Shown: one piece after another, positions 1-64,000 of the stretch | Numbering within the stretch: the first letter of the stretch is position 1 | How the letters are laid out: each line of letters begins with the position of its first letter | Assembly (NCBI GenBank): GCA_030145245.1 | Contig: JAQYWC010000001.1 | Coordinates: 1 to 64,000, forward strand | Origin: Desulfobacterium sp. | GTDB taxonomy: Bacteria > Desulfobacterota > Desulfobacteria > Desulfobacterales > Desulfobacteraceae | Length of the DNA: 64,000 nucleotides | Reading direction: 5' to 3' | Position numbers and translations under genes: made by a program | Notes under the pieces: generated by a model | Told to the model about the DNA's origin: nothing | Databases searched by the model: none | Seen by the model: the letters and a program-made list of their open reading frames with translations, nothing else

Positions 1-19
1 AGGTCGTGAGGCTTAGCCA
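1..19 (+). rRNA. 23S rRNA, 3' end only
   Basis: The first bases match the conserved 3' tail of bacterial 23S rRNA (compare E. coli ACCGTGAGGCTTAACC); here the segment cgtgaggcttagcc lies at about 5-18. A 5S gene follows about 105 bases later, as expected in an rRNA operon. Most of the gene is outside the window and the exact end is approximate. Confidence 0.75.
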
Positions 20-123
20 CTAACTTAACCATAAAGAGGTTTGAACGCTTTAATGCGGATATACGGAATACATTTACTCGCAACAGATTAGGGGATGAAT
101 GTCCCCAGTATATTGCCAAGTTT

Positions 124-243
<120 letters not shown>

Positions 244-251
244 ATCTACAT

Positions 252-290
252 AAAAGCCCTGATCATCGATTTTCGATGGTCAGGGCTTTT
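252..290 (+). terminator. Rho-independent terminator of the rRNA operon (first)
   Basis: A hairpin with arms aaaagccctgatcatcg and cgatggtcagggctttt (one G-T pair), with the run of T continuing, sits 9 bases after 5S rRNA. Confidence 0.85.
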
Positions 291-316
291 TATATTTGAG
301 GTTCGTATAATTATCA

Positions 317-350
317 TAGCCCTGATCATGGAAACATGGCCAGGGCTTTT
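317..350 (+). terminator. Rho-independent terminator of the rRNA operon (second)
   Basis: A second hairpin, agccctgatcatg / catggccagggct with a gaaa loop and a T run. Its stem closely resembles that of the first terminator, so the pair looks like a duplicated terminator giving tandem termination. Confidence 0.75.
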
Positions 351-380
351 CTATTTGGGGATGCCTATGAAATTCTTGTG

Positions 381-405
381 GGGGACAGATTTAAAATCTG
401 TCCCC
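381..405. repeat. Palindromic 25-mer flanking the arginine kinase gene, copy 1
   Basis: A near-perfect palindrome, ggggacagattt/aaatctgtcccc. A related copy lies at 1502-1527, on the other side of the phosphagen kinase gene. The sequence type resembles REP-like intergenic palindromes; its origin is not established here. Confidence 0.75.
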
Positions 406-431
406 GGAATAGTATGTCCCCGGAATAGTAT
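399..431. repeat. Tandem 16-bp direct repeat
   Basis: tgtccccggaatagta occurs twice head to tail (399-414 and 415-430). The first copy overlaps the right arm of the palindrome at 381-405, as if the palindrome arm plus a few flanking bases had been duplicated. Confidence 0.8.
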
Positions 432-457
432 ATGATTTTATGGGCGTCCCCTTTTTT

Positions 458-1480
458 TTACCTTGTTATTTTAATGATGGCGGATAGGCCCCGGTGAAGG
501 GTTTCTATGCACTGTTTTTCCGTTATGCCGAGTCGCTGCCTGTTGCTGACGTCGACTATCCCATCCAGAACCTCCGTTTTTTCCCCATGGCTACCACGTA
601 TCTGAAGATTATATTCTTCGGCCGTTGCATGGAGGAGCGCTTGTTGAGAAAGAAAATTGGGCAAACGAATATGAACCCCGGCCCTCATTCCTGTTCCAAG
701 GTTGGAAGGGCAGGAGGTGAGGTAGCCCAGGTTGGGATCACGGGCAAAGGTCAACCGCTTTTCAAGAAAAGCAAGGGCCCGGGAGAGCCGATCGTAGGTT
801 CCCATAATATCGCCGCCACTGTCCATTGATATGATTCTCAGGTGGTCCTCTTCATTTATCCAGACCGCGAATTTCTCGTCCTTTGACACAAAGATTCCCC
901 TTGAATCGGGCCAGTCCCTGTTGATTCCGGCCGCTTCCATGAATCGGTCTCCCTTTTCAAAGAGCAGGTGCTTTTGGGCGAACCTTTTTCGTCTGGCGTC
1001 GGTCAACTCCCCAAGGGGGTGATAGCTTCCCTCAAGATCGCCTTTCAACTCCAGAAGTGCGTTGACGGTTTGTTCCTCCACTTTGATGCGGGCCGCTGAA
1101 TCGATCAGCGGTGGAAACGGAAGGTCTGCAAGGTTTCTTGCAACGCGGATTCTGAAGGATTGGATATGGCCACAGGAAAGGTCGGAACCGGAAAGAGCTA
1201 TCCTGGATAGGTCAGACCTGTGGATGCGGTCCGCCGGGCAACCGTGGTAAGCTTTGATGACCGGTTTGAAAATTTTGGAAAAAGTTTGGTATGATTCTGC
1301 ATCTCCTGCATAGATACCAATTGAGGAGTCAGGGTTTTGGATGCCTGATCTGATCGCCTGCTCCAGGGTAAATTTGTTTTTTGTGCGTTTTTCTTTGAGA
1401 TCATTAAAAATAGCGGGGGTAAGGTGCTCTTTCACAAGAGAGACCGCTGTTTTGGAAAAAAGGGTGTTGATGTCAGTCAC
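458..1480 (-). CDS. Phosphagen kinase, arginine kinase-like
   Basis: A 340-aa protein, close to the usual length of a monomeric arginine kinase, which reversibly transfers phosphate from ATP to arginine as a cytoplasmic energy buffer. The N-terminal domain carries the short guanidino-specificity loop DSSIGIY (51-57; DSGVGIY in animal arginine kinases) and FKPVIKAYHG. The catalytic domain shows FRIRVARN (109-116), RDWPDSRGIF, NEEDHLR (210-216), CPSNLGT with the reactive Cys257, MRAGVHIRLP, and GEKTE (299-303). Four of the five arginines that hold ADP phosphates in horseshoe crab arginine kinase are recognisable (110, 112, 216, 266); the fifth, in RGTRGEHTE, is His298 here. The start codon is GTG at 1480 with aagga 10 bases upstream. 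The gene stands alone between palindromic repeats. Such kinases are known in a few bacteria, including sulfate reducers. Family certain; arginine as substrate is inferred from the loop. Confidence 0.93.
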   Translation of the reverse strand: MTDINTLFSKTAVSLVKEHLTPAIFNDLKEKRTKNKFTLEQAIRSGIQNPDSSIGIYAGDAESYQTFSKIFKPVIKAYHGCPADRIHRSDLSRIALSGSDLSCGHIQSFRIRVARNLADLPFPPLIDSAARIKVEEQTVNALLELKGDLEGSYHPLGELTDARRKRFAQKHLLFEKGDRFMEAAGINRDWPDSRGIFVSKDEKFAVWINEEDHLRIISMDSGGDIMGTYDRLSRALAFLEKRLTFARDPNLGYLTSCPSNLGTGMRAGVHIRLPNFLSQQALLHATAEEYNLQIRGSHGEKTEVLDGIVDVSNRQRLGITEKQCIETLHRGLSAIIKITR

Positions 1481-1501
1481 TCTGTTATTGTCCTTAATTT
1501 A

Positions 1502-1527
1502 GGGGGCAGATTTAAAAATCTGTCCCC
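1502..1527. repeat. Palindromic 26-mer flanking the arginine kinase gene, copy 2
   Basis: gggggcagattt / aaatctgtcccc: the same palindrome as at 381-405 with one arm mismatch and one extra central base. It lies just upstream of the arginine kinase GTG start (1480), so the two copies bracket the gene. Confidence 0.75.
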
Positions 1528-1582
1528 GTTCCTGGGTGTGTAGGGAACGCCATCCTGGCGGCAGCAAAATCATTTGAGTACG

Positions 1583-1768
1583 CTATCTGAACGATGACTT
1601 CTGGCAAGAAATACCCCGTGCAAGCACTGTTCTGACCTCGTCAAGGCGTTTACATTTGTCATAGCACTCTGGAATGCGTTTTCGCTCTTTGCAGGTAAGG
1701 CAGGGACTTTTTTTAAGATATCCCAGTTCAAAGTCAAAAACATCTCTTTTTTTTGGATTTTCAATCAT
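1583..1768 (-). CDS. Small cysteine-rich protein of unknown function
   Basis: A 61-aa protein that I do not recognise as a named family. It starts at ATG 1768 with aggaa 5 bases upstream. A charged N-terminus is followed by CLTCKERKRIPECYDKC, that is CxxC and CxxxC pairs that could hold a metal ion, then a short helix (LDEVRTVLARG) and another Cys. The frame is preferred over the overlapping alternative (1570-1764) because of the ribosome binding site and ordered Cys pattern. It points the same way as the arginine kinase gene. Function unknown; a zinc-binding role is inference. Confidence 0.6.
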   Translation of the reverse strand: MIENPKKRDVFDFELGYLKKSPCLTCKERKRIPECYDKCKRLDEVRTVLARGISCQKSSFR

Positions 1769-1957
1769 TTTTCCTGTCCTGAAAACGTTGATGAGTTTAT
1801 AGAGAAAATATATCAGTTCATTGAAACGACGTCAATAATGGAATGCCATTCATGAATTTTGTTGTTTTTTCTTGTCGATAATAAAAATGTGTGATAGGTG
1901 TTCAGGAAAGATAGCACCTATCTCATGGTTCGCACACTATACTCAGGAGGTTTTAAA

Positions 1958-2572
1958 ATGTCTACAGAATCCAGATTCGCCGAACTCAAGGAGAGGGAGA
2001 GGGAGGCAAGAAAACAGATCATTATTGAATCTGCTCTGTCACTTTTTGCAAAAAAACCTTTTTATGACGTAGGGATGAGGGATGTCGCAGACGAGGCAGG
2101 TGTCTCTCCGGCAACGCTCTATCGCTATTTCCCAAGCCAGGAAGACCTTTTCATCGAAGCTTTTCTCCAGGATATCTCTGCGGTCAGTTCCAATTTCAAG
2201 TCCATGGTTAAGAGCGATAAACCGGCGACCATTGAGGCTTTTGCTCTGGCCTATGTGGATCACCTTTTCCAGAACGAATCCACTTTTCAGATGATGACTT
2301 ATCTCATGCTCAAGGATAATCTTGCAAATCCGGCCATGGGCAAGTTTGATTCGGTTACCAAGATCTTTTTTGACGGATTTTCTGAGCTCCTTGAGCGCCA
2401 TGGTGTTACAAAGGATATACGGATTTACTCCCACTCTTTCATCGCCTCAATGACCGGAATTATCATGACCTTCAGGAATCACCCTATCAAGAAAAAAGAG
2501 ACAATCCGGGAGCACATCCTTCGGCTAACCAGTATCACAGCAGAATTGTATCGCAAAGAGCTTCTTAATTAG
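1958..2572 (+). CDS. TetR/AcrR family transcriptional regulator
   Basis: A 204-aa protein whose N-terminal 60 residues form the TetR DNA-binding domain: QIIIESALSLFAKKPFYDVG, then VADEAGVSPATLYRYFPSQE (turn and recognition helix). The rest is the variable ligand-binding domain, so the inducer cannot be predicted. The start is placed at ATG 1958 because caggagg lies 8 bases upstream; an in-frame ATG at 1898 has no such site. No obvious target is adjacent; the moxR/bat operon begins 135 bases downstream on the same strand. Confidence 0.9.
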   Translation: MSTESRFAELKEREREARKQIIIESALSLFAKKPFYDVGMRDVADEAGVSPATLYRYFPSQEDLFIEAFLQDISAVSSNFKSMVKSDKPATIEAFALAYVDHLFQNESTFQMMTYLMLKDNLANPAMGKFDSVTKIFFDGFSELLERHGVTKDIRIYSHSFIASMTGIIMTFRNHPIKKKETIREHILRLTSITAELYRKELLN

Positions 2573-2707
2573 TCCGGTTGCAGCAGCAGCTGTCTTCTTT
2601 TTTATGTACTCCTTTTTTTTCGATTCTTGACACCTGCCCTAACCGTCAATATATTTATCTGAACCAAAAAATAGATAACGGCGAAAGCCTTTGACGATTG
2701 AGGTGTT

Positions 2708-3682
2708 ATGGAGCAGCTGAAAAGAGACATTGAAGAGCAGCATCTGCTGATTAGCAGGATACGAAAAGAGATAGCAAAAGAGCTTGTCGGGCAGCAGAAA
2801 CTTGTGGATGGACTCCTGGCAGGTGTTTTGTCAGGGGGGCATGTCCTCATCGAGGGTGTTCCCGGGCTTGCAAAGACCAGCGCGGTAAAAGCCCTTGCCT
2901 CAACCATACAGGCAAACTTCAAACGGATCCAGTTCACGCCGGATCTCCTGCCGGCAGACCTTATCGGAACCGAGATATACAGACCCAAGGCCGGAGATTT
3001 TGTGACGAGAAAAGGTCCGCTTTTCAACAACATCATCCTTGCCGACGAGATTAACAGGGCTCCCTCCAAGGTTCAGTCCGCCCTGCTGGAATCCATGCAG
3101 GAGAACCAGGTGACCATCGGTGATACCACCTACGAGCTTCCAAAGCCATTTCTTGTTCTTGCCACCCAGAACCCCATCGAGCAGGAGGGGACCTACCAGC
3201 TTCCCGAGGCCCAGGTGGATCGGTTCATGCTCAAGATCCTCATCGACTACCCGGACAGGACCCAGGAACTTGAAATCCTGAAAAAATCCGGGTTCACCAC
3301 CAGTGACCCCATTCAGCCTGTCATTGATCCAGGCCAGCTTGGGGAGATGTCACGGCTGGTTAAAGAGATCTATGTTGATGATAAACTGAAAGAGTATATT
3401 GTTGATATTGTCCTGGCAACCCGGCAGCCCGAAAAATACGGCATGGACATTGGCGAGTATGTTGACTTCGGTGCATCCCCAAGGGCTACGATCTCTCTGG
3501 CCCAGGTGGCAAGGGTGACCGCTTTTCTCCAGGGCAGGGCTTATGTGACTCCCCAGGATATTAAAATCGCTGCTCCCGATGTGCTGCGCCACCGGATTAT
3601 TCTCTCCTTCGAGGCTGAAGCCGAGGATGTTTCCACTGATGAGATCATCAAAGCCGTGTTTGATTCCGTTGAGGTCCCTTAG
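2708..3682 (+). CDS. MoxR-family AAA+ ATPase
   Basis: A 324-aa MoxR ATPase, thought to act as a chaperone that helps assemble or activate von Willebrand factor A (vWA) proteins. Walker A is GVPGLAKTS (50-58), Walker B ILADEIN (110-116), followed by NRAPSKVQSALLESMQE, sensor 1 in ATQNPIEQEGTYQLPEAQ and the C-terminal lid. The start is ATG 2708 with gaggt just upstream. It is the first gene of a colinear run (2708-10421) with a DUF58 protein and Bat proteins, the usual context of the MoxR proper subfamily. Bacteroides Bat proteins have been linked to oxygen tolerance; the substrate here is unknown. Confidence 0.95.
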   Translation: MEQLKRDIEEQHLLISRIRKEIAKELVGQQKLVDGLLAGVLSGGHVLIEGVPGLAKTSAVKALASTIQANFKRIQFTPDLLPADLIGTEIYRPKAGDFVTRKGPLFNNIILADEINRAPSKVQSALLESMQENQVTIGDTTYELPKPFLVLATQNPIEQEGTYQLPEAQVDRFMLKILIDYPDRTQELEILKKSGFTTSDPIQPVIDPGQLGEMSRLVKEIYVDDKLKEYIVDIVLATRQPEKYGMDIGEYVDFGASPRATISLAQVARVTAFLQGRAYVTPQDIKIAAPDVLRHRIILSFEAEAEDVSTDEIIKAVFDSVEVP

Positions 3683-3689
3683 AAAATAA

Positions 3690-4568
3690 ATGATTCCAAG
3701 GGAGATAATAAAAAAAATAAAGCGGATCCACATCAAGAGCAGCCGCTCGGTCAACTCAATCATGGCGGGTCAGTACCGCTCCGTATTCAAGGGTTCGGGC
3801 ATTGAGTTTGAAGAGGTGAGGGAGTACAGTCCCGGGGACGAGATAAAGGCCATTGACTGGAAAGTGTCGGCAAGGCTCGGCAGGCCGTTTATTAAGCTCT
3901 ACAGGGAGGAGCGCGAAAGCGTGGTCATGCTTCTCATCGATATGAGTGCCTCCCAGGGGTTTGGAACTTTTTCCGGCCTGAAGCTTGAAAAGGCGGCCGA
4001 GGTTGCATCGGTCCTCGCTTTTTCCGCCATCAGGAATAACGACAAGGTGGGGGTGATATTTTTCACCGATCGCGTTGAGAAATATATTCCTCCCCAGAAG
4101 GGGACGGGGCACATCTGGAGGCTGATCAAGGAAATTTTCACCTTTGTTCCCGAGGGAAAGGGAACCTGCCTTGCATCTTCCCTGGATTTCCTAGCCAAAG
4201 TCGCAAGAAAGAAAACCACAACCTTTATTCTTTCCGATTTCCTGGACTCCGGCTTCCAGAAGAGCCTCAGGACTGCTCTACAGCGCCATGAGCTGATATC
4301 TGTTCTCCTTTATGACGAGGGCGATTTTCACCTTCCTGAACAGGGGATTGTCAGTCTGTCCTGTTTTGAGACCGGAAAAGAACTGCTCCTGGATGCCTCG
4401 GATAAACGCACCCGAGCCTACTATAAGGGTCGGAAAAAGGCCCAGCACAACTCCATCCTTGAGATTCTCAAGAAGAATGGGGTTGATCTCGTTGAGATGG
4501 GAACGGGTGCGTCGGTCTCTGACTCCCTTCAGCGCTATTTCAGGAACAGAGAGCGGAGGAAACTATAG
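3690..4568 (+). CDS. DUF58 domain protein (vWA-like), MoxR partner
   Basis: A 292-aa DUF58 protein. The signature EYSPGDEIKAIDWKVSARLG spans about 45-64 and is followed by FIKLYREERE. A vWA-like fold begins at LLIDMSASQG, where D84-x-S-x-S looks like a metal-ion-dependent adhesion site. No membrane segment is seen, so the protein is probably cytoplasmic or peripheral. It starts 7 bases after moxR and its stop abuts the next start, indicating translational coupling. In this gene family DUF58 proteins are taken to be MoxR clients; the molecular role is unproven. Confidence 0.92.
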   Translation: MIPREIIKKIKRIHIKSSRSVNSIMAGQYRSVFKGSGIEFEEVREYSPGDEIKAIDWKVSARLGRPFIKLYREERESVVMLLIDMSASQGFGTFSGLKLEKAAEVASVLAFSAIRNNDKVGVIFFTDRVEKYIPPQKGTGHIWRLIKEIFTFVPEGKGTCLASSLDFLAKVARKKTTTFILSDFLDSGFQKSLRTALQRHELISVLLYDEGDFHLPEQGIVSLSCFETGKELLLDASDKRTRAYYKGRKKAQHNSILEILKKNGVDLVEMGTGASVSDSLQRYFRNRERRKL

Positions 4569-5117
4569 ATGCAGGATATCCATGACATCCGACCCCCGGT
4601 GCAGGTGGGGATGGATCCCCTTCTCCTCAGGATTGCGCTTATTCTGTTGATCCTGTTTGTCCTGGGATGTGTTGGTTTTCTTCTTTATCGCTATCTGAAG
4701 AGGCGAAAGGCCGGGAACACAGCAGATGTTCTGCTGCTTCCCTTGCCGCTTCCGCCTGATGAGGCGGCCCTGAAGGCCCTGGAAGCCCTTGGGGATCTCA
4801 TGGCAAGGGCGCCAAGGCTCTATTACTTCAGGCTTACCGGGATAGTGAAACGTTTCATTGGAAAACAATTTCACCTGGGGGCACCCGAGATGACCACCCA
4901 GGAGTTTGTTCTGTCCATCAGGTCCCTGGGGATAGACAAGGGGCTTCTGGCCGATGCCAGGGAGTTCCTGCTCTTTTCAGACACCATCAAGTATGCCGGA
5001 GAGGATCCGTCACCATCAATGATGCAGGGGCATGAAGCGTTTGTCAGAAAGTTTATTGTCACGGTTGCTTCAACAGACCAGGAAGATGGCCCGAAGAGGG
5101 AGGATCACGATGTTTAG
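4569..5117 (+). CDS. Membrane-anchored bat-operon protein (DUF4381-like)
   Basis: A 182-aa protein with one strong N-terminal membrane segment (about 19-45, IALILLILFVLGCVGFLLY) followed by basic residues, so the C-terminal domain should be cytoplasmic. Length, position between the DUF58 and BatA genes and the helix-rich tail fit the DUF4381 proteins common in this operon type; that is a context-based call. The start codon directly follows the upstream stop and the last 8 bases overlap the batA start, so it belongs to a tightly coupled operon. Function unknown. Confidence 0.75.
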   Translation: MQDIHDIRPPVQVGMDPLLLRIALILLILFVLGCVGFLLYRYLKRRKAGNTADVLLLPLPLPPDEAALKALEALGDLMARAPRLYYFRLTGIVKRFIGKQFHLGAPEMTTQEFVLSIRSLGIDKGLLADAREFLLFSDTIKYAGEDPSPSMMQGHEAFVRKFIVTVASTDQEDGPKREDHDV

Positions 5118-6108
5118 GTTCGCTTCTCCGGTTTTTCTTGCTCTGCTGGCCGTCGTTCCCCTGCTGCTCCTGTTTCGGGCAAGGAATTCGAAAAACGTGA
5201 GTGTCAGAACCTCCGATCTGTCGTGGTTGAAAGATTCGCCGGTTACGTTGTTTCTACTTGTTTCCCGGGTTCTTCCCCTAATCAAGTATTGCGGTCTCGT
5301 TTTTTTGATCATTGCCCTGGCAAGGCCCCAGTGGGGCACCAAAAAGATGAACGTCAAGACTGAAGGGATCAACATCATTCTTGCCCTGGACCTTTCCGAG
5401 AGCATGGCCGCCCTTGACTTTAAGCTCGATGGTAGCATTGTCACCCGCCTGGATGCGGTGAAAAGCGTGGTCAAGGAGTTCATTATGAAGCGGGATGGTG
5501 ACAGGATCGGCATGGTGGTTTTCGGCTCCCAGGCCTTTACCCAGCTTCCCCTGACCCGCGACTATGAAACCCTCTCCTTTGTGTTGGACAGGCTGAAGAT
5601 AGGGGCCGCAGGTCCCAGCACCGCCATTGGCGATGCCATTGGGATCTCCTTGAAGCGGCTTGAAGACATTGAGAGTAAATCCAATATCATCATTCTTTTG
5701 ACAGACGGAAAGAGCAACAGCGGAGAGATCTCTCCCACGGCTGCCGCCGACATCGCAAATCAGCGGAATGTAAAGGTCTATACCGTGGGGGTGGGGCAGA
5801 AGGGAAAGGCACCATTTTTGGTGAACGATCCCCTGTTCGGGGAGAGGTATGTCTACCAGCGGGTGGACATGGACCATGAAACCCTGAAGAATATTGCCGG
5901 TACGACCCAGGGAGAGTTCTTCGCCGCCGGCGACACCGAGTCCCTGGGAAAGATCTATGACATCATCGACTCCCTGGAGAAAACCGAGGTGGAGGTCAAG
6001 GCCTGGGCTGAGTATGATGACCTTTACGTCTGGTTTGTGGTGGCAGGCGCGGTCCTTCTCGGCGTAACCGTTCTTCTTTCAAATACACGACTGCTAAGGA
6101 TTCCGTAA
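5110..6108 (+). CDS. batA: BatA-like vWA membrane protein
   Basis: A 332-aa protein with hydrophobic segments at about 5-22 and 46-72, a vWA domain from about 86, and a C-terminal membrane segment at about 308-328. The metal site DLSES starts at D94, and LLTDGKSNSG carries the third metal ligand region. The start is ATG 5110 with gagggagga upstream; an in-frame start at 5032 would run deep into the preceding gene. Bat proteins are thought to form an inner-membrane vWA complex worked on by MoxR. The next gene encodes a second vWA protein of similar topology. Confidence 0.9.
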   Translation: MFRFASPVFLALLAVVPLLLLFRARNSKNVSVRTSDLSWLKDSPVTLFLLVSRVLPLIKYCGLVFLIIALARPQWGTKKMNVKTEGINIILALDLSESMAALDFKLDGSIVTRLDAVKSVVKEFIMKRDGDRIGMVVFGSQAFTQLPLTRDYETLSFVLDRLKIGAAGPSTAIGDAIGISLKRLEDIESKSNIIILLTDGKSNSGEISPTAAADIANQRNVKVYTVGVGQKGKAPFLVNDPLFGERYVYQRVDMDHETLKNIAGTTQGEFFAAGDTESLGKIYDIIDSLEKTEVEVKAWAEYDDLYVWFVVAGAVLLGVTVLLSNTRLLRIP

Positions 6109-6113
6109 GCACA

Positions 6114-7949
6114 ATGAAGTTATCCAATCCCCATATGCTCTATCTTGTCTGGGTGGTGCTCCTGCTGGCAGGGGTGATCGTCTATGGTAATAAAAAACGG
6201 GCCAGAATTCTGGGCAGGTTTGCAACGGCAAAGGTCTTTGAGACCATTGCACCCGGAGTGAAAACAAAAAAACGGTTGATTCGCGGGGTGTTGACGACCC
6301 TGTCTCTCGTCTGCCTGGTTATTGCCCTGGCAGGTCCCCTGGTGGGGTTCCGCTGGGAAACGGTTGAACAGAAAGGGGTGGACATCATGATCTGCCTTGA
6401 CCTTTCCAGGAGCATGCTGGCCCAGGATATCAAACCGTCCCGTCTGGAACAGGCAAAGCGTGAGATCTTCGACCTTTTGGGAATGATGAAGTCCGACAGG
6501 GCAGGGCTTGTGGCGTTTGCCGGTAAAGCCATTCTTCAATGTCCCCTTACCATGGACCACGGTGCCTTTAACATTTTTTTGAACGCCCTTGAGCCCGACT
6601 ATCTTCCCGTGGGCGGCACCGACATCGGCGGTGCCATTGACACGGCCCTTTCCGGGTTTGAAAAGGAACTGGAGTCTGAAAAGGCGATCATTCTCATCAC
6701 CGACGGTGAAAATACCTCGGGAGTCCCCCTGGAGGTCGCGAAAAAGGCGGCCAAAGACAATGTCAGGATCTTCTGCATTGGCGTGGGTAGCGAGGATGGA
6801 GCCCCTGTTCCGGACGTCAGCGGCGGTTTTAAGAAGGACGGCCAGGGCCGGATCGTTATTTCAAAGGTTGATGATGCCGGGTTGGAAAAAATTGCAACAA
6901 CGGCCCGGGGGGTGTATGTGCGTTCTGTTGCCGGGGACATGGATCTTGACCGGATTTACGATCAGGAAATCCGGGGCAAGATGGAAAAAAAGACCTTGAA
7001 GAGCGGCAAGCGAAAGGTGTGGGAGAACCGGTTTCAATGGTTCCTCTTTCCGGCCGTTGTGCTGTTTTTGATCGAAACACTGCTCGCAGACAACAGACGG
7101 GGCATCTTTTTTTCCCTTGTTTTTGCATCTGCGGTTCTTGCTTCAACTCCGGAACCCGGTTTTGCCGGTGCTTCCAAAAGCGTTGAAAAGGGGATCGAAG
7201 CTTACCAGGCCGGGGAGTATGAGCAGGCGGAAAAGCATTTCATCGACGCCCAGCTGGACCGGCCCGAGATGGCAGAACTCTATTACAACATCGGAAGCGC
7301 CGCATATAAGAAGGGCGATTATGAAGCTGCCGTTAAAAATTTCACCCGGGCCGGGGAAACCGATGATTCAAATTTTAAAACCCGGGCCATGTACAACCTT
7401 GGAAATGCGTTGTACCGTTCAGGAAAGATTGAAGAGGCTGTAAGGGAATATGAAGAGCTGCTCTCCCTTGCCCCGGAGGACACCGATGCAAAAGAAAATC
7501 TTGAGTTTGTAAAGAAAAAACTTGAGGAGCAGAAAAAACAGCAGAAAGAGAATCAAAACAAAGATCAGCAGAAGGATCAGCAGAAGGATCAGCAGCAGGA
7601 AGATAAGCAGAATAAAGATCAGCAGCAGGAAAATAAGCCTGGGGATGACAAGGATCAAAACAGGGGCAAGAATAAAGACAAGCAAGATAACCCGCCGTCT
7701 GATGCAAGTCCCAAAGATTCCAAACCTTCCGAATCCAAGGATAGTCCGGGTGATTCCCAGGACAAGCCGGAAAAACAGGGCGACAGCAAAGAGCAGGCCT
7801 CCCGGCAACCAAACCCGGAAAACGGGCAATCCGGAACCATGGATCAGCAGGCCCAGGCCCGGGAACGAATGCTCAACCGCCTTACGGACAAGCCCGGAAG
7901 AGCCATGATGCCGGCTTACGACAAGGGACATGTTTCCAAGGACTGGTAA
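6114..7949 (+). CDS. batB: BatB-BatC fusion: vWA membrane protein with TPR domain
   Basis: A 611-aa protein. Residues about 1-320 are BatB-like: two N-terminal membrane segments, a vWA domain with DLSRS (metal site D96) and LITDGENTSG, and a membrane segment near 305-322. A second hydrophobic stretch (FFSLVFASAVLAS) with a small-residue tail resembles a signal sequence and is followed by tetratricopeptide repeats (about 350-470), matching BatC. The last 140 residues are a low-complexity tail rich in Gln, Lys and Asp. The arrangement places the TPR part in the periplasm. BatB and BatC are usually separate genes. It starts 5 bases after batA. Confidence 0.9.
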   Translation: MKLSNPHMLYLVWVVLLLAGVIVYGNKKRARILGRFATAKVFETIAPGVKTKKRLIRGVLTTLSLVCLVIALAGPLVGFRWETVEQKGVDIMICLDLSRSMLAQDIKPSRLEQAKREIFDLLGMMKSDRAGLVAFAGKAILQCPLTMDHGAFNIFLNALEPDYLPVGGTDIGGAIDTALSGFEKELESEKAIILITDGENTSGVPLEVAKKAAKDNVRIFCIGVGSEDGAPVPDVSGGFKKDGQGRIVISKVDDAGLEKIATTARGVYVRSVAGDMDLDRIYDQEIRGKMEKKTLKSGKRKVWENRFQWFLFPAVVLFLIETLLADNRRGIFFSLVFASAVLASTPEPGFAGASKSVEKGIEAYQAGEYEQAEKHFIDAQLDRPEMAELYYNIGSAAYKKGDYEAAVKNFTRAGETDDSNFKTRAMYNLGNALYRSGKIEEAVREYEELLSLAPEDTDAKENLEFVKKKLEEQKKQQKENQNKDQQKDQQKDQQQEDKQNKDQQQENKPGDDKDQNRGKNKDKQDNPPSDASPKDSKPSESKDSPGDSQDKPEKQGDSKEQASRQPNPENGQSGTMDQQAQARERMLNRLTDKPGRAMMPAYDKGHVSKDW

Positions 7950-7958
7950 AGGATAAAG

Positions 7959-10421
7959 ATGAAACGATTGCTATTTTTTGCATTGATCCTGGTCGCAATT
8001 CCCGTCCAGGTGTTTGGGTTTACCGCAACCGCAAGGGTCGACAGAAACCGGATTTCCGAAGGCGAATCCCTGACCTTAAGGGTTGTTGTTCAGGGCGGCG
8101 AGGCTGTTGTTGACACCTCGGTTATAACCGATTTCAAGGTGATTCCCAGGGGGACCAGCACCAGTGTCAGAATCATCAACGGGGAGTATTCAAAGAACGT
8201 TACCCATCAATATGTCCTTCTTCCACGGGGGCAGGGAGGTTTAACCATTCCGCCACTGCCGGTGACCCTTGACGGGGAGCTCGTCCATACCAGGGCAATC
8301 AATGTTCAGGTGGGCAAGCGTGCCGCAACAGACGACCGTGCCGGGGATGTGTTTGTCAGGGCCACCCTGTCCCATGTGACCCTGGTTCCCGGCCAGCAGG
8401 CGATTTACACCTTCAGGCTCTACAGCGCTGTTCAGATCTCCAATGCAAGGCTTCAGCAGCCAAGGTTCAACGGATTTTCTGCCAAGGAGGCGGGGAAGCG
8501 GGAGAACTATGGAAAGGTGATCAACGGCAGGTCCTATGAGGTTACACAGATTACCTATGTTCTCATGGCCGAAAAAGAGGGGGATGTTGAGATTGAACCT
8601 GCGGTGGTGACCTGTGATCTTCCCGTTGCCGATTCCAGGGATCCTCTGGGCGACCCGTTCTTTGGCAACCGTTTCTTTTCCATGGGGCGGCACGAAACCA
8701 GGCGCTTTGCCACGGAGTCGTTCAAGGTAAAGGTCAACCCCATGCCGGCTTATAAGGGGTCCGGTCGGTTTTCCGGCCTTGTCGGCCGTTTCAGTCTGGG
8801 GGCCGGGGTGGATCGTGACACCGTGACAAGCGGCGAGTCCGTGACCCTCACCCTTACGGTCTCAGGGACGGGGAACATCATGGATGCCCAGGCTCCGGAG
8901 ATCCGTGTGCCGGACTCCTTCAAAAGCTATGATGATGTTCCGGAAGAGAAAATAATCCTCACCCGGGATGGGTTCCAGGGGGACAAGATATTTAAGCGGG
9001 CCCTGGTGCCGGTGGCACCGGGCAACTTTGTTCTTGAACCGTTGGAGTTGTGCTATTTTAACACGGATACGGGGGCCTATGAAACGGTGTCAACACCCTC
9101 TCTCAAACTCTCTGTAAAGCCGTCTGGAAAGAATGGAACGGTTCCCCAATCTCCTGTAACCGATGGCGGAAAGGCCAGCGTTGCGAAACAGGCGGTTGAA
9201 TTCACCGGGGACGATATCCTCGCCCTCAAGGAGGGAGCCAATGTGCTGGTCCCCCATCGTGTGGTTCCCTTGCCCCTCTTCCTGACGATCCTGGTTCTTT
9301 TATCCGTTTTGTTACTGGTTTTCAGGGCAGTGATGCTTTTCGGGAAAAAGGAGGAGTCTGCTTCCGCTCTTATGGAAAAACGGGCAAAAAACTGCCTTAA
9401 AATGGCTGAATCCAAAAATATTTCCCAGGAAGATTTTTTCCGAAATCTTTACACAGCTCTTGTCTCAAGGGTGCTGGCCCGGGGAAGCGTCTCCGGAGAG
9501 ACCCTTACAGCAAGGGAGGTTTATGATATTTTATCCAGGGCAGGTCATGGTGAGGAAGAGATAAAGGAGGCGACAGCCATGCTCAACGACATCGAATCCG
9601 CACGATACGGCGGCGCATCCTTTGACAGGGCCATGAAAAACGATCTGCTCATGCGGGCAAAGCGTGTTGTTAAAACCCTTGGTATCACATTGGTGTGTTT
9701 GGGACTTTTTTCTGCCATGCCAGCCAAGGGAAGGGCTGATGATTCCGGAACCCTGTTCCTGGAGGGGATCAATCTCTACAAGGCCGGGCAGTTTCAAGGT
9801 GCTGCCGCTAAATTTGAGCGGGTTGCAGACAATGGCATCAAAAACGGCGAACTTTACTACAATATCGCCAACGCCCGGCTAAAGGCAGGCGAGGTCGGTC
9901 CTGCCATCCTCTGGTATGAGAGGGCGGTAAAGCTCATTCCCCTTGATCCCGATCTCAAGTACAACCTTGACTATGCCAAAGGGCTTGTGGCCGATGAAAT
10001 CGCAGAAAAGACCATGGATATTTCCGGGCTCCTCTTTTTCTGGGAAAAGTATCTGCCGTCATGGCTGGTTCAGTATGGTGCTCTTTTATTATGGTTCGGG
10101 TTTGTGCTCCACACAGGGGTTCGCATGGCCCGGAAAAAACAGGTCTTCACCCCTGCCGGAGCAGTACTGTTTGTTGCCTCCCTTATCATCATGGCCACGG
10201 CTTTTTTCGACTACTATCAGCAATCCTCAGATTCCCATGCCGTTATCCTGGCTGATGAGGCCTCCATCCGGTCCGGTTTCTCGGACGATGCCACCGAACT
10301 TTTCGTCCTCCACGCAGGAACAAAGGTGAGGGTGGAAAGAAGGGAGGGTGAATTTTTGAGGATCGCATTCTCCAAGGATAAGGTTGGCTGGATAAGGGCT
10401 ACCGCGGCAGGGATCATCTGA
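7959..10421 (+). CDS. batD: BatD-BatE fusion: periplasmic BatD domain, TPR and SH3-like domain
   Basis: An 820-aa protein. A signal peptide (about 1-20) leads into BatD-type beta-rich domains (TATARVDRNRISEGESLTLR) and a membrane segment at about 428-450. After a cytoplasmic stretch, residues about 568-590 (TLGITLVCLGLFSAMPAKGR) look like a second signal peptide, followed by TPRs (about 595-680), two hydrophobic segments (about 695-745) and a C-terminal SH3b-like domain from about 760 (ending DKVGWIRA). The second half matches BatE, so two ancestral genes appear fused with the internal signal sequence kept. It is the last gene of the operon. Probable role: periplasmic partner of the BatA/BatB vWA proteins. 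Confidence 0.9.
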   Translation: MKRLLFFALILVAIPVQVFGFTATARVDRNRISEGESLTLRVVVQGGEAVVDTSVITDFKVIPRGTSTSVRIINGEYSKNVTHQYVLLPRGQGGLTIPPLPVTLDGELVHTRAINVQVGKRAATDDRAGDVFVRATLSHVTLVPGQQAIYTFRLYSAVQISNARLQQPRFNGFSAKEAGKRENYGKVINGRSYEVTQITYVLMAEKEGDVEIEPAVVTCDLPVADSRDPLGDPFFGNRFFSMGRHETRRFATESFKVKVNPMPAYKGSGRFSGLVGRFSLGAGVDRDTVTSGESVTLTLTVSGTGNIMDAQAPEIRVPDSFKSYDDVPEEKIILTRDGFQGDKIFKRALVPVAPGNFVLEPLELCYFNTDTGAYETVSTPSLKLSVKPSGKNGTVPQSPVTDGGKASVAKQAVEFTGDDILALKEGANVLVPHRVVPLPLFLTILVLLSVLLLVFRAVMLFGKKEESASALMEKRAKNCLKMAESKNISQEDFFRNLYTALVSRVLARGSVSGETLTAREVYDILSRAGHGEEEIKEATAMLNDIESARYGGASFDRAMKNDLLMRAKRVVKTLGITLVCLGLFSAMPAKGRADDSGTLFLEGINLYKAGQFQGAAAKFERVADNGIKNGELYYNIANARLKAGEVGPAILWYERAVKLIPLDPDLKYNLDYAKGLVADEIAEKTMDISGLLFFWEKYLPSWLVQYGALLLWFGFVLHTGVRMARKKQVFTPAGAVLFVASLIIMATAFFDYYQQSSDSHAVILADEASIRSGFSDDATELFVLHAGTKVRVERREGEFLRIAFSKDKVGWIRATAAGII

Positions 10422-10552
10422 CAAGCATGCGAACGTCGTAATTGTGGGTGTGTGGAGTTCAAATCTATGAATTTCGTTATTTTCTTTTTGACAAAATCGT
10501 ACAGGCAAGTAATATAAAGGGAATCACTTCTAACATTTTTACGGAGGTTCCC

Positions 10553-11008
10553 ATGGCCAGGTCTTTTTTAAGAGCAGTTGTTGTTCTGTCGGTTTTGTTA
10601 TGGATGTCCCCTTTTGTTTTTGCGTCTTCCCAGGAGGGTGGTGTCGATGCCATCACCGGGCAATGGTTGACAGCTGAAGATGAATCCGTTGTCGAAATTT
10701 ACAAGTGCGAGAATACCCTTTGTCTCAGGATCGTATGGCTCAAAGAGCCGTTCAGGGATGATGGCACCCAGAAGGTTGACGAGAACAATCCCGATACTGA
10801 AAAGCGAACCAATGAGATCATCGGTATGATAATCGGATCCGGGTTTGAATACCAGGGGGACAAGCTTTGGGAGGGTGGCAATATCTATGACCCCAACAGC
10901 GGCAAGACCTACTCCTGCAAGATCAAGCTCGAGGGTGACGAACTCAAGGTGCGCGGCTTTATTGGCGTATCTCTTTTTGGAAGAACCGAGATGTGGAAAC
11001 GGAGATAG
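10553..11008 (+). CDS. DUF2147 secreted protein
   Basis: A 151-aa protein with a signal peptide (MARSFLRAVVVLSVLLWMS, cleavage probably after VFA) and a DUF2147 domain: GQWLTAEDESVVEIY, then a CxxxxC pair (CENTLC), YDPNSGKTYSCKI and GFIGVSLFGRTEMW, the family's typical C-terminal end. DUF2147 proteins are small periplasmic or outer-membrane-associated beta proteins of unknown function. The start at 10553 is set by acggagg 7 bases upstream; the open frame back to 10442 has no such site. Convergence or coupling with the next gene is minor (5-base gap). Confidence 0.88.
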   Translation: MARSFLRAVVVLSVLLWMSPFVFASSQEGGVDAITGQWLTAEDESVVEIYKCENTLCLRIVWLKEPFRDDGTQKVDENNPDTEKRTNEIIGMIIGSGFEYQGDKLWEGGNIYDPNSGKTYSCKIKLEGDELKVRGFIGVSLFGRTEMWKRR

Positions 11009-11013
11009 GACTC

Positions 11014-11553
11014 ATGTTTGAAATTAATCGAACTGTCTTGCTGCTCATTGATGTCCAGGGTAAGCTTGCCCAGATGATGTACGGTAAAGAGGAGCTGTTC
11101 GCCTCTCTTAAAGCCATGTTAAAGGGCATGGAGATCTTAGATGTTCCGGTGGTATGGATGGAACAGCTTCCTGATAAGCTGGGACCTACGACTCCTGAGA
11201 TCGCAGAACTCCTTCCGGGGGGGAACCCCATTCCAAAAGATAGTTTCAGCTGTTGTGGAAACCCTGGGTTCATGGAGCGGTTCAGGCTCATGAACAGGGA
11301 TCAGGTGCTGCTTACCGGCATCGAGTCCCATATCTGCGTATATCAGACGGGTGTGGATCTTCTTCAAAGGGGATTTGAGGTCCAGGTGGTTACCGATTGT
11401 GTATCTTCACGGACACTTTCGAATAAGACCCTTGGGATTGAAAGGATCAAGCAAGCGGGTGGTACTGCCACGAGTTGTGAGATGATTCTGTTTGAGTTGA
11501 TGAAGGCTGCCCGGGGCGAGACATTCAAGCGCATGGTAAAGATCATCAAGTAG
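11014..11553 (+). CDS. Isochorismatase-family hydrolase
   Basis: A 179-aa cysteine hydrolase of the isochorismatase superfamily. The triad is visible: Asp in LLIDVQGKL, Lys in PIPKDSFS and Cys in GIESHICV. Members include nicotinamidases, N-carbamoylsarcosine amidases and YcaC-like proteins; this short form resembles the YcaC-like group and its substrate cannot be read from sequence. The start is placed at ATG 11014, preceded by acggagat; the longer frame to 10993 would overlap the upstream gene. It is probably co-transcribed with the DUF2147 gene. Confidence 0.88.
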   Translation: MFEINRTVLLLIDVQGKLAQMMYGKEELFASLKAMLKGMEILDVPVVWMEQLPDKLGPTTPEIAELLPGGNPIPKDSFSCCGNPGFMERFRLMNRDQVLLTGIESHICVYQTGVDLLQRGFEVQVVTDCVSSRTLSNKTLGIERIKQAGGTATSCEMILFELMKAARGETFKRMVKIIK

Positions 11554-11565
11554 CCGGTCCAAAAT

Positions 11566-12207
11566 TCAGGCAGCGATGTCCAGGAGGGTTCCCTGTTGTG
11601 TCACTTCCTCTGCCATGCCGGCATAGGTTGCTGCCGCATCTTTGGTTGTGGTGCCGGCTGTTTGTTTTGTGGAACCGGTGCGCTCGGCTGTTCTTAACAT
11701 CATCAACTCCGTGGTGGCCTCGGCAGCAGCTGCAGCGGCATTGGCGGCCACTTTTCTGTCCTGGGACGACGGGGAGGCCGGGGCAAGGGCGGCTGCCTTT
11801 ATTCTGCGCATTTTTTCCATTGTGGCCTGGGGATTTCCAGGAACGGGTGAGGTGTCAATGGATACCTCACCTGCAACCGCATAGTTTATACCGTCCGGGC
11901 CCCGCCTGTACTCGAGTCTGGCTCCCGAAGTCACGTATTGCCCTCCTGCCGTAATGTGCGCCATCTCATGGGCCCGCACTTCGGTATCGGTTTTTTTCAG
12001 CGCCTGAACAAGCCTGAGCTCCCCTTCGGTCAATCCTACGGCCTGTGTCTGCTCACTCTCCCCTGTGGTTTTTTCAAGGGGCTCTGTTTCGCTTGCGGAT
12101 GCGTGTTTTTCGTCATCGGCTGTGATTTTGGAGGACTCGTTTGCCTGGGACGGGTCAAGGGGGAACCCCGTAATGTGTGTTTCCCGGGATGCAGCGATGG
12201 GCGTCAT
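11566..12207 (-). CDS. SprA-related putative metalloprotease
   Basis: A 213-aa protein of the SprA-related family (also annotated as CJM1_0395-type putative metalloprotease). The core is EVRAHEMAHITAGGQYVTSG followed by a YRRGPDG-INYAVAGEVSID motif; HEMAH is an HExxH-like zinc site. The C-terminal part is Ala-rich and helical (DRKVAANAAAAAAEAT). The N-terminal 70 residues are acidic and probably disordered. The start is ATG 12207 with aggaga upstream; the frame extends to 12411 but that extension is basic and lacks a ribosome binding site. It converges on the isochorismatase gene. Proteolysis has not been shown for the family as far as I know. Confidence 0.85.
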   Translation of the reverse strand: MTPIAASRETHITGFPLDPSQANESSKITADDEKHASASETEPLEKTTGESEQTQAVGLTEGELRLVQALKKTDTEVRAHEMAHITAGGQYVTSGARLEYRRGPDGINYAVAGEVSIDTSPVPGNPQATMEKMRRIKAAALAPASPSSQDRKVAANAAAAAAEATTELMMLRTAERTGSTKQTAGTTTKDAAATYAGMAEEVTQQGTLLDIAA

Positions 12208-12465
12208 GGTTATTCTCCTGAAATTGGTAAGGGCCTGGGTACGATAATACCGGAGTCGGGACTTTCTTTGCAAGGAAAAAACGTTTGACTTAGGGGGGGT
12301 TACGGACAAGACCAGGGCGGAGCCCCCGAATCTGCCATATAAAACCATTGACTTCATGGGAATGAAGGCTGTATAATTCGAGAATCCGCATTTAAAATGG
12401 GATGATATCAACGGTCGAATTATTTACATATAACAACAATAGGGAATATGCAAGGCTAATTTTAT

Positions 12466-13053
12466 ATGGGTCGAACAGCAGAGATAAGCCGGAGAACAAA
12501 CGAGACAGAAATCGAAGTTGAACTGACGATTGACGGTTCCGGGAAAGCCGACGTTTCAACGGGTATCCCTTTTTTTGATCATATGCTGACACTTTTTTCG
12601 GTGCACGGTTTTTTTGACCTGACACTGAAGGCCAAGGGAGATCTGGAGGTGGATTTTCACCACACTGTTGAAGATACCGGTCTTGTTCTTGGTCAGGTTC
12701 TGTCAGAGGCCTTGGGAAAACGGGAGGGGATATGCCGCTACGGAGAAGGTGCCGTGCCTATGGATGAGGCTTTCTCAAGGGTCAATGTGGATCTCTCCAA
12801 CCGTCCCTATCTTGTGTATAACCTTCCTTCAACCATTCGGTCTGTCGGCAGCTTCGATGCCTACCTTGCCAAGGAGTTTTTTATGGCGTTCAGCGTTAAG
12901 GGGGGATTGAACCTTCACATCAATGCCGATTACGGTGACAACGAGCACCATATACTTGAATCTATGTTTAAAGCCCTGGGAAGGGCGTTGAAGCATGCTT
13001 GCAGAATTGATGACAATATCGCAGGGGTCTTGTCCAGTAAGGGAAGTCTTTGA
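12466..13053 (+). CDS. hisB: Imidazoleglycerol-phosphate dehydratase
   Basis: A 195-aa monofunctional HisB, which dehydrates imidazole glycerol phosphate to imidazole acetol phosphate in histidine synthesis. The manganese-binding histidine motifs are intact: FFDHMLTLFSVHGFFDL, DFHHTVEDTG and DNEHHILESMFKALGRAL, as is GIPFFDH near the N-terminus. The length equals the standard stand-alone enzyme. No other his gene is in the window, so the pathway genes are dispersed. It lies upstream of dnaG with a 125-base gap. Confidence 0.97.
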   Translation: MGRTAEISRRTNETEIEVELTIDGSGKADVSTGIPFFDHMLTLFSVHGFFDLTLKAKGDLEVDFHHTVEDTGLVLGQVLSEALGKREGICRYGEGAVPMDEAFSRVNVDLSNRPYLVYNLPSTIRSVGSFDAYLAKEFFMAFSVKGGLNLHINADYGDNEHHILESMFKALGRALKHACRIDDNIAGVLSSKGSL

Positions 13054-13178
13054 TCCGGTGTTGATTCTCATTTTAAAGTCACTCTTTGTTTGCCAGTGGT
13101 GTTGACAACTGATGTCCAGTCATTATCTTGATAGTTTTTATAAAAAGTTAATCCTGGTTTGGAGTGTGTCTCGATAAT

Positions 13179-14978
13179 ATGCTTATTCCCCAAGAGAAAA
13201 TTTCGGAAATAATCAATGTCTCTGATATTGTGGATATCATATCGGAGTCGGTGATTTTGAAGAAATCGGGTAGGAACTATTTTGGTCTCTGCCCGTTTCA
13301 TTCCGAAAAGAGCCCCTCGTTTTCCGTAAGCCCGGAAAAGCAGATATTTCACTGCTTCGGCTGCAGTGCAGGGGGGAATGTTTTCTCGTTTTTGATGCGG
13401 CATCACGGACTTTCGTTTCCAGAGGCTGTGAAGATGGTTGCCAGGAGATACAGCATCCAGGTGGAGACAGGGCAGGTCAGCCCGGAGAGACAGAAACAGC
13501 TTGCGTTGAGAGAGGGGCTCTTCAGGCTGAATGGTCAGGTCATGGAACACTATTGCGGACTCTTAGGTAGCAGTCCCAAGGCTGACATTGCCCGGCAATA
13601 TATGAAGAATCGCGGCATCACCTCTGAAACCATTGAACAGTTCTCCCTTGGCTATGCCCAGGAGAGCTGGGATGACATGGTTTCGTTCTTCAGGCGGTTG
13701 AAACTTAGCCGGAGTCTGGCTGAGAAGTCTGGGCTTGTGCTTGCCAGGGAACAGAAAAACGGGTATTATGATCGGTTCAGAAACCGGATCATCTTTCCCA
13801 TTGTTGATATCAGCATGCAGGTGGCGGGTTTTGGAGGGCGGGTCATGGATGACTCCATGCCAAAGTATCTCAATTCCCCTGAAACTCCTGTTTACAGCAA
13901 GGGAAGGATGCTTTACGGGCTGCATGCTGCAAAGCAGTATTGCAGGCAGGCCGATTGTGTTTATATTGTTGAAGGGTATTTCGATTTTCTCTCCCTTTTT
14001 CAGAACGGGGTCAGGAATACGGTGGCAAGTCTTGGAACGGCGCTGACATCCGATCATGTCAGGCTGTTGAAAGGGTATGCTTCAAGGGCTGTACTTGTAT
14101 TCGATTCCGATGATGCCGGTATTAATGCTGCAAAGCGAAGCATTGCAACCTTTGTGACAGAGGGATTGGATGTGAGGATTCTGGTGCTTCCCCGGGGGCA
14201 GGACCCTGATTCGTTTGTGAACTCCTTTGGCGCCCAGGCGTTCCAGGGGGCTGCGGACGAGGCCATGTCAGTCATAGACTTTCTCACGGAAACGGCTGTG
14301 AAGAAGTTTGGCAATTCCGTTGAGGGCAGGATCTCTATTCTAGATGAAATGAAGGGGCATCTTGCATCTGTCGAGGACAGTGCGGCAAGATCTCTCTATG
14401 TGAGGGAGCTTTCCCAGCGTCTTGGGATTGATGAGGCTGCCGTTCTTGAGAAGGTTCGGGATTCGGTGTCAGGTCTTAAGACGGGTCGGCGGACGCCGGC
14501 AGACGTTGGTGGGGACCGGATGCCGGGTCAGGGTGGGGATGAAGCAGGGCTTGAGTCCTACAGGCGGGAGCGGCAGATGCTTGCCATGCTCCTGCAGTAT
14601 GCGGGGGTGAGGGCTGAGGCCCGCAAGCGATCTATCCTGGATTTTTTCTATTGCGAGCAGTTCTGCAGGATCGGAGCGATTGTAATAGGATTCGAGGAAC
14701 ATGAAGGGTCTCTGGCTGCTGATCTTATGGCGGTCTTGGAGAACGATGGAGATCGAGAACTGGTTGCCTCCCTTGCCATGATGGATGGTGGGCAATCGGA
14801 TAAAGTTTTAGATAAATCAATTTATTTGATGAGACGAATTGTCAAGGTGAGAAACAGGAACGAAAATACTTTGGCAAACCAAATAAGAAGAGCGGAACAG
14901 GGCGGTGATTCCCAACTTCCCCTTGACCTGTTAAAGAAGCGTCAAGAGGAAATTAGGCAATTGCATGGTTATGAATGA
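13179..14978 (+). CDS. dnaG: DNA primase
   Basis: A 599-aa DnaG, the primase that lays down RNA primers for replication. The N-terminal zinc ribbon shows CPFHSEKSPSF and HCFGCSAGGN (CxxH and CxxC). The catalytic core follows with GRVMDDSMPKYLNSPETP, and the TOPRIM domain contains VYIVEGYFDFLSL and LVFDSDDAGINAA. The C-terminal 150 residues are the variable helicase-binding domain. I place the start at ATG 13179 (MLIPQEK); a GTG 5 codons upstream is the alternative. It is followed by rpoD after 27 bases, the classic macromolecular-synthesis arrangement. Confidence 0.97.
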   Translation: MLIPQEKISEIINVSDIVDIISESVILKKSGRNYFGLCPFHSEKSPSFSVSPEKQIFHCFGCSAGGNVFSFLMRHHGLSFPEAVKMVARRYSIQVETGQVSPERQKQLALREGLFRLNGQVMEHYCGLLGSSPKADIARQYMKNRGITSETIEQFSLGYAQESWDDMVSFFRRLKLSRSLAEKSGLVLAREQKNGYYDRFRNRIIFPIVDISMQVAGFGGRVMDDSMPKYLNSPETPVYSKGRMLYGLHAAKQYCRQADCVYIVEGYFDFLSLFQNGVRNTVASLGTALTSDHVRLLKGYASRAVLVFDSDDAGINAAKRSIATFVTEGLDVRILVLPRGQDPDSFVNSFGAQAFQGAADEAMSVIDFLTETAVKKFGNSVEGRISILDEMKGHLASVEDSAARSLYVRELSQRLGIDEAAVLEKVRDSVSGLKTGRRTPADVGGDRMPGQGGDEAGLESYRRERQMLAMLLQYAGVRAEARKRSILDFFYCEQFCRIGAIVIGFEEHEGSLAADLMAVLENDGDRELVASLAMMDGGQSDKVLDKSIYLMRRIVKVRNRNENTLANQIRRAEQGGDSQLPLDLLKKRQEEIRQLHGYE

Positions 14979-15005
14979 TAAAAAGCCTTTGGGAGGCATT
15001 TTTCT

Positions 15006-16892
<1,887 letters not shown>

Positions 16893-16895
16893 CTC

Positions 16896-16923
16896 TTGAC
16901 ATAATTCGTGTATCCTATATACT
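16896..16923 (+). promoter_or_regulatory. Sigma-70 promoter for the tRNA(CAU) gene
   Basis: TTGACA (16896-16901), a 16-base spacer and TATACT (16918-16923). Transcription would start near 16930, about 20 bases before the tRNA. The perfect -35 box lies 4 bases after the rpoD stop codon. Confidence 0.85.
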
Positions 16924-16948
16924 GCCCCAGTTCGTTGATGAAGTACAC

Positions 16949-17024
16949 GGGCCCATAGCTCAGTTGGTAGAGCCACCGGCTCATAACCGGTCGGTCCCTG
17001 GTTCGAACCCAGGTGGGCCCACCA
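16949..17024 (+). tRNA. tRNA with CAU anticodon (elongator Met, or Ile2)
   Basis: 76 nt including an encoded CCA end. The acceptor stem pairs gggccca with tgggccc, the D-arm has agctcagttggtagagc, and the T-loop has ggttcgaaccc. The anticodon loop ctcataa gives CAU (16982-16984) on an accgg/ccggt stem. Initiator tRNA is excluded: the first acceptor pair is G-C and the anticodon stem lacks three consecutive G-C pairs in the initiator order. Elongator Met and the lysidine-modified Ile2 type cannot be separated safely by eye. Confidence 0.95.
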
Positions 17025-17126
17025 TCTTGTCAGGCCATGTTGGTTTTAATGGTTTCGTTTAATTGGACAGAGGGTGGATATCGATATATGGCTGTATCGT
17101 TGCAATCAGGTTTTTATAGATTGGTA

Positions 17127-17165
17127 AGGAGCGTGGTGACTGAAGCCACGCTCTTTCTGTTTTTA
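17127..17165 (+). terminator. Rho-independent terminator after the tRNA
   Basis: Perfect 8-bp stem gagcgtgg / ccacgctc (17129-17136 and 17146-17153) followed by tttctgttttt. It ends the tRNA transcript and lies just upstream of the Nif3-like gene start. Confidence 0.8.
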
Positions 17166-17180
17166 ATCTAAGAGGGTCGT

Positions 17181-17999
17181 ATGAAGCCGACAACAAAGGA
17201 TTTGCTGAAACTGGTAGATGCCATCGCACCCTTTGGGCTTGCCGAGGCGTGGGATAACTCCGGGCTTCAGGTCGGAAACCCCGACTGGCCGGCAGGGCAG
17301 GTTCTTGTAGCCCTGGATGTTACAGCCGAGGCCATGGCCGAGGCGGTTGCCTGGGGGGCAGATCTTGTTTTGACCCACCACCCCCTCATGATCCGGCCCC
17401 AGAACTCCATCGATTTTGGTACCATGCCCGGGGCGGTTGTTGCACTTGCTGCGGCCGATCAGATCTCCGTAGTGTCTGCCCATACAAACCTTGATAAGGC
17501 CCAGGGTGGCCTGAATGATTGTTTTGCAGAAAAGCTCGGATTGATGGATGTTACCCGGCTTCAAGCTTTGAGTTTGGGAGACGGGGAACTTACGCCGTCT
17601 CCGGGGCTCGGCAGGATCGGTGAGCTTGATCAGCCAATGCCGCTCTTTGAATTTGCGGACACGATAAAGTCGAACCTTGGCATCCCAGGCCTGAGGGTTG
17701 TGGGAAACAGGGATTGCATGGTAAAAAAGGCAGCCGTATGTACCGGAAGCGGAGCCTCTCTTGTGCAAGAGTTCCTCGGTTCGGGGGCTGACGTTTTTAT
17801 CACAGGAGACATGAAGTATCATGAAGCAAGGGAAATTGAACAGGCGGGCCTTGCCCTCATCGATGTCGGCCACTTTGCCTCAGAACACATCGTTGTGGAG
17901 CTCCTTGTTCAGCGCCTTGTTTCATCAGCCGAAACGGCAGGGTTTGAGATCGACGTCAGGGGATTTGACGGTGAGACAGACCCGTTTATAATGGTATAA
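17181..17999 (+). CDS. Nif3-like dinuclear metal centre protein (DUF34/YbgI family)
   Basis: A 272-aa Nif3/YbgI-family protein. The family forms hexameric rings with a two-metal site per subunit; GTP cyclohydrolase I type 2 annotations exist but the physiological role is unclear. Metal-ligand motifs are visible: LTHHPLMI, SAHTNLD and, near the C-terminus, DMKYHEAREIEQ and DVGHFASEH. The N-terminal EAWDNSGLQVG is also typical. Length matches the short form with no inserted domain. The start is ATG 17181 with agaggg upstream. Next on the strand is the zinc-ribbon coiled-coil gene, a common neighbour. Confidence 0.92.
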   Translation: MKPTTKDLLKLVDAIAPFGLAEAWDNSGLQVGNPDWPAGQVLVALDVTAEAMAEAVAWGADLVLTHHPLMIRPQNSIDFGTMPGAVVALAAADQISVVSAHTNLDKAQGGLNDCFAEKLGLMDVTRLQALSLGDGELTPSPGLGRIGELDQPMPLFEFADTIKSNLGIPGLRVVGNRDCMVKKAAVCTGSGASLVQEFLGSGADVFITGDMKYHEAREIEQAGLALIDVGHFASEHIVVELLVQRLVSSAETAGFEIDVRGFDGETDPFIMV

Positions 18000-18006
18000 A
18001 TTAGCG

Positions 18007-18057
18007 TGCCGCCCCCCGCTGGTTTCCATTCCAGCGATTACTGGAGAATGGGCGGCC
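18007..18057. other. Nested inverted repeats between the Nif3-like and zinc-ribbon genes
   Basis: An outer stem gccgccc / gggcggc (18008-18014 and 18050-18056) encloses an inner stem cgctgg / ccagcg (18017-18022 and 18031-18036). No T run follows, so it is not a standard terminator. It could be an RNA-processing or leader structure for the next gene; no known riboswitch was recognised. Confidence 0.45.
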
Positions 18058-18072
18058 ACAGGGGAATTCAAG

Positions 18073-18803
18073 ATGCAGGAGATAACAAGGGAAGATATCG
18101 GTATCCTGGTTCAGCTTCAAAAGGCTGAGACCGAGACAGTTCGTATCGAGTCTTTTCTCAAGAAAATTGATAAGGAAAAATCCAGCCTGGAAAAAAAGCT
18201 GGCAAAGTTTGAGACCGCCCTTAAGGTTAAAAAGGATGCTCTTGAGCGGGCCGCGACCCTTTGCCGGGAAACCGAAGCCGAAGTTCAGATGCTTGGCGAC
18301 CGCGTCGTTAAGAGTAATGAAAGCTTACGGCTGGTGAAAACGAACAAGGAGTATCAGGCACTCCAGCGCGAGGTGGATGATAACAGAAAGCGCAAGGAAA
18401 CTCTGGAGACCAGCCTGATTCAGTTTCTTGAGGACGAGGAGGCCAAGCAGGCCCTTGTTACAGAGAAAGCGTCTGAGTTTGCCCAGTTGACCGAAAAGAT
18501 TCGGGCAGACCAGGAAGAGATCGATAAGAAAGGTGAAAACGACCGTGAACTGTTGGCCCAATACCGTCAGCAGCGGGAAGAGATTGGTGTGAAACTCGAT
18601 GGGACTCTCTATCGGAAGTTCAACGAGATCTCTGATACCAGCGGTGGTCTGGCAGTGGTCCAGGTGAGAGATCATTTATGCCGGGGATGTTTTATGAGTA
18701 TTCCTCCCCAGCTATATATTGAAGTACAGCGGGCTAATACATTGATTATGTGCCCCCAGTGTAATAGAATTCTCTATTATGCTGAACCAGAAGAAGATAC
18801 GGT

Positions 18804-18816
<13 letters not shown>
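18073..18816 (+). CDS. C4-type zinc-ribbon coiled-coil protein (DUF164 family)
   Basis: A 247-aa protein: a long coiled coil (about 10-180) with charged heptads, then a C-terminal zinc ribbon CRGCFMSIPP...MCPQCNRILYY. Family members are linked to nucleic acid or RNA metabolism and, in pathogens, to chaperoning; the role here is not known. The start is ATG 18073, preceded by aggggaattcaag. The last codons (18804-18816) overlap the predicted 5' end of the RNase P RNA gene on the same strand. Confidence 0.92.
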
Positions 18817-19163
<347 letters not shown>

Positions 19164-19180
<17 letters not shown>

Positions 19181-19198
19181 CCGTATTTTTTCTTTTTA
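19164..19198 (+). terminator. Probable terminator region of rnpB
   Basis: A T-rich tract (tattttttcttttta, 19184-19198) directly follows the closing P1 strand of RNase P RNA. The base-paired 3' end may serve as the terminator stem. No separate strong hairpin is seen. Confidence 0.45.
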
Positions 19199-19291
19199 GT
19201 GCTCAACTTTCGGAGTTGGCTGTTTTTACATGCTGTTGATCAAAGCTTGTGTCCGGAAGTTGAGTTAAGAGCAGTTTTATAAGGATCGATT

Positions 19292-20047
19292 ATGCTACTT
19301 ATAGAGGAGCTTAAGGTCGAGGTTGGCGGAAAAGAGATTCTCCAGAACGTCAACCTCCATGTTCCTCCGGGAGAAACCCACATTCTGTTCGGGCCCAACG
19401 GGTCCGGAAAAACGTCGCTGATGATGACCATCATGGGCTTCTCAGGATACAAGGTTACCCGGGGGAGAATCGTGTTCAAGGGCGAGGATATCACCCACAT
19501 GCCGGTACACGAAAGGGCAAGACTTGGAACCGGTGTCCTTTTCCAGCGGCCCCCCACCATCAACGGCCTCTCCACCCGCCGCATGGTGGAGATCTGCGGC
19601 AATGGAAGAAAGGTGGATGTGGACGCCATGTCCCAACGCCTCAACTTCCAGGGATTCCTCGACAGGGACGTGAACAGCAACCTGTCCGGTGGTGAGATCA
19701 AGCGAAGCGAGCTTCTCCAGCTTGCCGCCCAGGACCCTGATCTTTTGCTCCTTGACGAACCCGAATCCGGTGTTGACCTCGAGTCCATCGTACTCTTGGG
19801 CGACAATATCAACCAGCTGTTGAACCGGGGTGTCAAAAACCAGCCCGCCTGCCAGAAGAGCCTCCTCAATGCCAAACCAAAGTCTGCCCTGGTCATAACC
19901 CACACGGGTCACATCCTTGATTACATTACTGCAGACAAAGGTCAGGTTCTCTATAAGGGGCAACTGCGCTGTTCGCGTAATGCCAGGGAAATTCTCAAGT
20001 GGATCCGGGAGTACGGATATGAGGAGTGTGTCGGATGTTCAGCATAG
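19292..20047 (+). CDS. sufC: SufC-type ABC ATPase for Fe-S cluster assembly
   Basis: A 251-aa soluble ABC ATPase of the SufC type. Walker A is GPNGSGKTS (34-42), the Q-loop region is VLFQRPPTINGL, the signature LSGGEIKRSE has the SufC form, and Walker B is LLLLDEPESGVD. SufC drives conformational change in its SufB/SufD partners during Fe-S cluster assembly. Compared with E. coli SufC there is an insert after the D-loop region (NRGVKNQPACQKSLLNAKP). It overlaps the next gene by 13 bases. No SufS, SufE, SufA or SufU gene is nearby, so this is the minimal two-gene SufCB arrangement seen in many anaerobes. Confidence 0.93.
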   Translation: MLLIEELKVEVGGKEILQNVNLHVPPGETHILFGPNGSGKTSLMMTIMGFSGYKVTRGRIVFKGEDITHMPVHERARLGTGVLFQRPPTINGLSTRRMVEICGNGRKVDVDAMSQRLNFQGFLDRDVNSNLSGGEIKRSELLQLAAQDPDLLLLDEPESGVDLESIVLLGDNINQLLNRGVKNQPACQKSLLNAKPKSALVITHTGHILDYITADKGQVLYKGQLRCSRNAREILKWIREYGYEECVGCSA

Positions 20048-21207
20048 ATGAGTCTAACCGTGTGGACCTTGCCCATTACAGTGCCGAAGCCGAGGATCAT
20101 CGCTACCAGGAGACCCTTGACCAGATAACCGGGGAAGATGCCCAGGAGTTTCTGAAGGTGGGCATTGAGACCCACTCCTCCCTTCGATCCGGTTCCTTTA
20201 TTCAGAAGGACGCATCCATTGTCCACTGCAGCCGTTCAACGGACGGGGTGGAGATCTCCGGAATTGCCCAGGCCCTGGAAAAGGACCCCGGGCTTGAAAA
20301 ATATCTATGGAGCCTTCTTGATCCGGAAAAGGATCAGTTCACCCAATCGGCAAAAAAAGCACCTCTTCAGGGCTTCTTCATTCAAAGCAAGCCGGGGATC
20401 AAGACAGAAAAGCCCCTTCAGACCTGCCTTCATATGGCAAAGGATGGGTTTGCCCAGAACGTCCATAACCTTATCATTGCCGAAGAGGGATCCGAGATTC
20501 ACATCATAGCCGGGTGTTCCACTTCTGAACATCTTGAATCCGGTATTCACATTGGTTTGTCCGAATTTTTCGTGAAAAAGGGGGCAACCCTGAAATACAC
20601 CATGATCCACGACTGGGGCAAGAATGTCTGCGTCCGGCCGAGGACCGCCGTCCATGTGGAAGAGGGCGGGGTGTTCATATCCAACTATATCTCCCTCAAA
20701 CCGGTGGGTTCCCTTGAATCCAATCCAGTGACCTACCTTGAAAAAGATGCCACGGCCCGGTTCAACTCCATTCTGGTTGCCGGTAAAGGCTCCTACATGG
20801 ATGTGGGCTCAGTGGTTGAGCTCAAGGCGCCCGGAGCACGAGCCGAGATCATCTCAAGGGCCATTGCAGCAGGCGGAACCATCATCTCCAGGGGACATCT
20901 CAAGAGTCTCGTACCCGGGGTCAAGGGACATTTGGAGTGCAAGGGGCTGATCCTCAAGGACGGGCTTCTCCATGCCATTCCTGAGCTGTCCGGTCACACC
21001 CCCGGGGTTGAACTCTCCCATGAGGCAGCTGTCGGAAAGATCGACAAGCGTGAGATCGAGTACCTCATGGCAAGGGGGCTTGACGAGGACGAGGCTGTCT
21101 CCACCATTGTCAGGGGATTTTTAAATGTGGATATCGAAGGTCTTCCTGCGGAACTTGTCGCACGGATGGACAAGGCAGTTCAGGAGACTGAACAGGACAT
21201 GATGTAG
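20035..21207 (+). CDS. sufB: SufB/SufD-family Fe-S assembly scaffold
   Basis: A 390-aa SufBD-family protein with the parallel beta-helix core and the C-terminal helical domain ending in EYLMARGLDEDEAVSTIVRGF, the SufC-binding region. It is shorter than E. coli SufB (495 aa) and resembles the single SufB-like partner of minimal systems in archaea and anaerobes. The start is ATG 20035 with gaggag 8 bases upstream; a GTG at 20026 is the alternative. Overlap with sufC implies translational coupling and joint complex formation (SufB2C2). Cluster-ligand residues cannot be assigned with certainty by eye. Confidence 0.9.
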   Translation: MFSIDESNRVDLAHYSAEAEDHRYQETLDQITGEDAQEFLKVGIETHSSLRSGSFIQKDASIVHCSRSTDGVEISGIAQALEKDPGLEKYLWSLLDPEKDQFTQSAKKAPLQGFFIQSKPGIKTEKPLQTCLHMAKDGFAQNVHNLIIAEEGSEIHIIAGCSTSEHLESGIHIGLSEFFVKKGATLKYTMIHDWGKNVCVRPRTAVHVEEGGVFISNYISLKPVGSLESNPVTYLEKDATARFNSILVAGKGSYMDVGSVVELKAPGARAEIISRAIAAGGTIISRGHLKSLVPGVKGHLECKGLILKDGLLHAIPELSGHTPGVELSHEAAVGKIDKREIEYLMARGLDEDEAVSTIVRGFLNVDIEGLPAELVARMDKAVQETEQDMM

Positions 21208-21221
21208 GGCTTGACCATACC

Positions 21222-22526
21222 ATGGCAATCTGTTGTGAAATATCGTTCAAAGAAAAGGCAAACTTATTCTCCTTTGAGTATTTGAAGTGCATCCGCTTCA
21301 TCGAAGGCGTTGATTCAGACGATTACGTCCTTACCAAGAAGCTGTACTCCAAGCTCATCACCGCGTCCCACCTGTTGGAGGATTTTCTGGATTTCCACGG
21401 GGCAAAGAACAACCGGGAGTGGGTCTTCTACCGTGAGCTCTCGGCCGCCATGCGCCATCTTGCCCTGGCCGGCTACTCCCAGAAACACATCCTCAACCGT
21501 TTAGGGTTTTATGAACTCAAGGATACCGAAAGGTTTAAGCTTGAGTCCAGGGAAACCCTTTTGATGATCCAGAATTCCATCAAGCTGGCCGCTCCCGTGA
21601 TTCTCAAGGAGGCAAGCAAGCTTGAAATCGATATTCCCGAGTTTGGGTACGATCCAAGGTTCTTCCCGGGGATCATGACCGGTGAGCAGCTGGAGCATAA
21701 CATCGACGACATCGATGAGCAGGCCCAGCAGCAACAGAATCTTACCAGCATCGCAAGCGAGTTCCTGGAGATCATCGACGGTTTTGAGCAGTTTTCCTTC
21801 TATGAACCCTATGATTGCCAGGCCATCAGGGAGCTGGTTCCGGGAAAGGTGAATGAGGTCGGCATCCGCAGGTTTGAGATGCTTCTCCACAATCTCCAGA
21901 GTTCCTTTGACTCCTACGTGATCCATGGTGGCTTTTTCCGAGGCAACCGGAAGCTGAAACTGCTCAGGAGCCATTTTTCCATTGCATTTCATATTCTTCA
22001 GGTCATGGGACGGCTGCTCCATTTTTATGAGCGCCACCTCCACGATATTGAGTACAAGGATAAGTACAAGAGCGTCAGCGAGTCCCTGGCTGGGATCATC
22101 AATCCCGATGTTCTCCTTGACCGGGCCATCAACTACGGGTTGTTCTATGCCTGGCAGTTCCTTTCAACGGGCAAACAGCTTGCCTCCGAGGTGCTGAACG
22201 AAAGCATTGACCGATCGTCCATCATTGTTGGTATTCCCCAGGAAAGAGGATTCCACAGCCGGCCCAGCCTGCTTGTGGCCAAGATCGTCCAGCATTACGG
22301 CGGGGAGGTGACCATGTGCGTGGGGGAGGACAGCTTTGACGCGGCCAGTGTTCTTGACATGCAGTGGGCAGGGGGGAAAATCAAAAAAGAAGATGTCCAG
22401 CAGGTCGAGTTTAAGGGAGATTCAAGGGCACTTGCCGATCTTGAGGTCCTTGCCGGGGTTAATTACGGAGAAGACTCCATGGGCAAGGGTGTGCCGCTTC
22501 CTTCGGAGTTATCCTATCTCAGGTGA
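21222..22526 (+). CDS. Large protein with C-terminal HPr-like phosphocarrier domain
   Basis: A 434-aa protein. The first 330 residues are mostly helical and not recognised as a named domain. The last 90 form an HPr-like domain: ERGFHSRPSLLVAKIV carries His345 in the HxRP context of the phosphoenolpyruvate-dependent phosphorylation site, and FDAASVLDM places Ser376 exactly 31 residues later, the same spacing as His15 and Ser46 in HPr. It could be a regulatory HPr variant modified by enzyme I or HPr kinase; neither is in the window. It starts 14 bases after sufB and precedes ispD, so it may belong to the same transcript. Function inferred from the domain only. Confidence 0.8.
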   Translation: MAICCEISFKEKANLFSFEYLKCIRFIEGVDSDDYVLTKKLYSKLITASHLLEDFLDFHGAKNNREWVFYRELSAAMRHLALAGYSQKHILNRLGFYELKDTERFKLESRETLLMIQNSIKLAAPVILKEASKLEIDIPEFGYDPRFFPGIMTGEQLEHNIDDIDEQAQQQQNLTSIASEFLEIIDGFEQFSFYEPYDCQAIRELVPGKVNEVGIRRFEMLLHNLQSSFDSYVIHGGFFRGNRKLKLLRSHFSIAFHILQVMGRLLHFYERHLHDIEYKDKYKSVSESLAGIINPDVLLDRAINYGLFYAWQFLSTGKQLASEVLNESIDRSSIIVGIPQERGFHSRPSLLVAKIVQHYGGEVTMCVGEDSFDAASVLDMQWAGGKIKKEDVQQVEFKGDSRALADLEVLAGVNYGEDSMGKGVPLPSELSYLR

Positions 22527-22554
22527 TGAAGCTAAATTTGTGAGGACCGTATAA

Positions 22555-23277
22555 TTGTCTGACAGTGAAATCTTTGCCGTGATTGTTGCCGGGGGCAAGG
22601 GCCTTCGCATGGAATCAGCGGTGCGGAAACAGTACCTGGATCTTGCCGGCCTTCCCGTTCTTGTTCATACCCTCAACCAATTTCATAGCTGCCCCGGCAT
22701 CAGTGCCATAGTGCTGGTGGTTCCGGAGCAGGATCTCGGGTTCTGCCGGGATGAGATCCTCATCCCCCACGGCCTTGGTCAAAAAGTTATCCTTGTGCAG
22801 GGAGGTGCCGAGCGCCAGGAATCGGTTCGAAACGGGCTTTCCCGGGTTGCGGCCCTTGCCCGCTTCCGGGACACCTCCCTGGTTCTCATCCACGACGGTG
22901 TCCGGCCCTTTGTGGATACCCCCATGATCCAAAGCTGTGTTAAAGCTGCCCGAACGCATGGGGCTGCCATCCCGGTGGTTCCCGTGAAAGACACCCTGGT
23001 GAAGTCTGACCCCGAGGGGTTTACCGGGGGAAACGTGGACCGGGATGCTCTGTTCCAGGTCCAGACACCCCAGTGCTTTGATCTTGATCTTGTTGTCCGG
23101 GCCCACGATCATGCCCTGGAAACCGGATTCTTCGGAACCGATGACGCTTCTTTGGTTTCCCACCTGGGACACAGGGTCTTCATGACCCGGGGGTCGGCCA
23201 AAAACATCAAGATCACCACCCGGGATGACCTTGTCCTTGCCAATGCCATGGCTGGTCTGGAATGTTTGGAGAGATAG
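22555..23277 (+). CDS. ispD: 2-C-methyl-D-erythritol 4-phosphate cytidylyltransferase
   Basis: A 240-aa IspD, which joins CTP to methylerythritol 4-phosphate in the non-mevalonate isoprenoid pathway. The nucleotide-binding motif is VIVAGGKGLRMESAVRKQYL; HDGVRPFV, VPVKDTLVK, QTPQCFDLDLV and DDASLV are also conserved. The start is TTG 22555 with gagga upstream; stops exclude any upstream ATG or GTG in frame. No ispF follows, unlike in many proteobacteria. A bidirectional terminator lies downstream at 23358. Confidence 0.95.
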   Translation: MSDSEIFAVIVAGGKGLRMESAVRKQYLDLAGLPVLVHTLNQFHSCPGISAIVLVVPEQDLGFCRDEILIPHGLGQKVILVQGGAERQESVRNGLSRVAALARFRDTSLVLIHDGVRPFVDTPMIQSCVKAARTHGAAIPVVPVKDTLVKSDPEGFTGGNVDRDALFQVQTPQCFDLDLVVRAHDHALETGFFGTDDASLVSHLGHRVFMTRGSAKNIKITTRDDLVLANAMAGLECLER

Positions 23278-23357
23278 TCGCTTCAACCTTGTAGTGTTTC
23301 AATTGATGCGCCGTGTGCGCTTTTTTCCACCAAGATGGTTTGCATGAATTTCGCAAA

Positions 23358-23399
23358 ATAAACAGCCCCTGGGTTTTTAATAAACCAGGGGCTGTTTAT
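23358..23399. terminator. Terminator hairpin between ispD and the PEP-CTERM-like gene
   Basis: A perfect 15-bp stem, ataaacagcccctgg / ccaggggctgtttat (23358-23372 and 23385-23399), with A/T tracts on both sides. It separates two convergent genes and can act on both strands. Confidence 0.8.
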
Positions 23400-23423
23400 G
23401 GTTTTGTCTTATTCTTATTGTCT

Positions 23424-24029
23424 TTATTTTTTCCTGCGGATTCCAATCAAGCCGGTGAGGCCAGAAAAAAGGAGTATGGCAGTACCGGGAATCGGAACCG
23501 TTGAAGTTGTACCCGCGTAAGTGATTTCAGGCCCAAAGGCGGCAAAGATTGAATCAGGGGCAAAAGCCAATCCCAAAAAGCCATCCGTGGCAGTGCCTGT
23601 GGGAAGGGAATTCCCATCTTCAATCGAATAAAATAAAAAAGCACGGACATAATTTTCGAAACCGTCGACCTTGTCAAGGTCGAATCCCAAATCCAATAAA
23701 GAGTCATATCCTGCAATAGTAGGTAGTCCACCGTCCTCATTCTCTGTTCTAATGGGGATAGACCATCCGTCGTTGGGAATGTTAACCGCTACAACACCTT
23801 TCCATCCACTAAGGGTTGCTGCTGCACCGTCATAACCATAGTTGTTTCCCACTGCAAATCCAAAGATACCCTCCTGAGCGGTTGTTATGGTAAACTCGAC
23901 CACGGAGTTATATTTGTCAAACGATTCTGTGATCATCACAGGGGATGCAGATTGTGCATAGGATGATGCGGTAAACAGCAACAATAATAATAGTAATGTG
24001 GGAATTTTTACGAATAACTGCAGTTTCAT
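23424..24029 (-). CDS. Secreted protein with PEP-CTERM-like C-terminal anchor
   Basis: A 201-aa protein with a signal peptide (MKLQLFVKIPTLLLLLLLF, cleavage probably after SSYA). The C-terminus has the tripartite sorting form: VPIPGTAILLFSGLTGLIG then IRRKK, close to the PEP-CTERM/VPLPA-CTERM pattern (short Pro motif, hydrophobic segment, basic tail). Such proteins are thought to be processed by exosortase and released or anchored to the cell surface; no exosortase gene is in the window. The middle 140 residues have no recognised domain. The start at 24029 has aaggaga upstream. Confidence 0.8.
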   Translation of the reverse strand: MKLQLFVKIPTLLLLLLLFTASSYAQSASPVMITESFDKYNSVVEFTITTAQEGIFGFAVGNNYGYDGAAATLSGWKGVVAVNIPNDGWSIPIRTENEDGGLPTIAGYDSLLDLGFDLDKVDGFENYVRAFLFYSIEDGNSLPTGTATDGFLGLAFAPDSIFAAFGPEITYAGTTSTVPIPGTAILLFSGLTGLIGIRRKK

Positions 24030-24101
24030 AACGTCTCCTTTAAGTATGGGGGTTAAGTGTTTGAACTCAATACCCAAAGCAATAAATGTACCTTTCGAGT
24101 T

Positions 24102-24148
24102 AAAAAAGAAGTGTTGTTTTGTTTAACTGCTTAAAAAAACAACACTTC
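24102..24148 (-). terminator. Terminator downstream of the kamA-like gene
   Basis: A perfect 13-bp stem gaagtgttgtttt / aaaacaacacttc (24108-24120 and 24136-24148). On the minus strand it is followed by six T (complement of 24102-24107). It lies about 100 bases after the KamA-family stop and before the PEP-CTERM-like gene. Confidence 0.75.
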
Positions 24149-24250
24149 CTGAAAATCGTAATGATACGACGCGAAATACGATAATTCGCAATAGAACAAG
24201 ATGTTCCAGATGTTATGAAAATAAAGTTTCAAAGATGATACTTTATTTAC

Positions 24251-25321
24251 TTAAACCACGTTCGGAAGGCTAGTCTCCTCGCCCTTGTAGTTTTTCAATC
24301 GATATTCCGTGTCCGTTTTTTCCGTAATGTAGTGGTCGGGCATGAGGGGGATTTTTCCGATGTTGGTCGCGATCACGTGGTGGGGACGGGCAAGGCCAGT
24401 GGTATGGCCCTGGAGGGCGTCCCGGATAAGCTGGGAGCCTTTTTCAACAGGTGTCCTGAAGTGGTCGATGCCGGGGGCTGCCTCGCAGTAGAAGAGATAG
24501 TAGGGCCGGATCCTCACGGTGAGAAGCTTCTGGTGAAGTTCCCTGAAGGTCGGGACATCATCGTTGATTCCCTTGAGCAGCACGGCCTGGTTACCCACGT
24601 TGATACCGCACCTGAGAAGATCAAATACCGCTTTTGCCGTTGTTTCGGTGATCTCCTTTGGATGGTTGCACTGGGTGTTGATCCAGATGGGGACCCTGTG
24701 GTAACGGCCAAGAATTTTCATGAGCCCTGGGGTGATCCGCTGGGGTAGGTTGATCACTGTCCTTGTTCCGAACCGGATCATTTTGACGTGGTCGATCTCC
24801 CTGAGCTTTGCGATAAGGTACTCCAGCCGTTGGTCTGACAGGAGAAACGGGTCCCCGCCTGTGACAAGCACGTCCCTGATCTCCCTGTTTTGACGGATCC
24901 ACTTCAGTCCCTCTTCCACGTCAAACCGGAGCTTGAGTTCCCGGTCCACCACCATCTCCCTTCTGAAACAGTGTCGGCAGTATGATGCGCACCGGTCGAT
25001 GACGGTAAAGGCGACCCGGTCGGTGTACTGTTGTGCGATGCAGTCCGGCCGGTTGCTTTCAACTGCCCTGTTTTCGTGGAAAATCAGGTAATCCTTCATC
25101 CCGTACCGGTTTTCAAGCTCTTTCAATGAGGGGATGATCTGCTTTCGAACGGGACAGTCAGGGTCGTCCCTGTCCATGAGGGAGGCAAAGTAGGGCGTGG
25201 CTCCCCACCGGGTGTTGAGCCGGGCAAGGGCTTCCTCCTCCTGTTCATTCAGGTTGATCATATCTTTTAACTGTTCAGGGGTGTTGATAAATCCCTGCAT
25301 CTGGTCGATCCACTCTTCCAT
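24251..25321 (-). CDS. KamA-family radical SAM aminomutase (lysine 2,3-aminomutase-like)
   Basis: A 356-aa radical SAM protein. The cluster motif CASYCRHC (CxxxCxxC) binds the 4Fe-4S cluster; VLVTGGDPFLLSD is the family GGDP motif; and GKIPLMPDHY near the C-terminus contains the likely PLP-binding Lys323 (GKTPVMPNY in clostridial lysine 2,3-aminomutase). Length is between EpmB (about 340) and clostridial KamA (about 416). It could make beta-lysine, a known osmolyte precursor in anaerobes, but no AblB acetyltransferase is next to it and no EF-P lysyl-modification gene is present. Substrate therefore unproven. Confidence 0.88.
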   Translation of the reverse strand: MEEWIDQMQGFINTPEQLKDMINLNEQEEEALARLNTRWGATPYFASLMDRDDPDCPVRKQIIPSLKELENRYGMKDYLIFHENRAVESNRPDCIAQQYTDRVAFTVIDRCASYCRHCFRREMVVDRELKLRFDVEEGLKWIRQNREIRDVLVTGGDPFLLSDQRLEYLIAKLREIDHVKMIRFGTRTVINLPQRITPGLMKILGRYHRVPIWINTQCNHPKEITETTAKAVFDLLRCGINVGNQAVLLKGINDDVPTFRELHQKLLTVRIRPYYLFYCEAAPGIDHFRTPVEKGSQLIRDALQGHTTGLARPHHVIATNIGKIPLMPDHYITEKTDTEYRLKNYKGEETSLPNVV

Positions 25322-25379
25322 TTATCTCTTTTCCTAAAAATAGATGTAACTGTTCAGCATTATATTTGTTTCTGTTGGT

Positions 25380-25401
25380 CTAACGAGGTTGGTGTCGTTA
25401 G
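25380..25401. promoter_or_regulatory. Inverted repeat upstream of the SDR gene, possible operator
   Basis: Perfect 7-bp arms ctaacga / tcgttag with an 8-base centre, 22 bp overall, a size and symmetry typical of TetR-family operators. It lies between the divergent kamA-like and SDR genes; the TetR gene at 27144 is a candidate binder. Inference from symmetry only. Confidence 0.35.
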
Positions 25402-25554
25402 GAAAGGTTGTGTCTATCAATATTTGCCATCCTTGTAAATGGCAAAAAGCGCAATAAGGACGCCTGCCCCCATTTGTCTTGACACCCGGACGTGTAAGAG
25501 ATATGCGTTTGTGTAGATAAATTGCGTTTAACCTTACAGCAAGAGGAGTGTGTG

Positions 25555-26313
25555 GTGGTAGACTTTTCATTGGAAGGAAAAATAGCAGTAATCACCGGTG
25601 CCAGTCGTGGCATTGGAAAGGCAATGGCCATGGCCTTTGCAGAGCATGGTGCCAAATGCATTCTTGTCAGCCGGAAGCTTGAGGCCGTCTCGTCGGTTGC
25701 AGACGAGATCCGGGACAAGGGGGGTGAGGCCGAGGCCTTTGCCTGTCACATGGGGTATCAGGAGCAGATCCAGGATCTTTTCAAAAACCTGGAGGATAGT
25801 TATGGCAGGGTCGATATTCTGGTCAACAACGCAGCCACCAACCCCCATTTCGGGAACATGCTGGATGCCGACCAGGGTATGTGGGACAAGATCATTGATG
25901 TGAATCTCAAGGGCCCGTTCTTCATGATCAAACAGGCAGCCCCTCTGATGATCAAAGCCGGGGGCGGGGCCATCTTGAACGTGGCCTCCATCAATGCCAA
26001 GCGGCCCGGGCTCATGCAGGGGGTCTATTCGGTCTCCAAGGCCGCCCTTGTCTCCATGACCGAGGTGTTTGCCAAGGAGCTTGCACCCTTTAAGGTCCGG
26101 GTGAATGCCCTGCTTCCGGGTCTCACCGACACCAATTTTGCAAGCGCCCTTATCAACAACAAGGATATCCACGATTTCGTGGTCAAGCAGATCCCCATGG
26201 GGCGGCATGCCGAACCCTCTGAAATGGCGGGAGCGGCCCTTTATCTTGTCTCGGATGCGTCCTCCTATACAACCGGAACCTGTCTTGCCTGTGACGGCGG
26301 CATCCTGATTTAG
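25555..26313 (+). CDS. Short-chain dehydrogenase/reductase
   Basis: A 252-aa classical SDR that should oxidise or reduce a hydroxyacyl or keto group with NAD(P)H. The cofactor motif is TGASRGIG near the N-terminus, then NNAATNPH, the catalytic Ser in NVASIN, and YSVSK (Tyr and Lys of the YxxxK pair). The C-terminus CLACDGGILI is typical of fatty-acid or hydroxyacyl-CoA SDRs. The start is GTG 25555 (gaggag 6 bases upstream), with GTG 25552 possible. It is followed 9 bases later by an enoyl-CoA hydratase, suggesting a beta-oxidation-like pair. Confidence 0.9.
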   Translation: MVDFSLEGKIAVITGASRGIGKAMAMAFAEHGAKCILVSRKLEAVSSVADEIRDKGGEAEAFACHMGYQEQIQDLFKNLEDSYGRVDILVNNAATNPHFGNMLDADQGMWDKIIDVNLKGPFFMIKQAAPLMIKAGGGAILNVASINAKRPGLMQGVYSVSKAALVSMTEVFAKELAPFKVRVNALLPGLTDTNFASALINNKDIHDFVVKQIPMGRHAEPSEMAGAALYLVSDASSYTTGTCLACDGGILI

Positions 26314-26321
26314 GAGAACCT

Positions 26322-27071
26322 ATGGAAACCATTCAATATCGAACCGAAGGGGCTGTGGGGTATCTCACCCTGAACCGGCCGGAAAAGTACAACGCCGTGG
26401 ATTCTGCCATGATGGAGGAACTCCATGCCTTTTGGCAGGAGAGACGGGGGGATGAAAACACCCGGGTGATCGTCCTTGACGGGGGGAGTGCCAAGGGGTT
26501 TTGCGCAGGGCTTGACATGGAGGGCCTGGGGCCTGAAATCTTTGCCATGACCTGTATTCAGGCCTATGATGCCCAGGCAAGGCTGTCACGGCTTTTGCTT
26601 GCCATGCGCCAGGCGCCCCAGCCCATCATCTCTTGCATCCACGGGGCTGCGGCAGGCCTTGGCTTCTCCTTTGCCATGGCCTCGGATGTCCGTATCATCA
26701 CCGGCGATGCCAGGTTCTCGGCCGCCTACATCAACATCGGCCTTGGCGGGGCAGACATGGCCTCAAGTTATTTCCTCCCACGGCTAATCGGGTCGGGCAG
26801 GGCCAATGAGTTCCTCTTGACCGGCAACTGGATGAAGGCCGATGATGCCGTTTCTCTTGGGTTTGCAAGCCGGAGGGTCGAAAGAGAGGCGCTTGTTCCA
26901 ACGGCCAAAGCCCTTGCCGAGACCATGGCGTCAAAGGACGGACTGGGCTTGAGGATGACCAAGGAGGCCTTGAATATCAACATTGATGCGGGCGGCCTTG
27001 AGGCGGTGCTTCAGATGGAGGACAGAAATCAGATGATGATCGCCTTCTCACACAGGATTGCAGCAAAATAG
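26322..27071 (+). CDS. Enoyl-CoA hydratase/isomerase family protein
   Basis: A 249-aa crotonase-superfamily protein. YLTLNRPEKYNAVDSAMMEE is the N-terminal signature; the oxyanion-hole motif KGFCAGLDMEGLG and the second GAAAGLGFSFAMASDVRI are present. In the second site the position of Glu144 of rat hydratase has no clear Glu (GLGGADMASSYFLPRLIG has Asp at the nearby acid position), so isomerase or hydrolase activity is possible. It forms a two-gene unit with the SDR and is followed by a terminator; the reductase/dehydratase-like subunits 880 bases downstream may act in the same pathway. Confidence 0.88.
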   Translation: METIQYRTEGAVGYLTLNRPEKYNAVDSAMMEELHAFWQERRGDENTRVIVLDGGSAKGFCAGLDMEGLGPEIFAMTCIQAYDAQARLSRLLLAMRQAPQPIISCIHGAAAGLGFSFAMASDVRIITGDARFSAAYINIGLGGADMASSYFLPRLIGSGRANEFLLTGNWMKADDAVSLGFASRRVEREALVPTAKALAETMASKDGLGLRMTKEALNINIDAGGLEAVLQMEDRNQMMIAFSHRIAAK

Positions 27072-27081
27072 CCCTAGGTGT

Positions 27082-27116
27082 CCTGGCGCCCTTTGAGGGG
27101 TGCCAGGCTTTTTTTA
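27082..27116 (+). terminator. Terminator after the enoyl-CoA hydratase gene
   Basis: Stem cctggcgccc / ggggtgccagg with one G-T pair, followed by ttttttt. It closes the SDR-hydratase unit, which converges on the TetR gene. Confidence 0.85.
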
Positions 27117-27122
27117 TTTTCG

Positions 27123-27181
27123 GCCAGGACGGTGAACAGGGCTTTATCTTTTCTCTGTTTCTGCCAGGGCGGTGAACAGGG
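27123..27181. repeat. Direct repeat at the 3' end of the TetR gene
   Basis: gccaggacggtgaacaggg (27123-27141) and gccagggcggtgaacaggg (27163-27181) differ at one base and are offset by 40 bases. The inner copy encodes the LFTALAE end of the TetR protein; the outer copy lies beyond its stop codon. Confidence 0.7.
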
Positions 27182-27767
27182 TTTCAACCATGGTTCCGAT
27201 GCGTTTCATGTGGCGCTGCCGCTCCTGGTCGCTTCTTCCCGGATAGTTCTTAAATGCGATGAGGATGCCGCTCAAGCTGGAAAAAAGGGTGTGGGAGAGA
27301 AGCCGGGTGTCTCCCTTAAAGCCCAGGCGTTGAAACAGGGCCTCCAGCAGGTCCATCACCTCCCTTGCAATGGAGTCAAGCTTTTCCACTGATCCTATGC
27401 TGGTGTTGCCATGGAGGGCAAAGTGGGTGGTCATCCGCCACTGGGCCTCGTGGAGGAGGTAATAGTCCAGGAAGAGATCGATGACGCCCTGGATGGTGAG
27501 CTTTTCTTCCGTGTTGATATGGCCCGCCAGGGTCTTGATAAAATCCCTGGTATCCCTCACCGTGATCTCCACGTAGAGCTCCTCCTGGTTGGTGAAGTAG
27601 GTGTAGATGGAGGATTTGGCTATTCCCGCCTTCCGTGCGATCTCCGCCATGCTTACCCTGTCGTAGGTCTTTTCCCCAAACACGGTCCTTGCCGCTTCGA
27701 TGATGAGTTCCTGCCTGTTTTCCCGTTCCTGTTTCTTAAGTTTGTTCAGGGTGTTGGTCTTTTTCAT
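27144..27767 (-). CDS. TetR/AcrR family transcriptional regulator
   Basis: A 207-aa regulator. The DNA-binding domain covers about 15-62: ELIIEAARTVFGEKTYDRVS, then MAEIARKAGIAKSSIYTYFT, with NQEELY after it. The start at ATG 27767 is chosen because the extension back to 27863 is not TetR-like. It lies between the SDR-hydratase pair and the dehydratase-like operon and is divergent from the latter; its start is 75 bases from the operon -35 box. It is a likely local regulator of both units; the ligand may be an acyl-CoA but nothing in the sequence shows that. Confidence 0.9.
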   Translation of the reverse strand: MKKTNTLNKLKKQERENRQELIIEAARTVFGEKTYDRVSMAEIARKAGIAKSSIYTYFTNQEELYVEITVRDTRDFIKTLAGHINTEEKLTIQGVIDLFLDYYLLHEAQWRMTTHFALHGNTSIGSVEKLDSIAREVMDLLEALFQRLGFKGDTRLLSHTLFSSLSGILIAFKNYPGRSDQERQRHMKRIGTMVETLFTALAETEKR

Positions 27768-27840
27768 TTTAAACTGGTTCTCTCCATGGTTGGTGGTTGG
27801 CCCACGAATACCATTAAACTTTCGCAATTTCAAGTAATGG

Positions 27841-27869
27841 TTGACATGCCGACCGACGTTCAATATAAG
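27841..27869 (+). promoter_or_regulatory. Sigma-70 promoter of the dehydratase-like operon
   Basis: TTGACA (27841-27846), a 17-base spacer and TATAAG (27864-27869). The spacer and -10 contain gttc-N7-gaac (27859-27873), a possible site for the divergent TetR regulator. The start codon at 27956 leaves a leader of about 80 bases. Confidence 0.75.
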
Positions 27870-27955
27870 AACCGGTAGACGCTAATTTGTCTTGAGGTCA
27901 CGATCGGTGCGGTTTTTCGTATGGATATAACCCTAGGTTCTTCATGAGGAAAATA

Positions 27956-29074
27956 ATGGAACAATTCAAACGATTTCATGAGGTTGCAGCAGATCCTGCC
28001 ACCTATGCCAGGCAGTGGAAAGAGAGGACCCGGGGCAGGGTGGTTGCCACCCTGTGCAGTTATGCGCCCGAGGAGATTCTGCTGGCCGCCAATGTTCTTG
28101 GGTTCAGGATACTTGGCACGGAAAGCCCCATTGTCCGGGCAGATGCCCATTTGCAGTCCTACTCCTGCACCCTGGTCAGGGGCGCCCTGGAGGAGGCCCT
28201 GGCCGGTCGGCTCGATTATGTTGACGGCGTCGTCTTTCCCCACACCTGCGACTCCATCCAGAGGCTTTCCGATATCTGGCGGATGAATGTGAAAACCGGG
28301 TTTCACATGGACCTGGTGCTTCCGGCAGATCTCACAACCCGGGCCTCCCTTGACTACATGACCGCCATCCTGGAAACCTTCGCCCGGGAACTTGGGGAAA
28401 AGCTTGGATGCGAGATCACCCGGGAGGCACTTGGGGCAGCCATTTCCACCTGTAATCAGATCCGTCGTGCTGTGATGAGAATTCATGCTTTGCGGAACAG
28501 GGTTCCCGAAGCCATGGCCGGTACCGATCTCCATGCCATGGTCAGGGCCGGCATGGTAATGGACAGAAAGGAATACCTCTCCCTGGTCACAAGTCTTGCC
28601 ACAGCCCTTGAGTCGGAATATCCGACCTCCCAATTCTACGGCAAGCGGATCGTTGTGGCAGGCGGGCTCTGCAATATGCCCGACCTTTTTGATGTGATCG
28701 AACAGACCGGAAGCCGTGTTGTCATGGACGACCTTTGTACCGGGTCACGGTTCTTCCAGGGAATTGTCGAGCCGGATGGCGATCTCTTCCGGGCCATTGC
28801 CAATCGCTACCAGAGCCGGATCGTCTGCCCAGCAAAACATTCGGGTCTCAGGGCCAGGGGAGAAGCCCTGGTTCAGATGGCCAGGGAGAGCCGGGCAGAC
28901 GGGGTTATGTTTTTCTGCCTCAAGTTCTGCGATCCCTTTGGGTTTGATTATCCGTACATTAAACAGATGCTGGACGACAACCAGGTGCCCAGCATGCTCT
29001 TTGAGCTGGAGGATTCCCTGGCCGCGGACGGTCAGTTTGAGACACGGTGCCAGGCATTCATCGAGATGCTGTAA
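27956..29074 (+). CDS. 2-hydroxyacyl-CoA dehydratase / benzoyl-CoA reductase-type subunit (HgdB/BcrC-like)
   Basis: A 372-aa subunit of the superfamily in which a 4Fe-4S protein takes one activated electron for dehydration of 2-hydroxyacyl-CoA or reduction of benzoyl-CoA. Length suits the smaller subunit. Cysteines in CSYAPEEILL, FPHTCDSIQRL and FFCLKFCDPF fit cluster-binding positions; VAGGLCNMP and DDLCTGSRF are typical. The start at ATG 27956 follows aggaaa; ATG 27944 is an in-frame alternative. The partner subunit follows at 29170. No activator ATPase (HgdC, BcrA/D) is seen in the window. Substrate unknown. Confidence 0.88.
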   Translation: MEQFKRFHEVAADPATYARQWKERTRGRVVATLCSYAPEEILLAANVLGFRILGTESPIVRADAHLQSYSCTLVRGALEEALAGRLDYVDGVVFPHTCDSIQRLSDIWRMNVKTGFHMDLVLPADLTTRASLDYMTAILETFARELGEKLGCEITREALGAAISTCNQIRRAVMRIHALRNRVPEAMAGTDLHAMVRAGMVMDRKEYLSLVTSLATALESEYPTSQFYGKRIVVAGGLCNMPDLFDVIEQTGSRVVMDDLCTGSRFFQGIVEPDGDLFRAIANRYQSRIVCPAKHSGLRARGEALVQMARESRADGVMFFCLKFCDPFGFDYPYIKQMLDDNQVPSMLFELEDSLAADGQFETRCQAFIEML

Positions 29075-29169
29075 AACTGAGGTTGCCCCCACCATTTGAG
29101 CGGGGGAATCTGGATTCATCAAGATGCTGTATAGTTAAGAACAAGTCATGGACAGACAGGGGAGATCTG

Positions 29170-30414
29170 ATGGGTACAAAGGAGAACGCAAGGGACTGCG
29201 AGAAGGAAAGGACAAAGATAAGGTGTGTCAAGACCATGAAAGATATCATGACCACCTATTATATAGATGCCAAAACAGCGGAGGAGAACGGCAAGAAGGT
29301 CGCCTGGATCACCAGCGGCGGGCCGGTTGAACCCCTCATTGCCATGGATGTGATCCCGGTTTACCCGGAGAACCACGGTGCCATGATCGGTGCCACCAAG
29401 ATGGCGGACGATTTGTGTGCAAAGGCCGAGGAGATGGGGTATTCCCGGGATCTTTGCTCATATGCGCGGTCGGATATCGCCTGCGCCACCGTAAACGGCG
29501 GGCCCATCGGAGGACTTCCCAGGCCTGATATGCTGGTGTGCTGCAACAACATCTGCGGAACGGTTCTCAAGTGGTACGAAGTCCAGGCCCGGTTTTTTAA
29601 TGTGCCCCTCTTCATCCTTGACACCCCCATCACCCACACCGCTTATTCCAAGGCCCAGCACCGCTATGTGGCCGACCAGTTCAACAATTATATGGCATTT
29701 CTGGAAGAGCATTGCGGCAAACCCTTTGATTTTGACCGCCTGGAGGAGGTGGGCAGGCTTTCGCTCAAGGGCCAGAAACTGTGGCAGGCGGTCCTTGACA
29801 CCACCATGAACAGGCCCGCCCCCATGAGCGCCTTTGACGCCTTTTTTCACCTGGCTCTCATTGTTACACTCCGGGGCACCCAGACCGCTGTGGATTACTA
29901 CCAGGCGTTGCTGGACGAGATGAACGAGCGGGTGAGCCTCTCCATATCGGCTGTACCAAAGGAGGAGATCCGGCTCATGTGGGACAACCTGCCGGTGTGG
30001 TACCGCACCAAATGGCTTTCCGATACCTTTGCCGGCCACAACGCCTGCCTTGTGGCTGACACCTACACCTCTGCCTGGTGCAGCTCCCTGCGCTTTCTGG
30101 ATGAGAATGACTTTTTCAATTCCATGGTGGAGGGGTATTCAAGGATCTATCTGAACACCGGGGTGGATGCCATGGCCGAGGAGGTCCTCTCCATGGTGGA
30201 GCGCTATAAGGCCGACGGCCTTGTGATGCACTCCAACCGAAGCTGCAAGCCCTACTCCCTGGGGCAGTATGATATCCAGCGGATTGTGCAGGAAAGGGCC
30301 GGGGTGCCGGTCCTGGTCATGGAGGCCGACATGTGTGATTCCAGAAATTTTTCCGAAAGCCAGATTCAAACAAGGATCGACGCCTTTATGGAGCTTGTTA
30401 GGGCCAACCTCTGA
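29170..30414 (+). CDS. 2-hydroxyacyl-CoA dehydratase / benzoyl-CoA reductase-type subunit (HgdA/BcrB-like)
   Basis: A 414-aa partner subunit of the same superfamily. KVAWITSGGPVEPLIAMDVI near the N-terminus, LCSYARSDIACA, LVCCNNICGTVLKWY and LVMHSNRSCKPYSLGQYDI carry the Cys residues expected for a 4Fe-4S cluster, and VLVMEADMCDSRNFSE is the characteristic C-terminal motif. The start is ATG 29170 with gggagat upstream; the longer frame from 29047 overlaps the previous gene. The pattern (PVYPENHGAMIG) looks closer to the benzoyl-CoA reductase B/O branch than to lactoyl-CoA dehydratase, but that is a judgement by eye. Confidence 0.88.
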   Translation: MGTKENARDCEKERTKIRCVKTMKDIMTTYYIDAKTAEENGKKVAWITSGGPVEPLIAMDVIPVYPENHGAMIGATKMADDLCAKAEEMGYSRDLCSYARSDIACATVNGGPIGGLPRPDMLVCCNNICGTVLKWYEVQARFFNVPLFILDTPITHTAYSKAQHRYVADQFNNYMAFLEEHCGKPFDFDRLEEVGRLSLKGQKLWQAVLDTTMNRPAPMSAFDAFFHLALIVTLRGTQTAVDYYQALLDEMNERVSLSISAVPKEEIRLMWDNLPVWYRTKWLSDTFAGHNACLVADTYTSAWCSSLRFLDENDFFNSMVEGYSRIYLNTGVDAMAEEVLSMVERYKADGLVMHSNRSCKPYSLGQYDIQRIVQERAGVPVLVMEADMCDSRNFSESQIQTRIDAFMELVRANL

Positions 30415-30565
30415 CAGGGGGCTGTAGCCGTGAGAACCTTGCCTGGCAAGGAGATTCTTGTTGACACAACAAAGAAATTTCCCTTATAGTGACAAAGATT
30501 ATGACAGTTTATCAAATAAATGAGGTTTCTTTTACGGCTCGGATCAAAACCTGGAGGTGGAAATA

Positions 30566-31504
30566 ATGGCGGATAAACCAATTTTAAAGATTGGGCATTT
30601 GAAAATAACGGATCATCTGATTCTCGGGGTCACAGATCTCAAGCTGAAAAAGGGCATGGAAAAATTTGAGCACTGCGACATCCAGACGGTTCTCAAAAAC
30701 GGCTGGAACGAGGTCGCCGATGCCCTGGCGACAAAGGCCCTTGATGGTGCGCTTATCCTTGCACCCACAGCCATGGATCTCTTCAAGTCCGGCGTGGACC
30801 TGAAGCTTTTGCTTCTTGCACATCGTTCCGGAAGTATCCTGGTCAAGAACAAGAGGGCAAACATCCAGAAGATCGAAGATTTTGCCGGAAAGACTGTGTT
30901 GATTCCCTATCAGCTTTCTGTTCACAACATGCTGTTCCACAGGCTTCTTTCGGAAAAGGGGCTGAAACCTGGCAGAGCCGTTGAGAAGGATGTTGATGTG
31001 ACCCTGGAGGTGGTGGCTCCCTTCCAGATGCCCGAGGCCCTCCAGTATGATGAGGATGGAGAGATCGGCGGTTTTATCGTTGCAGAACCCATCGGTTCCC
31101 AGGTGATCGCATCGGGCCTTGGAGAGGAATTTTACCTCTCAAAGGATCTCTGGCCGGCCCACCCCTGCTGCGTATTTGTCATGCGGAGCGAGATCATTGA
31201 AAAACATCCCGAGGCGGTTCAGGAGTTGACCACAAGTTTTGTAAAATCCGGACTTGCCATTGATGCACAGCCGGATCCTGCCGCGGCCATCGGTGCCCAG
31301 TTCCTTTCCCAGGACAAGTCTGTGATCCATAAGGTGCTGACCGATCCTCCGGACCGGATTGGCACCCACGAGCTCTTTCCGGTTCTCGAGGACCTGGATA
31401 TCATCCAGAAATACATGATGGACCAGATGAAAATCATGACCAGTCTCATCGATCTCAATAAATTCGTTGATACACGGTTTGCCAAGGAAGCCGGGGCAAA
31501 ATAG
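30566..31504 (+). CDS. NitT/TauT-type substrate-binding protein without signal peptide
   Basis: A 312-aa protein resembling ABC-type substrate-binding proteins of the nitrate/taurine/NMT1 group: LKIGHLKITDHLILGV at the N-terminus, ALILAPTAMDLFKSGVDLKL, then KTVLIPYQLSVHNMLFHRLL and IVAEPIGSQVIASG. No signal peptide or lipobox precedes the domain at ATG 30566 (ggaggtgg upstream), and no permease or ATPase is adjacent. It may therefore be a cytoplasmic binding protein or enzyme of this fold. It is 150 bases after the HgdA/BcrB-like gene, perhaps in the same operon, and is followed by a terminator. Confidence 0.75.
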   Translation: MADKPILKIGHLKITDHLILGVTDLKLKKGMEKFEHCDIQTVLKNGWNEVADALATKALDGALILAPTAMDLFKSGVDLKLLLLAHRSGSILVKNKRANIQKIEDFAGKTVLIPYQLSVHNMLFHRLLSEKGLKPGRAVEKDVDVTLEVVAPFQMPEALQYDEDGEIGGFIVAEPIGSQVIASGLGEEFYLSKDLWPAHPCCVFVMRSEIIEKHPEAVQELTTSFVKSGLAIDAQPDPAAAIGAQFLSQDKSVIHKVLTDPPDRIGTHELFPVLEDLDIIQKYMMDQMKIMTSLIDLNKFVDTRFAKEAGAK

Positions 31505-31515
31505 GGGCGTAAACC

Positions 31516-31564
31516 TAGGAGCAAGCGCCTGCAAAATATTCCCAGCTTGCTTGCTCCTATTTTT
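31516..31564. terminator. Terminator between the substrate-binding protein and MerR-like genes
   Basis: Perfect 11-bp stem taggagcaagc / gcttgctccta (31516-31526 and 31549-31559) followed by a T run to 31564. It serves the plus-strand gene; the convergent gene ends just beyond at 31568. Confidence 0.8.
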
Positions 31565-31567
31565 AGC

Positions 31568-32905
31568 CTATTTTTTTACGGCCTCAATGAACTTGTAGAT
31601 CTGGGCGATGGCTTTACTGCTCCATCGGGATTTACCCTTAAGGTTCAGAATTCCCTCGCTGTTGAATCTCCGGGTGGTCTCCTCCACACTCAGCCCCTCG
31701 GTTTTCAGCCGGATGATGATGTTGATGATTTCGGATTTGTACTGTTCAAAATTTTCTTCCGGGGTGATGGTCGGCCTGATGTTCGACTCCTCTGTCACCA
31801 GCAGCCCGAGGTCATCCAAGGGGATTGGCTTTTCTTCCACCAGCAGCCCGAGGTCATCCAAGGGGACTGGCTTTTCTTCCACCAGCAGTGAGAGATCATC
31901 CAGGGGAGCAGCCTCCTCTTCCACCAGCAGTGAGAGATCATCCAGGGGAGCAGCCTCCTCCGCCACCAGCAGTGAGAGATCATCCAGGGGAGCAGCCTCC
32001 TCCGCCACCAGCAGTGAGAGATCATCCAGGGGAGCAGCCTCCTCCGCCACCAGCAATGAGAGATCATCCAGGGCTGCCGTCTCCTCCGCCACCAGCAGTG
32101 AGAGATCATCCAGGGGGGCCGCCTCCTCTTCCACCAGCAGTGAGAGATCATCCAGGGGTGCCGTCTCCTCCGCCACCAGCAGTGAGAGATCATCCAGGGG
32201 TGCCGTCTCCTCTTCCACCAGCAGTGAGAGATCATCCAGGGGCTCTGTTGTTTCCGGAAAATCCTGTGCTCCGGGTTTATCCTCCACAAGCTGTGACAGA
32301 TCGTCCGTATCCTTGACAAGGTCTCCCATGCCCGGATCTGGCTCAAGGGCTGAAAGTTCTTCCATGGCAATGGCGCGGGTTGCATCAACCATGGCATGTG
32401 CGGGAGACGAACCCGGCAATACGCCTTGCTCCATCCCCTTGAGGGCCGTTGCAATGGCGTTCATGGCTAAGGCTTTTTTCTCTTCAGCCTCTGCCCGCCG
32501 TTCCATGGCAAGGGCCTTTTTCTCTTCGGCCCCGGCTCTTCGCTCCTGGGCCGTTGCCATCCTCTCCTGAAGGGTTGCCATGGTGCCAAGGAGGGATTCA
32601 ACCAGCCCAAGACTTTGTTTTCCGACGCTGTCCGCCTCTTTTTTCAAGTTCTCAGCCTCTTTTTGGGCGTTAAAGTCCCTGTCGTCAAGATGGGTTTCGA
32701 TCTCCGTGGGCAGCATGCCGGAATCGATCTTTTCTGCAATCACAAGAAGGGTGGCCAATGACTCCTGGGTGTATCGTTTTTGTCCCTGGTCAACTATATG
32801 GGGAAGCCATCTGCTGAAGCGATTGAGCCAGAATCTTATGGTGGACTGGCCTGTCCCCATTTCCCTGGCAAGTTCCGAAGCTGTGAGAAAATCATTTAAG
32901 GGCAT
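31568..32905 (-). CDS. MerR-like HTH protein with eleven 14-residue repeats
   Basis: A 445-aa protein, not a known family as a whole. Residues about 1-75 resemble a MerR-type winged helix (FLTASELAREMGTGQSTIRF ... KRYTQESLATLLVIAEKI). A coiled coil with Glu/Lys/Ala-rich repeats of EEKKALAMERRAEA spans about 90-165. About 220-375 holds eleven near-identical 14-residue units of the form APLDDLSLLVAEE. The C-terminal 60 residues (GLSVEETTRRFNSEGI ... WSSKAIAQIYKFIE) resemble the recombinase-domain end of serine resolvases, probably a second DNA-binding HTH. The repeat array is acidic and leucine-patterned, suggesting a binding scaffold. Possibly a chromosome- or phage-related DNA-binding adaptor; function unknown. 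Confidence 0.75.
   Translation of the reverse strand: MPLNDFLTASELAREMGTGQSTIRFWLNRFSRWLPHIVDQGQKRYTQESLATLLVIAEKIDSGMLPTEIETHLDDRDFNAQKEAENLKKEADSVGKQSLGLVESLLGTMATLQERMATAQERRAGAEEKKALAMERRAEAEEKKALAMNAIATALKGMEQGVLPGSSPAHAMVDATRAIAMEELSALEPDPGMGDLVKDTDDLSQLVEDKPGAQDFPETTEPLDDLSLLVEEETAPLDDLSLLVAEETAPLDDLSLLVEEEAAPLDDLSLLVAEETAALDDLSLLVAEEAAPLDDLSLLVAEEAAPLDDLSLLVAEEAAPLDDLSLLVEEEAAPLDDLSLLVEEKPVPLDDLGLLVEEKPIPLDDLGLLVTEESNIRPTITPEENFEQYKSEIINIIIRLKTEGLSVEETTRRFNSEGILNLKGKSRWSSKAIAQIYKFIEAVKK
31793..32254. repeat. Eleven tandem 42-bp repeats, in frame in the MerR-like gene
   Basis: The unit contains gagatcatccaggggagcag (plus-strand sense) and recurs every 42 bases, eleven times; the two copies nearest the 3' end of the gene (31798-31880) are the most diverged (gaggtcatccaagggg). 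The unit encodes DDLSLLV plus linker. Copy number should be prone to change by slippage or recombination. Confidence 0.9.
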
Positions 32906-32999
32906 TGTTACCTCTAGTCATTGGTTAAGTATTAACAACTGCCATCGGCAGGAATTACAGAAAAATTAAACACGATTTTTGTTTTCACTGTTGTTTTGC

Positions 33000-33905
33000 T
33001 CATGTGAACCTGGTTATGGTCGGCTTTCTTCCCGTGGCCCGCTGGTATTTTTCATTGGGGTATCCCAGGGCCAGTACCGCATGGACCTCCTCGTGGTCAG
33101 GGATACCAAAGGCGCGGGAGATGGATTTGTCCTTTTCCATGGCCTTCTGGGCAAAACCGATGAGGCAGGTGCCAAGCCCCATGGCGTGGGCTGCCATCAG
33201 CATGTTCCCCGTGGCAAGCAACGCATCCTCCCTGGGACAGCTTGCATCCGGGGTTGCGCCGACCACGATCACCGCAGTTGCGCCGTGGAAGAGCAGATCC
33301 GTGTTCGTGGATTCAAACTCCCCTATGGCCTCTTTTATCGTCTCATAGTACTCTGTATAGTAGTCTTTAAGGTCGGTTTTTCCCACAAGGGCCAGAAGCG
33401 CCCGCAGCCAGGATTTTTCTGCCATGCGGTTGAGGCCCTTGAAAAAACCGGCAACGGCACTGCCAAGGGAGAGCACCTTGTCCCGGGTCGGCAGGACAGT
33501 AAAGGTCCATGCCTGGGAATTGGTGCCGGACGGGGCCAGGGTGCCAAGCTTTACCAGGTCCCGGAGCAGATCCTCAGGCACCTCGGTGGTCGTGTAATTC
33601 CTGCAGGAGCGTCTGGATGCCATGAGCCGTGCAAGATCCTTCGTTCTGAATTCGCCATGGGCAAGCCAGGTGGTATCAAGGGTAAAGGTGCTAAAATCAA
33701 GGGAGTCCGGGGCGATGGCTGCAACTGCGACGGCCGATTCCGGGCAGACGGCCATGCAGTGGCCGCAGGAGAGGGATTCCGTTCCCGTGATTTCGCATCG
33801 TTTCCCTTCCATGGTGATTGTGCCTGAGGGGCAGACCCTGATACAGGCACCGCATCCGGTGCATAGCGTTTCGTTAATGGTTGTCGTGACCCGGCGTTTG
33901 TCCAT
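33000..33905 (-). CDS. Nitroreductase-family protein with N-terminal 2[4Fe-4S] ferredoxin domain
   Basis: A 301-aa flavoenzyme. Residues about 10-65 carry two ferredoxin-type Cys clusters (CTGCGACIRVCPSG and CGHCMAVCPES). From about 95 a nitroreductase domain follows: SRRSCRNYTTTEVPEDLL, LGTLAPSGTNSQAWTF and, near the C-terminus, AMGLGTCLIGFA, typical FMN-binding segments. Such fusions in anaerobes pass electrons from ferredoxin or an iron-sulfur relay to the flavin; the substrate is unknown. The start at ATG 33905 is set by aaggagg 11 bases upstream; the frame extends to 33971. Confidence 0.9.
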   Translation of the reverse strand: MDKRRVTTTINETLCTGCGACIRVCPSGTITMEGKRCEITGTESLSCGHCMAVCPESAVAVAAIAPDSLDFSTFTLDTTWLAHGEFRTKDLARLMASRRSCRNYTTTEVPEDLLRDLVKLGTLAPSGTNSQAWTFTVLPTRDKVLSLGSAVAGFFKGLNRMAEKSWLRALLALVGKTDLKDYYTEYYETIKEAIGEFESTNTDLLFHGATAVIVVGATPDASCPREDALLATGNMLMAAHAMGLGTCLIGFAQKAMEKDKSISRAFGIPDHEEVHAVLALGYPNEKYQRATGRKPTITRFT

Positions 33906-34266
33906 GTTTTTGTCTGCCTCCTTTGGCTGTTCGAGCCCTTTTATGGATGTTTGCATTCGAATTGATACCAAATCACCAATTATAATAAGAAATGGGATCT
34001 ATTCATATGCGATGGGCCATAATTGTTCGCCCAAGTTTCAATGGGCACAATACCATATCCGTCATCAAGGTTGAACTTTTATTATTGAATCGTTTGACAC
34101 TGAAAAATACCCTTGGTATAGTCAAATTAATCATCTGTTTATCAAAAAACATACCATCACACATAGTTATGAATCATCGATTCAAAAAGGTTTTTTCCTA
34201 GGTATCGAGCATTTCAACTACGACGGGCAGCACGCCCCCTTTTGTGCTGCTGTGGGGGAGGTAACA
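33906..34266. other. Divergent intergenic region upstream of prkA
   Basis: 361 bases, A/T-rich, between the divergent nitroreductase and prkA genes. It must hold promoters for both. No convincing -24/-12 or strong -35/-10 site was found by eye. A stem gcagcac / gtgctgc (34227-34233 and 34244-34250) lies just before the prkA ribosome binding site, and its loop gccccc could pair with the SD region gggggag. Confidence 0.5.
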
Positions 34267-36330
34267 ATGGGTGAGAATAAAGATCAAAAATCTTTAATAT
34301 ACCATATCGATGCAGTTAAAAAGGGCAAGCGAACCTTTGAGGACGCATTCCAGGGCGTCTCAAGGATGATCCTTGAGGGGGGTGTGGAAAAGGTCAGCGT
34401 CAAGGGCAAGACCACCTACCATTTCGACATATTCAGCAAGGGAAAAAAGCATCTCATCGGCATGTACGACGAAATCAACAGTTTTGTTTCGTTTGTCAGG
34501 GATGCGTCCGAGGGGGGATCGTCCGGGGAGATGGCATTTGTCCTCGTGGGGGAGCCGGGCAATGGAAAGACCTTTTTTGTGGAGTATCTCTGCGATCAGT
34601 ATCGTGCTTTTCTCACAAAGCCCGAGAACAGGAAGTATACCTTCCGGTACAAGAAACTGAACGAGCTGAACGGTTATGGCCGGATCTCCACCATTGAATC
34701 CCAGACCTATGAGGATCCCATGATCTTTGCCATGGGGCTTTATGAAACCCAGGACGAATCCCGTGATTACCTTGCCAGGACGTTTCAATTTTCCGACAAG
34801 GAGCTGGATTCGCTTTTTGCGAAATATCGCCCACTGGGTGCCTGTTCCGGGTATATCTGGAGCCAGATCCGGGAGTATTCGGACAACGATCTTGAGACCA
34901 TGCTCTCGTTTGTCGATATTGTCCCTGTCCCCATGACAGAGAGCCTCGGCACCATCACCGGCAAGTATCCGGCCAAGGACAAGATCACAAGTTCGGCCGT
35001 GGACCTTCTGGGGGAGGAGTCGATCCAGAGGCTTCTCCATATCACCGACACCAACAACCCCTACAGGTTTGATTTAAGGCGGGGCGCCCTTGCCAGGGTG
35101 GCGGGTGGGGGAATCCATTTTTCCGACGAGATCTACAAGAACAAGAAGGATCTTGTCCAGGTTTATCTCGGGGTGATCCAGAACAGAACCATTGAGATTG
35201 ACGGCTACAAGTGGCCCATCGATTCCCTCATCGTTGCAACCAGCAACAACTCCGAATTCGATTCTTTCCTGGCGGAACGGGAGGAGGCGCCCATCGTGGA
35301 CCGCTGCCGCATCTGCTATGTGGCCCACAACACCGACTACAATCTTCAGACACAATTGACGAAATACGCCATTGGAAGCGATGTCAAGACCACCCTCAAC
35401 AGCGACAGGCTCCACCAGGACCCCAATCTCAACTATGCCGCTTCCGTGGGGGTGGTGCTGACACGGCTTCCGAAATCGGAAAAACTGACCCCGGTGGAGA
35501 CCATGAAGCTCGCCGCAGGCGAAGTGGCAGGCGAAAAAAGCCTAAAGACCCTGGCCGAACTCATCGACACCCTCAACCAGGGAACGGATATCACCAAGCG
35601 GTTCGGCCAGAAGGGACTGGGCCAGAGGAACCTTGGCCGCTCCATTCAGCTGCTGCTCGAGAGCAGCGAGACCAACGAGGGCAATTGCATGTTTGCCCTG
35701 GACATCTTCAACACCCTTGAGCGGGTGGTGCTTGACTATGTCACTGAACCTGCGGACCGGACCAAGTTCATGGACGATCTCAAGATCGCCCGGGGCCTCT
35801 ACCGGGAGCGGATCATGACCGAGATGTTCAACGCCTACATGGACGAACCCCTGGCCATTAAAAAGGATGTGATGAACTACATCAACATGATCATCGGGGT
35901 GGATGCGGAACACCTGGGCCCGGATATGATGTGGAAGTACAAGGACCCCCAGACCGGCGAACTCAAGGCCATGAAGATCGACGAGCGGTACATCAAGAAC
36001 GTGGAGGAGCGGCTCGGGCTCAAGACCGAGGAGCAGCGGGCCTCGTTCCGGAACTCCATCCGCAAGATCTACGGCCAGAAGATCACCATTGATCCCAACT
36101 ATGATTTCATGGATAACCTGGAGCTTGTAAAGGCTGTCACCGATGTGAGGCTCAAATCCGACATTGCAGGCGCCGGAAGCCTGGTGGGTGCCCTTGCCAA
36201 CCGCACCAACGAGGAGAACCAGAAACTCCATGACCGGATGATCAGTACCATGATGGAGAAACTCGGCTATTGCAGGACCTGTTCGACAAAGACCATCGAG
36301 TACTTCTGCAGCCAGGAGGATGACAAGTAA
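34267..36330 (+). CDS. prkA: PrkA family serine protein kinase
   Basis: A 687-aa PrkA. The N-terminal AAA domain has Walker A GEPGNGKTF with VEYLCDQYRAF after it and RGALARVAGGGIHFSDEIYK as the Walker B and following region; the C-terminal half matches the PrkA kinase-like domain (DEPLAIKKDVMNYINMIIG). In E. coli the homologue YeaG acts in stress and nitrogen starvation with YeaH and YcgB. The start is ATG 34267 with gggggag upstream; a GTG 5 codons earlier is the alternative. The next gene begins within its stop codon. It is the first gene of a four-gene operon. Confidence 0.95.
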   Translation: MGENKDQKSLIYHIDAVKKGKRTFEDAFQGVSRMILEGGVEKVSVKGKTTYHFDIFSKGKKHLIGMYDEINSFVSFVRDASEGGSSGEMAFVLVGEPGNGKTFFVEYLCDQYRAFLTKPENRKYTFRYKKLNELNGYGRISTIESQTYEDPMIFAMGLYETQDESRDYLARTFQFSDKELDSLFAKYRPLGACSGYIWSQIREYSDNDLETMLSFVDIVPVPMTESLGTITGKYPAKDKITSSAVDLLGEESIQRLLHITDTNNPYRFDLRRGALARVAGGGIHFSDEIYKNKKDLVQVYLGVIQNRTIEIDGYKWPIDSLIVATSNNSEFDSFLAEREEAPIVDRCRICYVAHNTDYNLQTQLTKYAIGSDVKTTLNSDRLHQDPNLNYAASVGVVLTRLPKSEKLTPVETMKLAAGEVAGEKSLKTLAELIDTLNQGTDITKRFGQKGLGQRNLGRSIQLLLESSETNEGNCMFALDIFNTLERVVLDYVTEPADRTKFMDDLKIARGLYRERIMTEMFNAYMDEPLAIKKDVMNYINMIIGVDAEHLGPDMMWKYKDPQTGELKAMKIDERYIKNVEERLGLKTEEQRASFRNSIRKIYGQKITIDPNYDFMDNLELVKAVTDVRLKSDIAGAGSLVGALANRTNEENQKLHDRMISTMMEKLGYCRTCSTKTIEYFCSQEDDK

Positions 36331-37493
36331 TGATAACCCTGGACGAACTCCTTGAGCGGGACCGGAAACGGGAAGAGGACGGATTCAAGAAAAAGATCCG
36401 CATCGGCCGTATTGTCAAGCCGGGTAAGGGGGGACGGGAGAAGATCGTTGTGGTGCCGACAACGGTGGAGGATAAGTTTGTCCATGACGAGCCCCTGGTG
36501 GACCCGGAGGGAGAGGGCGAACCCACCGGCGGCACCGGCGACGGGGAAGAGGGCGATGTGATCGGGGAAGCGCCCATACGACCTTCAGAAGAGGAGGGTG
36601 AAGGAGAGGGCGAGGGGCCGGGGGAGGGCGGAGGTGGAGAACACGAGATGGAGTCCAATGCCTATGAGCTTGGCAAGGTGCTCAGTGAGGACTTCCAGCT
36701 GCCCAACCTGACGGACAAGGGCAAGAAGCGGACCCTTGCAAAATTTGTGTACGAAATGACGGACAAACACCGGGGATTCGGCCAGATCCTGGACAAGAAA
36801 TCGACCCTGAGGCGGATCGTCCAGACCAACATCGCCCTTGGCAGGGTGCCGGATTTCTACAATATCGACACCTCAGGCTTCATCATTTCACCCAGGGACA
36901 TGATCTACAGGATCCTCTCCAAGGAAAAGGCATACGAATCCCAGGCCCTGGTTTTTTTCCTGCGGGACTACTCCGGCTCCATGGGGGGGAAACCCACCCA
37001 GACCGTGGTCTCCCAGCATGTGATGATCTATTCCTGGCTTCTCTATCAGTATGAAAAGCAGGTTGAAACACGGTTTGTCCTCCACGACACCGAGGCCAAG
37101 GAAGTGGACGATTTTTACAAGTACTACTCCTACAAGGTGGCCGGCGGCACCAAGGTGGTATCGGCCTACAGGCTGGTCAACCAGCTGGTGGAGGCCGAAA
37201 ACCTTGCCAGGGACTACAACATCTACGTGTTCCACGGCACCGATGGCGATGACTGGGATACCCAGGGAAAAGAGGCTGTGGGCGAGCTTGAGACGATGCT
37301 CGAGTATGCGGCAAGGGTGGGCATCACCATTGCCGAACACCGATACACCCGGGCCAATCAGACCGAGGTTGAAAAGTATATCAGGGCTTCCGGACTTCTG
37401 GAGAAGAAGAGCACCCTGTTGAAGCTGGATGTGCTCAAGGAGGACTCTGACGACGCAAGGATCATCCAGGGAATAAAAAAGCTGCTTTCGTAA
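36330..37493 (+). CDS. yeaH: YeaH/YhbH family protein (DUF444)
   Basis: A 387-aa DUF444 protein. A basic N-terminal segment is followed by a Gly/Glu-rich linker (about 60-105), then the DUF444 core with a vWA-like site: FLRDYSGSMGGKP (DxSxS form), FVLHDTEAKEVDD and FHGTDGDDW. The start ATG shares one base with the prkA stop (taATGa), so translation is coupled. With PrkA and SpoVR it forms the conserved trio of unknown mechanism induced in stationary phase or sporulation in other bacteria. Confidence 0.95.
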   Translation: MITLDELLERDRKREEDGFKKKIRIGRIVKPGKGGREKIVVVPTTVEDKFVHDEPLVDPEGEGEPTGGTGDGEEGDVIGEAPIRPSEEEGEGEGEGPGEGGGGEHEMESNAYELGKVLSEDFQLPNLTDKGKKRTLAKFVYEMTDKHRGFGQILDKKSTLRRIVQTNIALGRVPDFYNIDTSGFIISPRDMIYRILSKEKAYESQALVFFLRDYSGSMGGKPTQTVVSQHVMIYSWLLYQYEKQVETRFVLHDTEAKEVDDFYKYYSYKVAGGTKVVSAYRLVNQLVEAENLARDYNIYVFHGTDGDDWDTQGKEAVGELETMLEYAARVGITIAEHRYTRANQTEVEKYIRASGLLEKKSTLLKLDVLKEDSDDARIIQGIKKLLS

Positions 37494-37503
37494 CGGGGGA
37501 GCC

Positions 37504-39156
37504 ATGGAAATTGTCGACCAGCATGTGAAGAGCATCATGGAAGGTTGCAAGGAGCGCGCCAGGGACAAGGGCTTGCAGTTTGAGGACGAAACCCTGGAGT
37601 ATATCGTTACCAACCGGGACCTTCTGGAACTGAGTCCCAAGGTGATGATTCCCAACCTGTACGATTACTGGGTCCACGACGTGAGGGTGCTGTCGGGCAA
37701 GGGAAAATACGAGCTCTATCCGGACAACCCTTACGAGACCGTGATCAATACCCGGCCCGCCATCTCATTTTACAACGACAACAACCCGGACTGGCTCAAC
37801 GTCATGATCTTCTACCATGTACTGAGCCACATCGATTTCTTTCAGAACAACCTCTTTTTTCAGCATACCTGGGAGTACGATTTCGAGGGCCAGGCCCTGT
37901 CGGACAAGCGCCTCATCGCCAGGTACCGTTCGGAAAAGGGACGGTGGGTGGATTATCTCATCGAGTTTTCCCGGGGCCTCGACAACCTTGTGGGCTACCA
38001 CGACACCGTGGCCCGGACCATTACTCCCGCCCCCCGCAGGATGGAGAGAATCGACTACTACTTTGATATCTTTCTCCAGAAGGAGAAAAAGGTCTCCAGC
38101 AACACCTATCTCAAGGAGATCGCCCGGTACAACACCCTTCAAAAAAGCGAAACTTACACCAACGACAGCTTTTTCATCGATGTGATCCACAAGTATCCTG
38201 AGTTTGATGCCCTTTACAGAAAAAGGCTCAAGGCAAAAGAGCATCCCAGGCCAGACGTGATGCAGTACATCCTTGAGCATTCCACGGTGCTGAAAAAGGA
38301 GGAGAACAGTTGGATGAAGTCGGTGATGGAGGTGGTGCGGAACACCTCCCTCTTTTTCCAGCCCCAGATCCGGACCAAGATCATGAACGAGGGCTGGGCA
38401 AGCCTCTGGCACGAAATCCTTTTTATGGAGGATGACAGGATCCGCGGCCATGAGACCAACTTCGCCAAGGTCAATGCCGGCGTGACAGCCATGCCCAAGG
38501 TGGGGCTCAACCCCTATGCCCTTGGTATGAGGCTGTTCTACCATATCTGGGAAATGGAGGACAGGGGGTGTTACTCCCTTGACTACTTTCTCCTCAGGGA
38601 CGAGATGAAACGGGAAAATTTCAATGACCCCAGGAACTCGGGCAGGGGCCTCATCTTCAACATCCGGGAGAACCTGTGCGATTTCACCTTTATCAACAAG
38701 TATATCGACCAGGAGTTCATGAACCGCCATAAGCTCTTTGTCACCGGCACAAGAATCAACCGCCACCGCATGAGCATGGAGTACTATGTGAAGTCCAGGA
38801 GTGCCGAGGATTACAAGGAGATGCTCACCAACACCCTCTACCATCCCCCACGGATCCATGTGGACCATGAAAAGACCCAGAAGGGGCCGCTCTACCTGAT
38901 CCATACCTTTGAGGGTAAGGCGTTGAAGACTGATTTCATCGAGAACACCATGATCGGAATCGAGTTCCTGTGGGGAGAGCCCGTGCGTCTTGAGACCTGG
39001 GAGCATGTCAAGGCTTCGGCCCCCCACCAGATCCCGGGAAACTTCTGGGATCCTGTGGTGCCGAAGACGCCGGAAAGCAAGCCGGATGAGGAGCTTGTAT
39101 GGAAACGCTTCCTCTATGTCATGGAGAACAGAAAGCTCCATAAACGGGAGATATGA
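37504..39156 (+). CDS. spoVR: SpoVR family protein
   Basis: A 550-aa SpoVR-like protein, somewhat longer than B. subtilis SpoVR (about 470 aa) and near E. coli YcgB (510). Family motifs include FYHVLSHIDFFQNN, FARVN-type ETNFAKVNAGVTAMPKVG, NPYALGMRLFYHIWEMEDRG, and REN-LCDFTFINKYIDQEFM. No membrane segment is seen. It starts 10 bases after yeaH with a ggggag ribosome binding site and is followed by a second PrkA-like gene after 7 bases. SpoVR affects spore cortex formation in Bacillus, but this is a non-sporulating lineage by inference, so a general stress role is likelier. Confidence 0.95.
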   Translation: MEIVDQHVKSIMEGCKERARDKGLQFEDETLEYIVTNRDLLELSPKVMIPNLYDYWVHDVRVLSGKGKYELYPDNPYETVINTRPAISFYNDNNPDWLNVMIFYHVLSHIDFFQNNLFFQHTWEYDFEGQALSDKRLIARYRSEKGRWVDYLIEFSRGLDNLVGYHDTVARTITPAPRRMERIDYYFDIFLQKEKKVSSNTYLKEIARYNTLQKSETYTNDSFFIDVIHKYPEFDALYRKRLKAKEHPRPDVMQYILEHSTVLKKEENSWMKSVMEVVRNTSLFFQPQIRTKIMNEGWASLWHEILFMEDDRIRGHETNFAKVNAGVTAMPKVGLNPYALGMRLFYHIWEMEDRGCYSLDYFLLRDEMKRENFNDPRNSGRGLIFNIRENLCDFTFINKYIDQEFMNRHKLFVTGTRINRHRMSMEYYVKSRSAEDYKEMLTNTLYHPPRIHVDHEKTQKGPLYLIHTFEGKALKTDFIENTMIGIEFLWGEPVRLETWEHVKASAPHQIPGNFWDPVVPKTPESKPDEELVWKRFLYVMENRKLHKREI

Positions 39157-39163
39157 ATAGACC

Positions 39164-41491
39164 ATGGATAAAAAGTCTCTTGGAATGGCCAGTGATGTGA
39201 GTCCCGTCCAAAAGGCCGTGGCCTTTTTAAACCGGGACGACTCTTACTACGAAAAAATGAAGCCCCTTTCGTTTGTTCAGTTCCTGGACCTCATCGAGAA
39301 GAAACCCGGCAGGGTGATTCGAAACATCTTCCAGGTCTTTTACGACATGATGGTTTCCCATGTGGACGTGGCAAGCGATGCCATCCCGGACGATCCCGAG
39401 GAGTTCAACTTTACCTACTATGATTGTTCCCGGCTGTTTGTGGAGGGCTCGGAAAATCCCTATTTCACGGACCGGCTCTTTGCCAACCGGCTCATGAAGC
39501 ACATGGAAGGATTGCGTCACGGTGCCCAGCAGAACCGCATCTATATCTTCCACGGTCCCCACGGCTGCGGAAAGAGCACCTTTTTGAACAATTTTTTGAA
39601 AAAATTTGAAGAGTATGCCAACACCGAAAAGGGGATGCGCTACGAGACCCTGTGGCGCATTGATGTCAAAAAGATGGGGGGACCTAAAAGGACCGAGACA
39701 GCCACGGTGATCGAACGGCTGGTGACCCTGCTGGAAGACCACGCCCCGGATCTCATGGACGATGATGTGGAAGAAAAGCTTCACGTGGGATATGATCAGG
39801 ACTGTATCGAAATTCCCTGTATTTCCCACGATAATCCCCTTCTCATCATTCCCAAGAACCTTCGCCGGGGGGTGCTGGACAAGCTGATAAAGAACGACGA
39901 GTTCAAGTGGCGGCTCTTTACGGAAAAGCAGTATGAGTGGGTCTTCAGCCAGGAGGCGTGCACCACCTGTTCATCCATCTACCAGGCCCTGCTCGAGCGG
40001 TTTGGCAGCAGCGAAGAGGTGTTCAAGATGGTTTATGCCAGGCCCTATTACTTCAGCCGGCGCCTGGGCATGGGCATTTCCGTGTTCAACCCCGGGGATA
40101 AGCCCGTGAAGCAGAATGTCATCACCAACCCCATGCTCCAGGACCGGATCAACAGCCTGTTCCGTGACAGCAACCTCATCCATTACCTCTATTCCAGGTT
40201 TTCCAAGACAAACAACGGCATCTACGCCCTCATGGACATCAAATCCCATAATGTCGAGCGCATGGTGGAGCTTCACAACATCATCAGCGAAGCGATCCAC
40301 AAGGTGGAGGACCTTGAGGAGAACGTCAACTCTCTCTTCCTTGCCCTGATGAACCCCGAAGACAAGAAGAACATCCGGGAGTTTCCCTCTTTCTCAGACA
40401 GGATCCAGTATATCAATATCCCCTATGTGCTGGATGTGGAGACCGAGGTCAAGATCCTCACCAACATCTTCGGCCGTCACATCATCGACAGTTTTCTGCC
40501 CATGGTGATGGACAATTTTGCAAGGATCATCATCAGCTCCAGACTCAAGGAAAAGTCCGACACCCTGCTCGAATGGATACAGGATCCGGCCAAGTACCGG
40601 CTCTTCTGCGACGAGAAGCTGATGCTCCTGAAGATGGAGCTTTATTCGGGCAACCTGCCCAACTGGCTCCAGGACGATGACCGGAAGGCGCTCACCTCCA
40701 AGCTGTGGCGCAGGATCATCGCAGAATCCGAGACCGAAGGGATCAACGGGTTCTCCGGCCGGGACTCCATCCGGATCTTTGACCAGTTTTTTTCCATGTA
40801 TGCCAGGGAGGATCGGCTCATCAACATGCCGGTGCTCTGCGGGTTCTTCCGGAACCTTATGAAGGTGAGATCGGGCATGATCCCCCCCGGCCTCCTTGAG
40901 TCCATTTTAAGGATGTACGACTACAACGTGCTCCAGCAGGTCAAGGAGTCCCTCTATTATTACAACGAGGATCAGATCGAGCTGGACATCAAGAACTACA
41001 TCTCCGCCGTCAACTTTGAGATCGGATCCACGGCAAAGTGCATCTTCACCGGCGAGATCCTGGATATCACCAATGCCTATCTCGAGAGCATCGAAAACAG
41101 GCTCTTTATCGCCAACGCCGACCAGCGGCGACGTGAGATCATGCGCACCGATGTGCTCAAGGAGTACACCACAAACGCCCTGACAACGGAGATGATGGTG
41201 GAGGAAAAGCAGATCACCGAGACCCGGCTCTTTATCTCCCTCCACGAACGCTATGTCCATAACCTCAAGAAACGCGTGCTGGAACCGTTCCTGGACAACG
41301 AGAACTTCAGGGGGGCCATCAAGGATTATGATACCGAAGGGTTCAGGACCTATGACAAGCGCATCCGGAGCGATGTGGAGTTCCTGATCAAGAACATGAT
41401 GACAAAGTTCGGCTATACCAAGCAGGGCGCCAACGAGGTGTGCATCTACGTGATCGATTCCAATATTGCCGGCAAGTTCAAGGAGCTGTAA
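39164..41491 (+). CDS. Second PrkA-like serine protein kinase
   Basis: A 775-aa protein with the PrkA AAA domain (Walker A GPHGCGKSTFLNNFL) but an N-terminal extension and low visible identity to the first PrkA. MARK points: RIDVKKMGGPKRTETATVIE, ALMDIKSHNVERMVELHNII in place of the canonical DEI-E core, and a C-terminal domain FIENMMTKFGYTKQG-like ending (FLIKNMMTKFGYTKQGANEV). It is the last gene of the operon and 7 bases from spoVR. A divergent paralogue next to a canonical PrkA suggests a hetero-oligomer or partner-specific kinase, but that is inference. Kinase activity cannot be confirmed by eye. Confidence 0.85.
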   Translation: MDKKSLGMASDVSPVQKAVAFLNRDDSYYEKMKPLSFVQFLDLIEKKPGRVIRNIFQVFYDMMVSHVDVASDAIPDDPEEFNFTYYDCSRLFVEGSENPYFTDRLFANRLMKHMEGLRHGAQQNRIYIFHGPHGCGKSTFLNNFLKKFEEYANTEKGMRYETLWRIDVKKMGGPKRTETATVIERLVTLLEDHAPDLMDDDVEEKLHVGYDQDCIEIPCISHDNPLLIIPKNLRRGVLDKLIKNDEFKWRLFTEKQYEWVFSQEACTTCSSIYQALLERFGSSEEVFKMVYARPYYFSRRLGMGISVFNPGDKPVKQNVITNPMLQDRINSLFRDSNLIHYLYSRFSKTNNGIYALMDIKSHNVERMVELHNIISEAIHKVEDLEENVNSLFLALMNPEDKKNIREFPSFSDRIQYINIPYVLDVETEVKILTNIFGRHIIDSFLPMVMDNFARIIISSRLKEKSDTLLEWIQDPAKYRLFCDEKLMLLKMELYSGNLPNWLQDDDRKALTSKLWRRIIAESETEGINGFSGRDSIRIFDQFFSMYAREDRLINMPVLCGFFRNLMKVRSGMIPPGLLESILRMYDYNVLQQVKESLYYYNEDQIELDIKNYISAVNFEIGSTAKCIFTGEILDITNAYLESIENRLFIANADQRRREIMRTDVLKEYTTNALTTEMMVEEKQITETRLFISLHERYVHNLKKRVLEPFLDNENFRGAIKDYDTEGFRTYDKRIRSDVEFLIKNMMTKFGYTKQGANEVCIYVIDSNIAGKFKEL

Positions 41492-41597
41492 CCCTATTGG
41501 GTTTTCAGGCCACAACCACCAAGACCCATCAGATTTAGGGGAAAGAACTCACCGAAGAACTGTGGGGATTTGAACTGAGATAAGAGGAAATTAATAC

Positions 41598-42221
41598 TCA
41601 TTGATCCCTGCCGCCGCCCCTTTTAATTTCATCAACAATGGCGCGGCTGAGGGTGCCCAGGGCGCGGCTCTGGGCCGCAACCAGTTCGTCGTAGGTTTCG
41701 CCACCGATCGGTTCGGTGATGCGGGCATGTCTGATGACCGGGGCTTTCTTATCTGCTTGATTTTGGACGGACCATGCCACGTTCAGCACAACGTCCCCGC
41801 CAAACCGGCCGTCAAACTGCTCCACAATCAGATGAAGACGACAGGCCGGGGAAAACCCATCGGCCCAGGGATATGCAGCCACCCGGTCTGTGGGCAAAAG
41901 CGTGGCAATATTCCGGGTCAGAACACGTAAAAAATCTTCTGGAAACGAGCTGGCCCATCGATGAAAATCAGCCACATCAACCTGATATCGGCTTTTCCGG
42001 GTCACGATCTGGTGCCGGTCCAGTAATTTTGGAAATTCCACCGGCCCCACACCGATGGCAAGGGGGGACTTGGCAACAGCCGGAGAGATCTCCGCCCGGA
42101 TTTCGAAAAAAGGATCCAGGGTATAATATTTCACCGGGGGCGTCGTGGTGCATCCAGCCAGCACCATCACCATGAGGCAAACCATCCAGCCTTGAGTCCT
42201 AAAGCATGTTCGATGTTTCAT
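41598..42221 (-). CDS. pqiC: PqiC-like lipoprotein (ABC-type transport auxiliary component)
   Basis: A 207-aa lipoprotein: signal peptide ending in VMVLAGC (lipobox LAGC, Cys acylated), then YYTLDPFF and LAIGVGPVEFPKLLDRHQIV, the PqiC/YmbA signature, and a C-terminal domain with ALGTLSRAIVDEI. PqiC is outer-membrane-attached and works with the MCE protein PqiB in lipid transport between membranes. It follows pqiB by 3 bases and is the last gene of the pqiA-pqiB-pqiC order on the minus strand. Confidence 0.9.
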   Translation of the reverse strand: MKHRTCFRTQGWMVCLMVMVLAGCTTTPPVKYYTLDPFFEIRAEISPAVAKSPLAIGVGPVEFPKLLDRHQIVTRKSRYQVDVADFHRWASSFPEDFLRVLTRNIATLLPTDRVAAYPWADGFSPACRLHLIVEQFDGRFGGDVVLNVAWSVQNQADKKAPVIRHARITEPIGGETYDELVAAQSRALGTLSRAIVDEIKRGGGRDQ

Positions 42222-42224
42222 TGT

Positions 42225-43832
42225 CTATTCCTTTCCAAACAACAGGGCCTCGGGATTTCGTTCCAGGGAGTCCGCAAGTTCGCTGATATTCCTCGCTGCA
42301 TCGGCAAGCTCGGTCAGTGCGCGTTTTAATTCATGCCCGGTGGGAGACTCGGCACTCAACACCCTGTTCAACCTGACCAATGTGGTCTGGGACTTTTCCA
42401 GGGTGGCGGTGGCCGCCGGGGCAACCGTCTGGTCCAGGTTCCGCACGAGCGTGGTTATCTGTTCGGTGGCCTTGCCCAGGAGGGACAGGGTCACTAAAAC
42501 TTCGTTGCTGATTTGCTCCAGGGGCAGTTTTTCCAGTTTCTCCACAATATGGGTAACGCCCTTTGTGATCTCTTCAATGGATGTCGGGATTGTCGGTACC
42601 TCCGGGTATTTTCCGCCGTATACCATCTTCCGGGGCGGTTCATCCGGATAGAGATCCAGGTCAATGTAGAGTTGCCCGGTCAGAATATTTCCCTGCTTGA
42701 GCTGCGCCTTGAGACCCTTTTCCACAAGGAGATCGCCCTCCTGCCGGATATCAAGGGGCTGTTTGCCGGTCATGGTGATCCGCCCCGGTTCCAGTTCTAT
42801 GGTCACAGGGATTCGAAAGGCCATGGCATCGTAGTCAAACTCCAGTTTTATATCAAGGACCTTTCCTATCTCGATCCCCCTGAATTTCACCGGCGCGCCT
42901 AAGGAAAGACCGTCCACCGAACCTTCAAAGTTCATCATCCAGCGGATCTTTTGGGTATATGTTTTCTTGTAAATTTCCTCCCGGTTATCGTAGAGCCGGA
43001 AGACCTCACCCTCCCGGGCCATGGGTGCGGATTTTTCATCCAGGGGGGTCTCAAAGGCAATTCCGCCAATCATAAGGGACACAACGGATTCCATGTTCAT
43101 TTTGAGTCCGTTGGCATCAACGGTGACATCCAGGCCGCCTGCCTCCCAGAAACGCGTACTTTTGCGCACCAGATCATGATGGGGGGCATAAATAAAGATA
43201 TTAATATCAACCGATTGGCCATCTTCCTCCAGTTCGTATGCCACCACCTGACCCACCTTGATCTGCCTAAAATAGACGGGCAGGCCAACGTCCAGGGACC
43301 CCAGACTTTTCGCCTTGAGAATGAAATGGCGGCCGGGCAGGTCCGTGGTGACAATGGGCGGCGTCTCCAGCCCCGTAAAAGACGTGGCCGTCCCACCGGG
43401 TTTTCCTGGATCCATACCGATATACGCCCCGGAAAAAAGGGTGCCAAGACCGGAAACACCGTTGCCTACCACCTGGGCGCGCACCACCCAGAAACGGGAG
43501 TTTTCCGTCAAATACTCGTTGGCATCTTTCATCAGCCTGGCCGTGACTATGATGTGGGACAGGTCCTGGCTGAGGTGGATTCCCTCTACCCGTCCCACCT
43601 CCACGTCCTTGAATTTAATTTTGGTTTTACCGGCCTCCAGCCCCTCGGCGTTCTGGAAGGTGATCGTGATGACGGGGCCCTTCTCTGTGATGGCTTTGTA
43701 GACCAGCCACCCGCCAATCAAAAAGGCGATCAGGGGCACGATCCACACAATGGAAACGCCTTTCCCGGGTTTTACTACAATGGCCTGGGCTGCACCTGAA
43801 ATATTGGTGTCCTGGCGTTGCTGTTCAATCAT
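42225..43832 (-). CDS. pqiB: PqiB-like MCE-domain protein
   Basis: A 535-aa protein with a single N-terminal membrane segment (about 24-42, VSIVWIVPLIAFLIGGWLV) followed by three MCE domains: ITFQNAEGLEAGKTKIKFKD, the second around LGSLDVGLPVYFRQIKVGQV and the third around LSLGAPVKFRGIEIGKVLDI. The C-terminal 110 residues form a helical, coiled-coil region (TTLVRNLDQTVAPAATATLE) that could form the needle. In E. coli PqiB makes a tube through the periplasm. The start is ATG 43832 with gagg upstream and it overlaps pqiA by 8 bases. Confidence 0.93.
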   Translation of the reverse strand: MIEQQRQDTNISGAAQAIVVKPGKGVSIVWIVPLIAFLIGGWLVYKAITEKGPVITITFQNAEGLEAGKTKIKFKDVEVGRVEGIHLSQDLSHIIVTARLMKDANEYLTENSRFWVVRAQVVGNGVSGLGTLFSGAYIGMDPGKPGGTATSFTGLETPPIVTTDLPGRHFILKAKSLGSLDVGLPVYFRQIKVGQVVAYELEEDGQSVDINIFIYAPHHDLVRKSTRFWEAGGLDVTVDANGLKMNMESVVSLMIGGIAFETPLDEKSAPMAREGEVFRLYDNREEIYKKTYTQKIRWMMNFEGSVDGLSLGAPVKFRGIEIGKVLDIKLEFDYDAMAFRIPVTIELEPGRITMTGKQPLDIRQEGDLLVEKGLKAQLKQGNILTGQLYIDLDLYPDEPPRKMVYGGKYPEVPTIPTSIEEITKGVTHIVEKLEKLPLEQISNEVLVTLSLLGKATEQITTLVRNLDQTVAPAATATLEKSQTTLVRLNRVLSAESPTGHELKRALTELADAARNISELADSLERNPEALLFGKE

Positions 43833-45057
43833 GGAATTCCTCACAATTGTCCCAGATAAGCCTGGGATCAAAGCTCATGGCAGCAAACATAGTGATGATC
43901 ACCACCGCACAAAAGTAGACGGCCGCAGGCCCGGCATCAATGGAGGCCAGGGCGCCCAGGTTCACCATGGCAACCAGAATCGTCACCACGAAAATATCAA
44001 TCATGGACCAGCGGCCCACCACTTCGGTGATGCGGTACAACCGCGTACGGTCCCCGGGCCGCCATCCGGATTTGAGCTGAACCGAGATCAGCAGGTACAC
44101 CAGGGATCCTATTTTCAGCATGGGCACACAAACGCTGGCCACGAAAATGACCAGGGCAATGGGCCAGCTGCCGTGGAGCAAAAAATAGATCACACCGCTG
44201 ATGATGGTATCGGCCTGTTTGCTGCCCAGGGATGTAACCACGGTGATCGGCAGCACGTTGGCTGGAATATAAAAAATCACAGCTGCCACCACCAGGGCCC
44301 AGGTCCGGGAAATGCTGTTGGGTTTACGGCGATGCAGTGCCCCACCACAGCGGGGGCATTTCATCCGGAGGCGATTGGAGGAATCCCCCCGGCAGAGCAG
44401 GTGGCAGTGATGACAGGAGATCAGAGGTGCATCAGCGGAACGGGCGTGGTCAGGGCCGGCTTTAAATGGCATACTTGCCCAGACAAGATGCTCGTCCATG
44501 GCCGCCATGGATGCCGTCAATATAACCACCAGGGCCATGAAGGAAAAGGCGGCTATCCCCGGTACAATGGTCGCCATTCCGGCCAGTTTGACATAGGCCA
44601 CCAGGATGCCGAACAGGAACACCTCCACCATGCCCCAGGGTTTCAGGTACTGGCTCCACAGAAACACCTTGTTCGCCTTCCAGGGAAGCCGGTTCATCTT
44701 CAGCGGTATCAACACGTACAGCAGACAGAACATCTGCAATAGCGGCACAACAATGGTTGTAAGGAAGCCCACGGTTGCCATGGGCCATTCTCCCTGGAGA
44801 TACAGCTCATGGATACCGGTAATCAATTTTGTCTCACGGACAAGGGCGCCCATTTTAAATCCCAGAAACGGAAAGATATTCGCCACCACGAACAACACGA
44901 GACTCGCCAGGGTCAATGCCAGGACCCGCTCCAGGCTGTGGGGCTTGTGGTGTAACAACACCGCACCACAGCGGAAGCACCTGGCAGTGCCGTTTTCAGG
45001 CACAGGCCCGACCCGGTAAATCAGGTCACAATCATGGCAGGCAATTGGCAAAGTCAT
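43825..45057 (-). CDS. pqiA: PqiA-like inner membrane protein
   Basis: A 410-aa protein made of two similar halves, each opening with rubredoxin-like Cys pairs (CHDCDLIYRVGP ... RCFRCGAVL, and CHHCHLLCRG ... KCPRCGGALHR) followed by about four membrane segments. The pattern is that of PqiA, the inner-membrane partner of PqiB in lipid export and membrane integrity. The start is ATG 45057, with gaggtgg upstream; a TTG 6 codons earlier is less likely. The overlap with pqiB shows one operon. Confidence 0.93.
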   Translation of the reverse strand: MTLPIACHDCDLIYRVGPVPENGTARCFRCGAVLLHHKPHSLERVLALTLASLVLFVVANIFPFLGFKMGALVRETKLITGIHELYLQGEWPMATVGFLTTIVVPLLQMFCLLYVLIPLKMNRLPWKANKVFLWSQYLKPWGMVEVFLFGILVAYVKLAGMATIVPGIAAFSFMALVVILTASMAAMDEHLVWASMPFKAGPDHARSADAPLISCHHCHLLCRGDSSNRLRMKCPRCGGALHRRKPNSISRTWALVVAAVIFYIPANVLPITVVTSLGSKQADTIISGVIYFLLHGSWPIALVIFVASVCVPMLKIGSLVYLLISVQLKSGWRPGDRTRLYRITEVVGRWSMIDIFVVTILVAMVNLGALASIDAGPAAVYFCAVVIITMFAAMSFDPRLIWDNCEEFHD

Positions 45058-45345
45058 CTCCACCTCTGTTAACAAAACGCAGTTTCATATCAGGTGCTTT
45101 CTCCCCATCCATTTCCACAGGCTGTGGTATCTATCGCTGCATTCGTATTCAACCCCTTTAACCGTAATCATCCGTACTGATATGATATGTTGAAAACCGT
45201 TATCAAAATAGAAGAATACCGTTATATTTGTAAAGGAATATTTGAAATGGAAACAAAAGAAAAAGATAAATAAAGTGTTAGTAATTATTTGATAATGCTG
45301 GTGGAGGGAAAGGTGATCACCGGAGACCCTTCCCCCGTATAAGGG

Positions 45346-46221
45346 TTAGAGGTTGTTCATCTTTTGTAATACCTTGTAAAGTCCCTGGGTGCCTAATTCA
45401 CCATGGCCCATGGCTGCGGCGCTGATGTAGAACTGGTGGACCATGGCAAGGCCGGGCAGGGAGATGTTCATCCGCTTGGCTTCTTCCAGGGCGATTCCCA
45501 TGTCCTTTATAAAATGTTTGATGTAAAAGCCGGGATCGTAGTCTCCGCTGGCTATGCGGGGCCCCAGGTTGTTGATGCTCCAGGATCCGGCGGCACCGCT
45601 TCCAATTACTTTGATGACGGATTCCAGGTCAAGCCCGCTTTTATGTGCGTAGAGCAGGGACTCCACCGTGCCGATCATGGTGCCGGCGATCAGGATCTGG
45701 TTGCTCATCTTGGTGTGTTGGCCTGCCCCTGGACCACCCATAAAAGCGATGTTTTTTCCCATGACTTCAAACAGCGGCAGCACCTTGTCATAAATAGGTT
45801 TATCTCCGCCCACCATTATGGCAAGGGTGGCTGCCCGGGCGCCGAGATCTCCGCCGGAAACCGGGGCATCCAGGGATTCTAGGCCCTTGTTTTTCAGTTC
45901 CTTGTGAATCTCTGCTGCAAGTTCGGGGCTGGAGGTGGTCATGTCCACCACAACGGAACCTGGGCTTGCACCATTGATGATCCCGTTTTCACCCAGGATG
46001 GTCTCCCTGACATCCTTTGGGAACCCCACAATTGAGAAGATGATATCGCTTTTGGCAGCAACTTCAGCAGGGGTGTCACACCAGACAGCACCCTTGTCGA
46101 TAAGTGGGGCTGCTTTCTCCATGGTTCTGTTATAAACATGCATTGTGTGCCCCGCATCCATCAGGTGCATGCACATGGACTGTCCCATTACTCCGGTTCC
46201 GATCCAACCAAGTGTGCTCAT
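45346..46221 (-). CDS. 3-hydroxyisobutyrate dehydrogenase-family reductase
   Basis: A 291-aa beta-hydroxyacid dehydrogenase. The Rossmann motif GWIGTGVMGQSM begins at 5; DAPVSGGDLGARAATLAIMV is the substrate-binding signature and GAGQHTKMSNQILIAG holds the conserved catalytic Lys. Members reduce or oxidise 3-hydroxyisobutyrate, tartronate semialdehyde, malonate semialdehyde or succinate semialdehyde. Next to a CoA-acylating semialdehyde dehydrogenase and beta-alanine-type genes, a 3-hydroxypropionate or sulfonate semialdehyde role is possible. It is divergent from the GntR gene 46439. Confidence 0.88.
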   Translation of the reverse strand: MSTLGWIGTGVMGQSMCMHLMDAGHTMHVYNRTMEKAAPLIDKGAVWCDTPAEVAAKSDIIFSIVGFPKDVRETILGENGIINGASPGSVVVDMTTSSPELAAEIHKELKNKGLESLDAPVSGGDLGARAATLAIMVGGDKPIYDKVLPLFEVMGKNIAFMGGPGAGQHTKMSNQILIAGTMIGTVESLLYAHKSGLDLESVIKVIGSGAAGSWSINNLGPRIASGDYDPGFYIKHFIKDMGIALEEAKRMNISLPGLAMVHQFYISAAAMGHGELGTQGLYKVLQKMNNL

Positions 46222-46364
46222 ATCTCTCTTACTCCCTATCTTATGATTGCTTGTTTCGCCTGATCTTCCTGCCGGGGAATATCAGAGTTTGAACTTAACG
46301 AGTTCGGCAACATTAGCTCACTGGCTCTGGTGTGTCAAAAGAAATTCATCCGGTTTTTTTTTAC

Positions 46365-46403
46365 TTGACCGGAGGTTATATATTAATATACTAATATATT
46401 AGT
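46365..46403 (+). promoter_or_regulatory. Sigma-70 promoter with palindrome overlapping the -10 region (gntR autoregulation)
   Basis: TTGACC (46365-46370), a 16-base spacer and TATACT (46387-46392). A perfect 14-bp palindrome actaatatattagt (46390-46403) overlaps the -10 end and start site, a good place for repression by the GntR regulator encoded 36 bases downstream. The half-site ctaat recurs in the xsc leader. Confidence 0.7.
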
Positions 46404-46438
46404 TTGAAAAATGACCTTGATAACAGGAGACCGGATAT

Positions 46439-47092
46439 ATGCCCATTCAAACCCGACCGGGAAACAATCTGCTCAGGGTTCAGGTGTACGACTACCTGCA
46501 GAACCAGATGCGGATCGGTGCCCTTGAGCCAGGTGCTTCCATCAGTGTGAATACCATGATCAAGGAACTGGGGGTCAGCCGGACTCCCTTGAGGGAAGCC
46601 CTTCTCCTGCTCCAGGAACAGGGGTTTGTATCGATCCTGCCCCAGCGGGGGGTGAAGATCAACCTGCTCTCCCTGGGGGATGTAAAGGATATTTACGAGA
46701 TCCTGGGGGGGATCGAGTCCCGGGTACTTATTTCCGTTTTTGACAGGATCGGTGAGCAGGAGATCCTGAAAATGGAGGCGCTCAACCAACAGATAGAATC
46801 CGCCCTTGCCAAGGGGGATATTGTCAGGCACAACCAGGCGAATATGGAATTCCATGATGTTTTCCTGAACCTGTCTGAAAATCAGCGCCTTCTACGGTAT
46901 GTCAGGGTCCTGAAAATGCAGCTCTACGATTTTCCCCGGCGGGACTATGGAAAGCTGTGGAATGAGAACAACCTGAAACAGCACAATCAGTTTATAACCC
47001 TTATCCGGGAAGGTAAGGGCAGGGAAGCGGCGGAATACATGAGGGATATACACTGGGAGTTCGATCCGCCGGACGCGTTTAAAATTATCTGA
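46439..47092 (+). CDS. GntR-family regulator (FCD type), copy 1
   Basis: A 217-aa GntR/FadR-family repressor. The winged helix covers about 10-75: RVQVYDYLQNQMRIGALEPG, then VNTMIKELGVSRTPLREALL and FVSILPQRGVKIN. The C-terminal FCD-like domain has NMEFHDVFLN. It is clearly a paralogue of the regulator at 52982-53647 (both share QVY-YL, LGALEPG/LGALIPG, TPLR, RGVK/RINLL and the DFPR-Y block). It starts 36 bases after a likely autoregulated promoter and is followed by the CoA-acylating aldehyde dehydrogenase gene. The ligand is unknown. Confidence 0.9.
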   Translation: MPIQTRPGNNLLRVQVYDYLQNQMRIGALEPGASISVNTMIKELGVSRTPLREALLLLQEQGFVSILPQRGVKINLLSLGDVKDIYEILGGIESRVLISVFDRIGEQEILKMEALNQQIESALAKGDIVRHNQANMEFHDVFLNLSENQRLLRYVRVLKMQLYDFPRRDYGKLWNENNLKQHNQFITLIREGKGREAAEYMRDIHWEFDPPDAFKII

Positions 47093-47147
47093 ACCAAACG
47101 GTTTGGGTAGCAGTCTTATTTTAAAGATGAAAAAGGATGACGTTGTT

Positions 47148-48680
47148 ATGAGTGAACAGAAATTTACCAGGGTTAAAAACTTTATTGATGGTGAGTGGGT
47201 TGAAGAAACCGGTGTTGAGTACCTGCCCCTTTATAACCCCTCCACAGGTGAGGTGATCGGCGAGGTTCCCCAGACTTCCGATAAGACATCCCTGAAAGCC
47301 GTTGAGTCTGCCCATATTGCATTTGAATCCTGGAGCAAGCTTTCCGTCGGCAAGCGGATGCAATACCTTTTTGACATGCGCCAGGCCATGAAGGATAACC
47401 TGGAAGAGCTTGCGGTTGCCATTGCCGTTGATCAGGCCAAGCACATCAGTGAAGCCCGGGGCGAGGTTCAGAGGGTGGTCCAGATCCTGGAATCCGCCTG
47501 CAGCATCCCCTCCCTGATCCAGGGAGAAACAATTGAGGGCCTGGCCACCAATATCAACGGCAGGGTGATCAAGCAGCCCCTGGGGGTTTTTGGCGGTGTG
47601 GCCCCATTTAATTTTCCAGCCCTGGTGTTTGGCTGGTTCATTCCCTATGCCATTGGCGTTGGCAACACATTTATCTATAAGCCCTCCAGCCAGTCCCCTC
47701 TTTTTATGCAGAAAATGGGGAATATTTTCAATCAAATCGGGTTGCCCAAGGGGGTCGTCAACATACTTCACGGGGACAGAAACATTCCCGAAACCTGGTA
47801 TGAACACCCTGAAATGACCGGTGTCTGCCTGGTCGGCTCCACACCCACGGCTAAAAAGATCGCAGAGGGATGCGGCAGAGGCGGTAAGAGATCCATGCTT
47901 CTTGGCGGAGCCAAAAACTACCTGGTGGTGATGGAGGATGCACAGCCCGAGCTTTTCATCGAAAACTTCATCCACTCCTGCTATGGATCTGCGGGCCAGC
48001 GTTGCCTGGCCGGTTCCAATGTTGCTGTTGTGGCCGACGTTTACGACGAGTTTGTGGAGCGAATGCTTGAAGCGTCAAAGGGTGTTACGGTTGGAAATGC
48101 CATGGATCCGGATATCTATATGGGGCCTGTGATCTCTGCCGAGGCAAAGGCCAGAATCGAGAATTACATCGAACTGGGTATTAAAGAGGGGGCGACCCTG
48201 CTTCTGGACGGCCGCAACCCCGGGGTAAAAGATCCCAACGGTTACTACGTCGGCCCCACTATCTTCACCGATGTAACCCCGGACATGACCATTGCCAGGG
48301 AGGAGATCTTCGGACCTGTGGTTTCCGTTATCAAGGTCGGCTGCATCAATGACGCCCTTGGCAAGATCAAAAGCCAGGAATTTGGAAACGGCGCCTGCAT
48401 CTTTACCCAGAGCCAGTACTATACGGAAAAATTTATCTCCGAGGCCAATGTGGGCATGGTCGGAGTTAACGTTGGTGTTTGTGCCCCCCATCCCTACCTG
48501 CCCTTTGGCGGCATCAAAGGCTCGCTTGTGGGAACCGACAAGGTCCAGGGTAAGGACGGTATCAATTTCTTTACCCAGAATAAGGTGGCCACCATCCGTT
48601 TTGCGGCTCCGGTTTCCAAGGAGGTCCCCTGTGGCGGCAAGGACGGCGACGGCCCGGTGAGAAGCTGCGTTGCCGGTTAA
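47148..48680 (+). CDS. CoA-acylating (methyl)malonate-semialdehyde dehydrogenase-type enzyme
   Basis: A 510-aa aldehyde dehydrogenase of the MmsA branch. The catalytic Cys is about 286 in GSAGQRCLAGSN; GGAKNY replaces the ELGG motif, so the general-base Glu of hydrolytic ALDHs is missing, as in CoA-acylating MMSDHs. NAD fold motif VGSTPTAKKIAEG is present. It should turn a semialdehyde to an acyl-CoA: methylmalonate or malonate semialdehyde to propionyl- or acetyl-CoA, or possibly sulfoacetaldehyde. The start is ATG 47148; the upstream frame to 47103 is not family-like. It is 55 bases after gntR. Substrate is inference. Confidence 0.9.
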   Translation: MSEQKFTRVKNFIDGEWVEETGVEYLPLYNPSTGEVIGEVPQTSDKTSLKAVESAHIAFESWSKLSVGKRMQYLFDMRQAMKDNLEELAVAIAVDQAKHISEARGEVQRVVQILESACSIPSLIQGETIEGLATNINGRVIKQPLGVFGGVAPFNFPALVFGWFIPYAIGVGNTFIYKPSSQSPLFMQKMGNIFNQIGLPKGVVNILHGDRNIPETWYEHPEMTGVCLVGSTPTAKKIAEGCGRGGKRSMLLGGAKNYLVVMEDAQPELFIENFIHSCYGSAGQRCLAGSNVAVVADVYDEFVERMLEASKGVTVGNAMDPDIYMGPVISAEAKARIENYIELGIKEGATLLLDGRNPGVKDPNGYYVGPTIFTDVTPDMTIAREEIFGPVVSVIKVGCINDALGKIKSQEFGNGACIFTQSQYYTEKFISEANVGMVGVNVGVCAPHPYLPFGGIKGSLVGTDKVQGKDGINFFTQNKVATIRFAAPVSKEVPCGGKDGDGPVRSCVAG

Positions 48681-48703
48681 TAAAAATTCCATGATGTAGA
48701 TCT

Positions 48704-48733
48704 GCGGCTGCTTCCCGAAAGGGAGGCAGCCGC
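48704..48733. terminator. Hairpin terminator between the two aldehyde dehydrogenase genes
   Basis: A 13-bp stem gcggctgcttccc / gggaggcagccgc with one G-T pair and a gaaa loop, between the convergent genes ending at 48680 and 48744. No T run follows, so it may stop transcription weakly on both strands. Confidence 0.6.
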
Positions 48734-48743
48734 CTGACCATGA

Positions 48744-50102
48744 CTATTGAACACAAATAGTCTTTATGTTCATGAACTCTTTGATTCCATAATCTGCCAT
48801 TTCCCGTCCGAAACCGGATCTTTTGACCCCTCCGAAGGGTAATTTGGGATTGGAAACAACCATGCTGTTGACGAAAACCATCCCGGTATCGATCTGACGG
48901 GCGATTCTTACCCCGCGTTCCCCATCTGCGGTCCAGACACTGCCCCCTAATCCAAAATCGGTATCATTGGCCACTGCGACGGCTTCCGTCTCATCTTTCA
49001 CTGTGATCAAAGCCGCCACCGGACCGAAGGTCTCCTCTTCATACACAGGATTTCCCTTTTTCACACCGGAAATAACCGTGGGGGCGTAGAAATTCCCCGG
49101 CATATCCAGCGGTTTTCCGCCGGTTACCAGTTTTCCGCCCTGGGCCACCGAACGTTCCACCTGATTGTGGATTTCATCCAGCAGATCCGGCCGGGCCATG
49201 GGAGCCATCTGGCTCCGTTCATCCATGGGATTCCCCACCACCAGGGCTTCCATCTGTTCTTTCATCCGCGCTTCAAATTCAGCCGCAACGCTTTCAACTA
49301 TGATGAAACGTTTGGCCGCAACACAAACCTGCCCCGCATTCAGGGTTCGGGAGGTAACCGCCGCCTTGACACAGTCATTCAGGTCAGCATCCTCCAGGAC
49401 TATAAAAGGATCCGATCCACCCAGTTCCATTACACACTTCTTCAGCTCCCTTCCGGCGGTCTCAGCGACTTTACTGCCGGCAGGTTCGCTTCCGGTCAGC
49501 GTCACAGCCTTCACCAACGGGTTTGCAATGACTGTTTCAACCTCACTTGCGGGAATCAGTAACGATCGGAAAATGTTTTCCGGAAATCCGGCCTTGCGAA
49601 CCACCTCCTCAATTTTTTCAGCACAGCCGAATACATTGGAAGCATGTTTCAGCACTGCGGCATTACCGGCCATCAGTGCAGGCGCGATGAAGCGCCAGAC
49701 CTGCCAGAAAGGAAAATTCCACGGCATCACCGCCAAAACAACGCCGATGGGCTCAAAGGCCACAAAACTCTTTGAAAAATCGGTTTGGATCGCTTCATCC
49801 CGGAGCAGCTGCTCTGCATTATCTGCATAAAACCGGCAGGCCAGGGCGCATTTCTCAACTTCCCCCCTGGCTTCACCTATCAGCTTTCCCATCTCTGCCG
49901 TGATGATCCCGGCACATTCATCGCGTTCCGCCAGGAGTATATCCGACGCCTTGTGCATCAGGGCCGCGCGTTCAGCAAATGAGGTTTTCCGCCAGGCTTG
50001 CCAATCCTGATCAACAGCGTGAACAATACGCTTTGCTTCAGTCGCACTGTGCGGGGTGTATTCTTTAACAATTTCGTTGGTAGCCGGATTGATACTTTTC
50101 AT
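48744..50102 (-). CDS. NAD(P)-dependent aldehyde dehydrogenase (succinate-semialdehyde type)
   Basis: A 452-aa hydrolytic aldehyde dehydrogenase. MPWNFPFWQVWRFIAPALMAG, VMELGGSDPF (general-base Glu), LNAGQVCVAAKRF (catalytic Cys) and EEETFGPVAAL are intact. It groups by eye with GabD/Sad-type succinate-semialdehyde dehydrogenases, which include sulfoacetaldehyde dehydrogenases. In this region it could oxidise sulfoacetaldehyde to sulfoacetate or malonate semialdehyde. It is transcribed away from the AGCS symporter gene. The start is ATG 50102. Substrate not determined. Confidence 0.88.
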   Translation of the reverse strand: MKSINPATNEIVKEYTPHSATEAKRIVHAVDQDWQAWRKTSFAERAALMHKASDILLAERDECAGIITAEMGKLIGEARGEVEKCALACRFYADNAEQLLRDEAIQTDFSKSFVAFEPIGVVLAVMPWNFPFWQVWRFIAPALMAGNAAVLKHASNVFGCAEKIEEVVRKAGFPENIFRSLLIPASEVETVIANPLVKAVTLTGSEPAGSKVAETAGRELKKCVMELGGSDPFIVLEDADLNDCVKAAVTSRTLNAGQVCVAAKRFIIVESVAAEFEARMKEQMEALVVGNPMDERSQMAPMARPDLLDEIHNQVERSVAQGGKLVTGGKPLDMPGNFYAPTVISGVKKGNPVYEEETFGPVAALITVKDETEAVAVANDTDFGLGGSVWTADGERGVRIARQIDTGMVFVNSMVVSNPKLPFGGVKRSGFGREMADYGIKEFMNIKTICVQ

Positions 50103-50253
50103 AAAACCCTCTAAACAAGAATAAATTTTTAGGATGTGGAAAACATGCCCTTCCCGGAAAAATAGAACCTATCACTCTGATATACCTGTTTTTTTTAATT
50201 TGTACATAACTATTTCCTGTTGGTTTCCTGCTTGGTTTTTGCGGTGGGGTGTC

Positions 50254-50272
50254 CATGCCCCATTCGGGCATG
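50254..50272. promoter_or_regulatory. Perfect inverted repeat, candidate enhancer for a sigma-54 activator
   Basis: catgccc cattc gggcatg: 7-bp arms, 5-base spacer, about 150 bases upstream of the sigma-54 promoter at 50423. Position and symmetry fit an upstream activating sequence; binding by the RR at 58936 is not shown. Confidence 0.35.
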
Positions 50273-50422
50273 TTGGTCTTTGGGGCTCGTTTTTTTCTGT
50301 CATTACGCAGGTTCCCCCGGTTTGCCCGTGGAAAAACGGGGCGCTCGTGCCCCAATTGGAGTTCAGGTCGAAGTGTGGCTTTATTTAGGTGAATTCAGTG
50401 AGTTATGAGAGATATGACGTTC

Positions 50423-50438
50423 TGGCACGGCAGTTGCA
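50423..50438 (+). promoter_or_regulatory. Sigma-54 (-24/-12) promoter of the AGCS symporter gene
   Basis: tggcacggcagttgca matches the consensus TGGCACG-N4-TTGCA at every defined base, with GG and GC separated by 10 bases. Transcription would start near 50450, about 70 bases before the ATG at 50521. Confidence 0.88.
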
Positions 50439-50520
50439 CAAAATCGAGGCAAAATAAGTAGTTATTTTGTCGAGTGAGGTTTATTTGTTTAATTGTAGGA
50501 GAGGGAGGTAGAAAAGTCGT

Positions 50521-52092
50521 ATGAAGTTGAAAAAACATTTATTAAGTGCTTTTACCATGTTGTTCATGCTTGTACTATCCCAATCCAATGCCCTTGCCCA
50601 GGGTATTGATGAGGCCATCAATAACGCATTGACACCCGTATCAAATCTGCTGGTGTCGGTTGTTTTCTTTAAACTCAATGTCGCCGGGGTCGGTGTGCCC
50701 CTTGTGGTGGTATGGCTCGTATTAGGATCCATTTTTTGTACCTTCTACCTTGAGTTCATAAATCTTCGCGGGTTTGCCCATGCGCTCAGGCTTATTAAAG
50801 GTGATTTCAGCGACGGCCATGGAAAAGGCGAAATCAGCCATTTCAGTGCATTGTGTACGGCGGTTTCCGGAACGGTGGGGATCGGTAACATTGCAGGAAT
50901 ACCCATTGCCATTGCCGCGGGTGGTCCCGGTGCTGTGTTCTGGATGCTTCTTGCCGGCTTCCTGGGAATGTCCCTCAAGTTTACGGAATGTACCCTGGCG
51001 GTGATGTTTCGCAAGGAGAATTCCGACGGTACGGTTTCCGGCGGTCCAATGTATTATCTGACCAACGGGCTGGCCAAAATAGGAAAACCCCGAATGGGTA
51101 AGGGACTGGGCCTTTTCTATGCTTTCGGAATTCTGATCGGCTGCCTGGGCATCGGCAATATGTTTCAGTCAAACCAGGCATACAGCCAGTTCCTTGTGGT
51201 GACGGGTGGAGATGCTTCTTTCTTTGTTGATAAGGGATGGTTGTTCGGACTTATTTTTGCCCTGGTTGTATTTGGTGTAATTGTCGGCGGAATTAAAAGC
51301 ATCGCCAAAGTGGCGTCCAAGCTTGTGCCGTTCATGGCCCTGCTGTACATTGCTACCGCATTGGTGGTCATTGCCCTCAATGCAGAGTTTATCCCGGCGG
51401 CCATCGCCATGATCGTAAAGAGCGCTTTCAATGCAGAAGCCCTGGGTGGCGGTATGCTGGGAGCCATTGTTGTTGGTTTTCAGAGGGCGGTCTTTTCCAA
51501 TGAAGCGGGTCTGGGATCTGCGGCCATCGCCCACTCCGCCGTTCAAACAAAGGAGCCGGTTACCGAAGGATTTGTTTCCATCCTGGAGCCGACCCTGGAT
51601 ACGCTTATCGTTCTGGCCATTACCTCCCTCGTAATCACCACAAGCATGGTTGCCGATCCTGCCTTTGCTTCAGCGCTTCTGGGTAAACAGCTCACGGGTA
51701 TGGCTGCCTCTTCAGCCGCTTTTACCGCCCACTTCCCCTTTGTCAAATATCTTCTCGCTGCTGCGGGAATGCTCTTTGCCCTGTCCACTGCTCTGGCATG
51801 GTCCTACTATGGCCTGAACGGCTGGACCTTTATTTTCGGTGATGGCAAAAAAGGCAAGATCATCTTCAATGTGCTCTTCTGCCTCTGTTTTGCCCTGGGT
51901 TCCTGCATTAAGCTCGGCAGCCTGATGGATATCTCCGACGCGTTGGTGTTCCTGATCTGTGTGCCTAACGTATTTGGGTTATTCCTTCTGGCACCTCTTG
52001 TAAAGGAGGAACTGGCCATTTACTGGGAAAAAATTCAGTCCGGCAAGATCCGTCCTGTTACGGTCAGCGCAGTTGTCGGTTCTAAATTTTAA
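50521..52092 (+). CDS. Sodium:alanine/glycine symporter (AGCS family)
   Basis: A 523-aa membrane protein with an N-terminal hydrophobic leader followed by about 11 membrane segments. GTVGIGNIAGIPIAIAAGGPG and SLKFTECTLAVMFR are AGCS hallmarks, as is QRAVFSNEAGLGSAAIAHSA. The family imports alanine, glycine or related amino acids with Na+. Placed under a sigma-54 promoter in a taurine/beta-alanine cluster, this copy may import taurine, beta-alanine or alanine; inference. The first 26 residues (up to ALAQ) look like a cleavable signal, unusual for some AGCS members. Confidence 0.9.
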   Translation: MKLKKHLLSAFTMLFMLVLSQSNALAQGIDEAINNALTPVSNLLVSVVFFKLNVAGVGVPLVVVWLVLGSIFCTFYLEFINLRGFAHALRLIKGDFSDGHGKGEISHFSALCTAVSGTVGIGNIAGIPIAIAAGGPGAVFWMLLAGFLGMSLKFTECTLAVMFRKENSDGTVSGGPMYYLTNGLAKIGKPRMGKGLGLFYAFGILIGCLGIGNMFQSNQAYSQFLVVTGGDASFFVDKGWLFGLIFALVVFGVIVGGIKSIAKVASKLVPFMALLYIATALVVIALNAEFIPAAIAMIVKSAFNAEALGGGMLGAIVVGFQRAVFSNEAGLGSAAIAHSAVQTKEPVTEGFVSILEPTLDTLIVLAITSLVITTSMVADPAFASALLGKQLTGMAASSAAFTAHFPFVKYLLAAAGMLFALSTALAWSYYGLNGWTFIFGDGKKGKIIFNVLFCLCFALGSCIKLGSLMDISDALVFLICVPNVFGLFLLAPLVKEELAIYWEKIQSGKIRPVTVSAVVGSKF

Positions 52093-52107
52093 TTTCTAAT
52101 TGAAAGA

Positions 52108-52135
52108 TGCGCTCTTTCCGAAGGGCGCTTTTCGC
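52108..52135 (+). terminator. Hairpin just after the AGCS gene
   Basis: gcgctctttcc and ggaaagggcgc-like arms (gcgctctttccgaagggcgc, short loop) followed by tttt. Weaker than the next hairpin. Confidence 0.5.
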
Positions 52136-52188
52136 ATAGGAATAGATACCCCCTGGTCTCCGGGCGTGTGCAAATATCCATGGAAGGA

Positions 52189-52226
52189 GGAAAGGGAGCG
52201 GTCAGACTGCTCCCTTTCCTTTTTTT
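52189..52226 (+). terminator. Strong terminator of the AGCS transcript
   Basis: Perfect 11-bp stem ggaaagggagc / gctccctttcc (52189-52199 and 52209-52219) followed by seven T. Confidence 0.88.
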
Positions 52227-52484
52227 GTTGCAGAGCATGGCATTGGGAATAAATATCGAAAAAGTCTTTGCTAACGGGTTTTTATTGATGTATGGTTTGC
52301 GCCGTCCAGAGATATTTCTCAACTGGATGACGATGCACTGGTCTGCAGATGCGAAGGAGCAGGGCCGTTGAAACCAGGCCCCCCGTCAGACCGATCCCCT
52401 TTGGAAACGTGTGTTTATTTGCGGATGAGCGGCTTCCAAATTGATTTTTATACCCACGATATTACGTGAAAAGGAATAATTGAA

Positions 52485-52835
52485 ATGGCGAATATTGAAC
52501 GAATCGGCACCACCCCGAGGATGAGCAAGATTGTAAAACATAACGGTACGGTCTATCTTTGCGGGCAGGTGGGAGATGGCGAGAGCATTCAGGAGCAGGC
52601 GGAAACCATGCTTGCCAGGGTGGTTAATTTGCTGGAAGAGGCCGGAAGCGACAAAGAGCACATACTGAGTGCCACCATCTATCTCAAGGATATGAAGGAC
52701 TTTGCCGCATTTAACGAAATCTGGGACAGCTGGGTGATTCCCGGAACCCAGCCGGCAAGGGCATGTGTGGAAGCCGCACTGGCAAGGGATCTTCTGCTTT
52801 GCGAAATTTCCGTTGTCGCGGCTTTAAAAGGGTAA
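52485..52835 (+). CDS. ridA: RidA/YjgF family deaminase
   Basis: A 116-aa RidA protein. These enzymes hydrolyse reactive enamine/imine intermediates, often from PLP enzymes, to ketoacids and ammonia. The key Arg is in QPARACVE and the Glu in [20 protein letters not shown] and [11 protein letters not shown] are typical. Its position beside an alanine-type symporter and in a taurine aminotransferase cluster fits detoxification of PLP-enzyme by-products. The start ATG 52485 follows aaaagga. No promoter was recognised in the 260 bases upstream. Confidence 0.92.
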
Positions 52836-52890
52836 TCTGAAGGGGCTGCCCAATAGTTGCCTCCCAATCTTTATTTTTCATACCCGTTGA

Positions 52891-52925
52891 CTGATCCACT
52901 TGGGGTAATTTTCAAAGTGGATCAG
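52891..52925. other. Inverted repeat between ridA and the second gntR
   Basis: Perfect 11-bp arms ctgatccactt / aagtggatcag with a 13-base loop. No T run on either strand, so it is a weak bidirectional terminator or a regulator site between convergent genes. Confidence 0.45.
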
Positions 52926-52981
52926 CTCAAAAAAATCTAAAGAGGATGCAATGGAAAAAATACAGTGTTGTGGACTTATCA

Positions 52982-53647
52982 TCAGCCATCGAAATTATAG
53001 AACTTTTTAATAAAATCCTTCTGAAAATCAAAGGACCAGTGAACATCCTTTAATACTTTTGCGGCGTCTTCAGCACTGCCTGATTTTAAATGATCAATAA
53101 AGAGCTGGTGTTCTTCACAATTTCTCATTTCCCACTCTTTAATATAATTTTTCCTGGGGAAATCATAGAGCCGTTGCTTGATGGGAATGATAAACTTTTT
53201 TAGGTAATCGTTGTCGGATACGTTGAGATAAACATCGTGGAACTTGAGGTTGAGATCAAAAATCCGGCTGAAATCGTTTTTCTTGATGTCGGCGACCATC
53301 TTCCGGTTAAGTTCTTCAAGCTGCAAAATGTGGGATCGGCTGATGCTTTCAAAACAATCCAGGACAATGGAAGTTTCAATTATTCCCATGGCTTCGTAGG
53401 CATTTTTTACATCCCTGAGTTCCAGCAGGTTCACGCGGACGCCCCGTCGGGGAATGATGGTGACAAATCCTTCTATCTCAAGGTGAATCAACGCGTCCCT
53501 GAGTGGGGTTTTACTGATCCCCAGCTGCTTTGCAATCTCCCCCAGGTTTATGGTGGACCCGGGTATTAAAGCCCCAAGGTTCATCTGTTTTCGCAAATAG
53601 GTATAAACCTGCTCCCTGAGGGGGGTGGTGTTGACTTGATAATCCAT
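52982..53647 (-). CDS. GntR-family regulator (FCD type), copy 2
   Basis: A 221-aa paralogue of the regulator at 46439. The winged helix spans about 8-72: LREQVYTYLRKQMNLGALIP, LGEIAKQLGISKTPLRDALI and FVTIIPRRGVRVNLL. FCD-type domain residues LKFHDVYLNV follow. It lies downstream of the ald terminator, so its own promoter is not obvious; it may be read from leakage. It probably controls the ald-tpa-xsc genes or the symporter; ligand unknown. Confidence 0.9.
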   Translation of the reverse strand: MDYQVNTTPLREQVYTYLRKQMNLGALIPGSTINLGEIAKQLGISKTPLRDALIHLEIEGFVTIIPRRGVRVNLLELRDVKNAYEAMGIIETSIVLDCFESISRSHILQLEELNRKMVADIKKNDFSRIFDLNLKFHDVYLNVSDNDYLKKFIIPIKQRLYDFPRKNYIKEWEMRNCEEHQLFIDHLKSGSAEDAAKVLKDVHWSFDFQKDFIKKFYNFDG

Positions 53648-53668
53648 TGCAGGAGCCCTTTCTCTGTG

Positions 53669-53716
53669 GAAAAAAAAAGACTTTATACTTCCCCTTAAGG
53701 AGGTATAAAGTCTTTT
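53669..53716 (-). terminator. Terminator downstream of ald
   Basis: Stem aaaagactttatacttcc / ggaggtataaagtctttt with one G-T pair. On the minus strand it is followed by a long T run (complement of the a-tract starting near 53670). It separates ald from the GntR gene. Confidence 0.88.
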
Positions 53717-53736
53717 ATATTAAACTAACTCAGGTT

Positions 53737-54849
53737 TTAGAGGAATTCCTCTACCGGAGTGTAAGCAATATCAAATGCTTCGGCAACAGCTTTGTAGGTC
53801 AGCTGGCCTTTAACGGTGTTGGCGCCGCGCTTGATCTCGTTGTTATCCTGCATCGCTTTTTTCCAGCCCTTGTTTGCAATGGCGATTGCATAGGGAAGGG
53901 TTGCATTGGTCAGTGCCATGGTGGAGGTTTTTGCAACCGCGCCGGGCATATTGGCAACACAGTAGTGGATAACACCATCAATCGTAAAGCAGGGATCTGC
54001 ATGGGTGGTTGCTTTTGAAGTCTCAAAGCATCCGCCCTGGTCGATTGCAACGTCAACAATGACAGAACCGTCTTTCATGTCTTTGAGCATATCCCTGGTA
54101 AGAAGCTTGGGAGCTTTTGCTCCTGCGACAAGAACAGCACCGATAACAACGTCGGCCTGGGTCACAAGGTCCCTCAGGACTTTCGCATTGGACATGACGG
54201 GGAAGCAGTTTGCGGGCATTATATCATCAAGGTAGGCCAGTCTCTCAAGGTTGGTATCAAGGATATAAACCTTTGCGCCGAGGCCGCAAGCCATTTTAGC
54301 CGCATTGAGACCAACAACGCCGCCGCCGATAACGACAACGGTGGCCGGCTCAACACCGGTTACGCCGCCGAGAAGAATGCCCATTCCACCCTGGGGCATT
54401 TCAATGTATTTTGCAGCTTCCTGGGTAGCCATACGACCGGCAACTTCACTCATGGGCACAAGAAGGGGAAGTGAGCCATTGTCTTTCTCAATTGTCTCAT
54501 AGGCAATGGAGATGGACTTGCTCTTGAGGAGCGCATTTGTCTGGGGCTCATCAGCTGCAAGATGCAGGTAGGTAAATACGATCTGGTCTTCTCTGATCAG
54601 GTCGTACTCAGAAGGCTGGGGCTCTTTTACATGCATAACCATGTCTGATTTTGCAAAGACTTCTGCAGGGGTGTCAATGATGGTGGCACCGGCAGCCACA
54701 TACTCGGCATCCGGGAATCCTGAACCGGCTCCGGCAGATTTCTCAATCAGCACTTCGTGGCCATTCTGGATCATGGCGACAACGCCGGAAGGGGTCATGC
54801 TTACTCTTTTCTCTGCGACTTTAATCTCTTTTAAAACACCAACAATCAT
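53737..54849 (-). CDS. ald: Alanine dehydrogenase
   Basis: A 370-aa NAD-dependent alanine dehydrogenase, which regenerates pyruvate and releases ammonium from the alanine formed by Tpa. MIVGVLKEIKVAEKRVSMTP opens the protein; the catalytic His is in TYLHLAADEPQ, the Rossmann motif is VVVIGGGVVGLNAAKMA, and VDVAIDQGGCFETS has the catalytic Asp. The length is standard. It follows tpa by 21 bases; a strong terminator follows. Together with tpa and xsc it completes taurine dissimilation. Confidence 0.97.
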   Translation of the reverse strand: MIVGVLKEIKVAEKRVSMTPSGVVAMIQNGHEVLIEKSAGAGSGFPDAEYVAAGATIIDTPAEVFAKSDMVMHVKEPQPSEYDLIREDQIVFTYLHLAADEPQTNALLKSKSISIAYETIEKDNGSLPLLVPMSEVAGRMATQEAAKYIEMPQGGMGILLGGVTGVEPATVVVIGGGVVGLNAAKMACGLGAKVYILDTNLERLAYLDDIMPANCFPVMSNAKVLRDLVTQADVVIGAVLVAGAKAPKLLTRDMLKDMKDGSVIVDVAIDQGGCFETSKATTHADPCFTIDGVIHYCVANMPGAVAKTSTMALTNATLPYAIAIANKGWKKAMQDNNEIKRGANTVKGQLTYKAVAEAFDIAYTPVEEFL

Positions 54850-54870
54850 TTTACTATTCTCCTGAATTAT

Positions 54871-56271
54871 TTATTTAAATGTTTTTTCGATCGCGTTAGA
54901 AACTGCACCAACAATTGTATCAACCTGCTCTTTTGTGATGATCAGACAGGGGGCGAAATTCATGATGTTATTCAAACCGTGGAAACTCGAGTTTGTTCTT
55001 CCGACAATAACACCGTTTCCGACTACGTTGCCCATAAGAGTCGCCATCTGGCCTTCTGTGATCGCCTCTTTGGTCTCTCTGTTGTTAACAAACTCAATAC
55101 CTGCAAACAGACCCTGGCCTCTGATTTCGCCGACACAGTCGTATTTTGTAAGCCCATTGAGTTTTTCCATCAGATACTCTCCGATCACCCGGCTGTTCTC
55201 AACGAGGTTTTCGTCCTCGATGATTCTTGTGCTTTCAAGGGCGGCAGCCATGGGGGCTGTACATCCGCCATAGGTGCTGATGTCCCTGAAGTAGTTCAGC
55301 CGTGTATCGGGATCCGTGGGATCATTCAAGAATACATCATATACTTTTTGCTTAACTACGGTAGCAGACAGGGCTTCATATGAACTTGCAAGTCCCTTTG
55401 CCATGGTAACGATATCAGGATCAACGTCAAAGTGCTCATGACCCCAGAATTTGCCTGTACGTCCGAATCCGCATACCACCTCATCCATGATGAGCCAGAT
55501 ATCATATTTTTTGCAGATCTCCTGGAGAATCGGATAGTACTCTTTGACAGGCTTTAAAACACCGCCGCCGGCTGTGATGGGCTCAACAATCAAACCACCG
55601 ATTGTTTCCGGGCCCTCTTTGAGGATGATATCTTCAACTTTTCGGGCACATTCAATGTCACAGTCCCCGTAAGTTTTGTCATAGGGGCATCTGTAACAGG
55701 CGCAATGGGGGAACTCTACAAATCCTTCAACAAACGGACCGAAGTCATGCTTTCTCTGGGCCTGACCCGTGGCACTCATGGCGCCGATGGTGGTGCCGTG
55801 ATAGTCACGGTCCCTGTACATGATCTTGTATTTGCCCTTGCGGTCAGGATTGATCCTGGAAGCCTGGCGAACCATCTTAAATGCTTTTTCGTTTGCCTCG
55901 GAACCGGAGTTGGAGAAAAAAACTTTATCCATTCTCGGCAGTTTCTCAACAAGTTTCTGGGCAAACTTAATCGCGGGTACATTACCAAAAACGCCGGCGA
56001 AATAGGGCATTTTTTTCAGCTGGTCGCAAACGGCCTCAGCAATGGAATCCCGGCCGTAGCCCACCATGACGCTCCAGACACCGCCGGATGTAGCATCAAG
56101 GTATTCCTTACCCCGGATATCCGTTACATTCAGTCCATTGCCTTCGACAATGATCATCTGCTCCTGGGTTTCAAAGCATTTGTGGGGCTTCAGGTGATGC
56201 CAGACGCAATCCTTGTCCGCGGCCACCATCTCTTCAGCATCATACTCCAGCCAATTCGTTTTTGTTTCCAT
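54871..56271 (-). CDS. tpa: Taurine:pyruvate aminotransferase
   Basis: A 466-aa class III PLP aminotransferase. VFFSNSGSEANEKAFKMVRQ, YHGTTIGAMSATGQ, DEVVCGFGRTGKFWGHEHF and TMAKGLASSYEALSA (PLP Lys in MAKG) are conserved. Tpa moves the amino group of taurine to pyruvate, giving sulfoacetaldehyde and alanine; some homologues also use beta-alanine. Neighbours ald (next, 21 bases) and xsc (214 bases upstream) make taurine the best substrate call. The HCACYRCPYDKTYGDCDIEC insert is rich in Cys and could bind a metal or act as a structural element. Confidence 0.95.
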   Translation of the reverse strand: METKTNWLEYDAEEMVAADKDCVWHHLKPHKCFETQEQMIIVEGNGLNVTDIRGKEYLDATSGGVWSVMVGYGRDSIAEAVCDQLKKMPYFAGVFGNVPAIKFAQKLVEKLPRMDKVFFSNSGSEANEKAFKMVRQASRINPDRKGKYKIMYRDRDYHGTTIGAMSATGQAQRKHDFGPFVEGFVEFPHCACYRCPYDKTYGDCDIECARKVEDIILKEGPETIGGLIVEPITAGGGVLKPVKEYYPILQEICKKYDIWLIMDEVVCGFGRTGKFWGHEHFDVDPDIVTMAKGLASSYEALSATVVKQKVYDVFLNDPTDPDTRLNYFRDISTYGGCTAPMAAALESTRIIEDENLVENSRVIGEYLMEKLNGLTKYDCVGEIRGQGLFAGIEFVNNRETKEAITEGQMATLMGNVVGNGVIVGRTNSSFHGLNNIMNFAPCLIITKEQVDTIVGAVSNAIEKTFK

Positions 56272-56316
56272 GGGTCATACTTCCTTATTAAAGCATATGT
56301 TTAGACGGTTTTCCGC

Positions 56317-56336
56317 AGGTCCCCCTTCGCGGGACG
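56317..56336 (-). other. Hairpin in the tpa leader
   Basis: gtccc-N7-gggac, 5-bp arms, in the region between xsc and tpa. Short; may contribute to a leader structure. Confidence 0.3.
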
Positions 56337-56424
56337 TAAAAAGGGCTTTCGCGGAATATCAAAGCAATTTATATGGTATTAAAAAGGTACTTTTCGGAAT
56401 TTACATGTACCTGTCAGGAATGTA

Positions 56425-56455
56425 TCCGGCGGTGGTCGATCCGTCCACCGCCGGA
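56425..56455 (-). terminator. Hairpin between xsc and tpa
   Basis: Perfect 11-bp stem tccggcggtgg / ccaccgccgga with a 9-base loop, 30 bases after the xsc stop. No T run follows on the minus strand, so it may be an mRNA-stabilising or partial terminator element that lowers tpa/ald expression relative to xsc. Confidence 0.6.
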
Positions 56456-56485
56456 CACAATGCTATTTATGACGTTTTACTACCC

Positions 56486-58264
56486 TTAAATACCCTGCTG
56501 GGGACGCATGTCCGCCTTGTCAATACCGGCAACAGGAATCGGTTTTGTCATGGCATCGCGACGGAACGGCTCGCCCAGTTCCTGGTTGGTCAGAATTTCG
56601 ATGAAAGTGGTCTTGCCTTCTTCCATCTGTGCCTTGAGAGCAGCCTTCAGTTTCCCGTTCAGATCATCCATGGTGGTTGCCTGAACACCCTCAACACCGC
56701 ATGCCCTTGCGACGGCAGCGTAGGAAACTTCTTTGTTCAGCTCGGTTCCTACAAAGTTATCATCGTACCAAAGGGTAGTGTTACGTTTCTCCGCACCCCA
56801 CTGGTAGTTACGGAAGATGATCATGGTGATTGCAGGCCACTCGTCACGGCCGCAGGCAGCCATTTCGTTCATGGAGATACCAAAGGCGCCATCACCGGCG
56901 AAACCAATGACCGGAACATCGGGCTGTGCGATTTTCGCACCACAGATGGCGGGGAAACCATATCCGCAAGGTCCGAACATGCCCGGAGCCAGGTACTTAC
57001 GGCCTTCCTCAAAGGTGGGGTAGGCGTTACCGATGGCGCAGTTGTTGCCGATGTCGGAAGAGATGATCGCGTTTCCGGGCATGGCTGCCTTGATTGCGCG
57101 CCAAGCCATCCGGGCTGTAATTTTTTCCGGCTCACGGTCACGTGCACGCTCGTTCCAGGTTGTTCCGGGATCATCCTGCTCGTGATCCATTGCAGCCAGC
57201 TCTTTCTCCCAGTCTGCTTTGGTTTTCACGATGGTTGCTTTACGCTCGGCACGGTCTGTGTCACCTGCTGTGGCGGAGAGGCCGGCAAGAATCGCGTTGG
57301 CCACTTTCTTTGCGTCGCCGACGATGCCTACTGAAACCTTTTTCGTAAGGCCGATGCGGTCAGGGTTGATGTCAACCTGAATGATCTTTGCGTTGGCCGG
57401 CCAGTAGTCGATGCCGTATCCCGGAAGGGTTGAGAAGGGGTTCAAACGGGTACCGAGGGCAAGCACGACGTCAGCCTTGGAGATCAGCTCCATACCGGCT
57501 TTTGAACCATTGTAACCCAGGGGACCTGCGTACAGGGGATGACTGCCGGGGAATGCGTCGTTGTGCTGGTAGCCGCAGCAAACCGCTGCGTCAAGACGCT
57601 CGGCAAGATCTATTGAGTCTTTGATCGCGCCGCCGATGACAACACCGCCACCGTTCAGGATTACAGGGAATTTGGCGTTGGACAGAAGCTCTGTCGCTTC
57701 GGCGATGGCGTCTGCTCCACCGGCCGGACGCTCGAAATCAACAATGGCGGGAAGCTCAATGTCGATGACCTGGGTCCAGAAGTCACGGGGAATATTGATC
57801 TGGGCAGGAGCGGAAGCGCGTTTTGCCTTGAGGATTACCCGGTTGAGAACCTCTGCGATACGGGAAGGATGAAGCACTTCTTCCTGATAAGCAACCATGT
57901 CCTCAAACACGGACATCTGGGGAACTTCCTGGAAACCGCCCTGGCCCATGCTCATGTTTGCCGCCTGGGGGGTTACAAGTAAAAGAGGTGTATGGTTCCA
58001 GTAAGCTGTCTTTACGGGGGTTACAAAATTGGTGATACCAGGGCCGTTCTGAGCCACCATCATGGACATTTTGCCTGAAGCACGGGTGAAGCCGTCAGCC
58101 ATCATACCGGCGTTTGTTTCATGTCCACAATCCCAGAAACTGATACCTGCCTTAGGGAAGAGGTCAGAAATCGGCATCATTGCCGAACCGATAATTCCAA
58201 AAGCGTTCTCAATTCCATGCATCTGGAGTACTTTTACAAAGGCTTCTTCCGTAGTCATTTTCAT
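56486..58264 (-). CDS. xsc: Sulfoacetaldehyde acetyltransferase
   Basis: A 592-aa thiamine diphosphate enzyme that splits sulfoacetaldehyde with phosphate into acetyl phosphate and sulfite. The activating Glu is in HETNAGMMADGF; GGFQEVPQMSVFEDMV and RASAPAQINIPRDFW are Xsc features; the ThDP motif is GDGAFGISMNEMAA with NYQWGAEKRN. The length equals known Xsc. The start ATG 58264 is preceded by ggaggt (10-base spacing). Sulfite would feed dissimilatory sulfite reductase; phosphotransacetylase and acetate kinase are not in the window. Transcription is predicted from the sigma-54 site at 58461. Confidence 0.97.
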   Translation of the reverse strand: MKMTTEEAFVKVLQMHGIENAFGIIGSAMMPISDLFPKAGISFWDCGHETNAGMMADGFTRASGKMSMMVAQNGPGITNFVTPVKTAYWNHTPLLLVTPQAANMSMGQGGFQEVPQMSVFEDMVAYQEEVLHPSRIAEVLNRVILKAKRASAPAQINIPRDFWTQVIDIELPAIVDFERPAGGADAIAEATELLSNAKFPVILNGGGVVIGGAIKDSIDLAERLDAAVCCGYQHNDAFPGSHPLYAGPLGYNGSKAGMELISKADVVLALGTRLNPFSTLPGYGIDYWPANAKIIQVDINPDRIGLTKKVSVGIVGDAKKVANAILAGLSATAGDTDRAERKATIVKTKADWEKELAAMDHEQDDPGTTWNERARDREPEKITARMAWRAIKAAMPGNAIISSDIGNNCAIGNAYPTFEEGRKYLAPGMFGPCGYGFPAICGAKIAQPDVPVIGFAGDGAFGISMNEMAACGRDEWPAITMIIFRNYQWGAEKRNTTLWYDDNFVGTELNKEVSYAAVARACGVEGVQATTMDDLNGKLKAALKAQMEEGKTTFIEILTNQELGEPFRRDAMTKPIPVAGIDKADMRPQQGI

Positions 58265-58358
58265 TGTGCTGATACCTCCAATAATGATCGTTTTGCTTTA
58301 TTGATTCCAGGGAGCGCCCCCCCCGTGGAACCGTAGTTGTTTATAATTTGTTCTCTTT

Positions 58359-58394
58359 GATATCTAATGTCTGAAATATCACACATTAGATATC
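58359..58394 (-). promoter_or_regulatory. 12-bp perfect inverted repeat in the xsc leader
   Basis: gatatctaatgt (58359-58370) and acattagatatc (58383-58394) with a 12-base centre, between the predicted xsc start site and the ATG. It may be an operator (ctaat/attag half-sites resemble the palindrome at 46390) or an RNA hairpin in the leader. Confidence 0.6.
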
Positions 58395-58460
58395 TGCCGA
58401 GAAAAGCTGTTAACATGATCCATAACTCTTTCTGTATGAATGATGTTGTCGTGATAGTAA

Positions 58461-58476
58461 TGCAGCTGGCATGCCA
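58461..58476 (-). promoter_or_regulatory. Sigma-54 (-24/-12) promoter of xsc
   Basis: Minus strand tggcatgccagctgca: TGGCATG-N4-CTGCA, two differences from consensus with GG and GC 10 bases apart. It is about 200 bases upstream of the xsc ATG and downstream, in genome order, of a sigma-54 activator gene transcribed on the same strand. Confidence 0.7.
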
Positions 58477-58935
58477 GGCTGGAATAAAAAAAATGTTGGA
58501 GATTGCCCGGGGTCTGGAAAGACGTTAATTTTCAGTTAATTAGCCGTTCATTTTTTTTTGACTGATTGTTGTGCCGGGGCACCCCATCAAATTGCCTGGA
58601 ATGAAAAGGGGGTGGATGTGCCCCATTGCAAGGGGGCGAAATTGGGCTTGTTGAAGAAAAAAGGGGTGTATCTGCTTGAAATAGCAGTGGATCTTGTAGA
58701 TGGGGCTTGTTTGGTACACGGTGGATTTCCATGGGGGCTGTTTTGGTGGTTGCTTGGAATAGCTTGCGTAACAGCGGGTTTCAGCGGGTTTCAGTGGGTG
58801 GGATGGATTTGTTGGGGGCATAATTGTCCCATCAGCCGGGAGGCTGACCGGGGGTACCCCATGGGGGGCCATGGAACAGCCTTGATCCCGACGGTCCATT
58901 TGACCGGGGATAACCCCATGGGGTGTGAATCTGTC

Positions 58936-60717
58936 CTACAGTCCATATTTCTTTAATTTTCTGAAAAGGGTTTTTCGATCCATGTTCAGTATCTCAGCCA
59001 CTTTCCCTTTTTTCTGGCCATGGGCGTCCAACATCCTTGAAATATAATTTTTCTCAAATTCCTCCACTGCCGTTTTCAGCGTCTGCTCTTTTTCGGAGCC
59101 TGGCTGGGGGATACTTATGTTCCGGCTTCCCGGATCAAGGAACTCCAGCGTTCCCAACGTGAGAAACTGGTAGATCACATTTTGAAGCTGCCGGATATTG
59201 CCGGGCCAGGAGAAATTGGCCATTTCCGTTATCTTCTCCCGGGTCAGCCGTGGTGTGTTTTCATTTTTGGGGTATGAGTTGAGAAAATGCTCAATAAGAA
59301 GGGGGATGTCTTCTTGCCTGTCTTTCAGGGGGGGGAGGGTGATGGGGATGATATGAATCCTGAAGAAAAAATCCTCCCGGAGTTTTTTTTGACGAACCAT
59401 TTGCTGAAGATCCCGGTTGGTTGCACAGACAAACCGGATATCGGGTTTTTTTAATTCCGTTCCACCCACAGGGATATATCCGTTTCCGTCCATGACCCTG
59501 AGCAGCTTAACCTGCATGGACAAAGAGATCTCCCCCAGTTCGTCCAGGAAAAGCGTCCCGCCGTCAGCCAGGTCTAAAACACCTTTTTTATCTGTGTTAG
59601 CTCCGCTGAAGGCTCCCTTTTTATGGCCGAAAAATTCACTTTCAAAAAGACTTTCCGGGATGGCGCCGCAGTTAATCGGTATGAAAGGGTTCTGTTTCCG
59701 TTTACTGTTTTTATGGATCTCTTTTGCTACAAGTTCTTTTCCCGTGCCCGAAGGCCCATAGATGATTGTACAATCGTCTCCAGCGGCAGCCTTGCGGATC
59801 AATTCATAAACCGTAAGCATGCCCGGGGATTTGCCGACAATATCACCAAACCGGTCATGCTGTATGATTTTAGATCTCAGCTGCTGGTTTTCCCTGTCCA
59901 GGGCCAATGCTTTGTTATGTTTTTCCGTAACATCTGAAATAAAGCCTTCCGTACCGATCAGTTCGCCTGCCTTGTCATATACACCCACCCCTTGCTCCAA
60001 AAACCATTTATCATGGCCTGGGGCTGTCCGGACCCGGTAGATCAGTTCAAAAGAGGAGTGGTTTTCCAAGGCATGGTCCAGATCTTTTTTTATGGAAGGC
60101 CTGTCTTCAGGGACCGCCATAAGGGTATAGGGCTGTCCTTCCTGTGCGGAGAAGTGCTCAGGCTCGTAACCGGTCAGGTTCCGGCAGCCGTCGCTGATAA
60201 ATTCCATGTGCCAGTTTTCATCAAATCGACACCTGTACACAATCCCGGGCAAATTGCTGATCAGGACATCGAGCTGACGGCTGGTTTCCGCCAATGTTTT
60301 ACGGATAATCCGATTCTTTTCTCCCAGGGCAAGATGCATCTGCCGCAGGGAAAGATGGGTGCGGACCCGGGCAAGCACTTCCGCCATATGGAAGGGGCGG
60401 GTGATATAATCCACTGCTCCCAGTTCAAACCCTTTTGTTTTTTTATTTGCCTCTTCCATGGCCGTGATAAAAATAATGGGAATATCCCGGGTCCGGGCGT
60501 CGGCTTTCAGGCGGCGGCATATTTCAAACCCGTTCATCTCCGGCATTATAATATCTAAAAGTATCAAATCCGGCAGCTGTTGCTCAAGGCGTTCAAAAGC
60601 CGTTTGACCGTTTTTGGCAATTGTCAGCCGGAATTCATCCTTGAGGGTGCTGGCAAGGATGTTAATATTCGTAGGGCTGTCATCGATAATCATGATCAGG
60701 TGTTTATTGGTTTTCAA
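58936..60717 (-). CDS. Sigma-54-dependent response regulator with PAS domain
   Basis: A 593-aa regulator: receiver domain (about 1-125, phosphoacceptor Asp55 in LILLDIIMPE), PAS domain (about 150-275), AAA domain with Walker A GPSGTGKE and GAFSGA loop (family norm GAFTGA), DELGEISLSMQ, and a C-terminal Fis-type HTH (KKGKVAEILNMDRKTLFRKL). The conserved receiver Lys is Arg here (ITRPF). The start ATG overlaps the kinase stop (ATGA), so the two form one translational unit. Positioned directly upstream of xsc, it is the best candidate for activating the sigma-54 promoters in this region. Confidence 0.93.
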   Translation of the reverse strand: MKTNKHLIMIIDDSPTNINILASTLKDEFRLTIAKNGQTAFERLEQQLPDLILLDIIMPEMNGFEICRRLKADARTRDIPIIFITAMEEANKKTKGFELGAVDYITRPFHMAEVLARVRTHLSLRQMHLALGEKNRIIRKTLAETSRQLDVLISNLPGIVYRCRFDENWHMEFISDGCRNLTGYEPEHFSAQEGQPYTLMAVPEDRPSIKKDLDHALENHSSFELIYRVRTAPGHDKWFLEQGVGVYDKAGELIGTEGFISDVTEKHNKALALDRENQQLRSKIIQHDRFGDIVGKSPGMLTVYELIRKAAAGDDCTIIYGPSGTGKELVAKEIHKNSKRKQNPFIPINCGAIPESLFESEFFGHKKGAFSGANTDKKGVLDLADGGTLFLDELGEISLSMQVKLLRVMDGNGYIPVGGTELKKPDIRFVCATNRDLQQMVRQKKLREDFFFRIHIIPITLPPLKDRQEDIPLLIEHFLNSYPKNENTPRLTREKITEMANFSWPGNIRQLQNVIYQFLTLGTLEFLDPGSRNISIPQPGSEKEQTLKTAVEEFEKNYISRMLDAHGQKKGKVAEILNMDRKTLFRKLKKYGL

Positions 60718-63700
60718 AGGCTCAGCCCTTCCAGTATGGTCTGTAAATTTGTAACGGATTCTTCTGCAAGTTCATGGTCATGGGAAGCAATATGGCTTTT
60801 TAATTCCCTGATGACCGGGTGCTCAAAGACAGATTCCAACTCCTCCATTAAGGTTTCCAGTTCCTCTATTTCCGGAAATTTTAAGGCGTGTTCCAACCGG
60901 GTCAGAATGGCGCCTGTTTTTACAAGATCAACCCTGACCCGGGGCGTTTCCTTTTTTAACGTCTGCTGTTCGGACATAATGAATCCTATGGATGTCAGCA
61001 CTGTGTCCAATGCGTTTTCAAGGGGAGCTAACGCTGCTTTTTCCATGGCAGGCAGCCTGCTTGTTTCCCGGCACAACTTTTCAAGCTCAAGGACCCGGCC
61101 ATGGAGTTCAGTCGCTCCGATTCCGCCGGCACTTCCCTTGAGGGTATGAAGCTGGGTGATGACCTCTTCCCGATTCCGGCTAATCCATGCGGATTCAATG
61201 TGGTTGGCAATGTGTTCATAGCTTTTATAAAAGGTCTGTAATATATTTATAAATGCATTTGCATCAATACCTATGGTCTTTATGGCTTCTTCCAGTTCAA
61301 TACCGGGAACCTGTTTGGGAAGGCTGCCGGTCAATTCCGTTGGCTCCTCCGTGTCCTGAACGGGCAGATCCGTGTTTTGGCCGTGGATGAATGTGATCAG
61401 GGTTTTAAATAATTTATCCTGGTTCACCGGTTTTGAAATATACCCATTCATGCCCGCAGCAATACATTTGCTTTCATCCTCTTTCAAGGTATGGGCGGTC
61501 ATGGCGATGATGGGTAACTGCCCTTTGCCCTTTTGCCTGCGGATTGCCCGTGTGGTTTCAAATCCATCCATTTCCGGCATTTGGATATCCATGAGTACGG
61601 CATCAAATTCTTGATGCTTAACCGCCTCTACTGCCTTGATGCCCGTATCCGCAAGTGTTGTTTCAATACCGGCAAGTTCCAGGATGGCCAGGATGATCTC
61701 CTGGTTGGTGGGAGTATCCTCAGCCACGAGAAGCTTTCTGCCCTCAAGAAACGTGCGATAGGTTGAGATGCTCTGGGGCCGGTTCATCAACGATGGCGGG
61801 GCCATCTGATCCATATCACTTTTTTCCAACACTTTAAGGGGGATGTTGAACAGGAAACAGCTTCCTTTTTGGGGATAACTTTCCACGGAAATCGTCCCGT
61901 TCATCATTTCCACCAGTTGGCCGCAGATGCTCAGGCCCAGGCCGCTGCCACCGTATTTCCGGGTGGTGGAGGCATCAACCTGGGAAAAGGGGGTGAATAA
62001 AAGGTCCTGGTGTTCAGGGCTTATGCCGATACCCGTATCCGCCACAAGAAATTTCATACGGACGGTGCCTGGTTCATTGTCACACGGGGCTGCGGATACG
62101 CCAAGGGTAATTCTGCCCCCCTTATCCGTGAACTTGATGGCATTGCTGAGCAGGTTGGTGAGAATCTGCTGGATTCTGAATGAGTCTCCCATTAAATGGA
62201 CAGGCGTGTTCGGCTCTATGTCTGCCACAAAGGTGATCTCTTTTTCAGTGAGTTTGTGTCTGAACAGGTTTGTCGCACGTGATATGAGTTGATTAATATG
62301 GAATGAATGGATCTCAATATCCAGTTTTCCCGCCTCAATTTTCGAAAAATCAAGGATATCGTCAATTACCTCTAAAAGGGCATGTGCAGAGGTTCGGATG
62401 ATATTGATATAGCGGGCAATTTTATGGGGCGGGGATTCGTTCATGACAAGTTCTGAGGCCGAAATCACACCACCCAGCGGGGTTCGGATCTCATGGCTCA
62501 TATTGGCAAGGAAATTACTTTTAGCCAGGGTGGCTTTATCGGCAGCCTCTTTGGCCTTGTTCAGTTCTTTATTGGTGTTGCGTAATTCCGCTGTCCGCTC
62601 CCGAACCCGTTCTTCCAGTTCACGATAGGCTTTTTTCAGTTGCTTTTGAGCCTTTACGTGGTCGCTGATATTTCGGATAGAGCCAACAATTTTAATTGGT
62701 TTTCCCTGGGCGTTTCTGATCAGCATGGCATTCATGAAGCACGTGAGCGTCTTTCCGCCCGGACGGATCAACAATGTTTCATGATTTACCAACCGCTCTT
62801 CCCGGATGGCTTTTGCCAACATCGCCTTAAATTCTTTGTGGTCCACAAAAATGCGGGATAATAAAGAGTGAAGCATCAATTTCCGGTGATACCCAATCAC
62901 TTTCTCAATGGAGGGGCTGATTTCCAGGATCTTGCCCTGGCCTTGGGGCTGGATTTCAAAGTACACATCCTGAATATTTCCAAAAATACTCCTGTACTTT
63001 TCTTCACTTTCCCTGAGCGCCTGCTCCATCTGCTTCCGCTGGGCAAGTTCCTGGTTGAGCTTTTTCGTACGCTGGTTCACCTTTTTATGCAGGGAACGGT
63101 TCCAGATGACGATCCCGATGAGTATTGAAAGTCCCAGGCATATCCATGGCAACAAGACCCGTGAAACCCTTTTCAGGTCTGTTGGCTTATTTAGTTGAAG
63201 GCTTATCCATTTGCGAAGAATTGAATCCTTCTGTATCTGTGTTGTCTCTTCAAGTACCCGGTTAAGGATATTCTTGAGTTGGGGGTACTCCTTGGCTACG
63301 GCAAAGGAGATATCCATGACCGCTAATGTCTCTCCGGAAACTTTCAGGTTTGAAATTCCCAGCTGTTCGATGTAGTGGGAGGCTGTTGCCAAATATCCAA
63401 CCATGGCATCCGTCATGCCAAAGGATACCTTTTTTAAAGTTGTTTGAATATCTGGGGAGGGATTGATCTCCAATTGCGGGTGGGATGTCTCAAGGATGTC
63501 TCTCCAGATGTAATCTTGAACGACTGCCACGTTCATCCCGTTGAGTTTTTCAAGGGACATGGGCTCTGTAACAGACTTTTTGACAATAATCACACCTGAA
63601 AGGCTGGCATAGGATTGCGTAAAATCCATGTATCGTTTTCGTTGCTTGGAAGGAACTGCTGCGCCAAGCATGTGGATTTTCCCGGTCTTGATACGCGTCA

Positions 63701-64000
63701 TGCTCTCTTTCCAGGAATGATCCAGATCAATTTTAAACACAAGACCTGTTTTTTTTGCCACAAGGGCCAGGAAATCAGCTGTTACACCGGCATATTGGTT
63801 GTTTTTATCCAGGTATTCGATGGGGGCGAATTCCATGTCAACACCAACGGTTATGACGGGATTATTTTTAATCCAATCCCTTTCGTCACTGGGAAAACTT
63901 ATCTTGCCCGGAATATCGTCAGTTGATGCCTGATATCTTCCGGCGATAAGGTTGGGCGCAGTCAGTATCATGCATAGCAGGATAAGGGCGAAAATATAAC
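60714..64000 (-). CDS. BvgS-like hybrid sensor histidine kinase (5' end outside window)
   Basis: At least 1094 aa; the frame is open through 64000, and the in-frame ATG at 63971 lies inside a hydrophobic leader (YIFALILLCMILTAP), so the real start is beyond the window. Order, numbered from Met at 63971: periplasmic SBP_bac_3-type sensor (about 28-255), membrane segment (about 272-292), coiled coil, PAS (about 318-440), HisKA with His493 (NMSHEIRTPLG), HATPase (GSGLGLSICGQL), receiver (AEDTPTNQE; VLMDIQM) and an Hpt domain (LHTLKGSAGG). It should sense a small solute in the periplasm, perhaps taurine, and phosphorylate the adjacent regulator through its phosphorelay. Confidence 0.93.
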   Translation of the reverse strand, partial: YIFALILLCMILTAPNLIAGRYQASTDDIPGKISFPSDERDWIKNNPVITVGVDMEFAPIEYLDKNNQYAGVTADFLALVAKKTGLVFKIDLDHSWKESMTRIKTGKIHMLGAAVPSKQRKRYMDFTQSYASLSGVIIVKKSVTEPMSLEKLNGMNVAVVQDYIWRDILETSHPQLEINPSPDIQTTLKKVSFGMTDAMVGYLATASHYIEQLGISNLKVSGETLAVMDISFAVAKEYPQLKNILNRVLEETTQIQKDSILRKWISLQLNKPTDLKRVSRVLLPWICLGLSILIGIVIWNRSLHKKVNQRTKKLNQELAQRKQMEQALRESEEKYRSIFGNIQDVYFEIQPQGQGKILEISPSIEKVIGYHRKLMLHSLLSRIFVDHKEFKAMLAKAIREERLVNHETLLIRPGGKTLTCFMNAMLIRNAQGKPIKIVGSIRNISDHVKAQKQLKKAYRELEERVRERTAELRNTNKELNKAKEAADKATLAKSNFLANMSHEIRTPLGGVISASELVMNESPPHKIARYINIIRTSAHALLEVIDDILDFSKIEAGKLDIEIHSFHINQLISRATNLFRHKLTEKEITFVADIEPNTPVHLMGDSFRIQQILTNLLSNAIKFTDKGGRITLGVSAAPCDNEPGTVRMKFLVADTGIGISPEHQDLLFTPFSQVDASTTRKYGGSGLGLSICGQLVEMMNGTISVESYPQKGSCFLFNIPLKVLEKSDMDQMAPPSLMNRPQSISTYRTFLEGRKLLVAEDTPTNQEIILAILELAGIETTLADTGIKAVEAVKHQEFDAVLMDIQMPEMDGFETTRAIRRQKGKGQLPIIAMTAHTLKEDESKCIAAGMNGYISKPVNQDKLFKTLITFIHGQNTDLPVQDTEEPTELTGSLPKQVPGIELEEAIKTIGIDANAFINILQTFYKSYEHIANHIESAWISRNREEVITQLHTLKGSAGGIGATELHGRVLELEKLCRETSRLPAMEKAALAPLENALDTVLTSIGFIMSEQQTLKKETPRVRVDLVKTGAILTRLEHALKFPEIEELETLMEELESVFEHPVIRELKSHIASHDHELAEESVTNLQTILEGLSL

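Follow-up and report, generated by a model that had tools for sequence, protein, structure and literature searches.

Arginine kinase, which is best known in invertebrates, serves in energy buffering, and an arginine-type specificity loop together with Tyr89 (numbering of the horseshoe crab, Limulus, enzyme) is diagnostic for it. According to a study of the transition state of the Limulus enzyme, the phosphoryl group is held by Arg126, Arg229, Arg309 and Arg330, with Arg312 unmentioned, while Glu225, Glu314 and Cys271 act on the guanidinium (PMC11075012). Bacterial arginine kinases have been in the literature since 2008, with representatives in Desulfotalea psychrophila, Myxococcus xanthus, Moritella and Sulfurovum, and are usually described as sporadic and of debated origin (PMC6429109). 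We liken these four to the enzyme described here by description only, as members of the same class in other lineages. In the literature, we found nothing relevant on arginine kinase in Desulfobacterium autotrophicum or the Desulfobacteraceae.

The window, that is, the whole 64,000-nucleotide stretch of Desulfobacterium DNA analysed here, carries at positions 458-1480 an intact open reading frame encoding a phosphagen kinase of 340 residues with a GTG start. The initial annotation had located this frame correctly without stating its strand, which is the minus strand. A putative ribosome-binding-like site, AAGGA, lies about 10 bases 5' of the GTG on the same strand (1491-1495), as judged from its spacing. 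The protein matched both domains of the superfamily well over their cut-offs: PF02807 (E 3.6e-27, residues 13-76) and the catalytic PF00217 (E 1.4e-68, residues 133-338). The gene is present as a single copy in the 6.4-Mb genome, and a second, McsB-like gene was not found there. Comparison with the PDB gave arginine kinases as the closest solved structures, headed by 4rf6, with Limulus 1m15 also ranking near the top. Together with the domain content, this upholds the assignment of the protein as a bacterial arginine kinase.

Alignment with Limulus arginine kinase (PDB 1m15 and others) showed 138 identities over 339 aligned residues. Common to the two proteins are all phosphate-binding arginines, both catalytic glutamates, the reactive cysteine and the arginine-type loop. 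Limulus Arg124, Arg126, Arg229, Arg280 and Arg309 correspond to Arg110, Arg112, Arg215, Arg266 and Arg295 here, Arg330 to Arg316, Glu225 and Glu314 to Glu211 and Glu300, and Cys271 to Cys257, the reactive cysteine already recognised in the initial annotation. The equivalents of Asn274, Ser63, Tyr68 and Asp62 are also kept. The guanidine-specificity loop DSSIGIY, likewise recognised before, spans residues 51-57 (Asp51-Ser52-Ser53-Ile54-Gly55-Ile56-Tyr57; 1310-1330, minus strand) and aligns with the Limulus loop; with Tyr78 at the position of Tyr89, the protein carries both arginine-kinase diagnostics. The window protein differs from the Limulus enzyme in having His298 for Arg312, Lys301 for His315 and a shorter N-terminus. 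The best total PDB match, 4rf6, also has His at the Limulus 312 column, in both of its domains, but unlike the window protein it consists of two fused kinase units and has His, not Lys, after the catalytic glutamate.

The flexible loop had been given a different reading in the initial annotation: only four of the five phosphate-binding arginines would remain, Arg309 having become His298, so that either affinity is changed or the neighbouring Lys301 compensates. The loop is indeed RGSHGEKTE here against RGTRGEHTE in Limulus. However, in the numbered Limulus PDB sequence, residue 309 ends the segment FNLQVR and is followed by G310, T311, R312, G313 and E314. The RGTRGEH motif thus opens with Arg309, and the window protein retains this residue as Arg295 (codon 596-598, minus strand); His298 (587-589) occupies the column of Arg312, three residues further on, and all five arginines are in place. 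We extended the alignment to 65 proteins of the window organism's family and 11 homologues from outside it. Nearly all catalytic and ligand residues were invariant in this set, and the 309 column was Arg in each sequence covering it. Column 312, on the other hand, varies freely: family members have Gly (20), Arg (8), Gln (8), Ala (5), His, Ser or Lys (4 each), Leu (3), Asp, Cys or Phe (2 each), Asn or Glu (1 each), 13 different residues that place the column at entropy rank 19 of 330. The same His is found in both domains of 4rf6, in domain 1 of the taurocyamine kinase 4wo8 and in nine other bacterial homologues, a recurrence that the initial annotation had itself named as speaking against its proposal, here seen at the level of sequence. 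With Arg309 kept, the column variable and His present in solved kinases, the substitution at 298 is unremarkable. Nor is Lys301 a compensation for the neighbouring His, since Lys also stands at its column in sequences with Gly, Arg or some other residue at 312. We therefore reject the loss of Arg309, a reading whose probability we put close to nil. The claim of novelty attached to it falls with the misnumbering on which it rested, and the residue change singled out is a numbering error.

Two other identities were also weighed. An McsB-type protein-arginine kinase would have the catalytic domain in common with the window protein, and the NCBIfam McsB models do match it weakly, but the score of 128.7 bits is set against a curated cut-off of 500, the protein has the phosphagen-kinase N-terminal domain PF02807, and small-molecule kinases outscore McsB chains by far in the PDB comparison. 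This identity was rejected as extremely improbable. The protein could also be a phosphagen kinase that acts on a guanidine other than arginine (taurocyamine, glycocyamine, lombricine or creatine), as specificity in this superfamily is imperfectly predictable from sequence and the taurocyamine kinase 4wo8 ranks second by total PDB score. That total, however, sums two domains, neither of which has the DSxxGxY loop. Per matched domain, arginine kinases reach 282-306 bits against 227-228 for taurocyamine kinase, with creatine, lombricine and glycocyamine kinases also lower, and no gap is needed to align DSSIGIY with the Limulus loop, while Tyr78 stands at the place of Limulus Tyr89. We consider a preference for another guanidine very unlikely.

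The loop does contain a family-specific change, at a different residue. Lys301 (578-580, minus strand) aligns with Limulus His315, beside the catalytic Glu314. Lys occupies this column in 62 of the 64 family members that cover it, whereas His is found in all 11 bacterial homologues from outside the family and in all five PDB segments inspected. Because it is present whatever stands at 312, Lys301 is best described as a family trait. The change particular to the family is His315 to Lys and not Arg to His; it is also one of the features that we counted against the reading as a functional arginine kinase.

Taken together, the sequence evidence points to an ordinary bacterial arginine kinase and not to a new kind of system. 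We regard it as very probable that the protein is a functional arginine kinase with one kinase unit per chain, most likely buffering ATP in a sulfate reducer that resembles Desulfobacterium. By homology, it would catalyse reversible ATP:L-arginine phosphotransfer, converting MgATP and arginine to phosphoarginine. As in the Limulus enzyme, the guanidinium would be held by Glu211, Glu300 and Cys257 and the phosphates by Arg110, Arg112, Arg215, Arg266, Arg295 and Arg316, with the loop 295-303 closing over the site; His298 would be a loop residue without a conserved role. We infer activity, substrate and physiological role in this way, beside residues, conservation and a distribution that are observed directly. 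The initial description of the locus is thus confirmed in part, and its interpretation partly supported.

Of the 86 genomes of the window organism's family, 69 contained PF02807, spread over 11 of the 14 genera; among the 42 good ones (completeness of 90% or more, contamination of 5% or less), the count was 37. Elsewhere in the class, it was found only in four genomes of one genus, belonging to another family of the same order, and in an even sample of 394 genomes across the phylum, two had it, each a member of the window organism's family. The gene is therefore near-universal in this family and rare elsewhere in the phylum; the initial remark that a few bacteria carry phosphagen kinases was right as to their presence in bacteria and understated how regularly this family has them. 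The nearest named relatives are a Desulfobacterium MAG and records from Desulfocicer, Desulfobacula, Desulfotignum and Desulfamplus. Polaromonas, Rhodoferax and Chloroflexi MAGs (L018, L019, L021 and L017) also yielded phosphagen-kinase homologues, which are divergent (33-40% identity) and sit on long branches apart from the other sequences in the tree. A rooted origin, by transfer from eukaryotes or the reverse, could not be decided from this tree, which was midpoint-rooted and held few animal and no protist sequences.

Upstream of the kinase gene and divergent from it lie a TetR-family regulator (1958-2572, plus strand) and a run encoding, in order, MoxR, DUF58, an unassigned protein and BatA-like, BatB-like/TPR and BatD proteins (2708-10421, plus strand). 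No arginine-metabolism gene was identified among the kinase neighbours. We scored genes upstream of the kinase in opposite orientation, with TetR within 3 kb and MoxR within 5 kb. TetR and/or MoxR was present in 39 of the 48 family loci whose upstream sequence extended to 3.3 kb or more, MoxR within 5 kb in 26 of the 40 reaching 6.5 kb or more, and the arrangement in none of the four loci of the other family. This position is common to genera whose kinases are 44-60% identical, which argues for old vertical inheritance of the kinase in the family. A common neighbourhood alone is no proof of a functional link. The conserved divergent layout had suggested a dedicated link between TetR and the kinase, which we rejected as unsupported because family genomes without a detected kinase still carry close orthologues of this TetR, at about 67-73% identity (G005, G007, G008, G033, G040, G042 and G078; several are incomplete, but G007, G040, G042 and G078 are more than 90% complete), and because TetR is absent from many kinase-bearing genomes of genus g4.

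On its other side, the kinase gene converges with a 5S rRNA gene at the contig start (126-242, plus strand). In an 86%-identical relative (L002/L064), the contig ends beside the kinase in 30 bases identical to the window 5S, so that an rRNA neighbour is common to the two closest genomes; the third genome of the genus, L063, showed no 5S close to its kinase. The kinase gene is also flanked by a perfect palindrome, GGGACAGATTTAAAATCTGTCCCC, at 382-405 and a diverged copy at about 1503-1527, just upstream of the gene. The palindrome core has 38 dispersed copies in the genome, against none for a reversed control pattern, and looks like a REP-like dispersed repeat.

The present analysis removes a false lead, the supposedly lost phosphate ligand. 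Given the sporadic picture of bacterial arginine kinase, its by-products on distribution and neighbourhood could matter modestly. We tentatively propose, as a possibility that we hold with rather less than full conviction and would not yet call probable, that arginine kinase is in this family an old, vertically inherited core gene and not a sporadic acquisition, with the family Lys in place of His315 tuning the reaction. A near-universal gene at a widely shared site would make phosphoarginine energy buffering testable in culturable sulfate reducers.

Follow-up and report, generated by a model that had tools for sequence, protein, structure and literature searches.

In the gene for P0001, which lies in the window (the analysed 64,000-nucleotide stretch of DNA from Desulfobacterium sp., a sulfate-reducing bacterium), a 42-bp unit is repeated in frame between a MerR-like head and a helix-turn-helix-like tail. 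This raises the question of whether the acidic linker encoded by the repeats matters to the protein, and of what kind of protein would carry it. P0001 is uncharacterised and probably a DNA-binding protein. No whole-protein model for it was found in Pfam, NCBIfam or PHROGs, where the best PHROGs row was phrog_20553, of unknown function (E 4.3e-6 across residues 8-144), and a literature search, with most subscription journals outside its coverage, returned no paper on the family. The gene is present as a single copy in its own genome, G000 (6.4 Mb, 83 contigs). The features of the locus are collected in Table 1.

Table 1 Features of the P0001 gene and its neighbours (positions in the window)
Feature	Residues	Positions	Strand	Basis
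NMT1_2-like protein, tail-to-tail with the P0001 gene		30557..31504 (ATG at 30566)	+	PF13379, 3.5e-31
ORF P0001, 445 aa, stop codon included in span		31568..32905	-	ATG start
C-terminal HTH-like domain (Pfam match)	390-436	31598..31738	-	PF07508, first half
Disordered acidic linker	160-386	31748..32428	-	AF2 pLDDT <50
Eleven tandem 14-aa units, DDL[SG]LLV at each start	224-377	31775..32236	-	
Isolated first motif, DDLSQLV	201-207	32285..32305	-	
Long helix, presumed coiled coil	66-159	32429..32710	-	alignment A1, AF2
MerR-type winged helix-turn-helix	8-74	32684..32884	-	PF13411
Nitroreductase with 4Fe-4S ferredoxin domain, upstream of the P0001 gene		33000..33971	-	Pfam
Divergent prkA - yeaH (DUF444) - spoVR - prkA-like		34252..41491	+	order conserved

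The first-pass annotation had proposed an N-terminal MerR-like winged helix with a coiled coil, and this layout was recovered by Pfam (MerR_1; E=1.4e-9, 38.3 bits against a curated cut-off of 21.6), by the AF2 model and, weakly, by Foldseek. In the model, residues 9-61 form helices 9-18 and 22-29, strands 36-39 and 42-45 and helix 47-61 at modest pLDDT, and the long helix that follows contains the longest invariant stretch of alignment A1 of the family. The top Foldseek rows for the whole model were the RacA-DNA complex 5i44, TnrA-DNA, GlnR and other MerR proteins, none of them below E 0.27; TnrA was also matched weakly in NCBIfam and among PDB sequences. The full-length AF2 model (mean pLDDT 50.8, with three C-terminal helices at 382-444) was computed on a shallow alignment of 4 sequences and used for its broad layout alone. 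No C-terminal effector-binding domain was found in P0001 with Pfam or NCBIfam, and GlnR/TnrA-like members likewise have none. The linker is strongly acidic, with a net charge of -56 and a pI of 4.05 over residues 166-375.

The C-terminal domain had been described as like the end of serine recombinases, which holds in part. It is three-helical and HTH-like (pLDDT 87.3 when residues 373-445 were modelled separately) and it resembles the first half of the Recombinase model PF07508, spanning positions 3-48 of 102; however, that model covers the middle of large serine recombinases, not their end. In whole P0001 the match scored 18.5 bits, below the cut-off of 21.1, and it rose above that value (23.2 bits) only when the C-terminal 72 aa were scanned separately; 29 of 29 C-termini scanned were matched, with a best E of 2.2e-5. 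Large serine integrases made up 7 of 19 Foldseek rows for this domain, including the best (E 3.1). In VIA-align, integrases reached Z 5.6 and 5.4, no higher than the DNA-binding domain of SETMAR (6.7) and PEX14 (5.6), which marks the fold as a widespread three-helix type.

The array itself was delineated by Tandem Repeats Finder at 31796-32242, with 84- and 126-bp multiples, and DDL[SG]LLV recurs eleven times in P0001 at exact 14-residue steps, which bears out the earlier count of eleven in-frame repeats. A twelfth motif, DDLSQLV, stands 23 residues ahead of the array. Units 5-8 are 93-100% identical to one another in DNA, two of them completely, and units toward the C-terminal side are more divergent. 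The near-identical copies fit a recent local expansion, as had been supposed for the central copies. Long frames across the array on the opposite strand are by-products, since the period is divisible by three. When copy number was compared, as had been suggested, three genomes of the genus had 7.4, 9.8 and 11.2 copies, and the unit is a different one in the genome with 11.2. In the sister genomes G059 and G000 the 14-residue unit is common to both, and different codons are used at the same motif positions, so each array has been homogenised separately.

Such an array could arise by local slippage within an acidic linker that serves as a neutral spacer, and the nearly identical copies, the separate homogenisation in G059 and the varying copy number all speak for this. 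Nevertheless, we consider it highly improbable, because the motif is kept far beyond the array. In the linkers of 42 relatives (29 proteins of the own family and 13 of other families), [DE][DN]LxxL[IVL] was seen 273 times against 2.1 expected from 500 shuffles per linker. Each of the 42 linkers exceeded its own shuffle mean and 41 exceeded the shuffle maximum; L074, where merely a 66-residue linker stretch was cut out by the rule used, tied it. Every linker held at least one motif, 39 of the 42 held 4-12 copies, and the motif was also present in linkers without a tandem array. L010 and L027/L051 (cut, or with X at the end) are excluded from the motif counts, and L003, L031, L033, L053 and L075 additionally from the shuffle test. 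The idea that homologues carry the repeats as an ordinary linker of no effect is thus contradicted in part, the motif being kept even where its spacing and flanks have diverged.

Because the search patterns themselves prescribe the two leucines, support for these two positions comes from the enrichment over the shuffles. The remaining positions were read from 242 copies in 32 proteins, collected with [DE][DN]L[SGNTAYDF]xL[IVLTAS]. Position 1 was D in 235 copies and position 2 was D in 223; position 4 was S in 188, G in 13, D in 13 and T in 9, with others making up the rest. The preceding residue was mainly L, M or I and the following one mainly D or E. Relatives in family f18 carry W at position 4, many of their copies reading DNLWDLV or DDLWSLV. 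Spacing between motifs was irregular in 28 of the 32 proteins listed, mainly 10-60 residues with a maximum of 89. Tandem DNA arrays of at least 2.4 copies were found in the linker of 12 of 46 genes scanned, with units of 42 bp (the window gene and G059), 45 bp (G058, L071 and L073), 48 bp (L075), 51 bp (L093), 54 bp or its double of 108 (L052, L064, L065 and L068) and 57 bp (L094). In the own genome, an eight-codon motif pattern matched five times in the P0001 gene and three times elsewhere, and its reversed control not at all; the match on C31 lies inside a 579-aa frame that looks GTPase-like by eye, that on C79 within no open frame above 80 aa, and that on C14 reads DDFSDF by eye.

Taken together, the enrichment, the irregular spacing and the arrays of several unit lengths suggest that the motif is under selection and that the 42-bp array is probably one lineage's way of multiplying it. 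In our reading of these sequences, selection would act on the motif and on motif number, not on the 14-residue unit. The motif is probably a docking site, multiplied again and again in the course of evolution.

P0001 relatives were found by protein search in 57 of 86 genomes of the own family, including 31 of 42 good-quality ones; the gene was not found in 29, some of them incomplete. When 389 genomes of the order were searched with a profile, 101 had matches, many to the coiled coil or the MerR domain only, and reading of the loci left 14 relatives outside the own family, in four other families (f18, f35, f52 and f68). In two of the 14, from f52 and f68, the frame was found without the MerR head, and L075 (G281) has only an N-terminal profile match, its frame stopping ahead of the C-terminal domain. 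The related loci include one record from Desulfobacterium sp. and two from Desulfotignum sp. Alignment A5 at E 1e-10 gave 13 matches in 12 of 395 genomes sampled from the phylum, one of them the own gene; 11 of the 12 others (the second G684 match left out) were without motif and without C-terminal domain, and no further full relative appeared among the loci read from this sample. Four plasmid records were matched: three autotransporter or peptidase genes, with the match inside residues 197-383, and a DUF3967 protein, with the match at residues 5-83. The phage search returned no record. The first-pass statement that no close family is known thus stands for named families, but relatives are widespread in the order. 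This is a real family, nameless in the libraries searched and of unusual design. In genus g3, the coiled-coil part of L153, L154 and L156 is lengthened by short repeats, e.g. AEMKKAEAEMQKAEAE in L153.

Wider kin also occur in the order, namely small coiled-coil proteins, most of them starting with M(N/S)DFL, whose helix (AEERKAEA...) is similar to that of P0001 and whose C-terminal HTH-like domain is the same. Eight of them were read: they are 191-319 aa long, a basic Q/N-rich N-terminus replaces the MerR head, and all eight have 0 motifs. For three of these kin no Pfam or NCBIfam match was above cut-off, except Recombinase in one. Two paralogues of this kind lie in G000 itself (L141 and L142; C7 14752-15354 and C70 about 5316-6167). 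The helix with the C-terminal HTH-like domain may be an older chassis to which the MerR head and the motif linker were added later, the direction of change being our inference.

The P0001 gene runs tail-to-tail with a gene for an NMT1-like protein in 19 of 21 family loci. Among solved structures, this protein is closest in sequence to 3un6, an ABC substrate-binding protein (E 5.2e-22). Its sequence is also related to the regulatory C-terminal part of NrtC/CmpC proteins (E 3.8e-8 to 2.4e-6), with all NCBIfam rows below their respective cut-offs. No signal peptide was visible by eye, and a role as cytosolic sensor is plausible. Even across other families the protein is 68-75% identical. Between the two convergent genes, at 31505-31567, a hairpin AGGAGCAAGC...GCTTGCTCCT followed by a T-rich stretch was noticed by eye, and it reads like a terminator shared by both. 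Two genes that look 2-hydroxyacyl-CoA dehydratase-like by eye precede the NMT1-like gene in the window (27944-30414).

In raw counts uncorrected for kinship, with an ortholog cut at 78% identity of our choice and with the proviso that two linked genes may vanish in one step, the 86 family genomes comprise 54 with both genes, 3 with the P0001 gene only, 3 with NMT1 only and 26 with neither. The P0001 gene without NMT1 was found in G004, G008 and G075; G004 and G075 hold merely a piece of the P0001 gene at a contig end, and G008 has no NMT1 match, yet 6 motifs. NMT1 without the P0001 gene was found in G009, G010 and G085. Among the 389 order genomes outside the family, again uncorrected for kinship, 13 have both, 1 has the P0001 gene only and 11 have NMT1 only, with no P0001 relative beside NMT1 in these 11; NMT1 without the P0001 gene was met in 14 genomes in all. 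In other families NMT1 accompanies the P0001 relative in 13 of 14 genomes, G211 being without it; the two are convergent in 9 of 14 loci and on different contigs in four more genomes. G211 has 2 motifs in its linker and is given no weight here, since the NMT1-bearing L093 also has 2 by the same count.

Within genus g3, G002, G003, G005, G006, G007 and G011 carry the two genes on separate contigs; the sites are well within contigs in G002, G005 and G007, and in G003, G006 and G011 the separation may reflect contig breaks. In G021, assembled as a single contig, the P0001 gene and NMT1 each carry one in-frame stop (L137, G021:C1:2922500-2927500). Six family genomes that lack the gene were examined at this site (L077-L082): in four, prkA1 directly abuts the gene otherwise beyond NMT1, and one 83-aa frame or two frames lie in between in the other two. 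The P0001 gene and NMT1 thus have the look of a cassette whose insertion or loss involved both genes at once.

On the other side, prkA1 is head-to-head with the P0001 gene in 19 of 21 family loci, sometimes with the nitroreductase or another frame between, and the nitroreductase cluster is present in 7 of 21. In the examined stretches of the 14 other-family loci prkA, yeaH and spoVR are absent (L064 is cut by its contig end just upstream of the gene). PrkA was rejected as main partner, since the neighbourhood was seen in one family only and PrkA, with 78 of 86 family genomes, is more widespread than the P0001 gene with 57; G013 (99% complete) and G044 have the P0001 gene and no PrkA match. A PrkA phosphosite at the motif serine was dropped as a general rule, G, D, T, N, A or W standing in its place, and so were short MerR proteins beside prkA as ancestors, none having prkA in the examined stretch.

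A 27-bp promoter element, TTTATTTATTNNNNAAAATTCAATAAA, lies upstream of the gene in L008, L009, L011, L012, L017, L021, L022, L024 and L026, followed in most of them by TTGTCGATT. In nine g5 genomes with the gene, picked after inspection of the upstream regions, it has exactly one zero-mismatch site per genome, just upstream of the gene. In eight g5 genomes without the gene no zero-mismatch site was present, though G043 has a single site with 2 mismatches; the pattern reversed as a control matched once each in G056 and G038. The element is diverged or absent in G051 (L028) and G053 (L013), g5 genomes with the gene outside the nine, and the scan leaves out G033, G034 and G050. No genome-wide regulon acting through this element was seen, the sole site in each of the nine genomes lying just upstream of the gene itself; the element could be a plain promoter.

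How would such a protein work? Our preferred reading, to which we give a probability of about one half, is that P0001 is a multimeric DNA-bound docking platform with a RacA/Par-like build. The long helix would assemble the protein into dimers or larger multimers, DNA would be held by one of the helix-turn-helix domains or by both, and the amphipathic acidic motifs of the linker, about [LMI]D[DN]L[S/G/W]xL[IVL][DE], would bind a partner protein with avidity. Motif number would then set binding strength, with tandem duplication as a quick adjustment. Its likeliest use would be local regulation of the own gene and its neighbours. Given the co-occurrence, the cytosolic NMT1-like protein would be the first candidate partner or signal source. 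This reading is supported by the domain calls and models, the motif enrichment, the co-occurrence with NMT1 and the paired stops in G021; the sole g5 element, the prkA context in a single family, the NMT1-only genomes, the weak Foldseek E-values and the low pLDDT count against it. Of the first-pass interpretation, the domain layout and the recent expansion of the array are supported, and DNA bridging or protein recruitment by a scaffold would be possible roles.

Two other explanations take the same parts differently. P0001 may be a tether with an architectural role, like RacA, pSK1 Par or RocS: its winged helix would bind sites on the chromosome, and its linker motifs would connect these sites with one another or with some structure of the cell. 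The order of parts, as in RacA and Par (PMC11500499), the RacA-DNA complex as best Foldseek row (E 0.27) and two HTH-like ends that could bridge DNA favour this explanation; but inspection by eye turned up no anchor or membrane motif, and a gene not found in 29 of 86 family genomes, some of them incomplete, is ill-suited to a core segregation factor, which leaves a tether possible but unlikely. It is more doubtful still that P0001 is an autoinhibited regulator with no protein partner, in which the acidic array competes with DNA for the protein's own basic C-terminal HTH. The linker charge set against a C-terminal pI of 9.63 is consistent with this mechanism, yet charge alone would not keep the D[DN]LxxL[IVL] core so much more frequent than in shuffled linkers of equal composition, and the C-terminal pI is 6.48 in one of five relatives computed. 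The docking platform could also be narrowed to a two-gene signalling cassette of Desulfobacterales. In it the NMT1-like protein, as a cytosolic protein of solute-binding type, would dock in a ligand-dependent way on the D[DN]LxxL[IVL] motifs of the coiled-coil platform, itself bound to DNA, and the array would be a tunable valency counter. We regard this version as improbable; if it were true, a metabolite would be translated into a count of proteins assembled at a promoter, by a counter adjusted through tandem duplication.

For eukaryotic regulators, a disordered linker with several copies of a short docking motif is a standard device; few bacterial DNA-binding proteins are known to use it. 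The P0001 family offers a natural series (4-12 motifs in 39 of 42 relatives, regular or irregular spacing, six unit lengths) for a test of valency tuning in a bacterial regulator, and it places an unannotated family beside poorly understood conserved neighbours, the NMT1-like protein and the PrkA-YeaH-SpoVR stress genes. The CheY-docking peptides of FliM and CheZ are likewise short acidic amphipathic helices; the FliM motif EIDALL resembles D-L-S-A-L-I, and one relative contains NDDIDALLA, a resemblance alone that we take as a lead. MerR, TnrA and GlnR regulators share the PF13411 winged helix with P0001 but are roughly 110-150 aa long against its 445 aa. MerR-type proteins typically bind a dyad between the -35 and -10 boxes of promoters with a long spacer and distort the promoter. 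The C-terminus weakly resembles large serine integrases such as Bxb1 in the first half of their PF07508 domain; no resolvase catalytic domain was among the Pfam matches of the 445 aa (E up to 1). As described in PMC11500499, RacA and Par of pSK1 combine a MerR-type winged helix-turn-helix, a coiled coil and a disordered C-terminal part and act in chromosome or plasmid positioning, and RocS has a MerR-type winged helix at its N-terminus with a coiled coil behind it. P0001 shares with all three the MerR-type domain followed by a (predicted) long helix, and with RacA and Par the disordered part; no likeness to them was found beyond the MerR domain, and P0001 differs in its second, C-terminal HTH-like domain and its conserved acidic motif array. 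We read the comparison as a likeness in build and do not class P0001 among these proteins.
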